A DNA stretch of 57,805 nt from Bacteroidales bacterium. GTDB lineage: Bacteria; Bacteroidota; Bacteroidia; Bacteroidales; Bacteroidaceae. The stretch spans positions 1 to 57,805 of the forward strand of contig JALEZQ010000058.1 in NCBI GenBank assembly GCA_022772475.1, written 5' to 3'. Positions 1 through 57,805 of the stretch are shown piece by piece (position 1 is the stretch's first letter; each line of letters opens with the position of its first letter). The position numbers and the translations under genes are program-made. The notes beneath the pieces were generated by a model. That model worked only from the letters and a program-made list of their open reading frames with translations, was not told where the DNA came from and did not search any database.

Positions 1-77
1 AATGGTATGTAATCAATTTATTGAACGCTTGCTTGTTTGCGGGGGAGTGGCGTACCGCTCGTCCCGTTTAGCGAGTG

Positions 78-109
78 CAAAAGTACGGCGACTTTCCGAT
101 ATGACCAAA
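78..109 (-). promoter_or_regulatory. Leftward Bacteroidetes-type promoter
   Basis: Read on the minus strand, positions 85-78 give TACTTTTG, matching the Bacteroidetes -7 consensus TAnnTTTG, and positions 109-106 give TTTG as a -33 box, with 20 bases between them. It points out of the left edge, so the gene it drives begins before the window. Apart from this promoter, the 9-bp repeat and the terminator listed next, I see nothing in positions 1-434 and no gene there. Confidence 0.55.
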
Positions 110-252
110 CTTTTTGGGAAGAAATTTTTGAGAAATTTTTACTTGCGGCGGTAAGCGGCTGATTGTCAGAGGGGAGGTTTTTCGGGCGGTTTGGGGCGGT
201 TTCGGGGTGGGAGGGGGATTTACGGGGATTATTGGGGGATGGAGGGGGGGGG

Positions 253-346
253 CTAGCTGTTCTAGATTTTCTAGCTGTCCTAGATTTTCTAGATATTCTA
301 GAACAGCTAGAACTGCTAGAAGAGCCGGATTTGCCGGAAGAGCCGG
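253..346. repeat. 9-bp-period CTAG/CCGG repeat, locus 1
   Basis: Eleven consecutive palindromic tetranucleotides occur at exactly 9-base spacing: CTAG at 253, 262, 271, 280, 289, 298, 307 and 316, then CCGG at 325, 334 and 343. The 5-base spacers between cores vary. The array lies between the leftward promoter at 78-109 and the terminator at 368-409. Loci at 17437-17512 and 32531-32606 share the same period and a CCGG core. Confidence 0.9.
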
Positions 347-367
347 CTTTGGCGGCGGCTACGCGGC

Positions 368-409
368 GGCCCCGCATCACCCTATATATAGATAGGGGGA
401 GGCGGGGCC
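368..409 (-). terminator. Hairpin downstream of the DUF5723 gene
   Basis: GGCCCCGC (368-375) pairs with GCGGGGCC (402-409), and an inner CCCTAT/ATAGGG pairing lies within the loop. It sits 25 bases past the stop of the leftward gene at 435-1823, where a terminator is expected. There is no clear T-run after it on the minus strand, so the call rests on structure and position. Confidence 0.5.
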
Positions 410-434
410 GCGAGAAGAGGATGTGGGGTTAGGG

Positions 435-1823
435 TCAGAGAGGGATGGTCATGCCGAAGGAGACGTTGGCATTGGCCTGATTGAGGGGGATGAACTCCTT
501 GGATACCTTGCCGAGGAAGCGGTCGGAGGCGATGTAGAAGTTAAAGTGCTTGGCCTTGAGGCTCATGGCGCCACCCGTGGTCCAGCCGGTGGTACCGACA
601 GCGGTATTGAGGGAGAGTTCGAACCAGTTGAGGGGGTTGACGGTGACGGCGAACATACCCTGGTGGTGGGAATAGATACCGTTGAGGCGGCCGGTATAGA
701 GGGCACCGAAGCGCAGGCGGCGATAGACGGGGAGGGTGTATTCGGCGCCGACGTTGATAGTGGCGGCGAGGGTCTGCGACTTACTGCCTTCGCCATCTTC
801 GTAAACGGAGAACATCTCTTCCAGGTCGTCGCCAAGGCTCTCAAACTGATCGCCGAGTTTCTGGTTGCCATGGTCACTGGCCACATAGATGTCGGTGAAG
901 CCGTCGAAGGTATAGTCGCCCATAGAGGATGCCTGGTGCACCTTCTTCCAGTTGATGGCGCCGAGGTCGGTAACGGCGGCACTCAGGGTGAGGTCTTCGT
1001 TGAGCTTAAAGGTGGCGCCGAGGTCGAGGGCCACACCGAAGCCGGGCAGGGAGAAGGCCACGTCGTCGATACCCTTGACGCGGCGACGTCCGTCGGGTGC
1101 ATTCTTGGACGGGTCTTCATACTCGAGGGTGGCGTCGAGGATAGCGGCGTTGACGCGGGCATCGCCCTGTATGCGCCACTGGTCGCCGTTCATGGTGATG
1201 TCGAGCTTATCTACGGAGAGGTCGCCATAGGCTCCGCCGACGAGGAACTTCACCTTACCGCCGACGGTCAGCCGGTCGTTGATTTTGTGGCTGTGGCCCA
1301 GGGCCAGTTCGGCGTAGTTTTGCGAGCGGACGCCGATATCCTCGAGCTGGTAGTGCTCCTTCTCGCCGGTGCACTTCATAAACTCGAAGAGCTCTTTGGG
1401 CAGGGCGATATTGGTGTTGGAGCGGAGGTTGAGTTCGATGAGGTTAACACCGCCGAATCCGCGGAAGCCTACGGAGAAGAGGTTGTAGTTGAGATAGACG
1501 TCGGTGTGCATGCGGTCGGGCATGTCGCCGAGGAACTCTGCTGCCGACACGTTGGGATTCATGAACGTGGTGTACTTGTAGCGCGGGTCGCCGTCGAGCT
1601 TATAGACGAAGTTTTTGAGACCCACATTACCCGTTGCGCCGACGTTGATTTGGCCGAAGAAGGGAATGGAGAAGTAGGCGTCGTCGAGCAGGGCGGGGTT
1701 CATCTGGTGGCGGAAGTTGTTCGTCGAGAGGAAATAGGTGGAACGCATCTCCTGAGCGCCAGCCGTGGCCGCCATTGTCGTGGCCAGCAGCGCTGTGGCC
1801 AGTTTGCGGGATATATGTTTCAT
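435..1823 (-). CDS. DUF5723-family outer-membrane protein
   Basis: A 462-residue protein with an N-terminal signal peptide ending around ATAGAQE. It is followed by a sequence rich in alternating aromatic and glycine residues typical of an outer-membrane beta-barrel, and it ends in a strand-like segment closing with PL. An early stretch reading MRSTYFLSTN-x-HQMNPAL resembles the DUF5723 family of Bacteroidetes, whose members are predicted porin-like barrels of unknown cargo. It starts 61 bases after the upstream lipoprotein gene, so the two probably form an operon read from about 3860. The family assignment is from memory of family features; the precise role is unknown. Confidence 0.75.
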   Translation of the reverse strand: MKHISRKLATALLATTMAATAGAQEMRSTYFLSTNNFRHQMNPALLDDAYFSIPFFGQINVGATGNVGLKNFVYKLDGDPRYKYTTFMNPNVSAAEFLGDMPDRMHTDVYLNYNLFSVGFRGFGGVNLIELNLRSNTNIALPKELFEFMKCTGEKEHYQLEDIGVRSQNYAELALGHSHKINDRLTVGGKVKFLVGGAYGDLSVDKLDITMNGDQWRIQGDARVNAAILDATLEYEDPSKNAPDGRRRVKGIDDVAFSLPGFGVALDLGATFKLNEDLTLSAAVTDLGAINWKKVHQASSMGDYTFDGFTDIYVASDHGNQKLGDQFESLGDDLEEMFSVYEDGEGSKSQTLAATINVGAEYTLPVYRRLRFGALYTGRLNGIYSHHQGMFAVTVNPLNWFELSLNTAVGTTGWTTGGAMSLKAKHFNFYIASDRFLGKVSKEFIPLNQANANVSFGMTIPL

Positions 1824-1884
1824 ACTAAGATAGACGAATAAAGGTTATGGGAGAGTGTTGTCAAGTTCTCGCTCAGTGGGTGCA

Positions 1885-3741
1885 TCAGTTGAAGTCAGCC
1901 GTCACCTGTCCGACGAGTTTGAGCCGGATATTGTTTATCTGTATATACTGCTTCGAGGAGAGCGTGCCGCTGGTGTTGCCGGCCTGTATGCCTTCGGCCT
2001 GGATACGCAGGTTGATGCGGTCGAGCTTTTTGAGCAGATTGGGGTCGCTCAGGTTGAGGTTGAGGGTAATGGGCGTGGTGACTGCTGCCTGTGCAATCTG
2101 CGCGTCGGTAGCGTAACTTTCGGCCGCATTGGCGGGCTGCACGAGGGCTTCAGAGATGGTGATACCCGGAATCTCGTGGCCATTGACATCGATGGCGGTG
2201 CCGGAGGCGATGAGCTGCAGGGGCACGGCGTTGACCACCTCGGCGGTAACCTGTGCACCCTTGGCGGCATAGTCTTGCAGGTCGTCGTTCATATCGCAGA
2301 TGCTGTCGCGATAGACGATCTTGAGACCGTTGTTGAAGGTGAAGGGGATATAGACGTTATAGTCCAGACGGGTGTTATAACTGCGGTTGAGCTCGATGGT
2401 GACATCCTCATCCTTGAGGCGCAGTTTGCCGTCAGAGAGATTGACAGAGATATAGTCGGGCAGTTTTTCCACCAGCGTACCGAGCTGAGGTACGGCATAC
2501 TTGGCAGCGCCTGCGGTGACGCCGTTGGGGTCGTAGGGTCCGTCCTGTGCGTTCTGATAGAAGTAGAGCGTGTTCATGCTGTTCTTGACCACGTCGGCTT
2601 TGCCGTCGGCGGGCAGGGTGACCTGAGCGATCTGCCGTCCATCCTTCATGGCGCTGAGCACGCCCGTCATTTCGATGCTGGCGGGAATCTGGCTCAGGTC
2701 GCCGGCGAACTTGAGCGTGGGGTTGGCCACCTTGATGGTCACCTCGTCATCCTGGAGGAAGTCGGGCAGGTTTTCGGCAATGTTGATGTTGTTGATATTG
2801 GGGTTGATGGCGGGGTTGAAGCGGCCCGTCACGTCGGCAATCTGCACCTGCGTGCTGCTGCCGCTGCCGATGGCAAAGACCACGTGGAGCGACACCTGGC
2901 TGTTGGAGTTCATCACAAACTGATCCGTGGTCTTCAGACCGAAGCGGCCGGTGAGGGCAATCTTCTCGTCGCGCACATGAATCTGTCCATTCTGCACCTT
3001 GCCCTTCTCGCCGTCAAGGGCGAGCTGCTTGATGCGGAGCTTGCCCATCACCATATTCGTGGCGTTGAGGTTGCTCTTGTTGCTGAGGCGGAAGGTCTGT
3101 CCGTCCATCACGCCGCCCTCGATGGCTTCCACCTTCATGTAGGAGGGGAGGGTCAGAGAGACGTCCGAGTATTTATCGAAGGCGAACTTCATGCCGGCCT
3201 GCTCGAGGTAGAGGCTGATGGTCACCATCTGCGAGGCCGGGGCGATAGAGGCGCTCTTGAGCCATACGATTTCGGACGAGATGTTGTCGATGTCGAAGCC
3301 CGAGTAAGCCTCGGCAGTGAGGGTTCTGCCCGTGTCGAAGGTCAAGTTGGCCGGCACGGTCACGGACGGCAAGGGTATGCCCAGGGCATTAGACACGTCC
3401 TGATAGCTGATGACCGGGATGACAGGCGACAGCGTGGTGTTGTCGATGGCGATAGAGGCATTACCGGGGTTGAAGCTGACGTTGGTGTTGCCCTCTTCCA
3501 CCAGGTAGTAGAGGTTTTCGCTGTCCGTCTTCAGGTTGCCATCGACCTCCAATATATCTGCGAGCATGATTTTCTCGGTAGAGCCCAGTTTGAGTTGCAG
3601 CCCTTCCGAGCCCAGACCCATGGTCATGTCAATGTCTTCGCTCATGTCGTAGCTGTTGTCCACACAGCCCGACAAAGCCAGGCCCGTCGCTGCGGCGGCA
3701 AGCATCATGGCGTAATGTTTGTTGACAAATCTTTTTCTCAT
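1885..3741 (-). CDS. Large secreted lipoprotein, function unknown
   Basis: A 618-residue protein beginning with a basic N-terminus, a hydrophobic stretch and the lipobox-like sequence LALSGC, so it is predicted to be lipidated at the cysteine near residue 26 and carried to the outer membrane. The mature part is repetitive and beta-rich, with many short hydrophobic/polar alternations, and shows no catalytic motif that I recognise. It is the first gene of a probable two-gene operon with the DUF5723 barrel protein, so a shared envelope role is a reasonable inference. It could be a surface adhesin-like or structural protein. Confidence 0.7.
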   Translation of the reverse strand: MRKRFVNKHYAMMLAAAATGLALSGCVDNSYDMSEDIDMTMGLGSEGLQLKLGSTEKIMLADILEVDGNLKTDSENLYYLVEEGNTNVSFNPGNASIAIDNTTLSPVIPVISYQDVSNALGIPLPSVTVPANLTFDTGRTLTAEAYSGFDIDNISSEIVWLKSASIAPASQMVTISLYLEQAGMKFAFDKYSDVSLTLPSYMKVEAIEGGVMDGQTFRLSNKSNLNATNMVMGKLRIKQLALDGEKGKVQNGQIHVRDEKIALTGRFGLKTTDQFVMNSNSQVSLHVVFAIGSGSSTQVQIADVTGRFNPAINPNINNINIAENLPDFLQDDEVTIKVANPTLKFAGDLSQIPASIEMTGVLSAMKDGRQIAQVTLPADGKADVVKNSMNTLYFYQNAQDGPYDPNGVTAGAAKYAVPQLGTLVEKLPDYISVNLSDGKLRLKDEDVTIELNRSYNTRLDYNVYIPFTFNNGLKIVYRDSICDMNDDLQDYAAKGAQVTAEVVNAVPLQLIASGTAIDVNGHEIPGITISEALVQPANAAESYATDAQIAQAAVTTPITLNLNLSDPNLLKKLDRINLRIQAEGIQAGNTSGTLSSKQYIQINNIRLKLVGQVTADFN

Positions 3742-3859
3742 AAGGGGGAAAAGGTTATTGATGAATAATTAATGGCTTATTTCCTTACAGCCCCATACGC
3801 ACCAAGCCACCGGCGTTATCAGCACAAACGCCAGTGTTAGAAAGGAAGGACTGCGGTGG

Positions 3860-3867
3860 CAAAGTTA
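3860..3867 (-). promoter_or_regulatory. -7 box for the lipoprotein/DUF5723 operon
   Basis: The minus strand reads TAACTTTG here, a match to TAnnTTTG, about 120 bases upstream of the lipoprotein start at 3741. No clear -33 TTTG was found at the expected distance, so this is a moderate call. Confidence 0.4.
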
Positions 3868-3951
3868 AACATTTTTTTATATTGGGGTTCCGACGGCCCT
3901 ACTTTTTAGCGCGAGTATGCCACATTTTCACTTAAATAAAATAAAAACTTT

Positions 3952-3980
3952 GGCAGCCGCGCGTCTGTGCCGCGGCTGCC
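3952..3980. other. 10-bp perfect inverted repeat in a divergent intergenic region
   Basis: GGCAGCCGCG (3952-3961) and CGCGGCTGCC (3971-3980) are exact inverted arms around a 9-base loop. On the minus strand the hairpin is followed by a T-rich run, like an intrinsic terminator, although no leftward gene ends just upstream of it. Two tandem copies of the 11-mer TGCCGCGTCAG follow at 3991-4012. The remainder of 3742-4107 holds promoters and no gene. Confidence 0.55.
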
Positions 3981-4071
3981 TTGACCGTCATGCCGCGTCA
4001 GTGCCGCGTCAGTGCCGCAATCGATGGCGTCAAAAGTGGGGCGACAGACGCTCTCCGTCCCGATTTTTTCG

Positions 4072-4080
4072 TATGTTTGC
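4072..4080 (+). promoter_or_regulatory. -7 box for the mutarotase-symporter fusion gene
   Basis: TATGTTTGC matches the Bacteroidetes -7 consensus and lies 28 bases upstream of the ATG at 4108, leaving a short AT-rich leader. This position supports choosing 4108 over an upstream in-frame ATG at 4012, which would lie before the promoter. Confidence 0.55.
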
Positions 4081-4107
4081 AGAGAGAAACCAAAATACCT
4101 TAAATAT

Positions 4108-6762
4108 ATGAGAAACACCCTCCTCATTCTGGCCCTGCTCATAGGCATTGCTGTGGGCCATGCCCTGCCGCAAGGCAACGACAACAAGTACAACCACGTC
4201 ACATTCACTCCGCTCCCCGCGCTCCAGGCCAGTGCGGGCCAGGGCGTCGCCGCGCCGTTTGCCGGCACCCTGAGCGACGGCACCATCGTCGTGGCCGGCG
4301 GCTGCAACTTCCCCGACCGTCCCGCCGCTCAGGGCGGCGCCAAGCGCTTCTACGACGAGGTATGGACGCGCAGCGCCGACGCTGAGCAGTGGCAGGTGGC
4401 GGGCCGCCTGCCCTACCCTGCCGCCTACGGCATGAGCGTCAGCGTGGGCGACGGCGTGGTGTGCATCGGCGGTCACGACGGCCAAGCCTCGCACAGCGAC
4501 GTTTTCCTTCTCACCCTGCGCAACGGTGAGGTGGCACAGCAGGCGCTGCCGGCGCTGCCCGCCGCCATCGACAACGGCTGCGCCGCATGGGACGGCAGCA
4601 GTTATATCTACGTGGCGGGCGGACAGACGGACGGGCAGGCCAGCCTCGGGGCTTGGCGTCTGAAGTACCCGGGCGGCACGGCATGGGAGGCACTGCCGCC
4701 GATGCCGGGCCGCGGACGTCTGCAGCCGGCGGGCGTGGTGCAGAACGACGCCACGGGGCCGCTGTTCCTCGTGCTGGGCGGCTATGACAGCGGCAGCGAG
4801 GGCGAAGAGGCCATGGTGCATGCCGACGGTCTGGCTTACCACCCGAAGAGCGGACAGTGGACGGCGACGGCGCCCATCATCGTCAACGGCGAGCCGCGGG
4901 CCATCGTCGGCGCCTCGGCGCAGCCCTCGGGCTACGCACACGTGGTATGCTTCGGCGGCGTCAACCGCGACATCTTCCTCAAGGCGCTGCAGCGGCCGCA
5001 CGACATCGCGGCGGCCGAGGCGGCGGGCGACAGCGCGGCATGGCTGGCGCTCAAGCACGAGGCGGCGACGTACCTGTCGCACCCCACAGCGTGGTACCGC
5101 TTCAACGACGAACTCCTCATCTATCATACCATCACCGACACGTGGGTGACGGAGAGCCGGTCGCCGCTGCTGGCACGCGCCGGGGCGGCGGTGGTACGCA
5201 CGGCGGACGGATGGGTGGTGGTCTGCGGCGAGAGCAAACCGGGGGTCCGCGCTACGGACGTCACGGCGGTGAGCATGACCACGCGCACGGAGTTTGGCTG
5301 GCTCAACTGGACGGTGCTGGCGGCCTACCTGCTGGGTATGCTGGCGCTGGGCTTCTACTTCATGCGCCGTGAAGGGGGCAGCGACGACTTCTTCAAGGGG
5401 GGCGGCCGCATTCCCTGGTGGGCAGCGGGCATCTCTATCTACGCCACGATGCTCTCGGCCATCACCTACATGGCCTATCCGGCAAAGGCTTACGCCACCG
5501 ACTGGACATACTATCCCATGCTCGTCACCATCCTGCTGGTGTCCTTCCCCGTCATACGCTACTATCTGCCGTTCTTCCGCCGCCTGCAGGTGACGACGGC
5601 CTATGAGTATCTGGAGCGCCGCTTCAACGCCACCACGCGCCTCATGGCGAGTGCGCTGTTCATCATCTTCATGGTGGCACGTATGGCGCTGGTGCTCTAC
5701 CTGCCTTCGCTGGCGCTGACGGCGGTGACGGGCATAGACATATATATATGTATCATCCTGATGGGCGTCATCACCATCGTCTATTGCACCATGGGCGGCG
5801 TCGAGGCCGTGGTATGGGGCGACGTGGTGCAGGGCATCATCCTGGTGGGCGGCGCACTCTTTGCCGTGGGCTATCTGGCCTTCGGCACGACGGGTGGCGT
5901 GGGTGGTTTCCTGGACATCGCCATGACGGACGGCAAGTTCCGCCTCTTCGACTGGAGCCTGGACTACCGCAGCGCCACCTTCTGGGTGATTATCCTCGGC
6001 GGCATGGCCAACAACCTTATCTCCTACACCTCAGACCAGACGGTCATCCAGCGCTACCTCACCACGAAGGACGAGCAGAGCGCGCGCCGCAGCATCATGA
6101 TGAACGGCGTGATGAGCGTCTTCGTGTCGATCGCCTTCTTCGCCATCGGCGCGGGCCTCTATACGTTCTTCAAGACGCACCCTGCCGAACTGGACTACAC
6201 CATGGCCAAGGCCGACACCATCTTCCCCTTCTTCATGATGAGCCAGCTGCCGGCGGGCATCGCGGGTCTGCTCATCGCGGCCATCTTCGCCGCGACGATG
6301 AGTACCATCTCGAGCAATATCAACTCGGTGGCGACGGCCTTCAGCGTCGATTTCTATAAGCGCCGCTTCCCGGCGTCGGACGACCGCCGTATGCTGCGCG
6401 TGGCCCGCATGGCGTGCATCGTCTCGGGCGTCATCGGCGTGTGCATCGCCCTGCTCATGGCGACGTGGCAGATACTGTCGCTGCTCGACTTCTTCCAGGA
6501 GATCCTGGGTCTGCTCTCCAGCGGTCTGGGCGGTCTCTTCCTCATGGGCATCTTCTTCCCGCGTATCGGCGGCCGTGCGGCGCTGGGCGGCTTCTGTTCG
6601 GGCGTCGGCGCGGTGTTCCTGACGAAGTACCTGACGGCAACGAGCTTCCTGCTCTACGGCTTCATCGGCATGGTGGTGTCGGTGCTCGTGGCCTACCTGC
6701 TGTCGTTCGTCCTCCGCGAGGAGAAGAACCTGAAGGGCCTGACGTGGAAGACGAGGGCGTAA
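4108..6762 (+). CDS. Kelch mutarotase / sodium:solute symporter fusion
   Basis: An 884-residue two-part protein. After a signal peptide, residues to about 390 carry Kelch-type repeats (GG followed by spaced Y/W, such as VVAGGCNFPD and VCIGGHDGQ), resembling the cyclically permuted relatives of the E. coli sialic-acid mutarotase NanM/YjhT. From about residue 395 there are more than ten hydrophobic segments with features of the SSS family (RREGGSDDFFKGGGRIPWW, and an SAITYMAYPAKAY-like helix). By analogy it would interconvert anomers of sialic acid or a related sugar outside the inner membrane and import it with sodium. The start at 4108 gives a good signal sequence. Substrate is inferred, not shown; no nanA or nanE lies in the window. 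Confidence 0.85.
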   Translation: MRNTLLILALLIGIAVGHALPQGNDNKYNHVTFTPLPALQASAGQGVAAPFAGTLSDGTIVVAGGCNFPDRPAAQGGAKRFYDEVWTRSADAEQWQVAGRLPYPAAYGMSVSVGDGVVCIGGHDGQASHSDVFLLTLRNGEVAQQALPALPAAIDNGCAAWDGSSYIYVAGGQTDGQASLGAWRLKYPGGTAWEALPPMPGRGRLQPAGVVQNDATGPLFLVLGGYDSGSEGEEAMVHADGLAYHPKSGQWTATAPIIVNGEPRAIVGASAQPSGYAHVVCFGGVNRDIFLKALQRPHDIAAAEAAGDSAAWLALKHEAATYLSHPTAWYRFNDELLIYHTITDTWVTESRSPLLARAGAAVVRTADGWVVVCGESKPGVRATDVTAVSMTTRTEFGWLNWTVLAAYLLGMLALGFYFMRREGGSDDFFKGGGRIPWWAAGISIYATMLSAITYMAYPAKAYATDWTYYPMLVTILLVSFPVIRYYLPFFRRLQVTTAYEYLERRFNATTRLMASALFIIFMVARMALVLYLPSLALTAVTGIDIYICIILMGVITIVYCTMGGVEAVVWGDVVQGIILVGGALFAVGYLAFGTTGGVGGFLDIAMTDGKFRLFDWSLDYRSATFWVIILGGMANNLISYTSDQTVIQRYLTTKDEQSARRSIMMNGVMSVFVSIAFFAIGAGLYTFFKTHPAELDYTMAKADTIFPFFMMSQLPAGIAGLLIAAIFAATMSTISSNINSVATAFSVDFYKRRFPASDDRRMLRVARMACIVSGVIGVCIALLMATWQILSLLDFFQEILGLLSSGLGGLFLMGIFFPRIGGRAALGGFCSGVGAVFLTKYLTATSFLLYGFIGMVVSVLVAYLLSFVLREEKNLKGLTWKTRA

Positions 6763-6791
6763 GACGCTCCCACCCTACCCTTACGGACAAC

Positions 6792-6867
6792 AACAACGCA
6801 TTTGCCCCAACGATGTGCATGGCGCTAAAGATTCTGCCATACACCTCGTTGGGGCAAATGCGTTGTT
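6792..6867. terminator. Long bidirectional hairpin between convergent genes
   Basis: Positions 6792-6813 and 6846-6867 are perfect 22-base inverted arms beginning AACAACGCATTTGCC. The 32-base loop carries a further ATGGC/GCCAT pairing. It lies between the rightward symporter fusion (end 6762) and leftward thiL (end 6892), so it probably terminates both transcripts. There is no strong T-run. Confidence 0.75.
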
Positions 6868-6891
6868 CTACCAAGCCGCCGGCGCTGCCCG

Positions 6892-7941
6892 CTAATCTTC
6901 CTTCAGCGGATTCCAGCCTTGGGCCTTGAGGGCAAACTCCTGACCGTCGCGGGTGACGAGGATGCTGCCGAGCTCGGGGCGCGTGATATGACCGACGATG
7001 CGGACGTCGTCCAGCCGGCTGACGCGCTCGTGGTCGGTCAGGGGCACGGTGAAGAGCAGTTCGTAGTCCTCGCCGCCGTTGAGGGCACAGGTGGTGACGT
7101 TGAGGTTAAACTCTTCGGCGGCAACCGCCGTCTGGTAGTCCAGGGGGATGTGCTCTTCGTACAGGCGGCAGCCTACGTTGCTGCGCCGGCAGATGTGCAT
7201 CAGTTCGGAGGAGAGGCCGTCGCTGATGTCGATCATCGCCGTGGGGCGTATGCCGGCCTCGTGGAGGGCGCTGATGATGTCGCCGCGGGCCTCGGGTTTG
7301 AGCAGGCGCTCGATGAGATACTCCTTCCCGGCGAAGTCGGGCTGGGCCAGGGTCTCGCTGCCGCCGCGCTGCGATTCGAACACCATCTTCTCGCGCTCCA
7401 TGATGCGCAGGCCCATGTAGGCGGCGCCGAGGTTGCCGCTCACGCAGATGAGGTCGGTGTCCTTCGCGCCGTCGCGGCCCACCACCTCGTCGGCGGGGGC
7501 TTCGCCGATGCAGGTGATGCTCAGTGCCAGTCCGGTGACAGACGACGTGGTGTCGCCGCCGACGATATCTACGCCATACTTGTCGCAGGCCAGCCGCATA
7601 CCGGCATAGAGTTCGTCCAGGTCTTCGATGCACGTGCGGCGCCCCACAGCGATGCTCACCAGCAGTTGGCGCGGCCGGCCGTTCATGGCGAAGACGTCGG
7701 AGAGGTTGACCATGGCGGCCTTATAACCCAGGTGCTTGAGGGGCGTATAGACCAGGTCGAAATGGACGCCTTCCATCAGCATGTCGGTGGTGACGAGCAC
7801 GCGGCTGTCGGGATAGGACAGTACGGCGCAGTCGTCGCCGGGGCCGCGCAGGGTGGAGGCGTTATGGGGCGTGAAACCGGCGGTCAGGCGGTCGATGAGG
7901 CCAAACTCGCCAAGGGTGGATATTTCTGTGCGTTGTGCCAT
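6892..7941 (-). CDS. thiL: Thiamine-monophosphate kinase ThiL
   Basis: A 349-residue protein that phosphorylates thiamine monophosphate to thiamine diphosphate using ATP in the cytoplasm. Family marks visible are the N-terminal GEFGLIDRL, the metal-binding GPGDDCAVL, TTDMLMEGVHF, a KAAMVNLSDVFAMN segment, VGGDTT and the C-terminal NGGEDYELLFTV. The start at 7941 (MAQRTEIS) matches the usual N-terminus; an upstream in-frame ATG at 8022 would add 27 unconserved residues. It stands apart from other thiamine genes, and no thiamine-pyrophosphate riboswitch-like leader was recognised upstream. Confidence 0.93.
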   Translation of the reverse strand: MAQRTEISTLGEFGLIDRLTAGFTPHNASTLRGPGDDCAVLSYPDSRVLVTTDMLMEGVHFDLVYTPLKHLGYKAAMVNLSDVFAMNGRPRQLLVSIAVGRRTCIEDLDELYAGMRLACDKYGVDIVGGDTTSSVTGLALSITCIGEAPADEVVGRDGAKDTDLICVSGNLGAAYMGLRIMEREKMVFESQRGGSETLAQPDFAGKEYLIERLLKPEARGDIISALHEAGIRPTAMIDISDGLSSELMHICRRSNVGCRLYEEHIPLDYQTAVAAEEFNLNVTTCALNGGEDYELLFTVPLTDHERVSRLDDVRIVGHITRPELGSILVTRDGQEFALKAQGWNPLKED

Positions 7942-8045
7942 AGGGGTGGAGAGAGAGGGGGGATGAAAAGACAGGCTCTGAGCGTTGCCGTCGTCAGAGC
8001 CTATCGGGAAAGGGGAAAACAATGTGGCGTGCCACGGGGCGGGGC

Positions 8046-8525
8046 TCAGAAGTAGATGCCGATACCCACCTGCACGCCGAAGGTGCTGTTGTCGCTGAAG
8101 TCGTGCAGACTCATCTTATAGTAGAGCGAGGGCTCCACGGTGATATAGCGGTTCAGGAAGAAGGCATAGCCTACAGTCAGGGGCACCATCACGTCGTTGC
8201 TGTTCTTCGTGAAGTGGTCAAACTCGGCGCCGGCGCCCAGATAGATGCCGTTCTCGATGAGGTAGTAGCGTGCGCCGACGCCCAGACTGACATTATCCAC
8301 ATGGCGCTGGTGGTCGTAGCCGGCATTGGCGCTGACCATGAAGCAGTCGTCCAGGAAGTAGCCCACCGTGGCGTTGACGCCCATTCGGAACTTTTCGCTG
8401 CCGCTGTACGACAGTCCAAAGTTGGTCAGCGAACCGTTGACATACTTCGTGCCTTTGTCAAACTGTGCCTGTGCGGCCGTCACCGTGCAGAACAGCAGCA
8501 TCAGGAGGAGAGAGAGTTTCTTCAT
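8046..8525 (-). CDS. Small outer-membrane beta-barrel protein
   Basis: A 159-residue protein with a signal peptide (MKKLSLLLMLLFCTVTAAQAQ) and then alternating strands such as YVNGSLTNFGLSYSG and VGYFLDDCFMVSANAGYDH. It ends in GVQVGIGIYF, a C-terminal aromatic typical of barrel proteins. It resembles the porin-like/OmpW-type small barrels common in Bacteroidetes. The start at 8525 is chosen because it begins the signal peptide; an ATG 48 bases further upstream does not. A -7 box lies at 8571-8578. No specific function can be given. Confidence 0.75.
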   Translation of the reverse strand: MKKLSLLLMLLFCTVTAAQAQFDKGTKYVNGSLTNFGLSYSGSEKFRMGVNATVGYFLDDCFMVSANAGYDHQRHVDNVSLGVGARYYLIENGIYLGAGAEFDHFTKNSNDVMVPLTVGYAFFLNRYITVEPSLYYKMSLHDFSDNSTFGVQVGIGIYF

Positions 8526-8570
8526 AAAACAAAAGGTTTTGGTGTTGTGGCGTGAGAACTTTACAGACTT

Positions 8571-8578
8571 CAAAGGTA
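8571..8578 (-). promoter_or_regulatory. -7 box for the small barrel gene
   Basis: The minus strand reads TACCTTTG, an exact TAnnTTTG match, 45 bases upstream of the start at 8525. Confidence 0.5.
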
Positions 8579-8630
8579 CACCTTTCCGTCGGATAGACGC
8601 AAAATACAGACACGTTTAACATTTCTTAGG

Positions 8631-8754
8631 CTTAGTAGGGCCATGTCCATTGACATGGCACCGGGGCGCAGCTTAGTAGGACCATGTCCATTGACATGGC
8701 ACCGGGGCGCAGCTTAGTAGGACCATGTCCATTGACATGGCACCAGGGGCGCAG
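8631..8754. repeat. Three tandem 41-bp units with a palindromic core
   Basis: Units begin at 8631, 8672 and 8713 with CTTAGTAGG and end in GGGGCGCAG. Each contains CCATGTCCATTGACATGG, a perfect 7-base inverted repeat (CCATGTC/GACATGG) around CATT. The third unit has one extra base. They are nearly identical and lie in a 732-base gap with no gene. The fixed unit with no variable spacer is unlike a CRISPR array. Confidence 0.9.
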
Positions 8755-8779
8755 CTTTTATGTAGTAGTGGCATGTCCA

Positions 8780-9024
8780 TTGACGTGCCACTGGCGGCGC
8801 AGCCGCGTTTTTTCGGCAAAGAATAGGTGTCGCGGCCGACGCCGCGACGCGTGCTGAGTGCCACGTCAATGGACATGGCACTACTACGCGGCCTTACCCA
8901 TTGACGTGCCACTCGCGGCGCAGCCGCGTTTTTTTTGCGGCAAAGAATAGGTGTCGCGGCCGACGCCGCGACGCGTGCTGAGTGCCACGTCAATGGACAT
9001 GGCACTACTACGCGGCCTCACCCA
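8780..9024. repeat. Two tandem units of about 122 bp with the same GTCCATTGAC core
   Basis: Copies at 8780-8900 and 8901-9024 differ mainly by a few bases in a T-run; a third copy starts at 9025 but is cut short. Each contains GTCGCGG...CCGCGAC inverted arms and the core of the neighbouring 41-bp units, here in reverse orientation (CACGTCAATGGACATGG). The core also precedes the block at 8771-8790 in forward orientation. This looks like amplification of a small mobile or hairpin-forming unit. Confidence 0.9.
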
Positions 9025-9031
9025 TTGACGT

Positions 9032-9064
9032 GCCACCACTATGCCACCACTATGCCACCACTAT
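9032..9064. repeat. 11-bp tandem repeat, three copies
   Basis: GCCACCACTAT is repeated three times in direct succession at the right edge of the larger repeat array. It appears to be an expansion of the TGCCAC end of the preceding unit. Confidence 0.85.
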
Positions 9065-9118
9065 ACTAAAAGGCACAAAAATAGGGCGGCGGGACGCGGC
9101 GAAATGCCAACATATTCG

Positions 9119-9126
9119 TATCTTTG
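9119..9126 (+). promoter_or_regulatory. -7 box for the OmpA-family gene
   Basis: TATCTTTG matches the Bacteroidetes -7 consensus exactly. It lies 131 bases before the ATG at 9258, leaving a leader of about 120 bases. Confidence 0.5.
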
Positions 9127-9257
9127 CCCCCGAAAAGGCGGACGCCGATGGCGGCGGCATGAACCGGAAGCCACGGCGCGGGCCTGCGAACGGCGATACA
9201 TATTATATATATATCCAAGCCTAATCAATAACTATTGTACATAAACATCACTCTCTT

Positions 9258-9971
9258 ATGAAAGGAATGAAATTTTATGCCGGCGCGCTCTGCGCCGCAA
9301 TGATGTTCAGCGGATGCTCCATGAACAACACCGCTAAGGGCGGCCTCTTAGGCGGTGCCGGCGGCGCTGCTCTGGGTGGTCTGGTCGGCGCCCTCGTGGG
9401 CAACGGCAAGGGTGCTGCCATCGGTGCTGCCATCGGTACGACGCTCGGCGCCGGTGCCGGCGTGATCATCGGCAACAAGATGGACAAGGCCAAGAAGGCT
9501 GCCGAGGCTGCCAACGCACAGGCTGAGGTGCTGACCGACAAGGACGGCTATGCTTACGTCAAGGCCACCTTCCCCTCGGGTCTGCTCTTCGCCAGCGGCA
9601 AGTATGCCCTCAATGCCAGCGCCAAGAACGACCTGGCCACCTTCGCCCGCTCGCTGGACGCCGACATGGACGTTTGCATCTACGGCTATACGGACAACGA
9701 CCCCTGGCGCGGCTATACCGCTGAGCAGAGCGTGGCCAAGAACCAGGAACTCTCGCTGCAGCGCGCCGGTGCCGTGCGCGACCAGCTGTTGGCCAACGGT
9801 CTGCAGTCGTCGCAGATCCGCGAGATCAGCGGTCTGGGCGAGAGCAACCCCGTGGCCAGCAACGCCACCGCACAGGGCAAGGAGCAGAACCGCCGCGTAG
9901 AGGTGTTCATCCTGCCGAGCAAGGCCATGGTTGAAGCCGCCAATGCCGAGGCTGCTGCCGCAAAGCAATAA
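9258..9971 (+). CDS. OmpA-family lipoprotein with glycine-zipper segment
   Basis: A 237-residue protein. MMFSGC near residue 20 is a lipobox, so it is probably an outer-membrane lipoprotein. Residues about 28-75 are a glycine/alanine-rich zipper (GGLLGGAGGAALGG and later repeats) that can insert in or line the membrane. From about 100 on there is an OmpA-like peptidoglycan-binding domain, with FASGKYALNASAKNDL, YGYTDND and LSLQRAGAVRDQLLANG leading to EQNRRVEVFI. It tethers the outer membrane to peptidoglycan. It precedes the small secreted protein and the HPr-kinase-like trio but is probably transcribed alone from 9119. Confidence 0.88.
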   Translation: MKGMKFYAGALCAAMMFSGCSMNNTAKGGLLGGAGGAALGGLVGALVGNGKGAAIGAAIGTTLGAGAGVIIGNKMDKAKKAAEAANAQAEVLTDKDGYAYVKATFPSGLLFASGKYALNASAKNDLATFARSLDADMDVCIYGYTDNDPWRGYTAEQSVAKNQELSLQRAGAVRDQLLANGLQSSQIREISGLGESNPVASNATAQGKEQNRRVEVFILPSKAMVEAANAEAAAAKQ

Positions 9972-10093
9972 TGGCCGGCTGCAAGGCCCGTATCTGATAT
10001 GACCTACGGCAGCAGGCCGTCGTGCTACATGCTCATGCACGGATGACCTGCTGCCTTTTCCTGTTTTCTACCCACCCCCCATTCTCACCCCCC

Positions 10094-10495
10094 ATGTCTC
10101 TCCTCAGAACCTTCGCCGCAACGATTGTCTGCGCCGTGGCCGTCACGACGGCTGCCGCCAAGGGGCCCGTCAAGCCCATCTACGCCTTTGGCTATGCCAC
10201 TTGCCTGGGCGACAGCACGGTATATACGTCGGCCATACAGCAGCTTGAGGGCGCCCAACTGACGAAGAAGAAAAGTATGCTTGTCAACCGCGAGCAGTAT
10301 TCGCACCAGATGGAGCGCTATATGCGCTCGACGGACGGCAAGGTATATACCTGCGCCATCTTCTACGCCAAGAGCCGCAAGAAAGCCGAGAAGCAGATGG
10401 TGAGCCTGCGCCGCCAGTGCGCCCGCCAAAAGGAGAAGATGGTGGAACTGCCGGCCGACGCCTTCGCCTTCACCGCCCTGACGGCCGAAGAATGA
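10094..10495 (+). CDS. Small secreted protein of unknown function
   Basis: A 133-residue protein with a signal peptide ending near VTTAAAKG. The mature part is mixed and basic, with YAFGYATCLGDSTVY followed by a region that looks helical and charged (SRKKAEKQMVSLRRQCARQKEKMV). The start at 10094 is chosen because it opens the signal peptide. It ends 36 bases before the HPr-kinase-like gene and so may share its transcript. I do not recognise a family. Its place at the head of a peptide-modification-like trio makes it worth testing as a substrate, but nothing in the sequence proves that. Confidence 0.65.
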   Translation: MSLLRTFAATIVCAVAVTTAAAKGPVKPIYAFGYATCLGDSTVYTSAIQQLEGAQLTKKKSMLVNREQYSHQMERYMRSTDGKVYTCAIFYAKSRKKAEKQMVSLRRQCARQKEKMVELPADAFAFTALTAEE

Positions 10496-10531
10496 CGCTG
10501 ACACTTCCATCCCCACCCCACCCCATTCCCT

Positions 10532-11449
10532 ATGCCCCATAACGACCTGTACTTCCGCGTGGCCGACGCCACCTTCCGCGTGCATCTGACGGACATCGAT
10601 GACGCGCGGCCCATGTTGCCCTCGTATGCCCCCTTCCATCAGCCTGACGGCTGCGGGGAGGAGGAACTGCTGTTCACCATGACGGTGAGCGACGGCGCCG
10701 TGCCCTTCGTCGGGCGCGGTACGGAACTGGGGCGCTTCGACTGCGGCGACATCGTCCACAACGTGTTCCGCACCGACGACGAGGGCTACCGCATCCTCAT
10801 GACCGACATGGCGGGCCGCCGGCGCTGCGCTATGGACTGCGGACCGCAGTTTCGCCATTGCACGGCCACGCTGTATGACGGCCCCGACGCCTGCCCCACG
10901 GAGATGGCCTTCGGCCTGGGCAACGCCCTGATGCTGGCCTTCGCCTTTGCCGGTGCCTACCACAATATCCTGCTGATGCACAGTTCGGTGACGATGGTCG
11001 GCGACGACGCCTACCTCTTCCTCGGCACCAGCGGTACGGGGAAGAGCACCCACTCCACGCTGTGGCGCCGCCATATCGAGGGCGCCGACCTGCTCAACGA
11101 CGACAACCCCGCGGTGCGCGTCGATGCCGACGGCGGCGTGTGGGTATATGGCACGCCATGGAGCGGCAAGACGCCATGCTACCGCAACCTGCGGCGCAGC
11201 GCCAAGGCCCTGGTGCGGCTGCAGCAGTGGCCCGAGAACGTGATGCACCGCCTGCCCGCCGTGGCCGCCTTTGCCGAGGTGGTGTCGTCGTCGTCGGTGA
11301 TGATGTGGGACAAGCCGTCGTACGACGGCATCATCGCCACCGCCACGGCCGTGGTGCAGCACGTGCCGGTGTTCCACCTGAAATGCCTGCCCGACGCCGC
11401 GGCAGCACGCCTCTGTCGCGACACCATTGCAGCAGCCTACGGCCGCTAA
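10532..11449 (+). CDS. HPr-kinase-like (HprK-related) protein
   Basis: A 305-residue protein whose C-terminal half carries a P-loop GTSGTGKS at about residues 165-172, followed by LLNDDNPAVR and WSGKTPCYRN, the pattern of the HPr kinase/phosphorylase fold. True HprK has a dedicated N-terminal domain and acts on HPr; this protein instead resembles the free-standing HprK-like kinases found in peptide biosynthesis clusters, including the lasso-peptide kinases. It is followed by a signal-peptidase-like gene and a PqqD-like gene on the same strand. A role in phosphorylating a peptide or small protein is an inference from that company. Confidence 0.75.
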   Translation: MPHNDLYFRVADATFRVHLTDIDDARPMLPSYAPFHQPDGCGEEELLFTMTVSDGAVPFVGRGTELGRFDCGDIVHNVFRTDDEGYRILMTDMAGRRRCAMDCGPQFRHCTATLYDGPDACPTEMAFGLGNALMLAFAFAGAYHNILLMHSSVTMVGDDAYLFLGTSGTGKSTHSTLWRRHIEGADLLNDDNPAVRVDADGGVWVYGTPWSGKTPCYRNLRRSAKALVRLQQWPENVMHRLPAVAAFAEVVSSSSVMMWDKPSYDGIIATATAVVQHVPVFHLKCLPDAAAARLCRDTIAAAYGR

Positions 11450-11517
11450 AGCGCGCAGGTTCTGCCCTACCCCTTTCCCACCCCCCTCTCCCTCCCTTTA
11501 TTTTAGAACACACCCCC

Positions 11518-12027
11518 ATGCCTACTGCCCAACGCACCCTGCGCGCCCCCAACGCCCTGTTTTTCGCCCCCGTCAAGGCCCAACTGGAGGCCGGCGGGCA
11601 GGCCACATTCCGCCTGACAGGCCGCAGCATGCGCCCCTTTCTGGAGCACGAGCGGGACCACGTGGTGGTGGCGTCGGCACGCGGCAGGCAGATAAAGCGC
11701 GGCGACGTGGTGCTGGCGCAGCTCGGGGCCGACGTCTATGTGCTGCACCGCGTATGGCGCATCGAGGGCGACAACATGGTGCTGCGCGGCGACGGCAACC
11801 CCTATATCACGGAGCAGTGCCGCCGCGGCGACATCGTGGCCGTGGCGGTCGGTTTTCTGCGCGGTCCGCAGCGCAAGCCCTGCGCCCTGACGTCGCGGGC
11901 ATGGCGGCTGCACTCGGCGCTATGGCCCGCCTCACCCCTCGGCCGCCGCATCCTGCTGCGCCTGCACCGCATGTTGGTGCTGCCCTGGTTCCCCATCGTC
12001 GGCCACGGCCGCGTGGAGGGCGTATGA
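11518..12027 (+). CDS. S24/S26 signal-peptidase-like protein, SipW/Sec11 type
   Basis: A 169-residue protein. GRSMRPFL supplies the nucleophile Ser37 in the signal-peptidase SMxP box. VLHRVWR then has His77 where most bacterial type I signal peptidases have lysine, as in SipW and eukaryotic Sec11, and LRGDGNPY matches the later GDN box. A short hydrophobic stretch occurs near the C-terminus (MLVLPWFPIVG), but there is no clear N-terminal anchor. The start at 11518 follows a 68-base gap after the HPr-kinase-like gene. It could cleave a leader peptide in the same pathway; substrate unknown. Confidence 0.75.
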   Translation: MPTAQRTLRAPNALFFAPVKAQLEAGGQATFRLTGRSMRPFLEHERDHVVVASARGRQIKRGDVVLAQLGADVYVLHRVWRIEGDNMVLRGDGNPYITEQCRRGDIVAVAVGFLRGPQRKPCALTSRAWRLHSALWPASPLGRRILLRLHRMLVLPWFPIVGHGRVEGV

Positions 12028-12081
12028 CGCGGGGGCCACACCTATCACTGCACACACACTTACAAAACAAACTATACCCCC

Positions 12082-12351
12082 ATGAAAATAAAACAAGGTA
12101 TCGAACTGCGCAACGTCTGCGGCGAGAACGTCCTCATCGCCCAGGGCATACAGAATCTGGACATGTCGCACCTGATTGTCCTCAACGAGTCGGCCGCACT
12201 GGTATTCAATGCCGTCCGCACGATGGACGCCTTCACCGCCGACGACGTGGTGAACATCCTCACGGCCGAATATGACGTGACGCCGGAGGCCGCCCGTACC
12301 GACGCCACCCGCCTGATGGACGAGTGGCTGAGCCAGAAGGTGGCGGAATAG
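12082..12351 (+). CDS. PqqD-family peptide chaperone-like protein
   Basis: An 89-residue protein of the size and pattern of PqqD/RRE domains: short beta-strands (GENVLIAQ), LIVLNESAALVFNAV, then a helix-rich end with a DVTPEAARTDATRLMDEW-like segment. PqqD proteins bind leader peptides and hand them to modifying enzymes, usually a radical SAM protein. Here the neighbours are an HPr-kinase-like protein and a SipW-like peptidase, with no radical SAM gene in the window. It is the last gene of the trio and is followed by a hairpin at 12451-12496. Confidence 0.78.
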   Translation: MKIKQGIELRNVCGENVLIAQGIQNLDMSHLIVLNESAALVFNAVRTMDAFTADDVVNILTAEYDVTPEAARTDATRLMDEWLSQKVAE

Positions 12352-12450
12352 CAATAATAATTTATAGAAAAACCTGTTCAGCGTTGAAGTTGGGCGAGCG
12401 GCGCACTGCCGCTCAAGCGTTGACGAGCGCCTCTTCTCCCTCCCCACAAA

Positions 12451-12496
12451 ACAGCATGGGCTGCACCATCCTGACGGAAGGTACAGCCCATGCTGT
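12451..12496. terminator. Bidirectional hairpin between the PqqD-like and kinase genes
   Basis: ACAGCATGGGCTG (12451-12463) pairs exactly with CAGCCCATGCTGT (12484-12496) across a 20-base loop. It lies between convergent genes ending at 12351 and 12520. No T-run is obvious. Confidence 0.7.
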
Positions 12497-12519
12497 AAGA
12501 AGAGGGTTGGGAGAGAGGT

Positions 12520-13608
12520 TTATCCCAGCTGCTCGGCGATGAAGGCCTTCATGGCAGGCAGGGCGGCTTCGGCGCTCTGGAGCAGTTTGAACTGGGCCTT
12601 GGAGCGGACCAGGTTGTGCTCGGCATACTGCGTCTTGTAGTAGGTGTCGCCGTTGATGTAGTCGGCCAGGAAGCGCACGGTCTGCATGTAGGGGAAGAGG
12701 CAGGCGGCGTAGGGCAGGTTTTCAATCTCGACGGGTGTGAGGAAGCACTTGGCGCTCTTGACGTAGCCCTCGGCGAAGGCGCGGAAGATGTCCATGTTGA
12801 AGTTGACATTGTCGAGGTCCTTGTCGTCTTCGGCACCGGTGTTGGCGGCAGAGCGGAGGAAGTCGCCGAAGTCGGAGAAGATGAAGTTGGGCATGACGGT
12901 GTCGAGGTCGATGACGCAGAGCACGTTGCCGTCCTTGTCGAAGAGGATGTTATCTACCTTGGTGTCGCAGTGGCAGATGCGCTTGGGCAGTACGCCTTCG
13001 CGGTGCAGGCGTTCGCCCTTGCACATTTCCTCGGCGCGCTTCTCGAGTTCGTCCACGAGCCACTGCACTTCGGCCAGACGGCCGGCTTTGTTCTCGGCCA
13101 CAGCCTCACGCAGCTGCTGCAGGCGGAACTCCATGTTGTGGAAGTCCTTGATGGTCTCGCCGAGCTGTACGGGGATGTCGGCCAGCATGGCCTGGAAGTG
13201 GCCGAAGGTCTCGCCGACGATGCGCGAGGTCTCGGGGGTGACGGCCGTCTGCGACACGGTGTCGGGGATGAAGACCATGACGCGCCAGAACTTGCCGTCA
13301 TGCTCGTAGTAGTACTTGCCGTCGTTGGCGGGCACAAAACTGAGCACGCGGCGGTCGATGTCGGCCACGCCGTCGGCTTCGTACTTCTTGCGGATATGGC
13401 CGGTGACGGCGACGATATTGCCCATGAGCATCTCTACGTCGGGGAAGATAGCGGTGTTGATGTGCTGGAGGACGTAGTCGGGGGCGCTGCCTTCGGTGAC
13501 TACCTTATACGTGGTGTTGATGAGGCCGTTGCCGAGGGGTTTTACTTCTGCTACGTTGCCCTCGATGGCAAACTGGGCCACGATGTGCTTAAGGTCTTTC
13601 TGTTCCAT
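12520..13608 (-). CDS. N-acetylhexosamine-kinase-like phosphotransferase
   Basis: A 362-residue protein of the aminoglycoside-phosphotransferase/choline-kinase fold. Visible motifs are an N-terminal LGNGLINTTYKV nucleotide loop, the catalytic loop ICHCDTKVDNILFD and the metal-binding VIDLDTVMPN. Length and the loop pattern fit the N-acetylhexosamine 1-kinases (NahK type), which phosphorylate GlcNAc or GalNAc at C1. The start at 13608 (MEQKDL) is preferred over an upstream ATG at 13659. It stands alone between two terminators. The sugar substrate is inferred; another small-molecule kinase is possible. Confidence 0.7.
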   Translation of the reverse strand: MEQKDLKHIVAQFAIEGNVAEVKPLGNGLINTTYKVVTEGSAPDYVLQHINTAIFPDVEMLMGNIVAVTGHIRKKYEADGVADIDRRVLSFVPANDGKYYYEHDGKFWRVMVFIPDTVSQTAVTPETSRIVGETFGHFQAMLADIPVQLGETIKDFHNMEFRLQQLREAVAENKAGRLAEVQWLVDELEKRAEEMCKGERLHREGVLPKRICHCDTKVDNILFDKDGNVLCVIDLDTVMPNFIFSDFGDFLRSAANTGAEDDKDLDNVNFNMDIFRAFAEGYVKSAKCFLTPVEIENLPYAACLFPYMQTVRFLADYINGDTYYKTQYAEHNLVRSKAQFKLLQSAEAALPAMKAFIAEQLG

Positions 13609-13648
13609 GGATATAAGATAAAGATTAAGGTTGTGTGAATATGTGGCA

Positions 13649-13656
13649 CAAATATA
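13649..13656 (-). promoter_or_regulatory. Candidate -7 box for the hexosamine-kinase-like gene
   Basis: The minus strand reads TATATTTG, fitting TAnnTTTG, 41 bases upstream of the start at 13608 and just downstream of the terminator at 13671-13694. No well-spaced -33 box was found. Confidence 0.4.
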
Positions 13657-13670
13657 CACAAAAACAAAAG

Positions 13671-13694
13671 AACGCCGCAGGGTGCTGCGGCGTT
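13671..13694 (-). terminator. Intrinsic terminator after the nitroreductase gene
   Basis: AACGCCGCAG (13671-13680) and CTGCGGCGTT (13685-13694) form a 10-bp stem with a 4-base loop. On the minus strand the hairpin is followed by CTTTTGTTTTTG. It ends the leftward transcript of the nitroreductase region. On the plus strand it is also followed by a T-run. Confidence 0.8.
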
Positions 13695-13749
13695 TTTTTG
13701 GATTTTCTGCTTCGCGACGTATTGCGCGGGACGTAAAGTGCGGCGGGGC

Positions 13750-14295
13750 TTACTTGTTGTCGCCGTTGGGACCGACATAGAACACGCGGCCGGCTTTGCG
13801 GGGGCGGGCCTCGGGCAGCGGGCCGTCGGCATAGCCTATGGCCAGATGGCCGATGCCTTCATACTCGCCCTCGACGCCGATGGAGCGGAGCCACTCCTGC
13901 CACTGCGGCAAGGCGAACACCTGGCGTGCGCGGTGAATCCAGCAGGTGGCCAGACCCAGGCTGTGGGCGGCCAGCATCATGTTGCCCAGCGCCAGCGAGC
14001 CGTCGTAGAGGTAGGTCGGCGTGAAGGTGCGCGTCAGGACGATGATGACGGCGGGTGCGCCGTAAAAGGGGTCGCGGACGGGCATGTCGAAGAAGGTGGC
14101 GTTGTCGGCCGAGAGGCGGGCGATGACGTCGGGGTCGGTGACGGTGATGATGGCCCAGGGCTGGCGGTCGTGGCCCGAGGCGGCGAAAGTGCCGGCCTCA
14201 ACCACCTGCTCGAGCAGGTCCCGGGGTACGGCGTCGGAGCGGAACTTGCGCACGCTACGGCGCGTCTTCATATTTTCGATGGCGGCGTTGCTCAT
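13750..14295 (-). CDS. Nitroreductase-family FMN oxidoreductase
   Basis: A 181-residue protein with the nitroreductase signature: an N-terminal MKTRRSVRKF, an AGTFAASGHDRQPW segment that contacts FMN, and the SLALGNMMLAAHSLGLATCWI helix. Such enzymes use NAD(P)H and FMN to reduce nitro compounds or quinones; the physiological substrate is unknown. It starts eight bases beyond the stop of the DUF4923 gene at 14304, so the two are co-transcribed. Length is normal for the family. Confidence 0.88.
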   Translation of the reverse strand: MSNAAIENMKTRRSVRKFRSDAVPRDLLEQVVEAGTFAASGHDRQPWAIITVTDPDVIARLSADNATFFDMPVRDPFYGAPAVIIVLTRTFTPTYLYDGSLALGNMMLAAHSLGLATCWIHRARQVFALPQWQEWLRSIGVEGEYEGIGHLAIGYADGPLPEARPRKAGRVFYVGPNGDNK

Positions 14296-14303
14296 GACGG
14301 GGC

Positions 14304-14951
14304 TTACTTCTTGAGGTTAAAGCCCAGGTACATGCCGTCGTACTGCGTAGAGAGGGAGCTCAGGGCCGTGTTCGACGACTTCTTCGTCAGGGCGGAGATG
14401 CCGTTGATGAGGCCCAGCAGTTTTTCGCTCTCATAGAGGATGCTCAGGCTGTTGCCGGCCAGCGACACCTTGGGGGTGACGCTCTTGATGCCGGCCAGGT
14501 AGGTCATGGTCACGGTCTTGGCCTCGTTGTTGACGGTGTATTTGCCGTTGACGGTGCGGCCGCCGAGGTTGGCGGTGTAGGTGCCGTCGGCGTTGAAGGT
14601 GAAGGAGCAGTTGCCCTTCGTCACGCCCACCTTCGAGAGTGCCGAGGTGAGCTGCGTCTTGATGCGCTCGGCCGCCAGGGCGCCGCCGGCTTTGGAGAGC
14701 AGGTTCTCGCTCTCGAAGACGCAGGCGGGCTCTTCAAACTGCCATGTGCCTACGAGTTTGTCCTGCGTCAGCGTCGTCGATTGTCCGACGAGGTTTTGCA
14801 GCAACGATGTCAGTCCGCCGGCGATGGTCTGTCCGGCGCCCTGCGTGGTGCTGCCTGTGTTCTGTGCCTGTGCCAGACCGGAGGTGCCTGTACAAGCCGT
14901 CGTCATCATGGCGATGACCATGACGGCCAGAGAAAGGATGGTCTTTTTCAT
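14304..14951 (-). CDS. DUF4923-family lipoprotein
   Basis: A 215-residue protein with a lipobox (MMTTAC, cysteine near residue 20) and a lipocalin-like core beginning LVGTWQFEEPACVFES, with strands NCSFTFNADGTYTANLGGR and GKYTVNNEAKTVTMTY. This matches the DUF4923 family of Bacteroidales, predicted to be an outer-membrane-associated small-molecule or lipid binder. It lies between the TonB-dependent receptor gene and the nitroreductase in a tight leftward run. The specific ligand is unknown. Confidence 0.8.
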   Translation of the reverse strand: MKKTILSLAVMVIAMMTTACTGTSGLAQAQNTGSTTQGAGQTIAGGLTSLLQNLVGQSTTLTQDKLVGTWQFEEPACVFESENLLSKAGGALAAERIKTQLTSALSKVGVTKGNCSFTFNADGTYTANLGGRTVNGKYTVNNEAKTVTMTYLAGIKSVTPKVSLAGNSLSILYESEKLLGLINGISALTKKSSNTALSSLSTQYDGMYLGFNLKK

Positions 14952-15006
14952 CTGTGGTTATGATTTGAAAGGAGAGTAAAATGTGTTGACGGAAGATTGG
15001 ACTATG

Positions 15007-17388
15007 TCAGAAGTGGAGGTTCAGGTCGATGCCCACGGAAGCGGGGTCGGCATACTGTGCGAAGCGGTTGCCCATGCTCTCGAACGAGAAGGTGGCCATG
15101 CGCGTGTCGGTCAGGTTCTTTGCCCACAGGGTGATGTCCACGTTTCCGGGCAGTTCGACGCCGAGGCGTGCATCGAGTTGTGCGGCGAAGGGCTGGCTGA
15201 AGGTGTTGGCCTCGTCCCACCATATCTGTCCGGCGCCGGCCACGTTGGCCGCCAGGGTGACGGCGTGGATGGCCTTGCTGCTGATGGGCTGACGCCAGGC
15301 GGCGCTCAGGCCCATGGTGTGGCTCGGGGCGAAGGGCACATGGTTGTCTTTGTAGGAAATGTCGCCAAGGTCGTAGCGGGTGAATACGGCATGGGTGAAG
15401 CCATAGTTGCCGCCGAGCGTCAGGCGGTTGTCAAAGAGGATGGCGCGCAGGGCCAGTTCGCCGCCGCAGGAGCGTGTGCGTCCGGCGTTGACCATGCGGC
15501 GACCCATGCCGCTGCGGGCAAACTGTGCCAGCTGCTGGTCTTTGGTGAGCATACAGAACAGGGTGTAGTCGGCGCGCAGGGCACGGTCGAAGAAGTAGAG
15601 GTGGCCGCCCATCTCAAAGTTCCACGACTGCTCGGGCTTGTAGGCCAGATGGTTGATGTCGGCTGCCTCGGGCGTGTTGGGGTCGATGCTCTGCGTCAGT
15701 CCGGCGATGGCGAGTTCTTTCACCTCCTGTGGCATAACGGGCATGGCCTGGATGGTGGCGATGCTGTAGTCCTTGACGCCGAGCATGATGTCGCGGCGCA
15801 GTTCGGACTGCGACAGGTCCGAGTAGCTCTGGATGTTGTAGCCGCCCGAGCGGTAGCCCTTCGACACCGCCAGATAGACGTTGCCGCGGCCGCTGCGGTG
15901 GTTATACTGCAGCGCCACCTTGGGGAGCACCTGCCAGGTGTCGTCCGACAGGTGGCCGTTCACCATCGCCTTGGGGGTGAGCACCGTGTTGACGCCAAAC
16001 TGCGGCATGGCGAAGGTGCATTCGCTGCCGTAATCTACGCCCGACTGCATGCGGAGCGTCGTGTGCGTATAGTCGAGGCGCACGCCCGCTGTGGCCGAGA
16101 GGCCGTGGCCGAGGTCGAACGTCGATTGGTGGAAGAGCGCCGCGTTGACCAGCGGTGTAGAGAAGCGCGAGCCCAACTGCATCTCGTTGGACGTGAAGGC
16201 CAGCGACATGGGCGGGTTTTTCGGCAGGACGGCGGCAAACATGCCGTTGAGGAAGGCCATGCCGTCGGTGTGGAACGTCACGGGGCACAGCGTGCGCATC
16301 TGCTGCACGGAGGCAAAGGCACCCGTCGTCCATTTCCACTGGCGGCCGGGCAGACTCTTGAGCACCAGTTCTTCGCTAAGCGTGTTGCTGCGCTGGCGCT
16401 GCGTGAGCGAGAAGATGTCGGCGTGGACAAAGTCTTGGTCGATGAAATAGCGGTCGCGCAGGTACTGCCATGCCGTAATCGACGAGAGGATGAAGTGGGG
16501 CGTCTGCCATTCCACGCCGGCGCTCGTCGTGGCCAGTTCGCGGCGGTAGCGGCTCTGGCGGTTTTGTGCGATACGTCCCGAGTCGGCACGGTAGGCGGGG
16601 CTCGACGGCTTCGTCAGGTAGTAAGGACAGGCCTTCTCGTCGCTATATTCGTAGGTAGCCGTCAGGTCAGCGCGCAGATGGCTCGAGGGTCGCCATGCCA
16701 GGCGCACCTTACCGCCGGCGGCCTCGCTGCCATCGGCCTTGCTGCCGCTGTGGGCATTGCGGCGGAAGCCGTTCTCGCCCTCGTAGAATCCGCCGACGCT
16801 CATCGCCACGCGGCTCGAGGGGTGCAGGTAGGTCACGGCGCGCACGGCGCGGCCGCCGTTGGGCACAGAGCCGGACAGGCTCACGTCCGTCCCCGTATGG
16901 CTGAAGGGGTCTGCCGTGAACACGCGCACCAGGCCGCCCATTGAGTTGCGACCGTAGAGCGTGCCCTGCGGACCGCGCAGCACATCGACGCGGGCAATGT
17001 CGAGGAAGGCGAAGTCGTAGGCCGACTTGTCCATGACGGGGACGTTATCGACGTACAGGCCCACCGCCGGCGTATTGATGCGCGAACCGATGCCGCGGAT
17101 ATACACCGCTGACGTTTGGCGCGAGCCGTAGTCGGGCATGAAGTAGTTGGGGGTGAAGGTCGAGATGTCCTTGATGTCGTCGGCGCCCATATTGGTCAGC
17201 GTCGTTCGGTCGAAGATGGAGATGGAGATGGGTTGCTGGCGGAACGTCATGGTCTCTTTCGGCGAGGCCACGACGATGGCCTCCTCCATGTCGTAGTTGC
17301 GCAGCGTGTCGGCGGGTGTCGCCGTGGCCATGGCCGGCATGGCAGCCAGCCATGCTGCTGCAGGCAGGATGGGGGTTTTTTTTCTCAT
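15007..17388 (-). CDS. TonB-dependent outer-membrane receptor
   Basis: A 793-residue receptor. After a signal peptide the plug domain is clear: ISIFDRTTLTNMGADDIKD, VYIRGIGSR, PAVGLYVDNVPV and the hallmark VDVLRGPQGTLYGRNSMGG. The remaining roughly 600 residues form the 22-strand barrel and end in an aromatic (LNLHF). It imports a scarce ligand using TonB energy. There is no SusD partner and no carboxypeptidase-like N-terminal domain, so it is not a glycan-type SusC; iron complexes, vitamins or small ligands are more likely. The frame stays open upstream to 18135, but MRKKTPILP at 17388 opens the signal peptide and is taken as the start. Confidence 0.9.
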   Translation of the reverse strand: MRKKTPILPAAAWLAAMPAMATATPADTLRNYDMEEAIVVASPKETMTFRQQPISISIFDRTTLTNMGADDIKDISTFTPNYFMPDYGSRQTSAVYIRGIGSRINTPAVGLYVDNVPVMDKSAYDFAFLDIARVDVLRGPQGTLYGRNSMGGLVRVFTADPFSHTGTDVSLSGSVPNGGRAVRAVTYLHPSSRVAMSVGGFYEGENGFRRNAHSGSKADGSEAAGGKVRLAWRPSSHLRADLTATYEYSDEKACPYYLTKPSSPAYRADSGRIAQNRQSRYRRELATTSAGVEWQTPHFILSSITAWQYLRDRYFIDQDFVHADIFSLTQRQRSNTLSEELVLKSLPGRQWKWTTGAFASVQQMRTLCPVTFHTDGMAFLNGMFAAVLPKNPPMSLAFTSNEMQLGSRFSTPLVNAALFHQSTFDLGHGLSATAGVRLDYTHTTLRMQSGVDYGSECTFAMPQFGVNTVLTPKAMVNGHLSDDTWQVLPKVALQYNHRSGRGNVYLAVSKGYRSGGYNIQSYSDLSQSELRRDIMLGVKDYSIATIQAMPVMPQEVKELAIAGLTQSIDPNTPEAADINHLAYKPEQSWNFEMGGHLYFFDRALRADYTLFCMLTKDQQLAQFARSGMGRRMVNAGRTRSCGGELALRAILFDNRLTLGGNYGFTHAVFTRYDLGDISYKDNHVPFAPSHTMGLSAAWRQPISSKAIHAVTLAANVAGAGQIWWDEANTFSQPFAAQLDARLGVELPGNVDITLWAKNLTDTRMATFSFESMGNRFAQYADPASVGIDLNLHF

Positions 17389-17436
17389 TGTTAGGTTTTT
17401 GGGTGTGAATAGGTGTAGGGGAGTGGGGCGGAGAGC

Positions 17437-17512
17437 CCGGAATGCCCGGGCCTTCCGGAGGACCCGGAATCTCCGGAAATTCCGGAAAACCCGGAAAACC
17501 CGGGACGTCCGG
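17437..17512. repeat. 9-bp-period CCGG repeat, locus 2
   Basis: CCGG occurs at 17437, 17446, 17455, 17464, 17473, 17482, 17491, 17500 and 17509: nine cores at exactly 9-base spacing. It fills the gap between the stop of the HAD gene (17529) and the receptor start (17388), so it lies inside the probable leader of the receptor mRNA. Confidence 0.9.
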
Positions 17513-17528
17513 CGTGAGGCCGCGGCTT

Positions 17529-18296
17529 TCAGGCGCCTCGGCTCAGTATGGCGTCGATGCCGCCGGCCAGCAGCGTCATCGAGGGGAAAAGCAGGTCGGC
17601 GCCGAGGCTTGTTAGGGCGCTGTCGGGCAGAGGGCCCGTGTTGACGGCGATGGTCAGGATGCCTGCCGCCACGCCCGCCGTGACGCCCAGCGGGGCGTTC
17701 TCGACGACGATGGCTTCGTGGGGTTTGAGCCCCGTCTTTTCCAGGGCGCAGAGGTAGGGCTCGGGGTTGGGCTTGCCCTGCTTGACGTCCTTGCTCGAGA
17801 CGATGCGCTCGGGGGCGAAGTAACCGGGATAGCCCGTCTGCAGGCGCTCCAGCAGCGACTGCTGGCCGCTGCCCGTGACGACGCAGATGGTGCGGCCGGC
17901 CGCCTTGACGCGGGCCAGCACCATGTCGGCGCCCTCCATCTTGCCCGCCGTTGGGCAGGCGTTGAACAGGCGGCACTTCTCGGCATATATTTGCTCTATC
18001 TCGGCCTCGGTGGCGGGGCGTCCATACCGGCGCTGCATGAGGATGTTGATGGTGTCGGCACCGGTGCGTCCCTCGTGCATATACGCCTCCTCGGGCGTCA
18101 TGTCCAGGTGGAAGGTTTGGGCCGTCTGCACCCACGACGTGGCGTGGTTGGGCATGGAGTTGAACAGGACACCGTCCATATCGAAGAGCACGGCGCGCGG
18201 TGCAAAACGCTCACCGCAGCGCTGCTCATAGCGATTTACGGCTTGCGCCACCTCCTCCATACTGGGGGCGGTGGCGCGCTTGGTTTCTTGGTTCAT
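17529..18296 (-). CDS. HAD-family phosphatase (beta-phosphoglucomutase-like)
   Basis: A 255-residue hydrolase. AVLFDMDGVLFNSMP is HAD motif I with the nucleophile Asp and the general-acid Asp; CVVTGSGQ is motif II; the Lys of KQGKPNPEPY is motif III; VVENAPLGVTAG is motif IV. The helical cap after motif I fits beta-phosphoglucomutase or small sugar-phosphate phosphatases. It starts in a TAATG overlap with the end of pgi, so translation is coupled and a sugar-phosphate role is likely. Exact substrate is not deducible. Confidence 0.87.
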   Translation of the reverse strand: MNQETKRATAPSMEEVAQAVNRYEQRCGERFAPRAVLFDMDGVLFNSMPNHATSWVQTAQTFHLDMTPEEAYMHEGRTGADTINILMQRRYGRPATEAEIEQIYAEKCRLFNACPTAGKMEGADMVLARVKAAGRTICVVTGSGQQSLLERLQTGYPGYFAPERIVSSKDVKQGKPNPEPYLCALEKTGLKPHEAIVVENAPLGVTAGVAAGILTIAVNTGPLPDSALTSLGADLLFPSMTLLAGGIDAILSRGA

Positions 18297-19645
18297 TATT
18301 CGGCAATACGTTTGCGGATGGCTTCGCTCTGGGCTTCGTAACCGGGCTTGCCCAGCAGGGCAAACATATTCTTCTTGTAGGCTTCTACGCCGGGTTGGTC
18401 GAAGGGGTTGACGCCGAGCAGCAGACCGCTCATGCCGCAGCCCACCTCGAAGAAGTAGATCAACTGGCCCAGGTGGTAGGCATCCAGTCGGGGCATGACG
18501 ATGCGGAGGTTGGGTACGCCGCCATCGATGTGTGCCAGACGTGTGCCGGCCTCGGCGTTCTTGTTGACCTCATCGACGCGCTTGCCTTCGAGGAAGTTGA
18601 GGCCGTCCAGGTTCTCGTCGTCGTGGGGGAAGAGCACGTGGTGTTCGGGCTGCTCTACGGAGATGACGGTCTCGAAGATGGTGCGTTCGCCGGCCTGAAT
18701 CCACTGTCCCATAGAGTGCAGGTCGGTGGTCAGGTCAACGGCAGCGGGGAAGATGCCCTTGCCGTCCTTACCCTCGCTCTCGCCGTAGAGCTGCTTCCAC
18801 CATTCGTTCATGCTGTGGAGTTTGGGCTGGTAGTTGGCGAGGATTTCTATCTTCTTTCCGGCCTGGTAGAGGGCGTTGCGCATGGCGGCATACTGCATGG
18901 CGATGTTGTCCTCAAAGGCTACGTCGGTGCCGCAGGCTTTCTCCATGTCGGCCGCACCCTTCACCAGGGCGGCGATGTCGAAGCCGGCGCAGGCGATGGG
19001 CAGCAGACCCACCGGCGTGAGTACGGAGAAGCGTCCGCCGACGTTGTCGGGGATGATGAAGCTCTTGTAGCCCTCCTTGTCGGCCGTCACGCGTGCGGCG
19101 CCCTTCTTGGCGTCGGTGATGGCCACGATGACGCGGCGTGCCTCTTCCTTGCCGCGCTGTGCCTCGCACTGTGCGCGGAGCAGGCGGAAGGCCAGAGCAG
19201 TTTCGGTGGTCGTACCGCTCTTGGATATGTTGATGATGCCGAAGCGGCGTGTACTCAGGTAGTCGCAGAGTTCGGCCAGATAGTCTTCGCCGATGTTATT
19301 GCCTGCAAAGAGGATGACGGGGCCGTTGTCCTGTCGCAGCCATGCGAAGGTGTTGCCCAGGGCTTCGATGACGGCGCGTGCGCCCAGGTAGCTGCCGCCG
19401 ATGCCGGCCACGACGATGGCGTCGCAGTTTTCGCGCAGCGTCTGTGCGGTGGCGTTGATTTCGTCGATGAAGGCGGGGGTTATGGATGAGGGCAGGTGCA
19501 GCCAGCCAAGGAAGTCGTTGCCGGCGCAGGTGCCGTCTTCAAGGGCCTGACGGGCAGCGGTGACAGCGGGTTTGAAGGCTTCTACAGCGCCGCAGGGGAG
19601 GAAGGAGGCGGCGTCTTTGAGTACTAAGCGGATAGACGTTTCCAT
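18296..19645 (-). CDS. pgi: Glucose-6-phosphate isomerase
   Basis: A 449-residue enzyme interconverting glucose 6-phosphate and fructose 6-phosphate in the cytoplasm. Signature segments are [33 protein letters not shown], and a late [10 protein letters not shown] carrying the active-site lysine region. The length is that of the short bacterial Pgi group. Promoter boxes lie at 19717-19748, and the next gene (HAD) overlaps the stop by one base, making a two-gene operon. Confidence 0.95.
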
Positions 19646-19716
19646 ATTCTGATGTTTATGCTTTGGTTCTGTGATTCATGACTTAGCGTAGCGGCTCGCT
19701 ACGCCAAATCCGTCTG

Positions 19717-19748
19717 CAAAGGTACGCCCAATCCTTGTGAGGGCAAAG
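19717..19748 (-). promoter_or_regulatory. pgi promoter
   Basis: On the minus strand, 19724-19717 reads TACCTTTG (-7) and 19748-19744 reads CTTTG (-33), with 19 bases between. Both match the Bacteroidetes housekeeping promoter. It lies just past the hairpin that ends the upstream transcript. Confidence 0.6.
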
Positions 19749-19776
19749 TTTTTGCCGTGTTTTTTGCTATAAATCA

Positions 19777-19823
19777 GAAATCCTCCCCGAAGCCTTTGGT
19801 GAAGGAACTTCGGGGAGAATTTC
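19777..19823 (-). terminator. Terminator after the haem-c/propeller gene
   Basis: GAAATCCTCCCCGAAG (19777-19792) and CTTCGGGGAGAATTTC (19808-19823) pair over 16 bases with one mismatch and a 15-base loop. It sits between the stop at 19879 and the pgi promoter. Confidence 0.75.
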
Positions 19824-19878
19824 TTACCTGTCGGCACTTGGTTTGCCGAACTCTGACCGCGTGGAGCAGCCGTCCGTC

Positions 19879-21399
19879 CTATTTGCGTCCGCCATAGTTG
19901 ACGGGGAGGGTGGCGGCATCGTCATAGATGGCTTCCTTGAGGGCTTCGGGTGTGACGGGCACGGCGTCGCGGCTCAGTTCGGGCACGTTGTAGCTCTTGA
20001 GCAGGGTGAGGTTATACTCGGGGTCTTCCTGCGGCAGGATGAAGGCTTTGTGGGCCCGGCCATCGGCATCGAAGTAGGCGATGTAGGGGCGGGTGTAACT
20101 GCCGTCGTCGCGGCGCGAGGAGAAGACAATCCAGCGGCCGTTGCTGCTCCATGTGTGATAACTGTCCACGTCGGGGCTGTTGGCCTCGGTGAGGGGCCGG
20201 ATGGAGTCGGTCTGCAGGTCCTTGACGTAGAGGTCGGACGTCTTGTGCCAGATGTGGAACTGTCCCTTTTTGCCCATGGTGAAGAGGACGTAGCGGCCGT
20301 CGGGACTGACGCGGGGCACGGAGGCGCTGAGGCCTTGGGCGGCGCAGTCCATCTCGAGCACGGGAGTGCCGAAGGTGCGTGTGGCGGGGTCGAAGGTGAT
20401 GCTCATGAGGTTGTAGTGCAGGCTGTCGCAGATTTGCGTGACGAGGTCTTCGCGCTCGCCCTTGGCCAGGCCCTTAAACTGCGGCACGTCGGCCGAGCAG
20501 TAGTACACTTTCTTGCCGTCGGGTGCCCAGCAGGGGAAGGTCTCCATCTTCTCTTCCGTCTTGAGGATGTTGAAGAGGGTGCCCTTCTCGGCGTCGAAGA
20601 AGATGAGGTCGGAGCCGAAGTCCATCACCTCGATTTTCTCGGGGTCGATAAGACGGAAGGCCTGGCCCGTCTGGTTGGACGAGAAGACCACCCAGTTTTG
20701 CTGCGGATGCCACGTGGGATAGACGGCGGCGGAGAGGATGGAGTCGGTCTTCATGCCGTACTTTCTTATCTTGCCGTTCTCGATGAACACGGTGCCGCCG
20801 TGCGTACCGCGGACGTGGAAGAGCATACGCTCGGTGGAGTAGTTTTGATAGTTGTGGCAGTTGACGCAGTGGTTGTGGAGGGTGTCGTACGAGCGGTTGT
20901 TCTCATAGATGGCCTTCTCCTCGAAGGTGGTGAGGTCGCGCTGGTAGAGGCCCATCTGGCGGTAGAGTTCGTAGCTGGGCTCGATGAGTCGGTAGGACAG
21001 GTAGCGGTCGATGGGCTCTGCCACGCTGAGGGTGGTGGCGGGGTGCCGGTGCCATTTCCCTTCTTTCTTGGTATATACGGTGAGGGTGAGCGTCTTTCCG
21101 CCCGACTTCTCCAGCAGTTCGTGCCATTCTGTCTCGTCGAAAGCGGCCTTGCCGTCGGCCGTCATGTCGGCGATGACCTGCCCGTCGCTGCCGCTGACCA
21201 CGGCGGCATAGGCGTCGGCAGCGTCGCGCACCATGAAGTTGAGGGGGGCGATGTTGGAGGGGATGACCAGGTTGGTATAGTCGGGATAGAGCGCCACGGC
21301 GTGCTTGGTGGGTACGGCGTCGGTGGGCACAGTGCGGTCGCTGCCGCAGGCCGTCAGAAGGAGGGCGGCCGTCAGGGCGCAGAGTATGTACTTTTTCAT
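19879..21399 (-). CDS. Haem-c-motif, PD40/TolB-like beta-propeller lipoprotein
   Basis: A 506-residue lipoprotein (lipobox LLLTAC, cysteine near residue 17). Around residues 175-185 is a CVNCH motif, the CxxCH site for covalent haem c. After it come WD40-like PD40 repeats (YPTWHPQQNWVVFSSN, FPCWAPDGKKVYYCS, RVSPDGRYVLFTM and TWSSNGRWIVFSS), making a propeller of TolB type. So one haem site is joined to a propeller exposed in the periplasm or at the surface. The start at 21399 opens the lipoprotein signal. It is 44 bases downstream of the DUF6057 membrane protein gene, a likely partner. Function is unknown. Confidence 0.8.
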   Translation of the reverse strand: MKKYILCALTAALLLTACGSDRTVPTDAVPTKHAVALYPDYTNLVIPSNIAPLNFMVRDAADAYAAVVSGSDGQVIADMTADGKAAFDETEWHELLEKSGGKTLTLTVYTKKEGKWHRHPATTLSVAEPIDRYLSYRLIEPSYELYRQMGLYQRDLTTFEEKAIYENNRSYDTLHNHCVNCHNYQNYSTERMLFHVRGTHGGTVFIENGKIRKYGMKTDSILSAAVYPTWHPQQNWVVFSSNQTGQAFRLIDPEKIEVMDFGSDLIFFDAEKGTLFNILKTEEKMETFPCWAPDGKKVYYCSADVPQFKGLAKGEREDLVTQICDSLHYNLMSITFDPATRTFGTPVLEMDCAAQGLSASVPRVSPDGRYVLFTMGKKGQFHIWHKTSDLYVKDLQTDSIRPLTEANSPDVDSYHTWSSNGRWIVFSSRRDDGSYTRPYIAYFDADGRAHKAFILPQEDPEYNLTLLKSYNVPELSRDAVPVTPEALKEAIYDDAATLPVNYGGRK

Positions 21400-21443
21400 G
21401 TCGTTGCTGTATATATAATAAGGTGTGGGTAGAGGGCGCAGGG

Positions 21444-23165
21444 TCAGTTTACCCCATGCTGCTCGGCCTGACGCACCTGTTTGGGGTCGTTGTTTTCGCA
21501 GTAGTAGTAATAGTAGTAGGTGCCGAGCCAATCGTCCTGCAGGGCTTCGCGCAGACGGGCGTTATACTCCGTCTTGATGCGCGTCTGCTCTTCGGGGCTC
21601 TTTCCCACCTGCATCTGTGTGCGCTCGTCGAGGATGGGCTTGGCGGCCGAGACGAAGGCCATGATGCGGTTGGCCTCGGCCTGCATAATCTGCGGGAAGG
21701 CTGCCGCCACGTCCGGCCGCTTATTGCCGAGGATGGCGACGACCTGCTGGAGCACGGGGGGCAACATGCGGTACTTCTGGAAATAGACCTGGATATGCGG
21801 CAGGCAGCGGTCAATCTCCTTGGAATAGAGGCAGGCGGCGATAGACGTGATGAGCGAGGGGTCGCTGCCGCTCATCAGACCGGTGTTGTAGCCCAGGAAG
21901 GCCGGGGCGCGGTAGTTCTGCTCGAAATGGCTTGCCAAGGGCTTCAGACTGCGGACGTGGGCCATCGTGGCGTCGGTCTGTATCATGCTTTCGTTGCCCA
22001 CGTAGGCGCTGTACTTCTCCACAAAGGCGCCCTGGAAGGGGATGTGCGAGAGGATGGTGAGGTATTTGCGCGCCAGCGCTTCCTCGCCGTTGACGATGGC
22101 GCAGATGCACATTTGCTTGAGGACGTAGATGTTCGGACCGTTGACCACGAGGTGGTCCATAGCGCAGCGGTAGCCGATGTTGGGGATGCCGGCGTGATAG
22201 TTGGCGTCGGCAAGGAAGAGGCCATACTCTTCACTGCCGTCCTGCTTGCGGAAGCGCTCCTCGGGATAGTCGAAGGGCAGGTCGAAGATGCGCTGCAGCA
22301 GCTGGTCGGTCTCTTCAAGGGCGATGGCGTAATAGCAGGCCACGGCGCGCGAAGGGCGGCGGGCTGTCAGAGCCTCGTCGATGATGTCGCTCCAGCGGTC
22401 CTGCTGGCAGAGCAACTGTAGGCGCGAGGTGAGGATGACGTTCTGGTTGATGCGGTCGGCGGCGATGCCGGCTGCGGCCACTACGACGATGGGGCAGAGG
22501 ATGCCCAACTGCAGGGCTTTCAGCCTGCTGACGGGCGACGTGGCGGCGCCGGCAGTCTCGGCAGCCTCGGCAGCAGGCTGCACCAGATAGCGACGGGCCA
22601 CCGCCTTGAGCACCAGCAGCACGAGCAGCAGCGCCACGACGCCGAGGGTGACGAGGATGAAGAGCGAGGGCTCGCTCTTGTACCACAGGTGGATGCCGAG
22701 GTAGATGTAGTAGGCCAGCAGGGCGCCGCTGACCACGGAGCCGATGCCGAGCCATCCGCGGCCCACGCCGAGCAGGCGGTCGGTGAGCCGGGCGATGAGG
22801 GTGAGGCAGAGCGCGAGGAGCAGGCAGCCCAGCCAGGGGGCGGAGAATACGAGCAGGCACCAGCGGCCGATGACGTAGAGGCTGCCCCAGGCCTGACTGG
22901 TGAGGAAGGCCATGGCGCGGTCGTCGGCCATGATGAAGTTGGCCTCGGCGGCGCGGGCGAAGACGTCGCCATAGACCATCTGGCAGAAGAACCACAGGGC
23001 GACGAAGGTGACGGCATAGACCACGGCGGGCTTACTGAGGAAAGCGGACAGGGACCACTTGCGGACGGGGGCGGCCGCAGCGGGACGCGACGGCTGCTGC
23101 GGGGCGCCCTTTGGCGCCGCCTTGGCGGCTGGACGCGAGGGAGAGGATGACTTTTTAGAGGACAT
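21444..23165 (-). CDS. DUF6057-family membrane protein
   Basis: A 573-residue protein with a basic, alanine/proline-rich cytoplasmic tail (about 40 residues). About five transmembrane segments follow within residues 45-240, including a strongly hydrophobic FILVTLGVVALLLVLLVLKA. A long soluble C-terminal part of helical, tetratricopeptide-like character reaches the end. This matches DUF6057 proteins of Bacteroidales. It is immediately upstream of the haem-c propeller lipoprotein on the same strand, an arrangement I recall from other Bacteroidales. Molecular role is not known. Confidence 0.75.
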   Translation of the reverse strand: MSSKKSSSPSRPAAKAAPKGAPQQPSRPAAAAPVRKWSLSAFLSKPAVVYAVTFVALWFFCQMVYGDVFARAAEANFIMADDRAMAFLTSQAWGSLYVIGRWCLLVFSAPWLGCLLLALCLTLIARLTDRLLGVGRGWLGIGSVVSGALLAYYIYLGIHLWYKSEPSLFILVTLGVVALLLVLLVLKAVARRYLVQPAAEAAETAGAATSPVSRLKALQLGILCPIVVVAAAGIAADRINQNVILTSRLQLLCQQDRWSDIIDEALTARRPSRAVACYYAIALEETDQLLQRIFDLPFDYPEERFRKQDGSEEYGLFLADANYHAGIPNIGYRCAMDHLVVNGPNIYVLKQMCICAIVNGEEALARKYLTILSHIPFQGAFVEKYSAYVGNESMIQTDATMAHVRSLKPLASHFEQNYRAPAFLGYNTGLMSGSDPSLITSIAACLYSKEIDRCLPHIQVYFQKYRMLPPVLQQVVAILGNKRPDVAAAFPQIMQAEANRIMAFVSAAKPILDERTQMQVGKSPEEQTRIKTEYNARLREALQDDWLGTYYYYYYCENNDPKQVRQAEQHGVN

Positions 23166-23236
23166 GAGTGGGTTTAGTGTTGGTTACGTTGGAAGAGAGG
23201 GGGAGAAGGGGCTGAAGCGTCTGCGCCCTATCCCAT

Positions 23237-23271
23237 TGTGGAGCCCGTGCCGGGATGACACGGGCTCCACA
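23237..23271 (-). terminator. Terminator after the first CotH gene
   Basis: TGTGGAGCCCGTG (23237-23249) pairs exactly with CACGGGCTCCACA (23259-23271) around a 9-base loop. It lies between the leftward CotH gene (stop at 23316) and the DUF6057 gene (start 23165). Confidence 0.75.
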
Positions 23272-23315
23272 GGGTGAGAGGGGGGATGCCGCAGGCCGGG
23301 CGGCGCCGGAATGCC

Positions 23316-26258
23316 TCAGCGCACCACAACCTTCCGGCCGTTGACGATATAGAGGCCGGCGTCAAGGCCGTCGATGACGGTCTGGGGCTGACCGGGCATG
23401 ATGCGGCGCACCAGCTGGCCGCCGACGGTGTGGATGGTGATGGGGCGAGGCTGCGTGCTGTGGACGAAGATGCAGCCCTGTCCGCCGCTGACGGCCAGAT
23501 GGGCCTCGTCGGTGACGGGGGCGTCGGCAGCGCCGTCGGGTTTGGGCGTGTAGCCATACTGCTCGTCGAGGTAGCTGAGGCGGGCCTCAATCCATGTGGC
23601 GATGTAGTCCACGTCGCCAGCGATGTTGCTGTGGTAGCTGTACCACTTGGTCTGCTCGCGTTTGTCGGCGCCGCTCTCAGCGAAGAGGTCGCGGTAGTCG
23701 GTGAAGCGCTTGACGAGCTTGGACACGGTAAACTCGCCCTCGCGCAGTTCGGCATAGCGGCTGGCCAGCGTCTGCTCCCAACCCCAGTAGTTGCTGTTCT
23801 TCAGACGGTGGAAGAGGGTGAAGGTGCCGTGCTCGTTGTTCCAGAGGAAGGTGTCGAAGTCCTGTGCCGGATAGGTGCGACTGCTGCTGCCGTCCCAGCG
23901 GCGGCCCCATGTGCCGTCGAGGTCCCAGATGGCGAAGCCCACCTTCTGGCTGTACTTCTGTGCCTTGGTGTCATAGACGAAGAAGAACATGTTCTTGCCA
24001 TGGTTGTCGGTGGCGAGCATGGTTTCGATGAAGAGGTAGTAGTCGGTGGCCACGGGGAAGTCGAACCAGGTGCCGATGCCGTTGTCAAACTCCTCGTCGG
24101 AGGAGGTGGCGACGAAGTTGACGGCGTTCCAGAGGGGTCCCCAGTCGATCTTCTCGTCCTCCCAGTCGGGGTACTTCACCTCATAGTTGGCCCAGGTTTC
24201 CGAGCGGGTATTGTTGTTGTAGCTGCGGGGGGCCGTCTTGGGGAAGACGTTCGAGTCGGTGTTGTGACCCATGAACACCTCGTAGCCCCACTGCGACGAC
24301 TTATAGAGCACGCCGTGGATTTCGGCCTCGGTGCTGTCGGTCTCGGCTACATACTTCTTCAGCTTGAGCTGCTTGCGGTCCATCTTTTCTGTCATGCAGT
24401 AGAGGCCGTGGTAGGCACCGTTGAGGAATACCTCGACGAAGCGTCCGCGGGTGCCGCTCTTGGCCTTCTTCTCATAGCCCAGCTGGCGGTGGTAGGGCGG
24501 CGTGGCGAAGTCGTTCCAGAGGTCGGTGCTGACGCGGTTGCGCATGCAGGCCTTATCAACGGCCATGGCGTCGAGAATCCAGTTGTTGTCGTCGCGCAGG
24601 CCGAAGTATTCGCGATCGACGCTGTTGCCTTCGGCGTCGCGCAGTTTGATGGCGAAGCTCTTCTTGGCATAGCTCTGTGCCGATGCGCCGCGGTAGCGGA
24701 AGGCGGCGATGACCGTGCTGTCGTAGCCTGCGATGTCGGCGTCGGTGACGCGCATGGTGCCCGTGGTGTAGGTGCTGCGGTTGCACGAGGGCATGGTCAG
24801 TTCGACGATAGGCAGGAAGGTGAAGTGGAGGGGCGCAGTGGCCACCTCTTCGTTCGTATCCTCATTGACCACCGTCAGGGTGTAGCTCTCCTCACAGGTG
24901 ATGGCGGGGATGGTGATGGCGCCGGTGCCCGCTTCGGGGGCGTTGTCGCCGATGCGCAGGCTGTAGCGTGCGTCGTTGGCCTTGAAGGTGACGTGCAGGG
25001 TGTCGCTGTAGTCGGCGCCGCCGCGCAGGCTTTCGGGCAGGGTGGCGTAGTAGGCTTTGGCGTTGCGGTCGTAGGTCAGGTCTTTGCCGCCCAGGCGCAG
25101 GGTATCGACATAGGCACGGAAGCCCGAGGGTTTCACCTGTCCTACGGTGATGCCGTTCTCGGCCAGGTGGCTGACGTGGCGGGCGTCCGACGAACTGAAC
25201 ACGAAGGTCGAGCCGCTGTCCACGTCGTAGAGGCCGACGGCGCGGCCCGACGAGAGGTTGTAGTCGTTCCAGCTGAGGTAGTAGCTCTGCCGGAAGTCGT
25301 TATCGGGCATGTTGTCCGTCTTGGTCAGGGCATAGCCCTCGTAGCCCAGCACCTGCTCAAACGAAGTTTTCCACGTGTTCTTGCCGGCGGTGTCGCCTGT
25401 GGAGAGGGAGAGGGCGCGTCTGCCGTTGTAGTTATAGTAGAAGGAGGTGGAGACGTAAGCACCGTTGTCGGCAAAGATGTTGAGGCCGCCGTCGGTCTGA
25501 ACGAAGTAGAATTTGGTCGTAGGCTCGGCCGTCTGGACCAGACTGGTGCCGCTGACGCCGACATACTGGCCCGAACGGATGTTCTGTATGCTGTAATAGA
25601 CAGGGTCTTTCAGGTCTGTCGTCACCACGACGGGGTCGGACAGGCCCACGCGTTCCCAAGCCTCGCCGGCGCTGTTGATGCCGCTCTCGCCGCTGACGTT
25701 GCCGCCCTCTTCGTTGTCGGCCTCATCAACGACGATGCTCTTGCCCTCCTCGTCGTAGAGCAGGAAATAGCCGTTGGCGGTATTGGCCGAGCCATAGGTG
25801 CCCATCAGGAAGGTGCCGTCGGTGCGGAGGTTGAAGTACTGCTCGCTGTTGCCGACGTTGACGATGATGACCGAGCCCATGGTGTTCTCGACGATGGTCC
25901 AGTGGGCCTCTGCCTGCGAGGCGTCGTCGGTGAGCTGCAGGCCCTTGGCGGTATATTCGCCGGCCTCGTTCGTCAGACGGCCCTCCACATAGACCAGATA
26001 CTGGCCCGTGACGACGTTGCTGAAGGTGTAGCCCTGGTCGTCGCGCGTGACGGTCCACCACGCGTCGTCGGGCGTCTCGGCGGCGTTGTTGAGGTAATAG
26101 ACCATCGGGGCGGCGTCGTGCTGTGCGCCGAGCGTCACGCAACCCGTGGGGTTGTTGACGCAGACAATGCGGTACTTCTTTCCGCTCTCAATGCTGAGGG
26201 CGGCATGGGCTGCTATGCTGAGCAGCAGACCGCAGAGGATGAGGGTAAAATGCTTCAT
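23316..26258 (-). CDS. CotH-family secreted protein 1 with T9SS sorting domain
   Basis: A 980-residue secreted protein. A signal peptide opens it (start 26258, MKHFTLIL). Residues about 20-180 form a ricin/beta-trefoil-like domain (IESGKKYRIVC, a WWTVT segment and GQYLVYVEGRL). The CotH kinase-like domain runs from about 490 to 900, with KKSFAIKLRD near 534, LRDDNNWILDAMAVD near 559, GLYCMTEKMDRKQLKLK and WDLDGTWG near 777. The last 45 residues (ITIHTVGGQLVRR ... GLYIVNGRKVVVR) look like a type A T9SS C-terminal sorting domain. CotH proteins of spore coats are atypical kinases; whether this one phosphorylates surface proteins is unproven. A second copy is at 29983-32319. Confidence 0.85.
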   Translation of the reverse strand: MKHFTLILCGLLLSIAAHAALSIESGKKYRIVCVNNPTGCVTLGAQHDAAPMVYYLNNAAETPDDAWWTVTRDDQGYTFSNVVTGQYLVYVEGRLTNEAGEYTAKGLQLTDDASQAEAHWTIVENTMGSVIIVNVGNSEQYFNLRTDGTFLMGTYGSANTANGYFLLYDEEGKSIVVDEADNEEGGNVSGESGINSAGEAWERVGLSDPVVVTTDLKDPVYYSIQNIRSGQYVGVSGTSLVQTAEPTTKFYFVQTDGGLNIFADNGAYVSTSFYYNYNGRRALSLSTGDTAGKNTWKTSFEQVLGYEGYALTKTDNMPDNDFRQSYYLSWNDYNLSSGRAVGLYDVDSGSTFVFSSSDARHVSHLAENGITVGQVKPSGFRAYVDTLRLGGKDLTYDRNAKAYYATLPESLRGGADYSDTLHVTFKANDARYSLRIGDNAPEAGTGAITIPAITCEESYTLTVVNEDTNEEVATAPLHFTFLPIVELTMPSCNRSTYTTGTMRVTDADIAGYDSTVIAAFRYRGASAQSYAKKSFAIKLRDAEGNSVDREYFGLRDDNNWILDAMAVDKACMRNRVSTDLWNDFATPPYHRQLGYEKKAKSGTRGRFVEVFLNGAYHGLYCMTEKMDRKQLKLKKYVAETDSTEAEIHGVLYKSSQWGYEVFMGHNTDSNVFPKTAPRSYNNNTRSETWANYEVKYPDWEDEKIDWGPLWNAVNFVATSSDEEFDNGIGTWFDFPVATDYYLFIETMLATDNHGKNMFFFVYDTKAQKYSQKVGFAIWDLDGTWGRRWDGSSSRTYPAQDFDTFLWNNEHGTFTLFHRLKNSNYWGWEQTLASRYAELREGEFTVSKLVKRFTDYRDLFAESGADKREQTKWYSYHSNIAGDVDYIATWIEARLSYLDEQYGYTPKPDGAADAPVTDEAHLAVSGGQGCIFVHSTQPRPITIHTVGGQLVRRIMPGQPQTVIDGLDAGLYIVNGRKVVVR

Positions 26259-26285
26259 GGTAATAGGGTAGTTTGTTTTATGGGC

Positions 26286-26293
26286 CAAATTTA
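26286..26293 (-). promoter_or_regulatory. -7 box for the first CotH gene
   Basis: The minus strand reads TAAATTTG, a TAnnTTTG match, 28 bases before the start at 26258. The 398-bp dispersed element lies directly upstream in the sense of transcription. Confidence 0.5.
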
Positions 26294-26387
26294 CGATAAA
26301 AAAACGGGCTTCACGCACGCGGATTCTACTTTTTTATCGCGTTTATCGCGCGTGCCCCGGACGGCGTGTGCGGGCGTTTTTTTCGGG

Positions 26388-26785
26388 GTGTGCAATTCAC
26401 TCTTTTACGTTTGTTAACTTCGAGAATGCCCACGAAATCGACCGTCCACCTCGGCGGCCGAAAATAACGGCAATATGGCGCGTTTGATTTTGACGTTATA
26501 TGGCGCAAACTTGAATATGTTGCGGCGCATTCGTTAAACCTTCTGAATTTCCGGCCTTCCGAGCCCGAAAACCGCCTGCTGTTAGCCGCCGAAGGGCAGG
26601 CGATTCGCGCTCCACTGTTTGGGCGACAGGAATTTCTGTCGCCCAAACAGGAAATCCTGTCGCCCAAATCGGGGGAGCATCATGCGTTTTTCGTCCTCCG
26701 CCACGCCGTTTCGCTTCTATTTGCAGCGCCGGGGCGGTTCACGTTATTGGCTGCAAAACTCACGTTATTGACCCGGTGTGCAACG
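26388..26785 (-). repeat. Dispersed non-coding element, copy A (about 398 bp)
   Basis: Read on the minus strand this stretch begins CGTTGCACAC, carries two AACGTGA boxes 21 bases apart, then three TTTGGGCGACAG arms (two direct, one inverted; a perfect 15-bp inverted repeat lies at 26615-26629 and 26636-26650). It ends TTGCACAC. The same parts in the same order and total length occur at 53415-53812. The first 170 bases align best; the second half shares shorter blocks. No gene is visible in 26259-27034 apart from flanking promoters. Confidence 0.75.
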
Positions 26786-26942
26786 CGCCGTGCAGGCCCT
26801 TTCACCACCGGCAGGGACGCTGCGGGCGAAAGGCGGAAAGAGGGCGGTTCATGGCGCCATGGATGAAGGGCGGACAGGGGCAGGGATGACGAGGGGGGTT
26901 ATAAAAAAAACAGCGAAGGGGCAGAATGTCATACAAAATCAT

Positions 26943-26950
26943 TACCTTTG
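26943..26950 (+). promoter_or_regulatory. -7 box for lysS
   Basis: TACCTTTG matches the -7 consensus exactly and lies 84 bases before the lysS start at 27035. A -33 match was not clear. Confidence 0.5.
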
Positions 26951-27034
26951 CAAAATCTTGGGGCTCTGCCTTTAGTGCGCACAGCATGTCGCACCGTTGA
27001 GGCAGGGCCATCTACAGCCAACAGACTTTCACCA

Positions 27035-28753
27035 ATGAATATCCTCGAACTAAGCGAACAAGAAATCTGCCGCCGCAACAGCCTCGAAGCGCTCCGCGCC
27101 GCCGGCATCGACCCCTACCCCGCCGCCGAATATCCTGTGTCGGCCCACGCCGACGACATCCGCGCCCAATTCTCGGACGACGCCGAGCCGCGTCAGGTGT
27201 GCATCGCCGGACGCATGATGGGACGACGCATCATGGGCAAGGCCAGTTTTATGGAACTGCAGGACGCCACGGGCCGCATACAGGTGTATGTCACCCGCGA
27301 CGACATCTGCCCCGAAGAGAATAAGGACCTCTACAACACGGTGTTCAAAAAGCTGCTCGACCTGGGCGACTACGTCGGCGTCAAGGGCTTCGTCTTCCGC
27401 ACACAGACGGGCGAAATCTCCGTGCACGCCCAGGAGCTGACCGTGCTGGCCAAGAGCATCAAGCCCCTGCCCGTGGTCAAGGAAAAGGACGGCGTAACCT
27501 ACGATGCCTTCGACGACCCCGAACTGCGCTACCGACAGCGCTACGTCGATCTCATCGTCAACCAGGGCGTCCGCGAGACCTTCGTCAAGCGCTCGGCCAT
27601 CCTTCGCGAAATGCGCCACGCCCTGGACGAGGCGGGCTACATGGAGGTGGAAACGCCTATCCTCCAGCCCATCCCCGGCGGCGCCAGCGCACGCCCCTTC
27701 ATCACGCACCACAATACGCTCGACACGGACCTCTACCTGCGCATCGCCACCGAGCTCTACCTCAAGCGCCTCATCGTGGGCGGATTTGACGGCGTGTATG
27801 AGATTGGAAAGAACTTCCGCAACGAGGGCATGGACAAGAGCCACAACCCCGAGTTTACCTGCATCGAGCTCTACGTGGCCTACAAGGACTACAAGTGGAT
27901 GATGTCGTTCACCGAGCAACTGCTCGAGCGCATCTGCACCGCCGTCAACGGCAAGCCCGAGGTCGAGGTGGATGGCAAGGTCATCAGTTTCAAGGCCCCC
28001 TACCGCCGCCTGCCCATCCTCGAGGCCATCCGCGAGAAGACGGGCTACGACCTCCGCGGCAAGAGCGAGGACGAGATACGCGCCATCTGCGACGCCCTGG
28101 GCATGGAGACGGACGAGACCATGGGCAAGGGCAAACTCATCGACGAAATCTTCGGCGAATACTGCGAGGGCACGTACATCCAGCCTACGTTCATCACGGA
28201 CTATCCCGTGGAGATGTCGCCCCTGACCAAGAAGCACCGCACCGACGCGGGCCTGACCGAGCGCTTCGAACTCATGGTCAACGGCAAGGAACTGGCCAAC
28301 GCCTACTCCGAGCTCAACGACCCCATCGACCAGGAAGAACGCTTCCAGGACCAGCTGCGCCTGTCGGAGAAGGGCGACGACGAGGCCATGTTCATCGATC
28401 AGGACTTCCTCCGCGCCCTGCAGTATGGTATGCCGCCCACCTCGGGCATCGGCATCGACCGCCTCACCATGCTCCTCACCGGACAGACGCAGATTCAGGA
28501 GGTGCTCTTCTTCCCCCAAATGCGCCCCGAAAAGAAGGCCCCGCGCGACAACACCGCGGCCTACACCGCCTGCGGCATCGCCGAAGAACTGGTACCCCTG
28601 CTCCAAAAGGCGGGCTACAACATGGTGGCCGACCTGCGCGACTGCAACGCACAGAAGGTGCAGCAGCAACTGGGCGAGATTATCAAGAAGTACAAACTGG
28701 ACGTGGCCAAACCTTCGGTAGATGACATCAAGGGATGGCATATCCCCGCATAA
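27035..28753 (+). CDS. lysS: Lysine--tRNA ligase, class II
   Basis: A 572-residue class II synthetase that attaches lysine to its tRNA. The N-terminal anticodon-binding OB fold (residues about 55-150, with [19 protein letters not shown]) is followed by the catalytic domain: motif 1 [18 protein letters not shown], motif 2 [14 protein letters not shown] and motif 3 [13 protein letters not shown]. About 70 residues follow motif 3, a C-terminal extension common in Bacteroidetes and absent from the E. coli enzyme. The start at 27035 ([10 protein letters not shown]) is chosen over an upstream in-frame ATG at 26948, which lies at the promoter. Its end overlaps gpsA by 19 bases. Confidence 0.96.
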
Positions 28754-29778
28754 CCAACACCCTACCACTCATCCTCGCCAACGTGTACGAAAACGCCAAC
28801 ATAGCCATCCTCGGCGGCGGCAGCTGGGCTACCGCCATAGCCAAGATTGTGCTCGAGAAGGCACCGCGCATCACATGGTATATGCGGCGGCCCGAAACTA
28901 TCGAGGACTTCAAAAGGCTGGAACACAACCCGTCCTACCTGACGAGCGTCCACTTCGACACGTCGCGCATCACCTTCTCGACCGACATCAACGAGGTGGT
29001 GCGCACCAACGACATCCTGGTATTCGTCACCCCGTCGCCCTACCTCAAAAACCACCTCAAAAAACTCAAGGAGAGGCTGACGAACAAAATCGTCATCACC
29101 GCCATCAAGGGCATCGTGCCGGACGAAAACCTGATCTGCACGGAGTATTTCCGCACCGTCTATAACGTGCCGGACGAAAACCTGGCCGTCATCGGCGGAC
29201 CGAGCCACGCCGAAGAGGTGGCGCTCAACCGCCTGACGTACCTCACCATCGGGTGTACCGACGAGGCCAAGGCCAAGGGCTTCGCCGAACTCATCGAGGG
29301 CAGTTACGTCAAGACCAAGACCAGCACCGACGTCATCGGCATCGAATACGCCTCCGTGCTCAAGAATGTCTATGCCATCGCCGCCGGCATATGCAACGGT
29401 CTGAAGTATGGCGACAACTTCCAGAGCGTGCTCATGGCCAACGCCGCACAGGAGATGAACCGCTTCCTGCGCGCCGTCTATCCCATCGAGCGCAATATCT
29501 ACGACAGCGTCTATCTGGGCGACCTCCTCGTCACGGCCTACTCCAACTTCTCCCGAAACCGCGTCTTCGGCACGATGATTGGCCGAGGCTACTCGGTGAA
29601 GTCGGCACAGATAGAGATGGAAATGATTGCCGAGGGCTTCTTCGGCACCAAGTGCATGACGGACATCAACCGCCACTACCACGTCAACATGCCCATCCTC
29701 GACGCCGTCTATAACATCCTGTACGAACGCATATCGCCCGCCGTGGAGATAAAACTGCTTACCGACTCGGTAAGATGA
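28735..29778 (+). CDS. gpsA: Glycerol-3-phosphate dehydrogenase [NAD(P)+]
   Basis: A 347-residue enzyme that makes sn-glycerol 3-phosphate from dihydroxyacetone phosphate for phospholipid synthesis. The Rossmann motif is [15 protein letters not shown], then [18 protein letters not shown] and the catalytic-lysine region [29 protein letters not shown] follows. The ATG at 28735 lies inside lysS and would give about 22 residues before the Rossmann strand. A GTG at 28783 gives an N-terminus closer to the usual length, so the true start may be there. It is translationally coupled to lysS. Confidence 0.93.
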
Positions 29779-29812
29779 ACCAGCCCGCGCCGGCCGCATA
29801 CCACACCACTGA

Positions 29813-29904
29813 CAGGAGACCATCTGTATCCCCCCAACGCAGGACGCTCGCCCACAACGGCACACCGCAGTCCCGCCCACGGCGGACGGTACACATGGTC
29901 TCCT
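29813..29904 (+). terminator. Hairpin after gpsA
   Basis: CAGGAGACCATCTGTA (from 29813) pairs with the arm ending at 29904 (TACACATGGTCTCCTG) with one mismatch, around a loop of about 60 bases, followed by CCTTTT. It lies between gpsA and the second CotH gene. Confidence 0.6.
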
Positions 29905-29982
29905 GCCTTTTCACCCAGCACACCTCACACAAACCTTTCAAGGCTCAGACTGTTTTCACCATCCTCACAACCTCTTCACACC

Positions 29983-32319
29983 ATGAGAAGATTTCTACCC
30001 CTTCTGCTCTTCCTGCTCGCCGCCACCCACGCCAACGCGTTTATCAAGATAGAGAGCGGCAAAAACTACCGTCTGGTCTGCATGCACCAGCCGGGCGGCT
30101 GCGTCGTCACGGGTGCCGCCCACAGCGCCGTGCCCTACGTTTATTACCTGACGTCCTACACCTCCGTCCCCGACGATGGCTGGTGGACCGTCACCAAGTC
30201 GGGCAGCGGCTACACCCTGCGCAACGCCGCCACGGGGCAGTACCTTATCTATAAGAACGAACGCCTGCAGAACGCCCAGGGGCAGTATCTGGCCAAGGGA
30301 TTGCAGTTGGCCGACGAGGCCACGGGCAACAACGCCCTCTGGACCTTCTCCGAGACGGCCGAACGCCAGGTCATCATCCAGAGCGTCGGCACGCCGGGAC
30401 AGTATTTCAACCTGCGCACGGACGGCTCCTACCTGGTGGGCACCTACACCTCGCCGGGCACCTCGGCCAACGGCCGCTACATGCTCTACAACGAGAAGGG
30501 CGAGAGCGTCATCACGGACGAGGAGATTGTCGAGCCCGACCCCAATGCGCCGCTCTACACCTGGCACCGGCATGTCACAGACGTGCGGCTCGGCGGCAAG
30601 AGCGTCGTGACCGACGAGGACGAGGGCGTGTTCTACGCTCAGGTGCCCACGGCGCTGCGCCACGGTGCCGACTGGGCCACCTCGCTCACGGCGACGCTCA
30701 CACCGCTGGCCGACGGCATGACGCTGCGCCTCGACGACATCGCACCCGACGCGAACGACAGTCTGACGCTGGCCGAGGTATCGTGCGAGGAGGACCACCG
30801 CCTCTCGCTGCTCGACAGCGATGGCAACGAGGTGACGAGCGTGCCCCTGCGCCTGACGTTCCTCCCTCTGGTGGAGATTCGTATGCCGTCGTGCAACAGC
30901 AGCACCTACACCACCGGCACCATGCGCGTCACCGACGCCGACCTCGCGGGCTACGACAGCACCGTCATCGCCGCCTTCCGCTACCGCGGCGCCTCGGCAC
31001 AAAACTATGCCAAGAAGAGCTTCGCCATCAAACTGCGTGACGCCGAGGGCAACAGCGTCGATCGCGAGTACTTCGGTCTGCGCGACGACAACAACTGGAT
31101 TCTCGACGCCATGGCCATCGACCGCGCCTGCATGCGCAACCGCGTCAGCACGGACCTCTGGAACGACTTTGCCGCATATCCCTGGTACCGCCGCAACGGC
31201 ACGGAGAAGAAGGCCCGCACGGGAACCCGCGGCCGCTTCGTCGAGGTGTTCCTCAACGGCAAGTACCACGGCCTCTACTGCATGACGGAGAAGATTGACC
31301 GCAAGCAACTCAAACTGAAGAAGTACGTGGCCGAGACCGACAGCACGGCGGCCGAGATTCACGGCGTGCTCTACAAGTCGTCACAGTGGTGCGACGAGGT
31401 GCACATGACCATCGGCACCACGCCCCGCGCCTACGACAACAACAAGCGCAGCGAGACTTGGGCCTCGTGGGAGGTGAAGTATCCCGACTGGGAGGAGGAG
31501 AAGATCGACTGGGGCCCACTATGGAACGCCATCAACTTCATCACCACCAGCGAGGAGGAGTACTTCAACGACAACTTCTCGGCCTACTTCGACCAGCCCA
31601 TGGTACGCGACTACTACCTGCTCGTCGAACTCATCCGCGGCAACGACAACGCGGGCAAGAACATGTACCTCTTCGGCTACGACATCCTCGGCGCGAAGTA
31701 CAAGAAGTGCCTGGGCATCGCCGTGTGGGACATGGACAGCTCGTGGGGACGCAACTGGAACGCGGCCGACCTCTACTATACCTACGACCAACCGCTCTCG
31801 GCCTTCTATAGTAACTTTGGCCTCTTCGTGCGCCTCGAACGCAGTACCTACTGGAACTGGAAGCAACTGGCGGCCCAACGCTACGCCGAACTGCGCACGA
31901 CGTTCTTCCAGCCCGAGGCGCTCATCAAGCGCTTCACGGACTACCGCGACCTCTTCCTCGAGAGTGGCGTCACCGAGCGCGAGAAGCAGCGCTGGCCGTC
32001 GTACCACCCCGACATCGCGGGCGACGTCACCGACATCGCCACGTGGATAGAGCGCCGCATCGAGTTTCTCGACACGCAGTACGGCTACGTGCCGCCCGTT
32101 GCCGGCGTCGATGCCGCCCCGACCGACAAACCGGCCGTCCTGGCCGAGGGTGGACAGGGCGAGATTCTGATTCACGCCACACGCCCGGCCGACATCACCA
32201 TCCACACCACCGACGGCCGCCTCGTCCGGTGCCTGCACGTCACGCAGCCCCTCACCGCCGTCGGCCCGCTGCCCGCCGGCCTCTACGTCGTGGCGGGACA
32301 GAAGGTGGTGGTACGCTGA
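29983..32319 (+). CDS. CotH-family secreted protein 2 with T9SS sorting domain
   Basis: A 778-residue paralogue of the protein at 23316-26258, shorter by about 200 residues because it lacks the long middle region after the trefoil-like domain. It has a signal peptide (MRRFLPLLLFLLAATHANA), IESGKNYRLVC, and the CotH core with KKSFAIKLRD near residue 343, LRDDNNWILDAMAID near 367 and WDMDSSWGRNW near 581. A closing sorting-domain-like stretch (ITIHTTDGRLVRC ... GLYVVAGQKVVVR) ends it. Parts of the core are nearly identical to copy 1 at the DNA level, including silent positions, suggesting recent duplication or gene conversion. It probably acts at the cell surface after T9SS export. Confidence 0.85.
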   Translation: MRRFLPLLLFLLAATHANAFIKIESGKNYRLVCMHQPGGCVVTGAAHSAVPYVYYLTSYTSVPDDGWWTVTKSGSGYTLRNAATGQYLIYKNERLQNAQGQYLAKGLQLADEATGNNALWTFSETAERQVIIQSVGTPGQYFNLRTDGSYLVGTYTSPGTSANGRYMLYNEKGESVITDEEIVEPDPNAPLYTWHRHVTDVRLGGKSVVTDEDEGVFYAQVPTALRHGADWATSLTATLTPLADGMTLRLDDIAPDANDSLTLAEVSCEEDHRLSLLDSDGNEVTSVPLRLTFLPLVEIRMPSCNSSTYTTGTMRVTDADLAGYDSTVIAAFRYRGASAQNYAKKSFAIKLRDAEGNSVDREYFGLRDDNNWILDAMAIDRACMRNRVSTDLWNDFAAYPWYRRNGTEKKARTGTRGRFVEVFLNGKYHGLYCMTEKIDRKQLKLKKYVAETDSTAAEIHGVLYKSSQWCDEVHMTIGTTPRAYDNNKRSETWASWEVKYPDWEEEKIDWGPLWNAINFITTSEEEYFNDNFSAYFDQPMVRDYYLLVELIRGNDNAGKNMYLFGYDILGAKYKKCLGIAVWDMDSSWGRNWNAADLYYTYDQPLSAFYSNFGLFVRLERSTYWNWKQLAAQRYAELRTTFFQPEALIKRFTDYRDLFLESGVTEREKQRWPSYHPDIAGDVTDIATWIERRIEFLDTQYGYVPPVAGVDAAPTDKPAVLAEGGQGEILIHATRPADITIHTTDGRLVRCLHVTQPLTAVGPLPAGLYVVAGQKVVVR

Positions 32320-32356
32320 TGCTTGTTTCATTCCTCCTCTTTTCCCTCCATTTCTC

Positions 32357-33766
32357 ATGCTCCCCATCCCCGACCTTCTGCAACAGGCGCAACTGACGCC
32401 GACGGCCATGCAGGCCGACATGCTCCGCGCCGCCACCGCCACCGATGGCGCCGCCCACCTGCTGCTCCTGGCCCCCACGGGCACGGGCAAGACGCTGGCG
32501 TACCTGCTGCCCATGCTGCAGCTGCTCTGCCCGGAAAGCCCGGAACGTCCGGAAAGCCCGGAATATCCGGAGTCTCCGGAAAATCCGGAAAATCCGGAAC
32601 GTCCGGCCTCTCCAGCCGGCCCCGCCGCCATCATCGTCGTGCCCACCCGCGAACTGGCCCTTCAGGCCGACGAGATGCTCGCGCGCCTCAAGAGCGGCGT
32701 CAAGAGCCGGTGTCTCTATGGCGGACGCCCCACGATGGACGAGCACCGGCGCCTGCGCGAGGTGCGCCCGCAGGTGGTCTTCGCCACGCCGGGACGCCTC
32801 AACGACCACCTCGACAAGGGCAACATCGCCGCCTCGGCCGTGCGCATCCTCGTCATCGACGAGTACGACAAGTGCTTGGAGATGGGCTTCCGCGACGAGG
32901 TGACGCGCATCGCCGCCCGCCTGCCGCGCGTGGAGCACTGCTGGCTCACGTCGGCCACGGCCACCGAAGATGCCCGCCTGCTGGCGGCCCAACTGCCGGG
33001 CGGCGGCCGCCTGCAGACGCTCGACTATCTTGACGCGGACAGCCGCGCCGCCGCTCGCCGCATACGCCTGCACAGCGTGACCTCGCCCGAGCGCGACAAA
33101 TTGGAGACGCTGGGCCGCCTGCTCTCCGCCATCGGCGGTGCACCGGCCATCGTCTTCGTGGCACACCGCGAGAGCGCCGAGCGCGTGGGACGCTATCTCG
33201 ACAGCGAAGGCTTCGACTGCGTGGTCTATCACGGCGGCATGGAACAGGAACGGCGCGAGAAGGCTTTGGGGAAATTCCGCGGCGGCTGCGCCAACGTCAT
33301 GGTTTCGACGGACATCGCCGCTCGCGGCCTCGACATCCCCGAGGTGGAGGCCGTGGTACACTATCACCTGCCCGACAGCGAGGCTACCTTCACCCACCGC
33401 ATCGGCCGCTCGGCACGCTGGGAGGCCACGGGCACGGCCTACCTCATCCTCGGCCCCGACGAGACGCTGCCGCCCTACGCCGCCGACGCCACGCCCTTTG
33501 CTGTGGGCCGCACGCCCGTCCGCCCCACACCCTGCCGCATGGCGGCGCTCTATATCGGCCGCGGCCGGAAGGAGAAGGTGTCGCGTGCCGACGTCGTCGG
33601 CTTCCTCTGCAAACAGGGCGCACTGACCGCCGCCGACATCGGCCGCATCGACCTCGCCGACCACCACGTCATCGTCAGCCTGCGCCGCGAATGCCTCGCC
33701 GCCGTCATCCGCCGTGTGGCCGGCCAGAAGATAAAAGGTCTCAAGACGCACTACCTGCCGGCATAA
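32357..33766 (+). CDS. DEAD-box-type ATP-dependent RNA helicase
   Basis: A 469-residue SF2 helicase. Motif I is APTGTGKT near residue 38, Ia VVPTRELALQ, Ib TPGRL, motif II DEYDK near 167 (not DEAD), III SAT near 200 and VI HRIGRSAR near 347. The Q-motif is weak. Between motifs I and Ia, residues about 57-85 are a run of PES/PER/PEN triplets coded by the 9-bp CCGG repeat, an insertion not expected in the family. It probably unwinds structured RNA in ribosome assembly or decay. It ends 26 bases inside the convergent gene at 33741-34880. Confidence 0.87.
   Translation: MLPIPDLLQQAQLTPTAMQADMLRAATATDGAAHLLLLAPTGTGKTLAYLLPMLQLLCPESPERPESPEYPESPENPENPERPASPAGPAAIIVVPTRELALQADEMLARLKSGVKSRCLYGGRPTMDEHRRLREVRPQVVFATPGRLNDHLDKGNIAASAVRILVIDEYDKCLEMGFRDEVTRIAARLPRVEHCWLTSATATEDARLLAAQLPGGGRLQTLDYLDADSRAAARRIRLHSVTSPERDKLETLGRLLSAIGGAPAIVFVAHRESAERVGRYLDSEGFDCVVYHGGMEQERREKALGKFRGGCANVMVSTDIAARGLDIPEVEAVVHYHLPDSEATFTHRIGRSARWEATGTAYLILGPDETLPPYAADATPFAVGRTPVRPTPCRMAALYIGRGRKEKVSRADVVGFLCKQGALTAADIGRIDLADHHVIVSLRRECLAAVIRRVAGQKIKGLKTHYLPA
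32531..32606. repeat. 9-bp-period CCGG repeat, locus 3, inside the helicase gene
   Basis: CCGG occurs at 32531, 32540, 32549, 32558, 32567, 32576, 32585, 32594 and 32603, exactly 9 bases apart, in frame so that each unit adds three residues of the Pro-Glu-x type. It shares period and core with loci at 253 and 17437. Confidence 0.92.
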
Positions 33767-34880
33767 CGCCCGCGTCCCAAATGGCCACCATGGCCTCGCC
33801 GCCGGCCAGCAGTTGCTCGGCAGCCTGCCACGGCCGCGTCGGGACGATGCGGAAACGCGATGCCGGCGGCAGCACGCGGCGCAGGCCCAGCGCCACCATC
33901 CCCATGGTGCGACGCAGGTTCAGTTCGACGCAGGGGTGCAACGCCCATCCGTCGGCCGTTCGCACCAGCATCATATCGACGCCCATCACCCCCGTATAGC
34001 GGCCACCGATATAGCCGCGCAGAACATCGGCCACCACCCTGCCCACCACGGGCAGAGCCGGGCGCAAGCCCTCCGGCAGGTGTCCGGCAAGGGCGGCATC
34101 GTCGGCCACCACATTGCCGCCATAGCGGCCGCTGCTGGTCTCGAACACCGACAGGCCGGCATAGTGCACACCGGCCGTATCGGCCTCAAACTCCATTGCG
34201 AAATCAGCCGCCACGTCATAGAGCGGCTCGATGGCCACGCCGCCCTGCGTGGCCATCGTTTTTTCTACACGTCGCCACACGGCCTCCTCGGCGGGCCACG
34301 CCACCACGAAGACGCCGCGGCCGCTGCACGACCACGGCGTCTTGCACATACTGCGGCCATTGGCGGCAAGTACGGCGCGCGCCGCATCGGCCGTCGTGCA
34401 CCATGCCGAGCGCCCCGCGACGGGCAGAGCGGGCAGCGCGCGGCCGAGGGCGCCGATGATGGCGGGGAGCAGCGCGACGGCCGTCCGGCGCGACGACAGA
34501 GGGCGCACCACGTCGCTGATCCATGCCGCGTCGGGCAGCAGGCGGTCGGGGGCACCGAGGCCGGCCAGCACATGGCGCAGCCGCAGGTCGTAGCCCCAGG
34601 GCGCGATGCCGTCGATGGCGTCCCAGAAGGCGGCAGGCAGTCGGCGCCCGTCGGTCGGCGCCGTGATGAAGTGGACGCCGGGCGCCAGACGGCGCAGGGC
34701 ATCGGGAGGAGTTGGGGCGTCGGGCGGCAGGAGTACCCCGTCGCCGGCTGCGGCCCACAGCGCGGGCAGAGCCGATAGGTCGCGCTCCATCAGCCGCGCC
34801 GCCCGCGAGGGCTGGCACACATGGGCGGCGGGGACAAGGGCCTCGTCGTGGCCCGCGTTGAACACATGCAGAAGGGACAT
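33741..34880 (-). CDS. ATP-grasp-like protein of unknown substrate
   Basis: A 379-residue protein starting MSLLHVFNAGHDEALV (chosen over an ATG at 34913). The C-terminal half carries features of an ATP-grasp ligase: CKTPWSCSGRGVF (lysine and glycine-rich loop), an acidic MEFEAD segment, YTGVMGVDMMLV and VELNLRRTMG, the last resembling the ExN metal-binding pair. It would join an acid to an amine or thiol using ATP. No peptide or cofactor genes sit next to it. It overlaps the convergent helicase gene by 26 bases. The family call is by pattern only. Confidence 0.6.
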   Translation of the reverse strand: MSLLHVFNAGHDEALVPAAHVCQPSRAARLMERDLSALPALWAAAGDGVLLPPDAPTPPDALRRLAPGVHFITAPTDGRRLPAAFWDAIDGIAPWGYDLRLRHVLAGLGAPDRLLPDAAWISDVVRPLSSRRTAVALLPAIIGALGRALPALPVAGRSAWCTTADAARAVLAANGRSMCKTPWSCSGRGVFVVAWPAEEAVWRRVEKTMATQGGVAIEPLYDVAADFAMEFEADTAGVHYAGLSVFETSSGRYGGNVVADDAALAGHLPEGLRPALPVVGRVVADVLRGYIGGRYTGVMGVDMMLVRTADGWALHPCVELNLRRTMGMVALGLRRVLPPASRFRIVPTRPWQAAEQLLAGGEAMVAIWDAGVMPAGSAS

Positions 34881-34984
34881 AGGGCGTAACAATGGCATTT
34901 GGTGAGGATGCAAAGGAAAGCATTTCTGCCGAGGTAGGCGGCATGGGGGTGCGCCGAGAACATAACGGCCACATATTTTGCCCC

Positions 34985-35019
34985 TTTTGGTACTTACTCA
35001 GAAAAAATCACTACCTTTG
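34985..35019 (+). promoter_or_regulatory. pepP promoter
   Basis: TTTTG at 34985-34989 (-33) and TACCTTTG at 35012-35019 (-7) are 22 bases apart, a good Bacteroidetes promoter. A leader of about 75 bases precedes the ATG at 35102. Confidence 0.65.
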
Positions 35020-35101
35020 CAGCATAAGTGTAGGCAGACTCTGACGGGCAATGGTCTGAAAGTCTGCCGCCAACTCTCCCCCCTCTCTAAAAACTTCAAC
35101 T

Positions 35102-36502
35102 ATGCTTTTCTCCAAGGAAACCTATACGGGACGCCGCGCCGGTCTGCGCGAGCGCGTCGGCGACGGCCTTATTCTCATCATGGGCAATAACGACAGTCCG
35201 ATGAACTATCCCGCCAACACCTACAAGTTCCGTCAGGACAGCACGTTCCTCTACTTCTTCGGCCAGCACCGCAACGGGCTGGTGGGCGTCATCGATGCCG
35301 ACAGCGGCGACGAGACGCTCTACGGCGACGAGATAGACATCGACGACATCGTATGGTACGGTTCGGTGACCTCCGTGCGCCAGATGGCCGACGAGTGTGG
35401 CGTGGCCACCACGGCCCCCATGGCCGCCCTTGCCGACGCCGTGGCTCAGGCCATGAAGAGCGGCCGCACGGTGCACTTCCTGCCGCCCTACCGCCACGAC
35501 ACGATGATCCAGCTGATGGACCTGACGGGCATCCACCCGTCTGAGCAGCGCGCCAAAGCCTCGCTGCCGCTCATCAAGGCGGTGGTGGCCCTGCGCTCGG
35601 TCAAGACGGCCGAGGAGATTGCCGAACTGGAGCGCGCCTCGGCCATCGGCTACCGCATGCACACCACGGCGATGGCGCTCTGCCGCCCGGGCGTGACGGA
35701 GCGCTATATCGCGGGCCAGCTCGACGGCATCGCGGCCTCGCTGGGCGCCTGCTGCTCGTTCCAGAGCATCGCCTCGATGCACGGCGAGATTCTCCACGGC
35801 TACCCCTCCGACCGCCTGCTGGAGGAGGGCCGCCTGTTCCTCTGCGACGCGGGCGCCGAGACGGTGGAGCACTACTGCTCTGACCACACGCGCACCACGC
35901 CCATCAGCGGCCACTTCACGCCACGTCAGCGCGACATCTACGACATCGTCGTCGATTGCCACGACCTGGCGCTGACACATGCCCGACCGGGCGTGCGCTG
36001 GTGGGATGTCCACTTCGCCGTATGCCGCCTCATGACGGAGCGTCTGAAGGCGCTAGGCCTGATGAAGGGCAATGTGGATGACGCCGTGAGCGCCGGCGCA
36101 CACGCTCTGTTCCTGCCGCACGGACTGGGCCACATGATGGGCATGGACGTCCACGACATGGAGGGCCTGGGCCAGCAGTACGTGGGCTACGATGAGGAAA
36201 CGCGACCCTCGAGCCAGTTTGGCACAGCCTCGCTGCGCTTCGCACGCCGCCTCGAAGAGGGCCACGTCGTGACCGACGAGCCGGGCATCTACTTCATCCC
36301 CGACCTCATCGACCTCTGGCGCGCCAAGGGCATCAACGCCGACTTCCTCTGCTTCGACGAGATAGAGAAGTATAAGGACTTCGGCGGCATACGCATCGAG
36401 GACGACGTGCTCATCACGGCCGACGGCTGCCGCTTCCTGGGCGAAGAGCGCATCCCCTATCACGCCGACGACGTCGAGGCTTTCCTCGCTGCACGCGGCT
36501 GA
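35102..36502 (+). CDS. pepP: Xaa-Pro aminopeptidase (M24B)
   Basis: A 466-residue di-metal peptidase that removes N-terminal residues preceding proline. The pita-bread catalytic half has all five expected ligands: Asp249 (CDAGAE), Asp261 (CSDHTRTT), His340 (LPHGLGHMMGMDVHD), Glu393 (TDEPGIY) and Glu433 (GGIRIEDD). The N-terminal creatinase-like domain covers about residues 1-170. No signal peptide, so it is cytoplasmic. It is followed 43 bases later by a secreted C1 peptidase. Confidence 0.93.
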   Translation: MLFSKETYTGRRAGLRERVGDGLILIMGNNDSPMNYPANTYKFRQDSTFLYFFGQHRNGLVGVIDADSGDETLYGDEIDIDDIVWYGSVTSVRQMADECGVATTAPMAALADAVAQAMKSGRTVHFLPPYRHDTMIQLMDLTGIHPSEQRAKASLPLIKAVVALRSVKTAEEIAELERASAIGYRMHTTAMALCRPGVTERYIAGQLDGIAASLGACCSFQSIASMHGEILHGYPSDRLLEEGRLFLCDAGAETVEHYCSDHTRTTPISGHFTPRQRDIYDIVVDCHDLALTHARPGVRWWDVHFAVCRLMTERLKALGLMKGNVDDAVSAGAHALFLPHGLGHMMGMDVHDMEGLGQQYVGYDEETRPSSQFGTASLRFARRLEEGHVVTDEPGIYFIPDLIDLWRAKGINADFLCFDEIEKYKDFGGIRIEDDVLITADGCRFLGEERIPYHADDVEAFLAARG

Positions 36503-36545
36503 TTGCAATCCACAAAAGAATTTAACCTAATAACTATTTACTCCA

Positions 36546-37733
36546 ATGAACAGATTTGCTATCCTCGCTGCTGCCCTCATGGCCATCCCCACCATGGCAA
36601 CAGCACAAGAGAAAACGGACAAGCCGGCTGAGCCCGTCTTCACCGTGGTGAAAGCCAACCCCGTCACCAGCGTCAAGAACCAGCACCGCAGCGGTACCTG
36701 CTGGGCCTACTCCTCGCTGGCCTTCATCGAGAGCGAACTGCTCCGCATGGGCAAGGGCGAGTTTGACCTGGAAGAGTCGTTCCTGGTCTATAACACCTAC
36801 ATGGACCGCGCCGACCGCGCCATCCGCACCCACGGCGACGTAAGCTTCTCGCAGGGCGGCTCGTTCTACGACGTCATCTACTGCATGAAGAACTATGGCC
36901 TCGTGCCCCAGGGCACGATGAAGGGCTCGCTCTATGGCGACTCGCTCTACAACTTCAACCAGCTCGACGCCGTCACCAGTGCCTACGTAGGCGCCATCGC
37001 CAAGACGACGAACAAGACCATCAACCCCGCATGGCGCAAGGACCTGAGCAATATCTACGCCAACTACTTCGGCGAACTGCCCACCTCCTTCACCTACAAA
37101 GGCAAGACCTACACGCCGCAGAGCTTTGTGTCGTACCTGGGCCTCAACCCCGACGACTACATCTCGCTCACCAGCTATACGCACCACCCCTTCTACAGCA
37201 AGTTCATCCTCGAGATTCAGGACAACTGGCGCTGGGCCGAAAGCTACAACCTGCCCCTGAACGAGTTTATGGAGGTGATGGAAACGGCTGTACGCAACGG
37301 CTACACCTTTGCCTGGGGTGCTGACGTGAGCGAAGAGGGCTTCAACTGGCGCAAGGGCATCGTCACCGTTCCCGCCGCCACCACCGACAAGGACAACAGC
37401 GGCAGCGACGCCGCACGCTGGACGGGCTCGAACGACCTGAACAACGTCAAGGCTGCCGACGCCAAGGGCGAAAAGACCATCACGCAGGAAATGCGCCAGC
37501 TGGCCTACGACAACTGGGAGACGACCGACGACCACGGTATGCTCATCTACGGTCTGGCCAAAGACCAGGACGGCAAGGAGTACTTCATGATGAAGAACTC
37601 GTGGGGCGACTCGGGTCCCTTCCACGGCCACGCCTACATCTCCAAGCCCTACGTGGCCTACAAGACGATGAACATCGTCATCAACAAGAAGGCCCTGCCC
37701 AAGAGCATCGCCAAGAAGCTCGGCCTGAACTAA
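36546..37733 (+). CDS. Secreted C1-family (bleomycin hydrolase/PepC-like) aminopeptidase
   Basis: A 395-residue cysteine peptidase with a signal peptide cleaved near ATAQE. The papain-fold residues are present: Gln46 (oxyanion) and Cys52 in KNQHRSGTCWAYSS, His330 in DDHGML, and Asn351 in MMKNSWG. The layout matches the C1B group, whose other members are usually cytoplasmic; export to the periplasm or surface is common for the Bacteroidetes versions. It probably trims peptides made by other proteases. A hairpin at 37772-37813 closes the transcript. Confidence 0.9.
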   Translation: MNRFAILAAALMAIPTMATAQEKTDKPAEPVFTVVKANPVTSVKNQHRSGTCWAYSSLAFIESELLRMGKGEFDLEESFLVYNTYMDRADRAIRTHGDVSFSQGGSFYDVIYCMKNYGLVPQGTMKGSLYGDSLYNFNQLDAVTSAYVGAIAKTTNKTINPAWRKDLSNIYANYFGELPTSFTYKGKTYTPQSFVSYLGLNPDDYISLTSYTHHPFYSKFILEIQDNWRWAESYNLPLNEFMEVMETAVRNGYTFAWGADVSEEGFNWRKGIVTVPAATTDKDNSGSDAARWTGSNDLNNVKAADAKGEKTITQEMRQLAYDNWETTDDHGMLIYGLAKDQDGKEYFMMKNSWGDSGPFHGHAYISKPYVAYKTMNIVINKKALPKSIAKKLGLN

Positions 37734-37771
37734 TAGGCCCGAAGACCTGTCATTACAGACGCCCTGTCATT

Positions 37772-37813
37772 ACCACAAATGCCGCGACACGATGGTGCCG
37801 CGGCATTTGTGGT
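37772..37813 (+). terminator. Hairpin after the C1 peptidase gene
   Basis: ACCACAAATGCCGCG (37772-37786) and CGCGGCATTTGTGGT (37799-37813) are exact 15-base inverted arms with a 12-base loop, 38 bases past the stop. There is no T-run. The rest of 37814-38016 shows no gene. Confidence 0.65.
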
Positions 37814-38016
37814 ATATTGGGCTGTATGGGTAAGGGAGTGTATTGGATGCAGTTTGTCCATAGTTACTATGTTTGCAGCGCGTACCACACGGAGACTCCT
37901 GAAAAGAACAAAGAGGCACGAAATTGGCAGGGTCTCACGGGGGGCTGTCTGCCCCCCTGCCGACGGCTCCCCCCGAGTGTTTTTCATGGTATTTTTTAAA
38001 TATCAGAGAAAAAAAA

Positions 38017-38082
38017 TGGTACGTAAATAATTGGATTGTATATTTGAAGTGGAAATACAAAACAACCAATTAAAACGTACCA
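38017..38082 (+). ncRNA. Hairpin upstream of the IS110 transposase, candidate bridge-RNA part
   Basis: The arm at 38017-38034 (TGGTACGTAAATAATTGG) pairs with 38066-38082 (CCAATTAAAACGTACCA) almost perfectly, and TTGTAT/ATACAA forms an inner stem (38036-38041 with 38055-38060) around a 13-base loop. It ends two bases before the transposase ATG. IS110 elements are known to express a structured RNA from flanking non-coding sequence that guides target choice; position and structure fit, but the RNA is not shown. Confidence 0.45.
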
Positions 38083-38084
38083 GT

Positions 38085-39164
38085 ATGCAAAGGAACAAAC
38101 TTTCTTACAATGGACAAAAGATTTTCATCGGAATTGATGTCCACAAGAATCTGTGGGGCGTAGCGGTAGTCTGCGAAGGCGGCTTTGAGGACTATCATAC
38201 ACAGGAACCTTCTGCAGAGAAACTCTTTGAATTTCTACAGAAGCACTACCCGGATGGCGAGTACCATGCAGTTTACGAGTCCGGTTTCAGCGGTTTCTCA
38301 ACCTACTATTCGCTGGTGGAATTGGGAATCGATTGCATGGTGATCAATGCGGCCGATGTTCCTACCACACAGTATGAGCATACAATGAAAACGGATCAGA
38401 TTGATGCCAGGAAACTGGCTCGGTCACTAAAGTCCGGCCTTCTCAGAGGCATCTATATCCACTCAAAGGAAAACATCGATGCACGCTCTGTTGTGCGCAT
38501 TCGCCGCACAATCCAAAAACAGCTGGGCGGCTGCAAGTCCAGAACGAAGCATCTGCTACATAGCAACGGCGTCACAATTCCCGAGCGTTTCAATAAGTCA
38601 GGCTCGTACTGGTCACGGGTGTTTATCAAATGGCTACAGGAGGATGTGCAGCTCTTATCCCCGACACGCGATTCGCTCGACCTATTGTTGGAGCAGGTAA
38701 GCGTCATCCGGTCAACATTGCTCAGGGCTAACAGAAAAGTTCGCGAACTGAGCAGAAGTCAGTTGTACAGGACTCGATATGAGCTGCTGACCTCGGTGCC
38801 GGGCATTGGTCTGAACACGGCCATGGCTTTGCTGACAGAAGTCGGCGATTTTGGAAGATTTCACAACGAACGCGAATTTGCATCGTTTTTGGGCCTTATA
38901 CCGACCTGCCACAGCAGTGGCGAGAAGACCTCACACGGAGAAAAGACATTCCGCGGCAATAAGACGATTGGCCCGATGATTGTTGAAGCCGCGTGGGTCA
39001 GTATCACACGTGACCGCGGTCTGAACTGCGCCTACAGCAACTATCGACAGAAGATGAAACCGCAGGAGGCTATCATCAGAATTGCCCGCAAACTGGCAAA
39101 TATCATCTTCGCGGTAATGAAAACAGAAACCCAATATGTACCATATCAATGGATTAATACATAA
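38085..39164 (+). CDS. IS110-family transposase
   Basis: A 359-residue transposase (start 38085, MQRNKLSYNG). The N-terminal RuvC-like DEDD domain shows FIGIDVHKNLWGVAV (first Asp), an acidic YESGFSGFSTYY segment and KTDQIDARKLA (late Asp pair). The C-terminal serine-containing Tnp domain shows LLTSVPGIGLNTAMALLTEVGDFGRF and FLGLIPTCHSSG. An in-frame ATG at 38031 lies inside the hairpin and is less likely. It appears intact, so the element may still be active. Confidence 0.9.
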   Translation: MQRNKLSYNGQKIFIGIDVHKNLWGVAVVCEGGFEDYHTQEPSAEKLFEFLQKHYPDGEYHAVYESGFSGFSTYYSLVELGIDCMVINAADVPTTQYEHTMKTDQIDARKLARSLKSGLLRGIYIHSKENIDARSVVRIRRTIQKQLGGCKSRTKHLLHSNGVTIPERFNKSGSYWSRVFIKWLQEDVQLLSPTRDSLDLLLEQVSVIRSTLLRANRKVRELSRSQLYRTRYELLTSVPGIGLNTAMALLTEVGDFGRFHNEREFASFLGLIPTCHSSGEKTSHGEKTFRGNKTIGPMIVEAAWVSITRDRGLNCAYSNYRQKMKPQEAIIRIARKLANIIFAVMKTETQYVPYQWINT

Positions 39165-39438
39165 AGACATACAGACAGTTAGACAACCTCATAAAACGAC
39201 TCCTCCCGCTAGGCTGATGAGCTACTACAAGGCTTCATCTCTTCCATAGTTTGTTGCGTTTTACCTATTTCTCTGAAGAAGTAAATTGAGGTGCAGTCAA
39301 TCTGTGTCCTCTCATTAGAAGCTTGTCTAATAGGTCTGTTGTTCAATTGTCTGAGTGAATCCGGCATTCCGTGCCGGAAGGGATATTATATGCCTTCCTC
39401 CAATGGCAGCAAAACAAGAAAACAATGAAAAACAGCAG
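39165..39438. other. 3' non-coding part of the IS110 element
   Basis: No gene is seen. Near its right side are two adjoining hairpins: CCGGCA (39361-39366) with TGCCGG (39372-39377), and GGAAGG (39376-39381) with CCTTCC (39393-39398). They overlap by two bases, so they could be alternatives. In the IS1111 subgroup the guide RNA lies downstream of the transposase, so this stretch is the other candidate source. Confidence 0.5.
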
Positions 39439-39960
39439 TTAAAGTAAAAAATATCGTCCAATTATTTGGATTGCAACATAGAAGCCCAGAAGGAGTAGGG
39501 CAATGCCCACCAGTTGGCCACGCCACCGGAAATGCAGCACCAATAGCGCGGCAATGACGTAGCCGACGGCTATCGCTTGCAGCGTATTGGTGTAAATGTA
39601 TATAGCATGGAGGTTGAAGCCCAAGAGATTGCCCTGTACTATCATGCCCAAGACGAAGAGGATGATGAAGCGCCGGCATATCTTGCGGTAGGCTACGCTC
39701 TTCGGTGCTTCACCGCGCAGGAAGCGGGAGAAGGAAAACGGCATGGAGGTGCCGCTCATAAAGAGGAAGAGCGGCATGACGAGGTCCCAGAACCGGAAAC
39801 CCTCCCATACCTCGTGGTCGAGATGATAGAGCAGGGCCGTGGCAAAGGGGGCGTCAATGCGCGAGAGCAGACTCCAAAGGACAGGCTGAAGAAAGACAAG
39901 GAGGAAGAGGACGAGGCCGCGGAGCGCATCGAGCGAGGATAGGCGTTGTTGGCGATTCAT
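39439..39960 (-). pseudogene. Truncated DUF5009-like acyltransferase
   Basis: The remaining 173 codons start MNRQQRLSSLDALRG and contain several transmembrane segments (FWDLVMPLFLFMSGTSMPFSF, FIILFVLGMIVQGN and LQAIAVGYVIAALLVLHF), the first half of a DUF5009/heparan-glucosaminide-acetyltransferase-like membrane protein normally about 370 residues. It then runs into IS110-side sequence and stops at 39439. The missing half is not found on the other side of the element, so the gene was cut and partly deleted, not just interrupted. Confidence 0.75.
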
Positions 39961-40057
39961 CGTATTGGGGGTGTAATGCTTTTTCAGATGGTCCACTATG
40001 CGTGGAATGTTTTCATGCAGATATTAAGGAGGGTGTTGTTGCTGCCATCTCGTTGTG

Positions 40058-41116
40058 TCATGGACATTTGGGTACAATCCAACCTATGGGCAGGCGTGAC
40101 AGCAGACGTGTGACGGGTACAGGCATGGCATAGCCCTGTAGGGCGTCGAAGGCAACCGCCTCAAATCCGTTGGGAGGCGTCAGAGGTTGGGCGGTTTGCC
40201 ACCACAGGGCAGCGCAGTGGAGTTTGCGGTGCGTCAGTTGGTGTACAAAAGGCGTTGCCAGCGTTTGCGGCGTTGCCTCGGGGTTAATGTCGTGCAAGAA
40301 TTGTAGCGCTTGGCGTTCAGCCTTTTCTGCCGTGTCTTCATCGAAACAGGCCGGCTCAAACAGGCTGGGCCAGATACCGCGGCCGGGGCGACGGCGCAGC
40401 CACAGACCGTCGGGCGTGAGGATGAAAAGGTATAGCAGGTGGCGCTCCTCAATATGGACGGCACGCGACTTGAAGGGGAAGGCCTCTGCCCGTCCTTGCC
40501 GGTGGGCCAGACAGGTGGCGTGAAGCGGACATGGCTCGCAGTCGGGGCGTCGTGGCCGGCAAACCGTGGCGCCAAAGTCCATAATGGCCTGATTGAAAAG
40601 GTCCGGCGCATCGTGGGGCAGCAGGCTTTGGGCTGTATCGCGGATGAGGCGCAGGCCGGAGGCTGTGTCGATAGGGGTGTCGAGAGCGAAGTGGCGCGAG
40701 AGCACGCGGCAGACGTTGCCATCGACCACAGCCACTGCTTCGCCGAAGGCAATGGAGGCCACGGCGGCGGCAGTATATGGCCCTACGCCCGGCAGTTTTT
40801 GCCACTCCGCAGCGGTGCGCGGCATAGTAGGCATTCCGGCCAGCGCCTTGGCGGCGGCATGTAGGTGTCGGGCGCGGCTGTAGTAGCCCAGTCCCTGCCA
40901 GTAGGTCATGACCTCGTCTTCGCCGGCGGCGGCCATGCTCTGTGGGGTGGGGAAGCGCTGGATGAAACGCAGGTAGTAGTCCCATCCCTGCTTGACCTGC
41001 GTTTGTTGCAAGATGACCTCTGAGGTCAGAATGTGCCAGGGATTGCGCGTGTGGCGCCATGGCAGGTCGCGGCCATGGCGTTCGTACCAGTGGATAAGGG
41101 TTTGGGCAAAGGGCAT
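40058..41116 (-). CDS. mutY: Adenine DNA glycosylase MutY
   Basis: A 352-residue repair enzyme that removes adenine mispaired with 8-oxoguanine. Catalytic Glu33 (TSEVILQQTQ) and Asp132 (VVDGNVCR) are present, with the helix-hairpin-helix LPGVGPYTA at 108-116. Four iron-sulfur cysteines follow at 186, 193, 196 and 202 in the C-x6-C-x2-C-x5-C pattern. The C-terminal NUDIX-like domain (from about 215) checks the opposite oxidised base. It is leftward, downstream of manC but separated from it by a strong terminator, so it may be independently expressed. Confidence 0.95.
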   Translation of the reverse strand: MPFAQTLIHWYERHGRDLPWRHTRNPWHILTSEVILQQTQVKQGWDYYLRFIQRFPTPQSMAAAGEDEVMTYWQGLGYYSRARHLHAAAKALAGMPTMPRTAAEWQKLPGVGPYTAAAVASIAFGEAVAVVDGNVCRVLSRHFALDTPIDTASGLRLIRDTAQSLLPHDAPDLFNQAIMDFGATVCRPRRPDCEPCPLHATCLAHRQGRAEAFPFKSRAVHIEERHLLYLFILTPDGLWLRRRPGRGIWPSLFEPACFDEDTAEKAERQALQFLHDINPEATPQTLATPFVHQLTHRKLHCAALWWQTAQPLTPPNGFEAVAFDALQGYAMPVPVTRLLSRLPIGWIVPKCP

Positions 41117-41129
41117 GGTCGAAAAAAAA

Positions 41130-41180
41130 CTGCATCCGCCATTCTGCCGCTACAAGCGGTGGTAGAAGGTGTGGGTGCAG
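41130..41180 (-). terminator. Intrinsic terminator between manC and mutY
   Basis: On the minus strand an outer CTGCAyCC/GGaTGCAG-type stem (41173-41180 with 41130-41137) and an inner CCGCT/AGCGG stem are followed at once by eight T residues (41129-41122). The T-run also sits just before the mutY start at 41116. Confidence 0.75.
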
Positions 41181-41213
41181 TATCTTCAAATAATGATGGA
41201 GTAGTGGGAGATA

Positions 41214-42266
41214 TTAGTGGAATAAACGTATACGCTGTTCTTCAGACAATTTGCAGATAAGCAGCGTGCCGTTGTGTTCGGCCACGATACAACCGTCTAA
41301 TCCCTGAACGACAACGCGCTGCAGCGTTTGGGTGTGTACGATGCTGTGGTGCGTCTCGTGGAAGTCGGTTGGCGCGCCCACGGCGGCATTTCCGTAGGCA
41401 TCGGTGCTAAGTTGGTTACGGAGTGAACCCCATGTACCCAGGTCGCTCCATGGGAAATTGGCAGGACAAACGAAGACCTCTTCCGCCTTTTCCAGGATGG
41501 CATAATCGATGGAGATGCTCTCCAGTTTGTCATATACCTGCTTGATGGCAGCCTGTTCTTTGTCCGTGCCGTAGATAGGCATCATCCGCTCGAAGGCTTG
41601 CGAGATTTTGGGGCAATAAACGCGGAAGGCGTTGATGATGGTGTTGACATTCCAAATGAAGATGCCCGAGTTCCAAAGGTAGTTGCCCGTCTTGACGAAG
41701 GTCTCTGCGCGCTCAGCGTCAGGCTTCTCCGTAAATTCATCGACCCGGAAGATGCCGTGCAGACGCGACGATGAATAGCTCAGGTCAGCCTTGATATAGC
41801 CATAGCCCGTTTCGGGGTGAGTGGGCCGTATGCCCAAAGTGACGATGGCGTCCGTTTCGGCCGAAAACTCCATCGCGCCTTCCATACATGCCTGAAAGGC
41901 AGGGATGTCTGCGATGATGTGGTCGCTTGGGGCCACGACGATGTTGGCTCTCGGGTTTTCCTTTTTGATACGCCACGAGGCGTAGCAGATGCAGGGCGCC
42001 GTGTTGCGACGCTCGGGCTCCGACAGGATATGCGACGGCAGAACCTCGGGCAATTGCTGACGCACCAGGTCGGTATATTCTTCCGACGTGACCACCCATA
42101 CATTTTCGATGGGTATGATGCCTTCAAAGCGGGCCAGCGTCAACTGGATGAGTGTGCGGCCCGTGCCGAGAATGTCGAGAAACTGTTTTGGGGTTTTCTC
42201 GTCGCTGAGAGGCCAAAAGCGGCTGCCTATGCCGCCTGCCATAATGACTAAATGCTGGTTGGTCAT
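41214..42266 (-). CDS. manC: Mannose-1-phosphate guanylyltransferase
   Basis: A 350-residue nucleotidyltransferase making GDP-mannose from mannose 1-phosphate and GTP, for glycan and GDP-fucose synthesis. The pyrophosphorylase signature is IMAGGIGSRFWPLSDEKTPKQF; further marks are SEPERRNTAPCI, VVAPSDHII, the ETGYGYIKAD segment and FTEKPDAERA. There is no C-terminal phosphomannose isomerase domain, so it is the monofunctional type. It follows the DUF1573 gene by 57 bases on the same strand. Confidence 0.93.
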   Translation of the reverse strand: MTNQHLVIMAGGIGSRFWPLSDEKTPKQFLDILGTGRTLIQLTLARFEGIIPIENVWVVTSEEYTDLVRQQLPEVLPSHILSEPERRNTAPCICYASWRIKKENPRANIVVAPSDHIIADIPAFQACMEGAMEFSAETDAIVTLGIRPTHPETGYGYIKADLSYSSSRLHGIFRVDEFTEKPDAERAETFVKTGNYLWNSGIFIWNVNTIINAFRVYCPKISQAFERMMPIYGTDKEQAAIKQVYDKLESISIDYAILEKAEEVFVCPANFPWSDLGTWGSLRNQLSTDAYGNAAVGAPTDFHETHHSIVHTQTLQRVVVQGLDGCIVAEHNGTLLICKLSEEQRIRLFH

Positions 42267-42323
42267 AGCGGAGGAATGTAAAGAGGTGGTCAGGATTAAT
42301 CGGGGTGTTGCGTCAGGGGGGGC

Positions 42324-42704
42324 TTATTTAGCTTTCATCGTGCCGGTGACATAAATACGTGTCATTGGCGTGGCGGCATTACTGCGTATGGTCACCACCT
42401 TTTTGAAGTGGCCCCGGGGTTTGTTTTTTCCATTATAGGTAATGCGGACCTCGCCCGTTTTCCCCGGCATGATTTTGCTTTTTGTATAGTCTGCCACGGT
42501 ACAGCCGCAGGTCGTCATGGCCTGGTGGATGATGAGCGGTTCGTTGCCCGTATTGGTAAAGGTAAAGACGGCCGTCTGGACATCCTTTTCCATAAATTCG
42601 CCAAAGTCGAAGGTTGTCTTCTCAAAGTGTAATTCAGCCTGAGCAGCAGCATATGACAGGCATCCGGCGAAGAAAGCCAAGCATAGAATGAGTTTTTTTG
42701 ACAT
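42324..42704 (-). CDS. DUF1573-family secreted protein
   Basis: A 126-residue protein with a signal peptide (ending YAAAQAE) and a single immunoglobulin-like domain marked by FDFGEFMEKDVQTAVFTFTNTG, the conserved TTCGCTVADYTKSKIMPGKTGEV and a closing RIYVTGT. DUF1573 proteins are widespread in Bacteroidetes and structural in character, without known activity. It begins the probable operon with manC; its promoter at 42754 faces away from that of ruvC. Confidence 0.88.
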   Translation of the reverse strand: MSKKLILCLAFFAGCLSYAAAQAELHFEKTTFDFGEFMEKDVQTAVFTFTNTGNEPLIIHQAMTTCGCTVADYTKSKIMPGKTGEVRITYNGKNKPRGHFKKVVTIRSNAATPMTRIYVTGTMKAK

Positions 42705-42753
42705 ATCCTGAATGATTACTGATGGGGTTCTCTATGGTAATACTTGATTTTTG

Positions 42754-42761
42754 CAAAATTA
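42754..42761 (-). promoter_or_regulatory. -7 box for DUF1573/manC
   Basis: The minus strand reads TAATTTTG, an exact TAnnTTTG match, 50 bases upstream of the DUF1573 start. Confidence 0.5.
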
Positions 42762-42824
42762 GGATTATTTCCGTAGATAACCATCTTTCACATAGAAAAA
42801 CTTTTCGGGTTGCGGGAGATTGCG

Positions 42825-42832
42825 TAATTTTG
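42825..42832 (+). promoter_or_regulatory. -7 box for ruvC
   Basis: TAATTTTG lies 12 bases before the ruvC ATG at 42845, implying a very short leader. It is divergent from the box at 42754. Confidence 0.5.
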
Positions 42833-42844
42833 TTGCTGATTTAG

Positions 42845-43522
42845 ATGGAAAAGTCAATACCAGTAGCCATGCCGGCACAGGAGTCTAAGGAATCCACTGT
42901 CACCGTGCTGGGCATTGACCCCGGCACCAATGTGTTGGGGTATGGCGTGTTGCGCCTTACCGGCCGCCAGGCAGAAATGGTGGCGATGGGCGTGATAGAC
43001 ATGCGTAAATGCCGCGATGTATATACCAAGTTGGGGCGCATCTATGAGCGCGTGGCCGGACTGATAGATGCCTTCGGAGCCCAGGAGCTGGCCATCGAGT
43101 CGCCCTTCTTCGGTAAGAATGTGCAGAGTATGCTCAAGCTTGGCCGCGCTCAGGGCGTAGCCATAGCAGCGGCCATTAGTCGCGGGCTACCCATCCATGA
43201 GTATGCGCCTATGAAAATCAAACAGTGCATCACGGGCAATGGCTCTGCCACCAAGGAACAGGTGGCGTGGGCGCTAAAACGCATGCTCAGCATTCAAGAG
43301 TCGGACACGGTGCCCTTCCTCGACGCCACCGATGCACTGGGTGCGGCCTACTGTCATTTCATCGAAGCTCATGCTCCCGGACTGAACCTTCAGCGTGGTG
43401 CATGCTCCGGTTCACGGCGGCATACAATGTCGTGGCGCGACTTTGCCCAAAGGCAAGGCACATTGACAGATAATGACAAAGTGGCCGAACCGCAGGCTAA
43501 GCTGCTGAAACTGCTACGCTGA
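42845..43522 (+). CDS. ruvC: Holliday junction resolvase RuvC, extended
   Basis: A 225-residue endonuclease that cuts Holliday junctions with RuvAB. Acidic catalytic residues are Asp25 (LGIDPGTNVLGYG), Glu85 (AIESPFFGKN), and Asp160 and Asp163 (FLDATDALGAAYCH). The core fits a usual 185-190-residue RuvC; here about 20 residues precede it and about 55 follow the last motif, with no known function. A shorter start at Met9 is possible. The frame runs close to the ABC gene 36 bases on. Confidence 0.92.
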   Translation: MEKSIPVAMPAQESKESTVTVLGIDPGTNVLGYGVLRLTGRQAEMVAMGVIDMRKCRDVYTKLGRIYERVAGLIDAFGAQELAIESPFFGKNVQSMLKLGRAQGVAIAAAISRGLPIHEYAPMKIKQCITGNGSATKEQVAWALKRMLSIQESDTVPFLDATDALGAAYCHFIEAHAPGLNLQRGACSGSRRHTMSWRDFAQRQGTLTDNDKVAEPQAKLLKLLR

Positions 43523-43558
43523 AGGAACGGTGTTTCTTAATCATTAGAACAATTAGAC

Positions 43559-44965
43559 ATGTCTTCTCTGATAACCCTCCATAAAGCCCTAAGTCGTATG
43601 CCGGAGATGCGGCTCAAGCATCCCGTTAGTATGACGCTGGCCAAAGGCGAATGTGTCGTGGTCACCGGGCGAAACGGCAGCGGAAAATCGTTGCTGGCCC
43701 ATCTGCTGAGCGGCGGTGCTACGGTGCATCCCGATATGGTCAGCAGGACCGACGGTCTGCGTGTCCGCTTTCAGCACTTTCGCGATGCGTGGGGCGATGC
43801 TTCGCCGGCTTATTACCAGCAGCGCTGGAATAAATGGGATGATGAGACCACCTTTCCGCTGGTGGATGATTGTCTGGCCCGCGTGGCCTCCGGTGTTGGA
43901 CATGAGGAGTTGATCCGCATGTTGCGTCTGGATAGCCTTCGGGGAAAGACGCTGAACCTGCTGTCGAGCGGTGAACTGCGGCGGATGCAATTGTTTCGCG
44001 TACTCGCCGATACACCACACATCCTTATTATTGACAATCCCTATATCGGCCTTGATGCAGAGGCGCGTGAGGCCCTTACCCAACTCATGGGCCAACTGGC
44101 TCTGCACACGACGTTGGTGCTCCTCATCGCCCGTGAGGACGAGATTCCGACATGCGCCACGCGCATAATAGAAATGGAAGATGGCGCTATCAAGTGCGAC
44201 ATACCGGCGGCAGCATGGCAGGCAACACCTTTGGAGCAGGGAGCACCACGCGCAAATGCTTCCTTGTGTAAAAAGCCCGAGATGGACCATCATGCCCGTA
44301 ACGTCTCCCAAGAGGTTGTAGATATGGAGCATCTCACCCTTACCTACGACGGGCATACGCTGCTCAACGACCTTTGTTGGCGCGTAGGGCAGGGCGAACA
44401 TTGGGCCTTGCTCGGAAGGAACGGGTCGGGGAAATCGACCATATTGTCGCTAATCTGTGCCGACAATCCGCAGGCATATGCCATGCCCCTGCGCCTGTTT
44501 GGGAAAAAACGTGGCGGCGGCGAAAGTATATGGGATATTAAGCGGCGTATAGGTTATGTGTCGCCCGAACTCTATAATACCTACAGGAAGAATCTACATT
44601 CCATCGACATTGTGGCCAGTGGTCTGCATGATACGGTGGGCTTGTATCGCAAGGCTACGGACGAAGAGCGTACAAGGTGCTTGGCGTGGATGGAACGTTT
44701 TGGCGTGGAAGACCTGTGTCAGAAAAACTATCTGACCCTCTCGTCCGGCCAGCAACGTCTAATGCTGCTTGTCCGCGCCTTTGTCAAGCATCCCGACTTG
44801 CTTATTCTGGATGAGCCCTTTCATGGCTTGGACAATCATGCCCGATGGAAGGCACGCCGCATCATAGACGAGTACATGTATGCTTCAGACAAGCGGACCC
44901 TCATTATGGTTACGCATTATCCGGAAGAACTGCCCACATGTATCAATCGCATTAAGCGCTTGTAA
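43559..44965 (+). CDS. Two-domain ABC ATPase (ModF-like)
   Basis: A 468-residue soluble protein with two ABC cassettes. The first has Walker A GRNGSGKSLL, signature LSSGELRRMQ and a Walker B LIIDNPYIGLD. The second has GRNGSGKSTI, LSSGQQRLML and LILDEPFHGLD. The first Walker B has Asn where catalytic Glu is usual (IDNP), so that site probably binds more than it hydrolyses. The arrangement resembles ModF/PhrA-type duplicated ATPases with no membrane domain nearby. Transport partner is unknown. Confidence 0.78.
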   Translation: MSSLITLHKALSRMPEMRLKHPVSMTLAKGECVVVTGRNGSGKSLLAHLLSGGATVHPDMVSRTDGLRVRFQHFRDAWGDASPAYYQQRWNKWDDETTFPLVDDCLARVASGVGHEELIRMLRLDSLRGKTLNLLSSGELRRMQLFRVLADTPHILIIDNPYIGLDAEAREALTQLMGQLALHTTLVLLIAREDEIPTCATRIIEMEDGAIKCDIPAAAWQATPLEQGAPRANASLCKKPEMDHHARNVSQEVVDMEHLTLTYDGHTLLNDLCWRVGQGEHWALLGRNGSGKSTILSLICADNPQAYAMPLRLFGKKRGGGESIWDIKRRIGYVSPELYNTYRKNLHSIDIVASGLHDTVGLYRKATDEERTRCLAWMERFGVEDLCQKNYLTLSSGQQRLMLLVRAFVKHPDLLILDEPFHGLDNHARWKARRIIDEYMYASDKRTLIMVTHYPEELPTCINRIKRL

Positions 44966-45019
44966 ACCGTGGATTGCGATAGGCTCTCTAAAGATACTAT
45001 CCTTTGAATAAAGTAAGAA

Positions 45020-45502
45020 ATGAACAAGGCTTTTATCATAGCGCTCCTTTCTTTGGCTTGTGCCACCAGGGCTCAGGCGCAGGAAGTGTATAATATGGTG
45101 CTCGAGAATGCGACCAAGGTGGTCAACTCGCCCAGTACTAATTTTACACAAACACGCATCGCGCAGTTTAAGCGGACGACGTTACTCTATATCAAGAGTA
45201 AAGCCTTTGAAACCATGCCCAAGGTAACCACCCAGTTTCTCGATACGCAGGCTTACTGGCTGTCTGAATTTCTCACACTGTTCTTCGACCAGATTGTCAA
45301 GGACAAAAAAAACCGAGACGACCAGGAGCGTAAGGCTCGCATCCTTATGTTTATGGAAGCATCTCTGCTCAATCCGCTCTTTCACGACAAGGACGAGGAG
45401 ACGACGCTCTCTTATATCAAGGAAGGTAGCGAAATTACACCGTTCTCGCTGGACACCAACTGGGAACTGGCCTATCAATATGCAAAAGAACATCTGAAAT
45501 AA
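45020..45502 (+). CDS. Small secreted protein, function unknown
   Basis: A 160-residue protein with a signal peptide (MNKAFIIALLSLACATRAQAQE) and a mature part that looks mostly helical and charged (LTLFFDQIVKDKKNRDDQER, ARILMFMEASLLNPLFH). It appears single-domain with no cysteine pairs or catalytic motif I recognise. It lies 36 bases before the DUF3078 gene and is probably co-transcribed, so an envelope role is likely. Confidence 0.7.
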   Translation: MNKAFIIALLSLACATRAQAQEVYNMVLENATKVVNSPSTNFTQTRIAQFKRTTLLYIKSKAFETMPKVTTQFLDTQAYWLSEFLTLFFDQIVKDKKNRDDQERKARILMFMEASLLNPLFHDKDEETTLSYIKEGSEITPFSLDTNWELAYQYAKEHLK

Positions 45503-45538
45503 AGGTGTGGGTAGCCCACCCTCAAAATGTGATTATAG

Positions 45539-46858
45539 ATGCGAAAAGTTAATACCTCCGTTCTGTTGTTGCTGTTCATGTTGACAGCATCTTTGGCGGA
45601 TGCCCAGTCGCAACGTAAGGGCGTCCAGCGCAAAGGCGAAGACAAAACTGAGCAGGTCTATAAGGCTTATCTCGACTCTCTCGTGGCGCTGAAGCAGCGT
45701 TACGAAAACTGGACCTACACGGGCGATGACGTCCTGACCAACCCCTATTACTATAGTCTGTTCGCTTCGCCAACTTTCTATGCTGCGTCAGTACATCGGG
45801 TCCTGCCGCCACTGGAGAACAACTATCGTCCGCGTGGAGCAGTAGATACTACGCTGGTGTATGTCAGCGATGCCCTCAATTACGTCTATACCCATGCACC
45901 ATGGCTCATCGTCCATAATGAAACAGACATCGAGGCTGTGCCGGATATACGCGAAAAGAAACCCACGCACATCAAGCCCGACATAAGCATGACGCGTAAA
46001 ACGGGAAATACCGTGCCGGAGCAGGATGAAGACAACCTCTTCGATGCCAGTGCCATCGTGGTGAGACGCCCAAACTTCTGGACGTTCAAGACCACCATCG
46101 ACCTGAAAATAAAGCAAAACTATACGTCGGAAAACTGGTATCGCGGCGGCGAGAGCAACAACTCGTGGCTGGCACAGGTCAACTTCAAGGCCGACTACAA
46201 CAACAAGCAGAAGATCACCTGGAGTAACCTGCTTGAGACAAAACTTGGGTTCCACTCGCTCAAGAACGATCAGTACCACGACTTCATTGCCGACGCAGAC
46301 GTCATCCGTTTTACTTCCAAACTGGGTTTGAAGGCCACGAAACACTGGTACTATACCGTGTCGTGGCAAAGCTGGACGCAGTTTACCCGCGGCTTCAGGA
46401 GCAACAATGACCATGTCTATTCCGACTTCATGTCGCCCTTCGAGACCAACCTCTCCATCGGTATGGAGTATAAGCAGAACGTCACGGGCTTCAATCTGAC
46501 AGCGGCTATACAGCCCTTCGGTTACAACATGAAGTATGTGGACCGTAAGGGACTGGCTTCGGCCAACGGCATTGACGCGGGCAAGCACTCGAAGAGCACC
46601 TACGGTTCGAACATCACCATGCGCCACGAGTGGAACATCGCCAAGAACATATTTTGGAAGAGCCGTCTGTACTACTTCACCAACTATGAGCGGGTGCTTG
46701 TGGAGTGGGAGCACACGTTCAAGTTCTCCATCAACAAGTACCTCTCCACCGACCTCTCGCTCTATCCTCGCTTTGACGACAGCGTCAAGCATGAGCCCGG
46801 TGATTGCCTGCTGCAGATGCAGGAAATGCTCACGTTCGGCCTGTCGCTGACGCTTTAG
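45539..46858 (+). CDS. DUF3078-family outer-membrane protein
   Basis: A 439-residue protein with a signal peptide (ending SLADAQS). A linker rich in charged residues precedes a barrel-like half with repeated strands such as FWTFKTTIDLKIKQNYTSENWYRGG, WLAQVNFKADYNNKQKITWSN and HWYYTVSWQSWTQF. It ends LTFGLSLTL. This matches DUF3078 of Bacteroidetes, predicted outer-membrane barrels. It is in the rightward run that leads to porU and porV and may serve the same envelope. Confidence 0.8.
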   Translation: MRKVNTSVLLLLFMLTASLADAQSQRKGVQRKGEDKTEQVYKAYLDSLVALKQRYENWTYTGDDVLTNPYYYSLFASPTFYAASVHRVLPPLENNYRPRGAVDTTLVYVSDALNYVYTHAPWLIVHNETDIEAVPDIREKKPTHIKPDISMTRKTGNTVPEQDEDNLFDASAIVVRRPNFWTFKTTIDLKIKQNYTSENWYRGGESNNSWLAQVNFKADYNNKQKITWSNLLETKLGFHSLKNDQYHDFIADADVIRFTSKLGLKATKHWYYTVSWQSWTQFTRGFRSNNDHVYSDFMSPFETNLSIGMEYKQNVTGFNLTAAIQPFGYNMKYVDRKGLASANGIDAGKHSKSTYGSNITMRHEWNIAKNIFWKSRLYYFTNYERVLVEWEHTFKFSINKYLSTDLSLYPRFDDSVKHEPGDCLLQMQEMLTFGLSLTL

Positions 46859-46942
46859 CCCATCGTACAGTCTGAACATCCGCCTTGTATTTCTAAAGCA
46901 CGTGGAGGCTGTTCCGGCAATATAGACATTCTGTTCTTTCTC

Positions 46943-47557
46943 ATGAAAATCTTTACCACATACAACAATTACCCCTGTGCCTCCTCGCTCTTTCCTTCCA
47001 AGGGAGAGCGAGAGCCCGTGGTGGCGTGTCTTCCCGATACGGCCCTGCTCAAGGACAACAAGCCCTTCTTTATCCCCGATTGGGCCGAACCCTGCATGGC
47101 TTATGCGTCGCTGGTGGTTCATGTCAGCCGGCTGGGGCGCTGTATATCGCCGCGCTTTGCCTATCGCTATTATGATGCGGTCACCGTTGGCCTGTCGTTT
47201 GTGGCCACACCGCTGCTCGAAACGGCTGTCGCTTCGGCAAGTCCGTGGTCGGCAGCCGTCGGTTTCGATGGTGCCGCCGTCATCGGCAGTTTTGTGCCGC
47301 TGGATGAACAGACAAGGTTGGACAGTGCCACCTTTCGGGTGACATGCGATGGGGAAAGCATCATGACCTCATGCCGGCAGCAAACGCCACGATGGACAGT
47401 GGACGATATTATAGCCCATGTGAGTACGTGGTCAATGCTCCGACGAGGCGACCTGATATATCTTGGCTATCCCGCTCAGCCGCTTAAACTGACGCCCGAA
47501 ACACACCTCAATGCTTACCTCAATGAAACACTGGTATTCTCTATGAATATCAAGTAG
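46943..47557 (+). CDS. Fumarylacetoacetate-hydrolase-family protein
   Basis: A 204-residue protein with FAH-fold features: ALLKDNKPFFIPDW, a VVHVSRLGRCIS strand, the FAYRYYDAVTVGLSFVA segment and a final GDLIYLGYP. The family carries out hydrolysis or isomerisation of beta-diketo acids with a metal, although the usual acidic ligand cluster is not clear here, so catalytic activity is uncertain. The next gene, porU, begins nine bases after its stop. Confidence 0.72.
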   Translation: MKIFTTYNNYPCASSLFPSKGEREPVVACLPDTALLKDNKPFFIPDWAEPCMAYASLVVHVSRLGRCISPRFAYRYYDAVTVGLSFVATPLLETAVASASPWSAAVGFDGAAVIGSFVPLDEQTRLDSATFRVTCDGESIMTSCRQQTPRWTVDDIIAHVSTWSMLRRGDLIYLGYPAQPLKLTPETHLNAYLNETLVFSMNIK

Positions 47558-47566
47558 ATTCATTAC

Positions 47567-50500
47567 ATGGATAAACTCACTCAACTCCCTCTCGACATGC
47601 GCTGCTTATCCCATATCCGTCCTACACGTTTCTGCCTGCTCCTTATTTGGACTACATGCAATCTTGCGCTCAACGCGCAGCAAAGCGATACGGTGTTTAC
47701 CAATTTGGAAGTGGACCAATACCCGGTATCCGAAGCCGGACTTCCGCAGTTTGCTTGCCAGTATGAGGTGGATGCCCGGACGTGGCCCGTTATGGCCGAT
47801 AGCGTGCGTATCATCTATCCTGTATTTAAGGCACTGTCGGCAGAAGAGACGGCTGTTATTACGGCTTGCGGCTATCATGTGGCGCATGACATACGGCCTG
47901 TAGTAACCTATGGTGTAAGTCGCGGCCAGGGCTTGGCCGACATCGTCTTCTGTCCGATTGTAAAGCGGAAGGATAAGTTCTACCGCCTGGTATCGTGCAA
48001 GATATTTATGCCGAACTGCGCCTATCGTTCAGTGTCCTCATCGTCAAGTTTGAAACGCTTGGGGTTGAAAGCCACGGCGATGTCTGACGAACGTTGGGCC
48101 GCACACTCCGTGCTGAGTTCGGGCCATTGGGTGAAGATTCGCGTGACGAACGAAGGTGTCTATGAACTGACAGAAAATCAGTTGCACAAGATGGGCTTTG
48201 CCGACATCAGTCGTGTGAAGGTGTTTGGGTATGGCGGACGCCCCTTGCCCGAAGATTGGACCTTCAATACGGCCAATGCCGTGCCCGACGACCTCTGCGA
48301 GATACCGCTCTATCAGAAAAGCAGTTCGCTGCTCTTCTTTGCCGAAGGTTTGGTGCGATGGCAGTGGAACGCCTCTATCAGCCAATGGACGCACGAAGCG
48401 AATCCCTATAGCCGCTATAGTTATTATTTTGTTACCGAGGGCGACGCCCCCAAGCGTATGTCGACGCTGGCCGCCACCGCGGCTGGCGATGTGGTGAGCA
48501 CCGTCAATCATCATGCTCTGTTTGAGCGTGATCAGGCAGCCCTTTATGAAGGAGGCAGAGAACTTTATGACCCCACAGACCTCAGCCTCTCGTCGCAACA
48601 GATATCCCTGGCTGCCCCCGACATCGTCGAGGGCTCTACGGCCCGCGTGTATATCAGCGTGGGTGGGGTAGGGCAAAAGGCGGCTGTGCCCATACAGCTC
48701 ACCCTCGCAGGTGAAACGCTTGGTTCATTCAACCTCTCCTCGACCGTTAGCAACGAGAGCGGTGCGGAAACGCGCCGCACCTTCACCACCGACAAGGCTG
48801 CCGCCAAAAATACTTTCAATCTGTCGGCACAGACCGTCACCGAGACGCGTCTGAACGCCCTGCGCCTGACCTATGAGCGGCGTTTGAATGCCGCGTCCGG
48901 GGCGTTCGCATTCAGTCCGCAGCAAAGCGGTCCGCTTACGCTAAGCATTCAGGGTGCTACTTCTTCCACACAGGTGTGGCGTTTACAGGATGCCCTCCAC
49001 GACGCTGCTATCCTTCCGGCTACCAACGAAGGTGGCTATCAGGCATCGTGTCCTGACGGCACCTTGCGTTATGCCATCGTGGATGTGAACCGAAACTATC
49101 CCTCGCCGCAGGTGGTTGGAAGCGTTGCAAACCAGGACCTCCATGCCACCACGCAGGCGGATATGATCATCGTGGTGCCTCCTTCGGGAATATATGCCGA
49201 ACAGGCCGAACGCTTGGCGCAAGCCCACCGTCAGCATCAGGGATTGAATGTGGTTGTCGTCAATGCCGGTCAGATATATAATGAGTATTCCTCCGGTGCA
49301 CCCGATGCCACAGCCATCCGCCGCTACCTCAAGATGCTTTACGACCGGGCTGAAAGTCAGGACGCGATGCCTCGTTACCTTCTTCTTTTCGGCGCCTGCG
49401 CATGGGACAACCGTATGCTTTCTGACGGCTGGAGTGGCATGATAGTGGAAAACTATCTGCCCGCCTTCGAGGTGAGCCATGGCGCACGAGAGGTTAGCAA
49501 TACCAATATCGCCATAGGCCCCATAAGCAGTTATGTCACCGACGACTATTATACCTGGCTGGATGATAGCGAGGGTACGGCTTATACGCGAAACAAACCT
49601 GATGTGGCCGTTGGGCGCATACCCTGTACGGATGAAAGGACGGCCGCCGTCGTCGTGGACAAACTGATAGCCTACATGCAGAACAAGCAGGCCGGTGCAT
49701 GGCAGAGCCGTATCTTCGTTCTGGGCGATGACCTCAACAACGCCCTCCACATGCGCGCTGCTGAGCGAGTGGCCACCGCCCTCTCCACGGCTACGAACGA
49801 CCGCCTTCGACTGCGCAAGGTCTATTGGGACGTCTATCCCCGTACCTATACGGCAACGGGCTATGCCTATCCGCAAGCCACGGCACTGCTGCAGACGCAG
49901 ATGCAACAGGGCGCTTTGCTCTTCAACTATATCGGGCATGGCAGTCCCGAGCAGATTTCCCATTCGCGGGTGCTGGTGTGTGACGACTTTACCAAGTCCT
50001 CCTCCGGACATTTCCCGTTGTGGGTAATGGCTTCATGTGAAATCAGTCCCTACGACACACCGGGCGACGACATTGGCCGGTTGGCTTTGGCCAATCCCAC
50101 CGGCGGAGCCATCGGCGTGGTCTGCGCATCGCGCTCGGTCTATGCCGACTATAATGAGCAGTTGAACACGGCCCTGTGCAAACAGTTGTTCCCAACGAGC
50201 AATGGCACGGCCCAAAACAGCATCGGCGAGGCCCTGCGTCTGGCCAAAAACGCCGTGGTCAATGACGGTACGGACGTGAGCATCAACAAACTGAAGTACA
50301 TCCTCCTCGGCGATCCGGCCCTCCTCCTTGCTGCGCCCTCCCGTCAAATGTTTATCGACAGCATTAACGGTCAACCCTTGCGCACCGGCCAGGTTGTTCC
50401 TTTGGCCGCCGGCTCGGTGGTCACCCTTGGTGGCTATGTATCCGGCGGTTCGGGTATGGCCGACCCTGCTTTTCAGGGCACCGTCACCCTTTCTCTGGCC

Positions 50501-51427
50501 GACAGGATGGAGACCATTACCTGCCTGAACAATTCGGGTGGAGACAATGTCATGACCTTCAAAGACCGCACGACAACCCTTTTCGAGACGACCGACTCTG
50601 TGCGCAACGGCCGCTTCACGGTGCTGGCGCGCATTCCCCGTGACATCAGTTATTCCGACGACCGTGCGCTCATTTCGCTCTATGCCCTCTCGGCAGACAC
50701 CCTAAATACTGCGGCAGGCAAATGCGAGCAGATTTGCCTCAATGGCTCTGTTGCCTCAGAAGAGCCCGATACGTTGGCGCCGAAAGTCATGCTCTATCTA
50801 GACAATCCCGACTTCCCATCGGGAGGTATCACCGGCCCTTCGCCATTGTTTGTGGCAGAAGTGTCGGACGACAACGGTATCGCTATGGCATCGCTCAGTG
50901 CAGGACGCGGCATGGAACTGGTGCTCGATGGCGACACGGGCAATCCCATGGACATGGGCAACTATTTCGCCTACGACTTCGGCTCGTACATGAGTGGTCG
51001 CGTCACATATCCTTTGTCCAATCTGTTGCCGGGAGAGCACAGCCTGAGGTTCCGCGTGAGCGATACAGACGGCAATGTTACCACAGAGACGCTGGCCTTC
51101 CATGTGTCGGAAACTTTGCCCGCCGACTTTTCTGTCTCTGTCACAGAAAATCCGGCACATACCTCCACGTCCCTCGTTGCCATAGGTGTAGCCGGCACAG
51201 CCGACAGCCCATCTACGCTGACCTTTGAGGTTTATGACCTTTATGGCCACTGCATTTGGCAACACAGCCGGACGGTCACGACGTCGCACCACGTAGTCAA
51301 CTGGCCACTCACCACAACGGCCGGTGGCGTCGCCCCCTCGGGTATTTACCTGTACCGTGCAGTTTGCGACGGACCGGCAGGCCGACAGACCACCGAGACG
51401 CAAAAAATCATCGTCGTGCGCCATTGA
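47567..51427 (+). CDS. porU: T9SS sortase-like peptidase PorU (C25)
   Basis: A 1286-residue secreted gingipain-family peptidase that cleaves the C-terminal sorting domains of T9SS cargo at the cell surface and attaches them to lipopolysaccharide. The catalytic His791 is in NYIGHGSPEQIS and Cys824 in VMASCEISP. The C-terminus (TFEVYDLYGHCIW ... GIYLYRAV) is itself a sorting-domain-like region. A second ATG at 47597 gives a shorter, cleaner signal peptide (MRCLSHIRPTRFCLLL) and could be the true start. It is followed by porV and ispF, the order in P. gingivalis. Confidence 0.93.
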   Translation: MDKLTQLPLDMRCLSHIRPTRFCLLLIWTTCNLALNAQQSDTVFTNLEVDQYPVSEAGLPQFACQYEVDARTWPVMADSVRIIYPVFKALSAEETAVITACGYHVAHDIRPVVTYGVSRGQGLADIVFCPIVKRKDKFYRLVSCKIFMPNCAYRSVSSSSSLKRLGLKATAMSDERWAAHSVLSSGHWVKIRVTNEGVYELTENQLHKMGFADISRVKVFGYGGRPLPEDWTFNTANAVPDDLCEIPLYQKSSSLLFFAEGLVRWQWNASISQWTHEANPYSRYSYYFVTEGDAPKRMSTLAATAAGDVVSTVNHHALFERDQAALYEGGRELYDPTDLSLSSQQISLAAPDIVEGSTARVYISVGGVGQKAAVPIQLTLAGETLGSFNLSSTVSNESGAETRRTFTTDKAAAKNTFNLSAQTVTETRLNALRLTYERRLNAASGAFAFSPQQSGPLTLSIQGATSSTQVWRLQDALHDAAILPATNEGGYQASCPDGTLRYAIVDVNRNYPSPQVVGSVANQDLHATTQADMIIVVPPSGIYAEQAERLAQAHRQHQGLNVVVVNAGQIYNEYSSGAPDATAIRRYLKMLYDRAESQDAMPRYLLLFGACAWDNRMLSDGWSGMIVENYLPAFEVSHGAREVSNTNIAIGPISSYVTDDYYTWLDDSEGTAYTRNKPDVAVGRIPCTDERTAAVVVDKLIAYMQNKQAGAWQSRIFVLGDDLNNALHMRAAERVATALSTATNDRLRLRKVYWDVYPRTYTATGYAYPQATALLQTQMQQGALLFNYIGHGSPEQISHSRVLVCDDFTKSSSGHFPLWVMASCEISPYDTPGDDIGRLALANPTGGAIGVVCASRSVYADYNEQLNTALCKQLFPTSNGTAQNSIGEALRLAKNAVVNDGTDVSINKLKYILLGDPALLLAAPSRQMFIDSINGQPLRTGQVVPLAAGSVVTLGGYVSGGSGMADPAFQGTVTLSLADRMETITCLNNSGGDNVMTFKDRTTTLFETTDSVRNGRFTVLARIPRDISYSDDRALISLYALSADTLNTAAGKCEQICLNGSVASEEPDTLAPKVMLYLDNPDFPSGGITGPSPLFVAEVSDDNGIAMASLSAGRGMELVLDGDTGNPMDMGNYFAYDFGSYMSGRVTYPLSNLLPGEHSLRFRVSDTDGNVTTETLAFHVSETLPADFSVSVTENPAHTSTSLVAIGVAGTADSPSTLTFEVYDLYGHCIWQHSRTVTTSHHVVNWPLTTTAGGVAPSGIYLYRAVCDGPAGRQTTETQKIIVVRH

Positions 51428-51644
51428 TATGGCGGCGCATCGTGTCCCTTGCCTCAGTCCAAAGCCACTGCCGTGGCCTTGACCTGTGGAAAAATGACGC
51501 CCTCGATACAATATATTTGAAAGATACACGTTATACAAAAGAAATGCGTGCCGGTTTTCACCTCAACGCTAAAACGGCGGCAGACCTCCGGCGGTCATCG
51601 TTATCCATGCCATGTCTGCCATAATCAAAAGACCTAATCACTAC

Positions 51645-52796
51645 ATGAAATCGTTACGAATGCTGACGTTCGCGTGCTCCCTTATAGCTGCTGTAAGCCA
51701 AGGATATGCACAGGACGACCTGAAAGACAGATTTAACCCCATTTTGACGGCCGTGACCTCACAGACCATTGCGGCCGATGCCCGTGCCGCCAGTATGGGC
51801 GACCTTGGCGCGGCTACGGAACCGGATGTCAACTCGCAGAGTTGGAACCCTGCGAAATATCCCTTTACCATCAGTAGAGCAGGACTGGCCCTCAACTACA
51901 CCCCTTGGTTGCGCGAACTGGTCAACGACATCGCCCTGCTCAATGCCGTTGGCTACGTTAGGCTGGGCGACTATCAGGCCATCAGTTCATCTATCCGCTA
52001 TTTCTCCCTCGGCGACTTCACCGCCGGCGACATGACCGTGCGCCCCTATGAGTTCTCTGTCGATGTGGCCTACTCGCGTATGCTCAGCGAAACCTTCTCT
52101 GCAGCGGTAGCTCTGCGCTACATGTATTCGGACCTGTCCGGCCATTCGGACGACAATGCTACGCCCGGTTCGGCCTTCGCCGCAGATATTGCCTGCTACT
52201 ACAACAACTACGTCATGATGGGCAGTCGCGAGTGTCTCTTGGCCTTAGGTCTGAACATTAGCAACATCGGTAGCAAAATCAATTTTGGTGGCGACTATAG
52301 CTATTTCATTCCGACCAACCTCCGCTTGGGTCTCAGTTATACCATGCCGATCAACGAGTATAACCGCTTCTCCATCAGCGCCGACGCCAACAAACTGCTC
52401 GTGCCCTCTATGCCCCTGCAGGGTGAGGACGAAGACAACGAAGCCTATGAGCAGCGTATCCGCGACGAGTATTACGACATGTCGTCCATCTCGGGCATCT
52501 TCAAAAGTTTTGGCGACTCCGAACGCGGTTTTAAAGGCGAACTGGAGGAAATCCAGTGGAGCATAGGTGCGGAATATACCTATAATGACAAGTTCAGTCT
52601 GCGCGCCGGCTACCATCATGAAAGTGAGATGCAGGGCAACCGCAAGTACTACACCGTAGGTGCCGGACTCCGCATGAACGTGCTCAGCGTCGATGCCGGC
52701 TATGTCATCGCCACCACGCCCAGCAACCCCCTCGACGCCACGCTCCGCGTGTCCCTCTCGTTCGATATGGACGGACTGAAGAGCCTGTTCAAGTAA
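51645..52796 (+). CDS. porV: T9SS outer-membrane protein PorV (LptO)
   Basis: A 383-residue outer-membrane barrel. After a signal peptide (start 51645, MKSLRMLTF; an ATG 33 bases earlier lacks a clean signal) comes the family opening with IAADARAASMGDLGAATEPD, and barrel strands through to the C-terminal LRVSLSFDMDGLKSLFK. PorV shuttles T9SS cargo from the secretion channel to PorU for cleavage and anchoring. The 217-base gap after porU contains no gene. Confidence 0.92.
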   Translation: MKSLRMLTFACSLIAAVSQGYAQDDLKDRFNPILTAVTSQTIAADARAASMGDLGAATEPDVNSQSWNPAKYPFTISRAGLALNYTPWLRELVNDIALLNAVGYVRLGDYQAISSSIRYFSLGDFTAGDMTVRPYEFSVDVAYSRMLSETFSAAVALRYMYSDLSGHSDDNATPGSAFAADIACYYNNYVMMGSRECLLALGLNISNIGSKINFGGDYSYFIPTNLRLGLSYTMPINEYNRFSISADANKLLVPSMPLQGEDEDNEAYEQRIRDEYYDMSSISGIFKSFGDSERGFKGELEEIQWSIGAEYTYNDKFSLRAGYHHESEMQGNRKYYTVGAGLRMNVLSVDAGYVIATTPSNPLDATLRVSLSFDMDGLKSLFK

Positions 52797-52873
52797 CCCT
52801 TTCCTTCCCCCACCGCAGGCTTGCCATCAACGCGCATGCCTCCATGGTCAAACCTTTTAGCATAAGATATACG

Positions 52874-53353
52874 ATGAGTAAGATAAGAGTAGGTATGGGC
52901 TTTGACGTGCATGCCCTGGTGGCCGATCGCCCGCTGTGGTTGGGCGGCATACGTCTGGAGCACACCCATGGCCTCAAGGGACACAGCGACGCCGACGTCC
53001 TTATTCATGCCATCTGCGACGCCCTGCTCGGCGCCGCCGCCATGCGCGACATAGGCTACCACTTCCCCGACACCTCCGACCAGTTTGAAGGCATTGACAG
53101 TAAAATTCTTTTGCGCCGCACCATCGAACTGATTGCCGCCAAAGGCTGGCGCGTGGGCAATGTAGATGCCACCGTATGTGCAGAAGCCCCCAAACTGCAA
53201 AAGCATATCCCCCAAATGGTCGCCACCCTGGCCCCCATCCTCGGCGTGGACGAGGACGACGTCAGCATAAAGGCCACCACCACCGAGCGGCTGGGCTTTA
53301 CCGGCCGCAAAGAGGGCATTGCCGCCTATGCCGTCGTACTCATAGAGAAGTAA
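52874..53353 (+). CDS. ispF: 2-C-methyl-D-erythritol 2,4-cyclodiphosphate synthase
   Basis: A 159-residue enzyme of the MEP isoprenoid pathway. Motifs include GMGFDVHALVADRPLWLGG, the zinc-site pair DVH and the SDADVLIHAICDALLGAAAMRDIGYHFPD segment, and the C-terminal TTTERLGFTGRKEGIAAYAV. It probably forms a trimer with a zinc at each interface. The start at 52874 (MSKIRVGMGF) is chosen over 52844. It sits in the conserved porU-porV-ispF order. Confidence 0.95.
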   Translation: MSKIRVGMGFDVHALVADRPLWLGGIRLEHTHGLKGHSDADVLIHAICDALLGAAAMRDIGYHFPDTSDQFEGIDSKILLRRTIELIAAKGWRVGNVDATVCAEAPKLQKHIPQMVATLAPILGVDEDDVSIKATTTERLGFTGRKEGIAAYAVVLIEK

Positions 53354-53414
53354 GTACAACGACAGCAGGGGGCTCGACCTACGGCCCCTTCGACCTATAG
53401 CGGAGCTTATCGTT

Positions 53415-53812
53415 CGTTGCACACGCTACCCATAACGTGAGTTTTACTCCCGAAAACGTGAAGTCCCTCCGCCATACAACCGGAAGCGCAAAGGCACTGC
53501 GCCAATCCAAATCGCGCATTCGTCATCACAGTTTGGGCGACAGAATTTTCTGTTTGGGCGACAGAAAATCCTGTCGCCCAAACTCTATCCGTCCAAACGC
53601 CCCCTCTTCACCCCGCCCGTGAGGGCGTTTTCCGCCCGTCAAGCGCAGAATTTTTAATAGATTTAACCAAAGCGCAGTGCTTGTATTAAGTTATTGTACA
53701 AACCTGACAAAATAAGCCGCCCCATGCTTGCGTTTTTTCCGTCCTCGGGAATAGTTGCCGGCTTTCGCGCCCCCTCTCGAGGTTAACGAGTGTTAACGAC
53801 TGCATTGCACAC
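53415..53812 (+). repeat. Dispersed non-coding element, copy B (about 398 bp)
   Basis: Begins CGTTGCACAC, has AACGTGA boxes 21 bases apart, then TTTGGGCGACAG at 53532-53543 and 53553-53564 with an inverted copy at 53571-53582, and ends TTGCACAC at 53812. It shares order, spacing and length with copy A at 26388-26785 on the other strand. It lies between ispF and ppdK; no gene is seen in 53354-53995. Confidence 0.75.
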
Positions 53813-53947
53813 ATGTAACCGCGGTCTGTCGTTTTCCTTATTCCAACCTTAAGCCATCTCTGCCAACGAAAGGTAGGAATCTCCAAAAAGCCGTGTCTTA
53901 GGATAAGAAAAATAAGGTTAACTATTGCGAGGGTGGGATAATTTTCA

Positions 53948-53955
53948 TAATTTTG
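53948..53955 (+). promoter_or_regulatory. -7 box for ppdK
   Basis: TAATTTTG fits the -7 consensus, 40 bases before the ATG at 53996; a weak TATTG at 53923-53927 is at the expected -33 spacing. Confidence 0.5.
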
Positions 53956-53995
53956 TCCGCAACGAAAGTTTAGAATCACAAAATATTAATTTACT

Positions 53996-56719
53996 ATGGA
54001 AGACCACAAAAGAGTCTACACTTTTGGCGCTGGCAAGGCAGAAGGCCGTGCCGACATGCGCAATGAGTTGGGTGGTAAGGGTGCTAACCTTGCCGAAATG
54101 AACCTGATTGGCGTACCTGTGCCTCCCGGTTTCACGATTACTACTGACACCTGCAACGACTACTATAAAATAGGAAAGGAAGAAGTTGTAGCCCTTCTTA
54201 AGAGTGAGGTGGAAAAAGCCCTTCACGGCGTTGAGGTGTTGATGGACTCCAAGTTTGGTGACGTGGCTAACCCTCTGCTTCTCTCTGTTCGTTCGGGTGC
54301 ACGTGCATCGATGCCCGGTATGATGGATACCATCCTCAACCTGGGTCTCAACGACGAGGTTGTTGAAGGTCTGGCAGCCAAGACGGGTAACCCCCGTTTT
54401 GCCTACGATGCCTACCGTCGCTTCGTACAGATGTACGGCGACGTGGTGCTTGGCATGAAGCCCGTCAACAAGGAAGACGTCGATCCCTTCGAGGAAATCA
54501 TCGACGCTGTGAAGAAAGAAAAGGGTGTGAAGCTCGACAACGAATTGGACGTTGACGACCTGAAGACCCTCGTAGCTCGTTTCAAGGCTGCCATTCAGGA
54601 ACGTACCGGCAAGGCATTCCCCACCAACCCGATGGAACAGCTTTGGGGCGCCATCTGCGCCGTGTTCGATTCGTGGATGAACGAGCGCGCCATCCTCTAC
54701 CGTAAGATGGAAGGCATCCCCGCAGAGTGGGGTACCGCCGTTACCGTCATGGCCATGGTCTTCGGTAACATGGGTAACACTTCTGCTACCGGTGTATGCT
54801 TCAGCCGTGATGCTGCTACCGGCGAAGATATTTTCAACGGCGAATGGCTCGTCAACGCTCAGGGCGAAGACGTGGTGGCCGGTATCCGCACGCCGCAGCA
54901 GATTACCCTCGAGGGTAGCCGCCGCTGGGCCGAACTTCAGGGCATCAGTGAGGAAGTGCGCAGCTCGCAGTATCCTTCGATGGAAGAGGCCATGCCCGAA
55001 ATCTACAAGCAGCTCGACGCCATCCAGACCAAACTGGAAGAGCACTACCACGACATGCAGGATATGGAGTTCACCGTTCAGGAAGGAAAACTCTGGTTCC
55101 TCCAGACGCGTAACGGTAAGCGCACCGGTGCCGCCATGGTCAAGATTGCTATGGATCTGCTCCGTCAGGGCATGATTGACGAGAAGACGGCTATCAACCG
55201 CTGCGAGCCCGCCAAACTCGACGAACTGCTCCACCCCGTATTCAGCAAGGATTCGCTGGCCAAGGCCGTCGAACTGACGCGCGGTCTGCCCGCCAGCCCG
55301 GGTGCTGCCTGCGGTCAGATTGTATTCTTCGCCGACGATGCTGCCAAATGGCATGCTGACGGCCACAAGGTGGTCATGGTACGTATCGAGACCAGCCCCG
55401 AAGACCTCGCTGGTATGGCCGTTGCCGAAGGTATCCTGACGGCACGCGGCGGTATGACCAGCCACGCTGCAGTTGTAGCCCGCGGTATGGGTAAGTGTTG
55501 CGTCAGCGGTGCCGGTGCCATCAACGTGGACTACAAGTCGAAGACCGTCGAAATCGATGGCGTAGTGCTCAAGGAGGGCGACTACATCTCGCTGAACGGT
55601 ACGAACGGTCGTGTATATAAGGGCGAAATCAAGACGCAGGCTGCCGAAATCTCCGGCGACTTCGCCGCTCTGATGGACCTCTGCGCCAAATATTCCCGCC
55701 TCCAGGTACGCACCAATGCCGATACGCCCCACGATGCTGAGGTAGCCCGCAAGTTCGGCGCCGTAGGTATCGGTCTGTGCCGCACCGAGCACATGTTCTT
55801 CGACAAGGAGAAGATTGTCGCCATGCGAGAGATGATTCTGGCCGAAGACGTAGAAGGCCGCCGCAAGGCTCTCGCCAAGCTCCTTCCCTACCAGAAGGAA
55901 GACTTCAAGGGCATCTTCCGCGCTATGGACGGTTACCCCGTAAACGTACGTCTGCTCGATCCTCCTCTCCACGAGTTCGTACCCCACGATGCCAAGGGTC
56001 AGGAAGAGATGGCCAAGGCTATGGGCGTTACCGTTGAGTACATCCGCCAGCGCGTAGAGAGCCTCTGCGAGCACAACCCAATGCTCGGTCACCGCGGTTG
56101 CCGTCTTGGTAACACCTATCCCTGCATCACGCAGATGCAGACCCGTGCCATTCTTGGTGCCTGCATTGATCTGAAGCGCGAAGGCCTCGACCCGCATCCC
56201 GAGATTATGGTGCCTCTGACCGGTATTCTCTACGAGTTCGAAGCTCAGGAAGACGTTATCCGTGCTGAAGCCAAGGCTCTCTTCGAAGAGGAAGGTATCG
56301 AGATTCCCTTCAAGGTAGGTACGATGATTGAGAGTCCTCGTGCAGCCCTGACGGCCGACCGCATTGCCACCCACGCCGAATATTTCAGCTTCGGTACGAA
56401 CGACCTTACGCAGATGACCTTCGGCTACTCGCGTGACGACATCGCCAGCTTCCTCCCCGTATATCTCGAGAAGAAGATTCTGAAGGTTGACCCCTTCCAG
56501 GTTCTCGACCAGAACGGCGTAGGTCAGCTCATCAACATGGCCGTAGAAAAGGGCCGCAGCGTACGTCCCGACCTGAAGTGCGGTATCTGCGGTGAGCACG
56601 GCGGCGAACCTTCGTCTGTGAAGTTCTGCCACAAGGCCGGCCTCAACTATGTCAGCTGCTCGCCTTTCCGCGTGCCCATCGCACGTCTTGCAGCCGCCCA
56701 GGCAGCAGTCGAAGAGTAA
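53996..56719 (+). CDS. ppdK: Pyruvate, phosphate dikinase
   Basis: A 907-residue enzyme interconverting pyruvate, ATP and phosphate with phosphoenolpyruvate, AMP and pyrophosphate. The N-terminal ATP-grasp-like nucleotide domain has ELGGKGANLAEMN; the phosphohistidine domain has ARGGMTSHAAVVARG with His490; the C-terminal PEP/pyruvate barrel has GLCRTEHMFF, MLGHRGCRLG and CGICGEHGGEP with Cys865. Length and domain order are normal. In anaerobes it often drives glycolysis with pyrophosphate. Its 3' end is repeated, in diverged form, at 57022-57469. Confidence 0.95.
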   Translation: MEDHKRVYTFGAGKAEGRADMRNELGGKGANLAEMNLIGVPVPPGFTITTDTCNDYYKIGKEEVVALLKSEVEKALHGVEVLMDSKFGDVANPLLLSVRSGARASMPGMMDTILNLGLNDEVVEGLAAKTGNPRFAYDAYRRFVQMYGDVVLGMKPVNKEDVDPFEEIIDAVKKEKGVKLDNELDVDDLKTLVARFKAAIQERTGKAFPTNPMEQLWGAICAVFDSWMNERAILYRKMEGIPAEWGTAVTVMAMVFGNMGNTSATGVCFSRDAATGEDIFNGEWLVNAQGEDVVAGIRTPQQITLEGSRRWAELQGISEEVRSSQYPSMEEAMPEIYKQLDAIQTKLEEHYHDMQDMEFTVQEGKLWFLQTRNGKRTGAAMVKIAMDLLRQGMIDEKTAINRCEPAKLDELLHPVFSKDSLAKAVELTRGLPASPGAACGQIVFFADDAAKWHADGHKVVMVRIETSPEDLAGMAVAEGILTARGGMTSHAAVVARGMGKCCVSGAGAINVDYKSKTVEIDGVVLKEGDYISLNGTNGRVYKGEIKTQAAEISGDFAALMDLCAKYSRLQVRTNADTPHDAEVARKFGAVGIGLCRTEHMFFDKEKIVAMREMILAEDVEGRRKALAKLLPYQKEDFKGIFRAMDGYPVNVRLLDPPLHEFVPHDAKGQEEMAKAMGVTVEYIRQRVESLCEHNPMLGHRGCRLGNTYPCITQMQTRAILGACIDLKREGLDPHPEIMVPLTGILYEFEAQEDVIRAEAKALFEEEGIEIPFKVGTMIESPRAALTADRIATHAEYFSFGTNDLTQMTFGYSRDDIASFLPVYLEKKILKVDPFQVLDQNGVGQLINMAVEKGRSVRPDLKCGICGEHGGEPSSVKFCHKAGLNYVSCSPFRVPIARLAAAQAAVEE

Positions 56720-56739
56720 TTAACTAAAATTCTAAGATT

Positions 56740-56961
56740 ATGGCAAGAGAAATTAAAGCAGGTAGCTGGTTGTTCCGCATTAGTGACAACCAAAAGGAAT
56801 TACAAAGAGCTGCACTAGGAAGTTCAAGTTACAGTAGATGCTGGTCGGCACCAGGTGGTGAACGTATCCTCGATATCATGGCAAATGGTGAAGATGTTGC
56901 CATTAGCACTGACCGTCATGACTATATTCGTCGCAAGAGCGGAGGTGTTTTTCTAAAGTAA
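56740..56961 (+). CDS. Small AT-rich orphan ORF
   Basis: A 73-residue frame starting MAREIKAGSWLFRIS, with no signal peptide or motif I recognise. It starts 20 bases after ppdK and uses visibly more AT-rich codons than the genes around it. It is enclosed by the end of ppdK and a second, diverged ppdK end, which suggests it came in with that rearrangement. A hairpin follows at 56969-57009. It may be a real small protein; the evidence is the clean frame and position only. Confidence 0.55.
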   Translation: MAREIKAGSWLFRISDNQKELQRAALGSSSYSRCWSAPGGERILDIMANGEDVAISTDRHDYIRRKSGGVFLK

Positions 56962-56968
56962 CCTAACC

Positions 56969-57009
56969 ATAGTTCCCCGTCTGCTGTTATGGGCAGATTG
57001 GGGAACTAT
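56969..57009 (+). terminator. Hairpin after the orphan ORF
   Basis: ATAGTTCCCC (56969-56978) and GGGGAACTAT (57000-57009) are exact 10-base arms, with a TCTGC/GCAGA inner stem. It directly follows the orphan ORF. There is no T-run. Confidence 0.65.
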
Positions 57010-57021
57010 TGACTAAAACAT

Positions 57022-57469
57022 TGCCGCTCTCTTCAAAGAAGAAGGCATCGAAATCCCCTTCAAGGTGGGTACGATGATTGAAATTCCGCGTGCAGCTCTC
57101 ACGGCCGACAAGATAGCTTCTCGTGCAGAGTACTTCTCTTTCGGTACGAACGACCTCACTCAGATGACCTTCGGTTACTCTCGCGACGACATCGCCAGCT
57201 TCTTGCCCGTTTACCTCGACAAGAAAATTTTGAAGGTAGACCCCTGCCAGGTGCTCGACCAGAACGGCGTGGGCCAGTTGGTAGAAATGGCTGTCAACAA
57301 GGGCCGCACCGTACGTCCCGAACTGAAGTGCGGTATTTGTGCCGAGCATGGTGGCGAACCCTCCAGCGTGAAGTTCTGCCACAAGGTTGGCCTCAACGAC
57401 GTCAGCTGCTCACCCTTCCGTGTGCCCATCGCCCGCCTTGCAGCCGCGCAGGCAGCAGTAGAGGAGTAA
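57022..57469 (+). pseudogene. Diverged second copy of the ppdK 3' end
   Basis: From about codon 760 of ppdK to its stop the sequence is repeated here as a 148-codon open stretch with no start of its own at the homology boundary. By eye about 15 of 148 residues differ and silent sites differ much more, so it is not a recent tandem copy. It keeps the dinucleotide-loop, CGIC-EHGGEP and final AAAQAAVEE segments and then meets a strong terminator. Confidence 0.85.
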
Positions 57470-57492
57470 TTTATATATTCCATTAATAAATA

Positions 57493-57530
57493 AGAGGCAA
57501 GCATCCGCAAAGGGTGCTTGCCTCTGTTTT
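57493..57530 (+). terminator. Intrinsic terminator after the ppdK remnant
   Basis: AGAGGCAAGCATCC (57493-57506) pairs with GGGTGCTTGCCTCT (57512-57525) with one wobble and a 5-base loop, followed by GTTTTGTTT. This looks like the original terminator of ppdK. Confidence 0.8.
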
Positions 57531-57678
57531 GTTTGCGAGTTTGACAAGTAAACACGGGGGAAAAACCTTGTCACGCTGTCACGCTATGCTGCCCGACGCT
57601 TGGATCACATTTTTAATAATGTATGAACTCATAATAAATTATTGCTGTCCGGTAAAACTTTTTCAAACAAAACAAATT

Positions 57679-57710
57679 AGGGCTGACACTTCTCACGAGG
57701 TATCAGCCCT
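57679..57710 (+). terminator. Hairpin in the IS leader
   Basis: AGGGCTGA (57679-57686) and TCAGCCCT (57703-57710) form an 8-base stem followed by TTTTGG. Placed before the transposase promoter, it may block read-through from outside, as in other insertion sequences. Confidence 0.6.
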
Positions 57711-57716
57711 TTTGGT

Positions 57717-57724
57717 TATCTTTG
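57717..57724 (+). promoter_or_regulatory. -7 box for the IS4-type transposase
   Basis: TATCTTTG matches the -7 consensus exactly, 25 bases before the ATG at 57749. Confidence 0.5.
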
Positions 57725-57748
57725 TTTTTGCTAAATTAAAACATAACC

Positions 57749-57805
57749 ATGAGCAAAGATAGTCATTTTACCGGACAGCCGGTCTATAGTCAAGTGTTAA
57801 AGTTA
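57749..57805 (+). CDS. IS4-family (DUF4372) transposase, N-terminal fragment
   Basis: The last 57 bases encode MSKDSHFTGQPVYSQVLKL, which matches the typical opening (S-H-F-x-G-Q-P) of the IS4-type transposases with a DUF4372 N-terminal domain that are common in Bacteroidetes. The rest is past the window edge, so catalytic residues cannot be seen. Confidence 0.75.
   Translation, partial: MSKDSHFTGQPVYSQVLKL

Follow-up and report, generated by a model that had tools for sequence, protein, structure and literature searches.

Three arrays with a 9-bp period

The window (the whole stretch of 57,805 nucleotides analyzed here) contains three arrays built from a 9-bp unit, in which a palindromic core, CCGG or CTAG, is followed by five variable bases. 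Their positions, core counts, and core types agree with the initial annotation of this DNA, and the 9-bp steps are exact, with zero slip (Table 1). Array 1 lies 88 bp beyond the 3' end of the neighboring DUF5723 gene. Array 2 starts 16 bp past the stop codon of the diphosphatase gene and ends 96 bp before the start of the TonB-dependent receptor gene. Array 3 encodes PESPERPESPEYPESPENPENPERP, an insertion between helicase motifs I and Ia. A similar insert is absent at the 18 orthologous helicase loci shown (40-63% identity; L052 was unmatched by the script). In the helicase homologue of genome G010 (L060), the same loop holds another insert that keeps the frame and consists of CTCCCCCTTTGGGGGAG-like repeats in inverted orientation.

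Table 1. Arrays and neighboring genes in the window
Feature	Coordinates	Strand	Description
Array 1	253..346	.	11 cores at 9 bp: 8 CTAG, then 3 CCGG; intergenic
Gene with 3' end facing array 1	435..1775	-	DUF5723 protein
Gene downstream of array 2	15007..17340	-	TonB-dependent receptor
Array 2	17437..17512	.	9 CCGG cores at 9 bp; gap between two minus-strand genes
Gene upstream (transcription sense) of array 2	17529..18296	-	HAD-type inorganic diphosphatase
Array 3 host gene	32357..33766	+	DEAD/Helicase_C/DbpA RNA helicase, 469 aa
Array 3	32531..32606	+	9 CCGG cores at 9 bp; in frame inside the DEAD-box helicase gene

Tandem repeats of other kinds also occur in the window. Those at 26611-26671 and 53531-53574 have a 21-bp period and consist of ACAGGAAATCCTGTCGCCCAA and a similar unit, the first of the two having about ten partial matches across the sister genome G071. 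At 8630-9064, repeats of 41 bp (3.1 copies), 124 bp (2.1 copies), and 11 bp (3.1 copies) adjoin each other.

Specificity of the period and of the cores

Chance is excluded as the origin of the window arrays. Searches for four successive cores at 9-bp spacing gave 12 matches for CCGG (CCGGx4) and 5 for CTAG (CTAGx4), compared to none in 100 dinucleotide shuffles for each, and the check proposed in the initial annotation, for runs of at least six CYRG tetranucleotides at this spacing, returned three runs in the window and none in 100 further shuffles. The whole source genome (G000) contains 74 CCGGx4 and 46 CTAGx4 places, counted as overlapping matches rather than arrays, with no place for either reversed-pattern control. 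Since the assembly (2.38 Mb, 104 contigs) is 87% complete, these counts are minima. When four or more exact cores are required, the stretches of the source genome that were examined contain 25 arrays, and 31 after the addition of six small stretches. The three arrays thus belong to a family, as had been proposed, and the period, said there to be unvarying, holds genome-wide. The change of core type described for array 1 recurs: the array at L034:710 also switches between CTAG and CCGG part-way, and core types differ between arrays as well.

To what extent other periods and other words behave in this way was assessed in the source genome and in its sister species G071. In a G071 sample of 1.02 Mb (60 contigs, excluding five contigs chosen earlier for their arrays), runs of at least five CYRG at periods from 5 to 21 were found at period 9 (6 runs), 18 (4), and 12 (1) and at no others. 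With at least four CYRG, they were found at periods 9 (6 runs), 18 (8), 21 (2), and 12, 15, and 20 (1 each). The reversed control GRYC, also with at least four, yielded a total of eight runs, at periods 15 (3), 18 (2), and 6, 9, and 21 (1 each). A scan of all tetranucleotides at periods from 5 to 30 was run on 397 kb of the source genome, a sample mostly selected for carrying arrays and therefore biased; it gave 50 runs at period 9, a further 26 at 18, and 4 at 27, among which the CCGG and CTAG registers predominate. Seven other palindromes (GGCC, GCGC, CGCG, TCGA, CATG, TGCA, and GATC) form no period-9 run of four or more in either the 397 kb of the source genome or the 1.02 Mb of G071, and ACGT forms none in the former and two in the latter. 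Pairs at a distance of 9 bp number 121 for GGCC, 117 for CCGG, and 51 for CTAG, the means over distances being 53.9, 20.7, and 4.7, respectively.

Composition of the units

When the units are oriented along the transcript or coding strand, A follows the core in 141 of 172, and the position just ahead of the next core holds T in 116 and never A (0 of 172); the orientation of the array at L021 is arbitrary in this count. The commonest form of the unit is accordingly TCYRGA plus three free bases. After folding of the two strands, the 203 units of the 31 arrays contain 53 distinct spacers, the most frequent being AAAAT, AATCT, AAAGC, AACAT, AAAAC, and AACAG. The observation in the initial annotation that spacers differ between units and between loci is borne out by this diversity, with the qualification that a spacer is not independent of its neighbors: 2.81 of 5 positions match within arrays versus 2.23 of 5 between arrays. 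Relative to within-array shuffles, the similarity is in excess at lag 2 (p 0.006), marginal at lag 1 (0.064), and not significant at lag 3 (0.43).

Copying of ordered blocks between loci was considered and set aside, as the support for it is weak. Two-spacer blocks common to several loci number 25, versus 16.9 in within-array shuffles, and 110 of 2000 shuffles reach the observed number; for three-spacer blocks, 534 of 2000 do.

Placement in gaps and genes

The surroundings of the arrays were described with a home-made codon-usage gene caller, which missed the gene around L021. By these calls, 17 of the 25 arrays, including three that overlap a gene end, lie outside genes and 7 lie deep inside genes, the L021 array being a probable eighth. 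Twelve of the arrays outside genes sit between co-oriented genes, and in 10 of these 12 the upstream stop codon is nearer than the downstream start codon. Such a position just past stop codons suggests either an effect on the local transcription unit or merely a place where arrays are tolerated. At L022:7104 and L027:3942, the first CTAG core contains the TAG stop of the preceding gene, according to the same home-made calls.

The nearness of the upstream stop and the self-complementarity of the cores are both compatible with RNA elements, the transcribed arrays folding into hairpins that act as terminators or 3'-end stabilizers. For the source genome, we consider this very improbable in view of the folding calculations. 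The 14 arrays taken as intergenic in this test (with L021, probably coding and of arbitrary orientation, counted among them) sum to -436.5 kcal/mol compared to -454.8 kcal/mol for shuffled spacers, and 139 of 150 spacer shuffles are at least as stable; for the 7 coding arrays, this applies to 79 of 150. A TTTT within 15 bases downstream is found in none of the 18 arrays counted as intergenic, and seven or eight arrays lie inside genes. Intrinsic terminator hairpins in particular were rejected, because the spacers are not complementary beyond shuffles and none of the 18 arrays is followed by a T-run. The flank downstream of the intergenic arrays is C-rich; as coding arrays show this as well (C fractions of 0.44 and 0.47), it was dismissed as a special intergenic feature.

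All seven in-gene arrays are of the CCGG type and are read in the same frame, CCG-GNN-NNN, to give mostly Pro-Glu/Asp/Ala-x in linkers or tails of the encoded proteins. The hosts are the DEAD-box helicase, FtsH (C-terminal tail), GldL/PorL, a DUF349 protein, an APH-RapZ fusion (between the domains), a GYF_2 protein, and a DUF6359 protein. A gene of the GldL type is indicative of the Bacteroidota. This single frame, into which the L021 array also fits, would be expected if the family were a Pro-Glu-x linker repeat selected at the protein level and the intergenic arrays were decayed genes. The CTAG arrays largely refute such an origin, to which we assign hardly any weight: of the 25 arrays, 9 have CTAG or mixed cores, and all 9 lie outside the called genes, though two overlap a stop codon. 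The 12 arrays in gaps between co-oriented genes speak against it as well, and so do the codons. Coding arrays use GAA 37 times and GAG once, where the genome usage is 35.5:64.5, and GAT 7 times and GAC twice, where it is 11:89 (proline is CCG in 63 of 63 cases, which is partly forced by the search pattern). Since the codons of the arrays run opposite to genome usage, codon choice does not set their sequence.

Change of the arrays between sister species

The sister species G071 is 92-96% identical to the source genome over most long matches and 82-90% over some. Both flanks could be located in G071 for 12 of the 25 source arrays, and array 1 is a thirteenth, placed by the array itself and one flank; within the 1.13 Mb of G071 examined, no counterpart was found for the other 12. 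The counterpart of array 1 (L300:184-286) has 11 of 12 cores exact and has most units in common with it. Six of the 12 flank-matched sites carry an array in each species; the two versions are unequal in length, mostly by whole units, and their spacers differ too. Three sites (L023, L028, and L032) are without an array in G071, and at one (L021) the G071 array is degenerate. At the remaining two, array 2 and L026, the core type is swapped: the source array is CCGG, and the G071 array is CTAG or CTAG/CTGG. In the gap of array 2, the CTAG/CTGG array of G071 is made of different units, and one flank is almost unchanged between the two species right up to the array.

Seven orthologous pairs were aligned unit by unit. 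Core positions differ in 4 of 184 cases and spacer positions in 22 of 195 (Fisher p = 4e-4), a modest comparison that covers seven loci found via their cores, with unit pairs below 60% identity and units lacking a partner (15) dropped. The suggestion that the cores are special is in line with this difference. In these pairs, 54 of 55 source cores are CCGG or CTAG and one is CCTG, and 50 of 56 G071 cores are CCGG or CTAG, the other six being CCAG or CTGG, which are one transition away from either core type. The G071 array at the site of array 2 is a counter-case, with a near-constant spacer (AGATT) and a varying core (CTAG/CTGG).

The whole-unit differences between the sister species and the similarity of units within arrays imply that slippage or unequal exchange of units acts on the arrays. 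The initial annotation had argued that slippage was excluded; the greater likeness of spacers within arrays, the excess at lag 2, and the whole-unit differences do not bear this argument out. These same observations could be accounted for if the arrays were neutral or selfish minisatellites, in which the palindromes are mere annealing points for slippage or template switching, core and step being copied while the spacers drift. Neighboring cores might pair as a stem of 4 bp that closes a loop of 5 nt, and arrays would survive where they are harmless, in gaps and linkers. Gain and loss of arrays at orthologous sites fits such an origin, as do the lack of a functional theme among the linkers, tails, and gaps, the minority of species that carry arrays, and the other cores found in G004 (below). 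It leaves unexplained why arrays here are confined to CCGG and CTAG when GGCC, GCGC, and CGCG are commoner, and why unrelated loci keep a single period that is 8 bp in G440 and 9 bp in a congener. We regard a neutral origin as a serious contender that ranks close behind the protein-based explanation developed below.

Distribution across genomes and lineage-specific pitch

Five successive CCGG cores at 9-bp spacing (CCGGx5) occur in 9 of the 58 species of the genus examined, the source included, the other 49 having no match. The source genome has 54 such places, followed by G051 (47), G041 (14), G067 (12), G058 (10), G004 (7), G071 (4), and G010 and G070 (1 each). G004 also contains period-9 arrays with other cores, TCTATA or CTGAA plus a variable end (L253:15503, L254:8891, and L254:18707).

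Across the order, CTAGx4 at period 9 is found in 14 of 393 genomes, a few other families included; in three of the 14 (G146, G096, and G195), the units listed differ little or not at all and the arrays are plain repeats. Three of the 393 genomes match at period 8 (G104, a plain repeat; G302, 4 places; G440, 35 places) and two at period 10 (G302 and G168, 2 places each). Two congeners outside the family of the source differ markedly, with 35, 0, and 0 places at periods 8, 9, and 10 in G440 and 4, 68, and 2 in G302. The pitch is therefore a property of the lineage, though not an absolute one. In G440, the same period-8 CTAG array is present twice (L328 and L329), 4.7 kb apart and with nearly identical flanks, so arrays can travel within a larger duplicated piece.

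Arrays of related appearance were noted in two other families. In family f87 (G400 and G246; L246, L247, L248, L249, and L205), CTAG arrays of period 9 abut period-7 repeats of TTAGAGN or its complement. These composites have a fixed order of parts, with TTAGAGN on one side in 6 of 6 distinct sites and, in some, heptamers of the GCCAANN type on the opposite side. In family f81 (G331, G242, G138, and G398; L200-L203), the CTAG arrays of period 9 are short and more hairpin-like than those of the source, and some have reverse-complement spacers, such as TTTGA and TCAAA in L201.

A dedicated enzyme that adds or copies units of fixed length could also account for the constancy of the pitch from locus to locus, for invariant palindromic cores separated by variable spacers, for the complete switch of array type at a given site, and for the lineage-specific pitch. 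Such a ruler is used for spacers in CRISPR adaptation, and here it might be a CYRG-specific nuclease, recombinase, or transposase whose repair would leave a core plus 5 bp. We judge this unlikely: no candidate gene emerged, the spacers come largely from a small A-rich pool, and ordered blocks are only weakly common to loci. Y1 transposases are not associated with the arrays either, the Y1_Tnp domain being present in 6 of 9 array-bearing species, although in none of G051, G070, and G071, versus 22 of 49 other species. REP/BIME elements, imperfect palindromes of 20-40 bp associated with a Y1 transposase (RAYT), were discarded for this reason and because folding does not exceed that of spacer shuffles.

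Similar runs were also collected more widely. Named genomes contain at least 117 stretches of CCGGx6, many of them, by title, in GC-rich bacteria of other phyla. In 63 of 80 such loci examined, the spacers are mostly repeated; among twelve loci whose arrays were inspected, those of L127, L158, L159, and L160, from Prevotellaceae and Paludibacteraceae assemblies, are source-like, and an array in a Lentisphaerae assembly (L105) resembles those of the source genome. In viral contigs, CTAGx5 is found in at least 119 stretches at 9 bp compared to 18 at 10 bp. A simple count over 80 of the viral period-9 loci gave 65 with mostly repeated and 15 with varied spacers, and L389 is the closest in look to the source arrays among the matches listed. 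Since a period of 9 is divisible by three, these viral runs may be coding repeats. Their number implies that a CTAG run of period 9 alone is not diagnostic in a large collection.

Avoidance of CTAG

The tetranucleotide CTAG is strongly avoided in the source genome outside the arrays. In the 397-kb sample, it occurs 75 times, with 61 occurrences in runs of at least three at 9 bp, and the 14 outside runs compare to 654 expected from trinucleotides. The 1.02-Mb sample of G071 has 188, with 40 of them within runs, against 1706 expected. Three species without CCGGx5 in the genome (G015, G017, and G016) have 1, 1, and 2 CTAG in 20 kb each. Arrays as the cause of the avoidance were thus rejected, and the rarity of CTAG is a weak point for a protein that reads the cores, because array-less relatives avoid CTAG too. 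Conversely, G400 and G246 of family f87 have CTAG arrays and no strong avoidance, with 0.71 and 0.76 of the expectation outside runs.

Comparison with known repeat systems

Tandem operator boxes of ribbon-helix-helix and other repressors, such as those of MetJ, omega, and TrpR, resemble the arrays in that palindromic or quasi-palindromic boxes follow each other at a fixed pitch with looser sequence in between. There are few such operators per genome, and they lie in promoters, whereas the arrays described here number dozens and occur in gaps and in genes. TrpR operator arrays were rejected as an explanation, since TrpR yielded no homologue above the cut-off in 16 genomes, with one weak match in G246 and with the E. 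coli and B. subtilis positive controls detected; no core-binding protein was found. CRISPR arrays likewise consist of short palindromic repeats and variable spacers of constant length. Their repeats are about 20-40 bp long and their spacers longer, compared to the 4-bp cores and 5-bp spacers of the present arrays, which draw the spacers from a small internal pool and are dispersed genome-wide.

More similar are the dispersed heptamer arrays. One report (PMC4679880) describes direct repeats of the heptamer TAACTGA in Beggiatoaceae, Cyanobacteria, and some Bacteroidetes. They are patchily distributed and lie mainly between genes, close to where these start or end, with indels between two strains that are mostly whole units and no mechanism known to the author. 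A second report (PMC4692102) describes GGGNATC and GGGGAYT heptamers of Xanthomonas and Nostoc that are dispersed in gaps between aligned ORFs, near a start or less than 50 bp from a stop, and vary in unit number between relatives. The present arrays have in common with both families the dispersal over many small loci of constant period and short unit (31 arrays at 9 bp here), the tendency to sit in gaps close to gene ends (of 25 arrays, 17 are outside genes and 12 of these between co-oriented genes), and the change in unit number. Unlike the TAACTGA repeats, with their fixed, non-palindromic 7-bp unit, they have a 9-bp unit with a palindromic core, a variable spacer (53 distinct among 203), a core of either of two types, and copies that run in frame through linkers; unlike the GGGNATC heptamers, which are near-fixed in sequence and form G-quadruplexes, they have no G-run basis and their spacers vary.

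The earlier statement that no described element has this architecture is too strong in the light of these two reports, which document dispersed short-unit arrays of constant period between co-oriented genes. Among the titles and abstract openings listed for open-licence PMC texts, none describes a 9-bp or nonanucleotide family of this architecture. The closest known kind is the dispersed heptamer array, from which the present family is set apart by its period of 9 bp, a core that is palindromic and of two interchangeable types, a spacer that is free to vary, and the in-frame copies.

A protein reading the cores as a tentative explanation

The explanation that we tentatively place first is that the arrays are dispersed minisatellites formed at the level of DNA, with a sequence-specific protein reading the cores and slippage altering the number of units. 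A DNA-binding factor could place one dimer on each CYRG palindrome, side by side at a fixed pitch, and slippage and unequal exchange between units would supply new copies. Such a factor would keep the cores and the pitch while the spacers drift, and would allow a pitch of 8 bp in one species and 9 bp in a congener. There are precedents for this arrangement: the MetJ and omega repressors bind tandem boxes of 8 bp and 7 bp, respectively, as side-by-side dimers, and TrpR operators are CTAG-based, with CTAG half-sites 8 bp apart.

A core-reading protein is favored over slippage alone because the latter hardly accounts for two related palindromes, one pitch at many unrelated loci, the change of pitch between lineages, and the faster drift of the spacers. 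The swap of core type at 2 of 12 sites, the failure of other palindromes to form such runs, and the codons of the coding arrays, which run counter to genome usage, support it further. Several observations weigh against it. Some arrays occupy linkers of housekeeping proteins that have no common theme; a few arrays of other pitch exist in G302 and G168, and period-9 arrays with other cores exist in G004; and in the G071 array at the site of array 2 it is the spacer that is constant and the core that varies. With 49 of 58 species lacking CCGGx5 and 3 of 12 sites array-less in the sister species, no array is shown to be needed.

A broader and more speculative proposal, which we think has a small chance of being correct, is that the order carries a previously undescribed ruler system. 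In this system, an enzyme or a polymerizing DNA-binding protein that recognizes CYRG palindromes would build or maintain arrays throughout the genome at an exact pitch particular to each species (9 bp in the source and in several families, 8 bp in G440), and would swap whole arrays in place between CCGG and CTAG within the divergence of sister species.

Short-period dispersed arrays are known in several bacterial groups, and the present family has the advantage that the core and the spacer are separable. With a unit that divides into a constant palindrome and a free spacer, and with orthologous sites in a sister species and congeners of different pitch at hand, binding, generation, and slippage become directly testable. 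The in-gene copies illustrate how DNA-level repeats have become Pro-Glu linkers in FtsH, GldL, and other proteins. If a protein does read the cores, the arrays would be a new set of binding sites spread across the genomes of gut and rumen bacteria.
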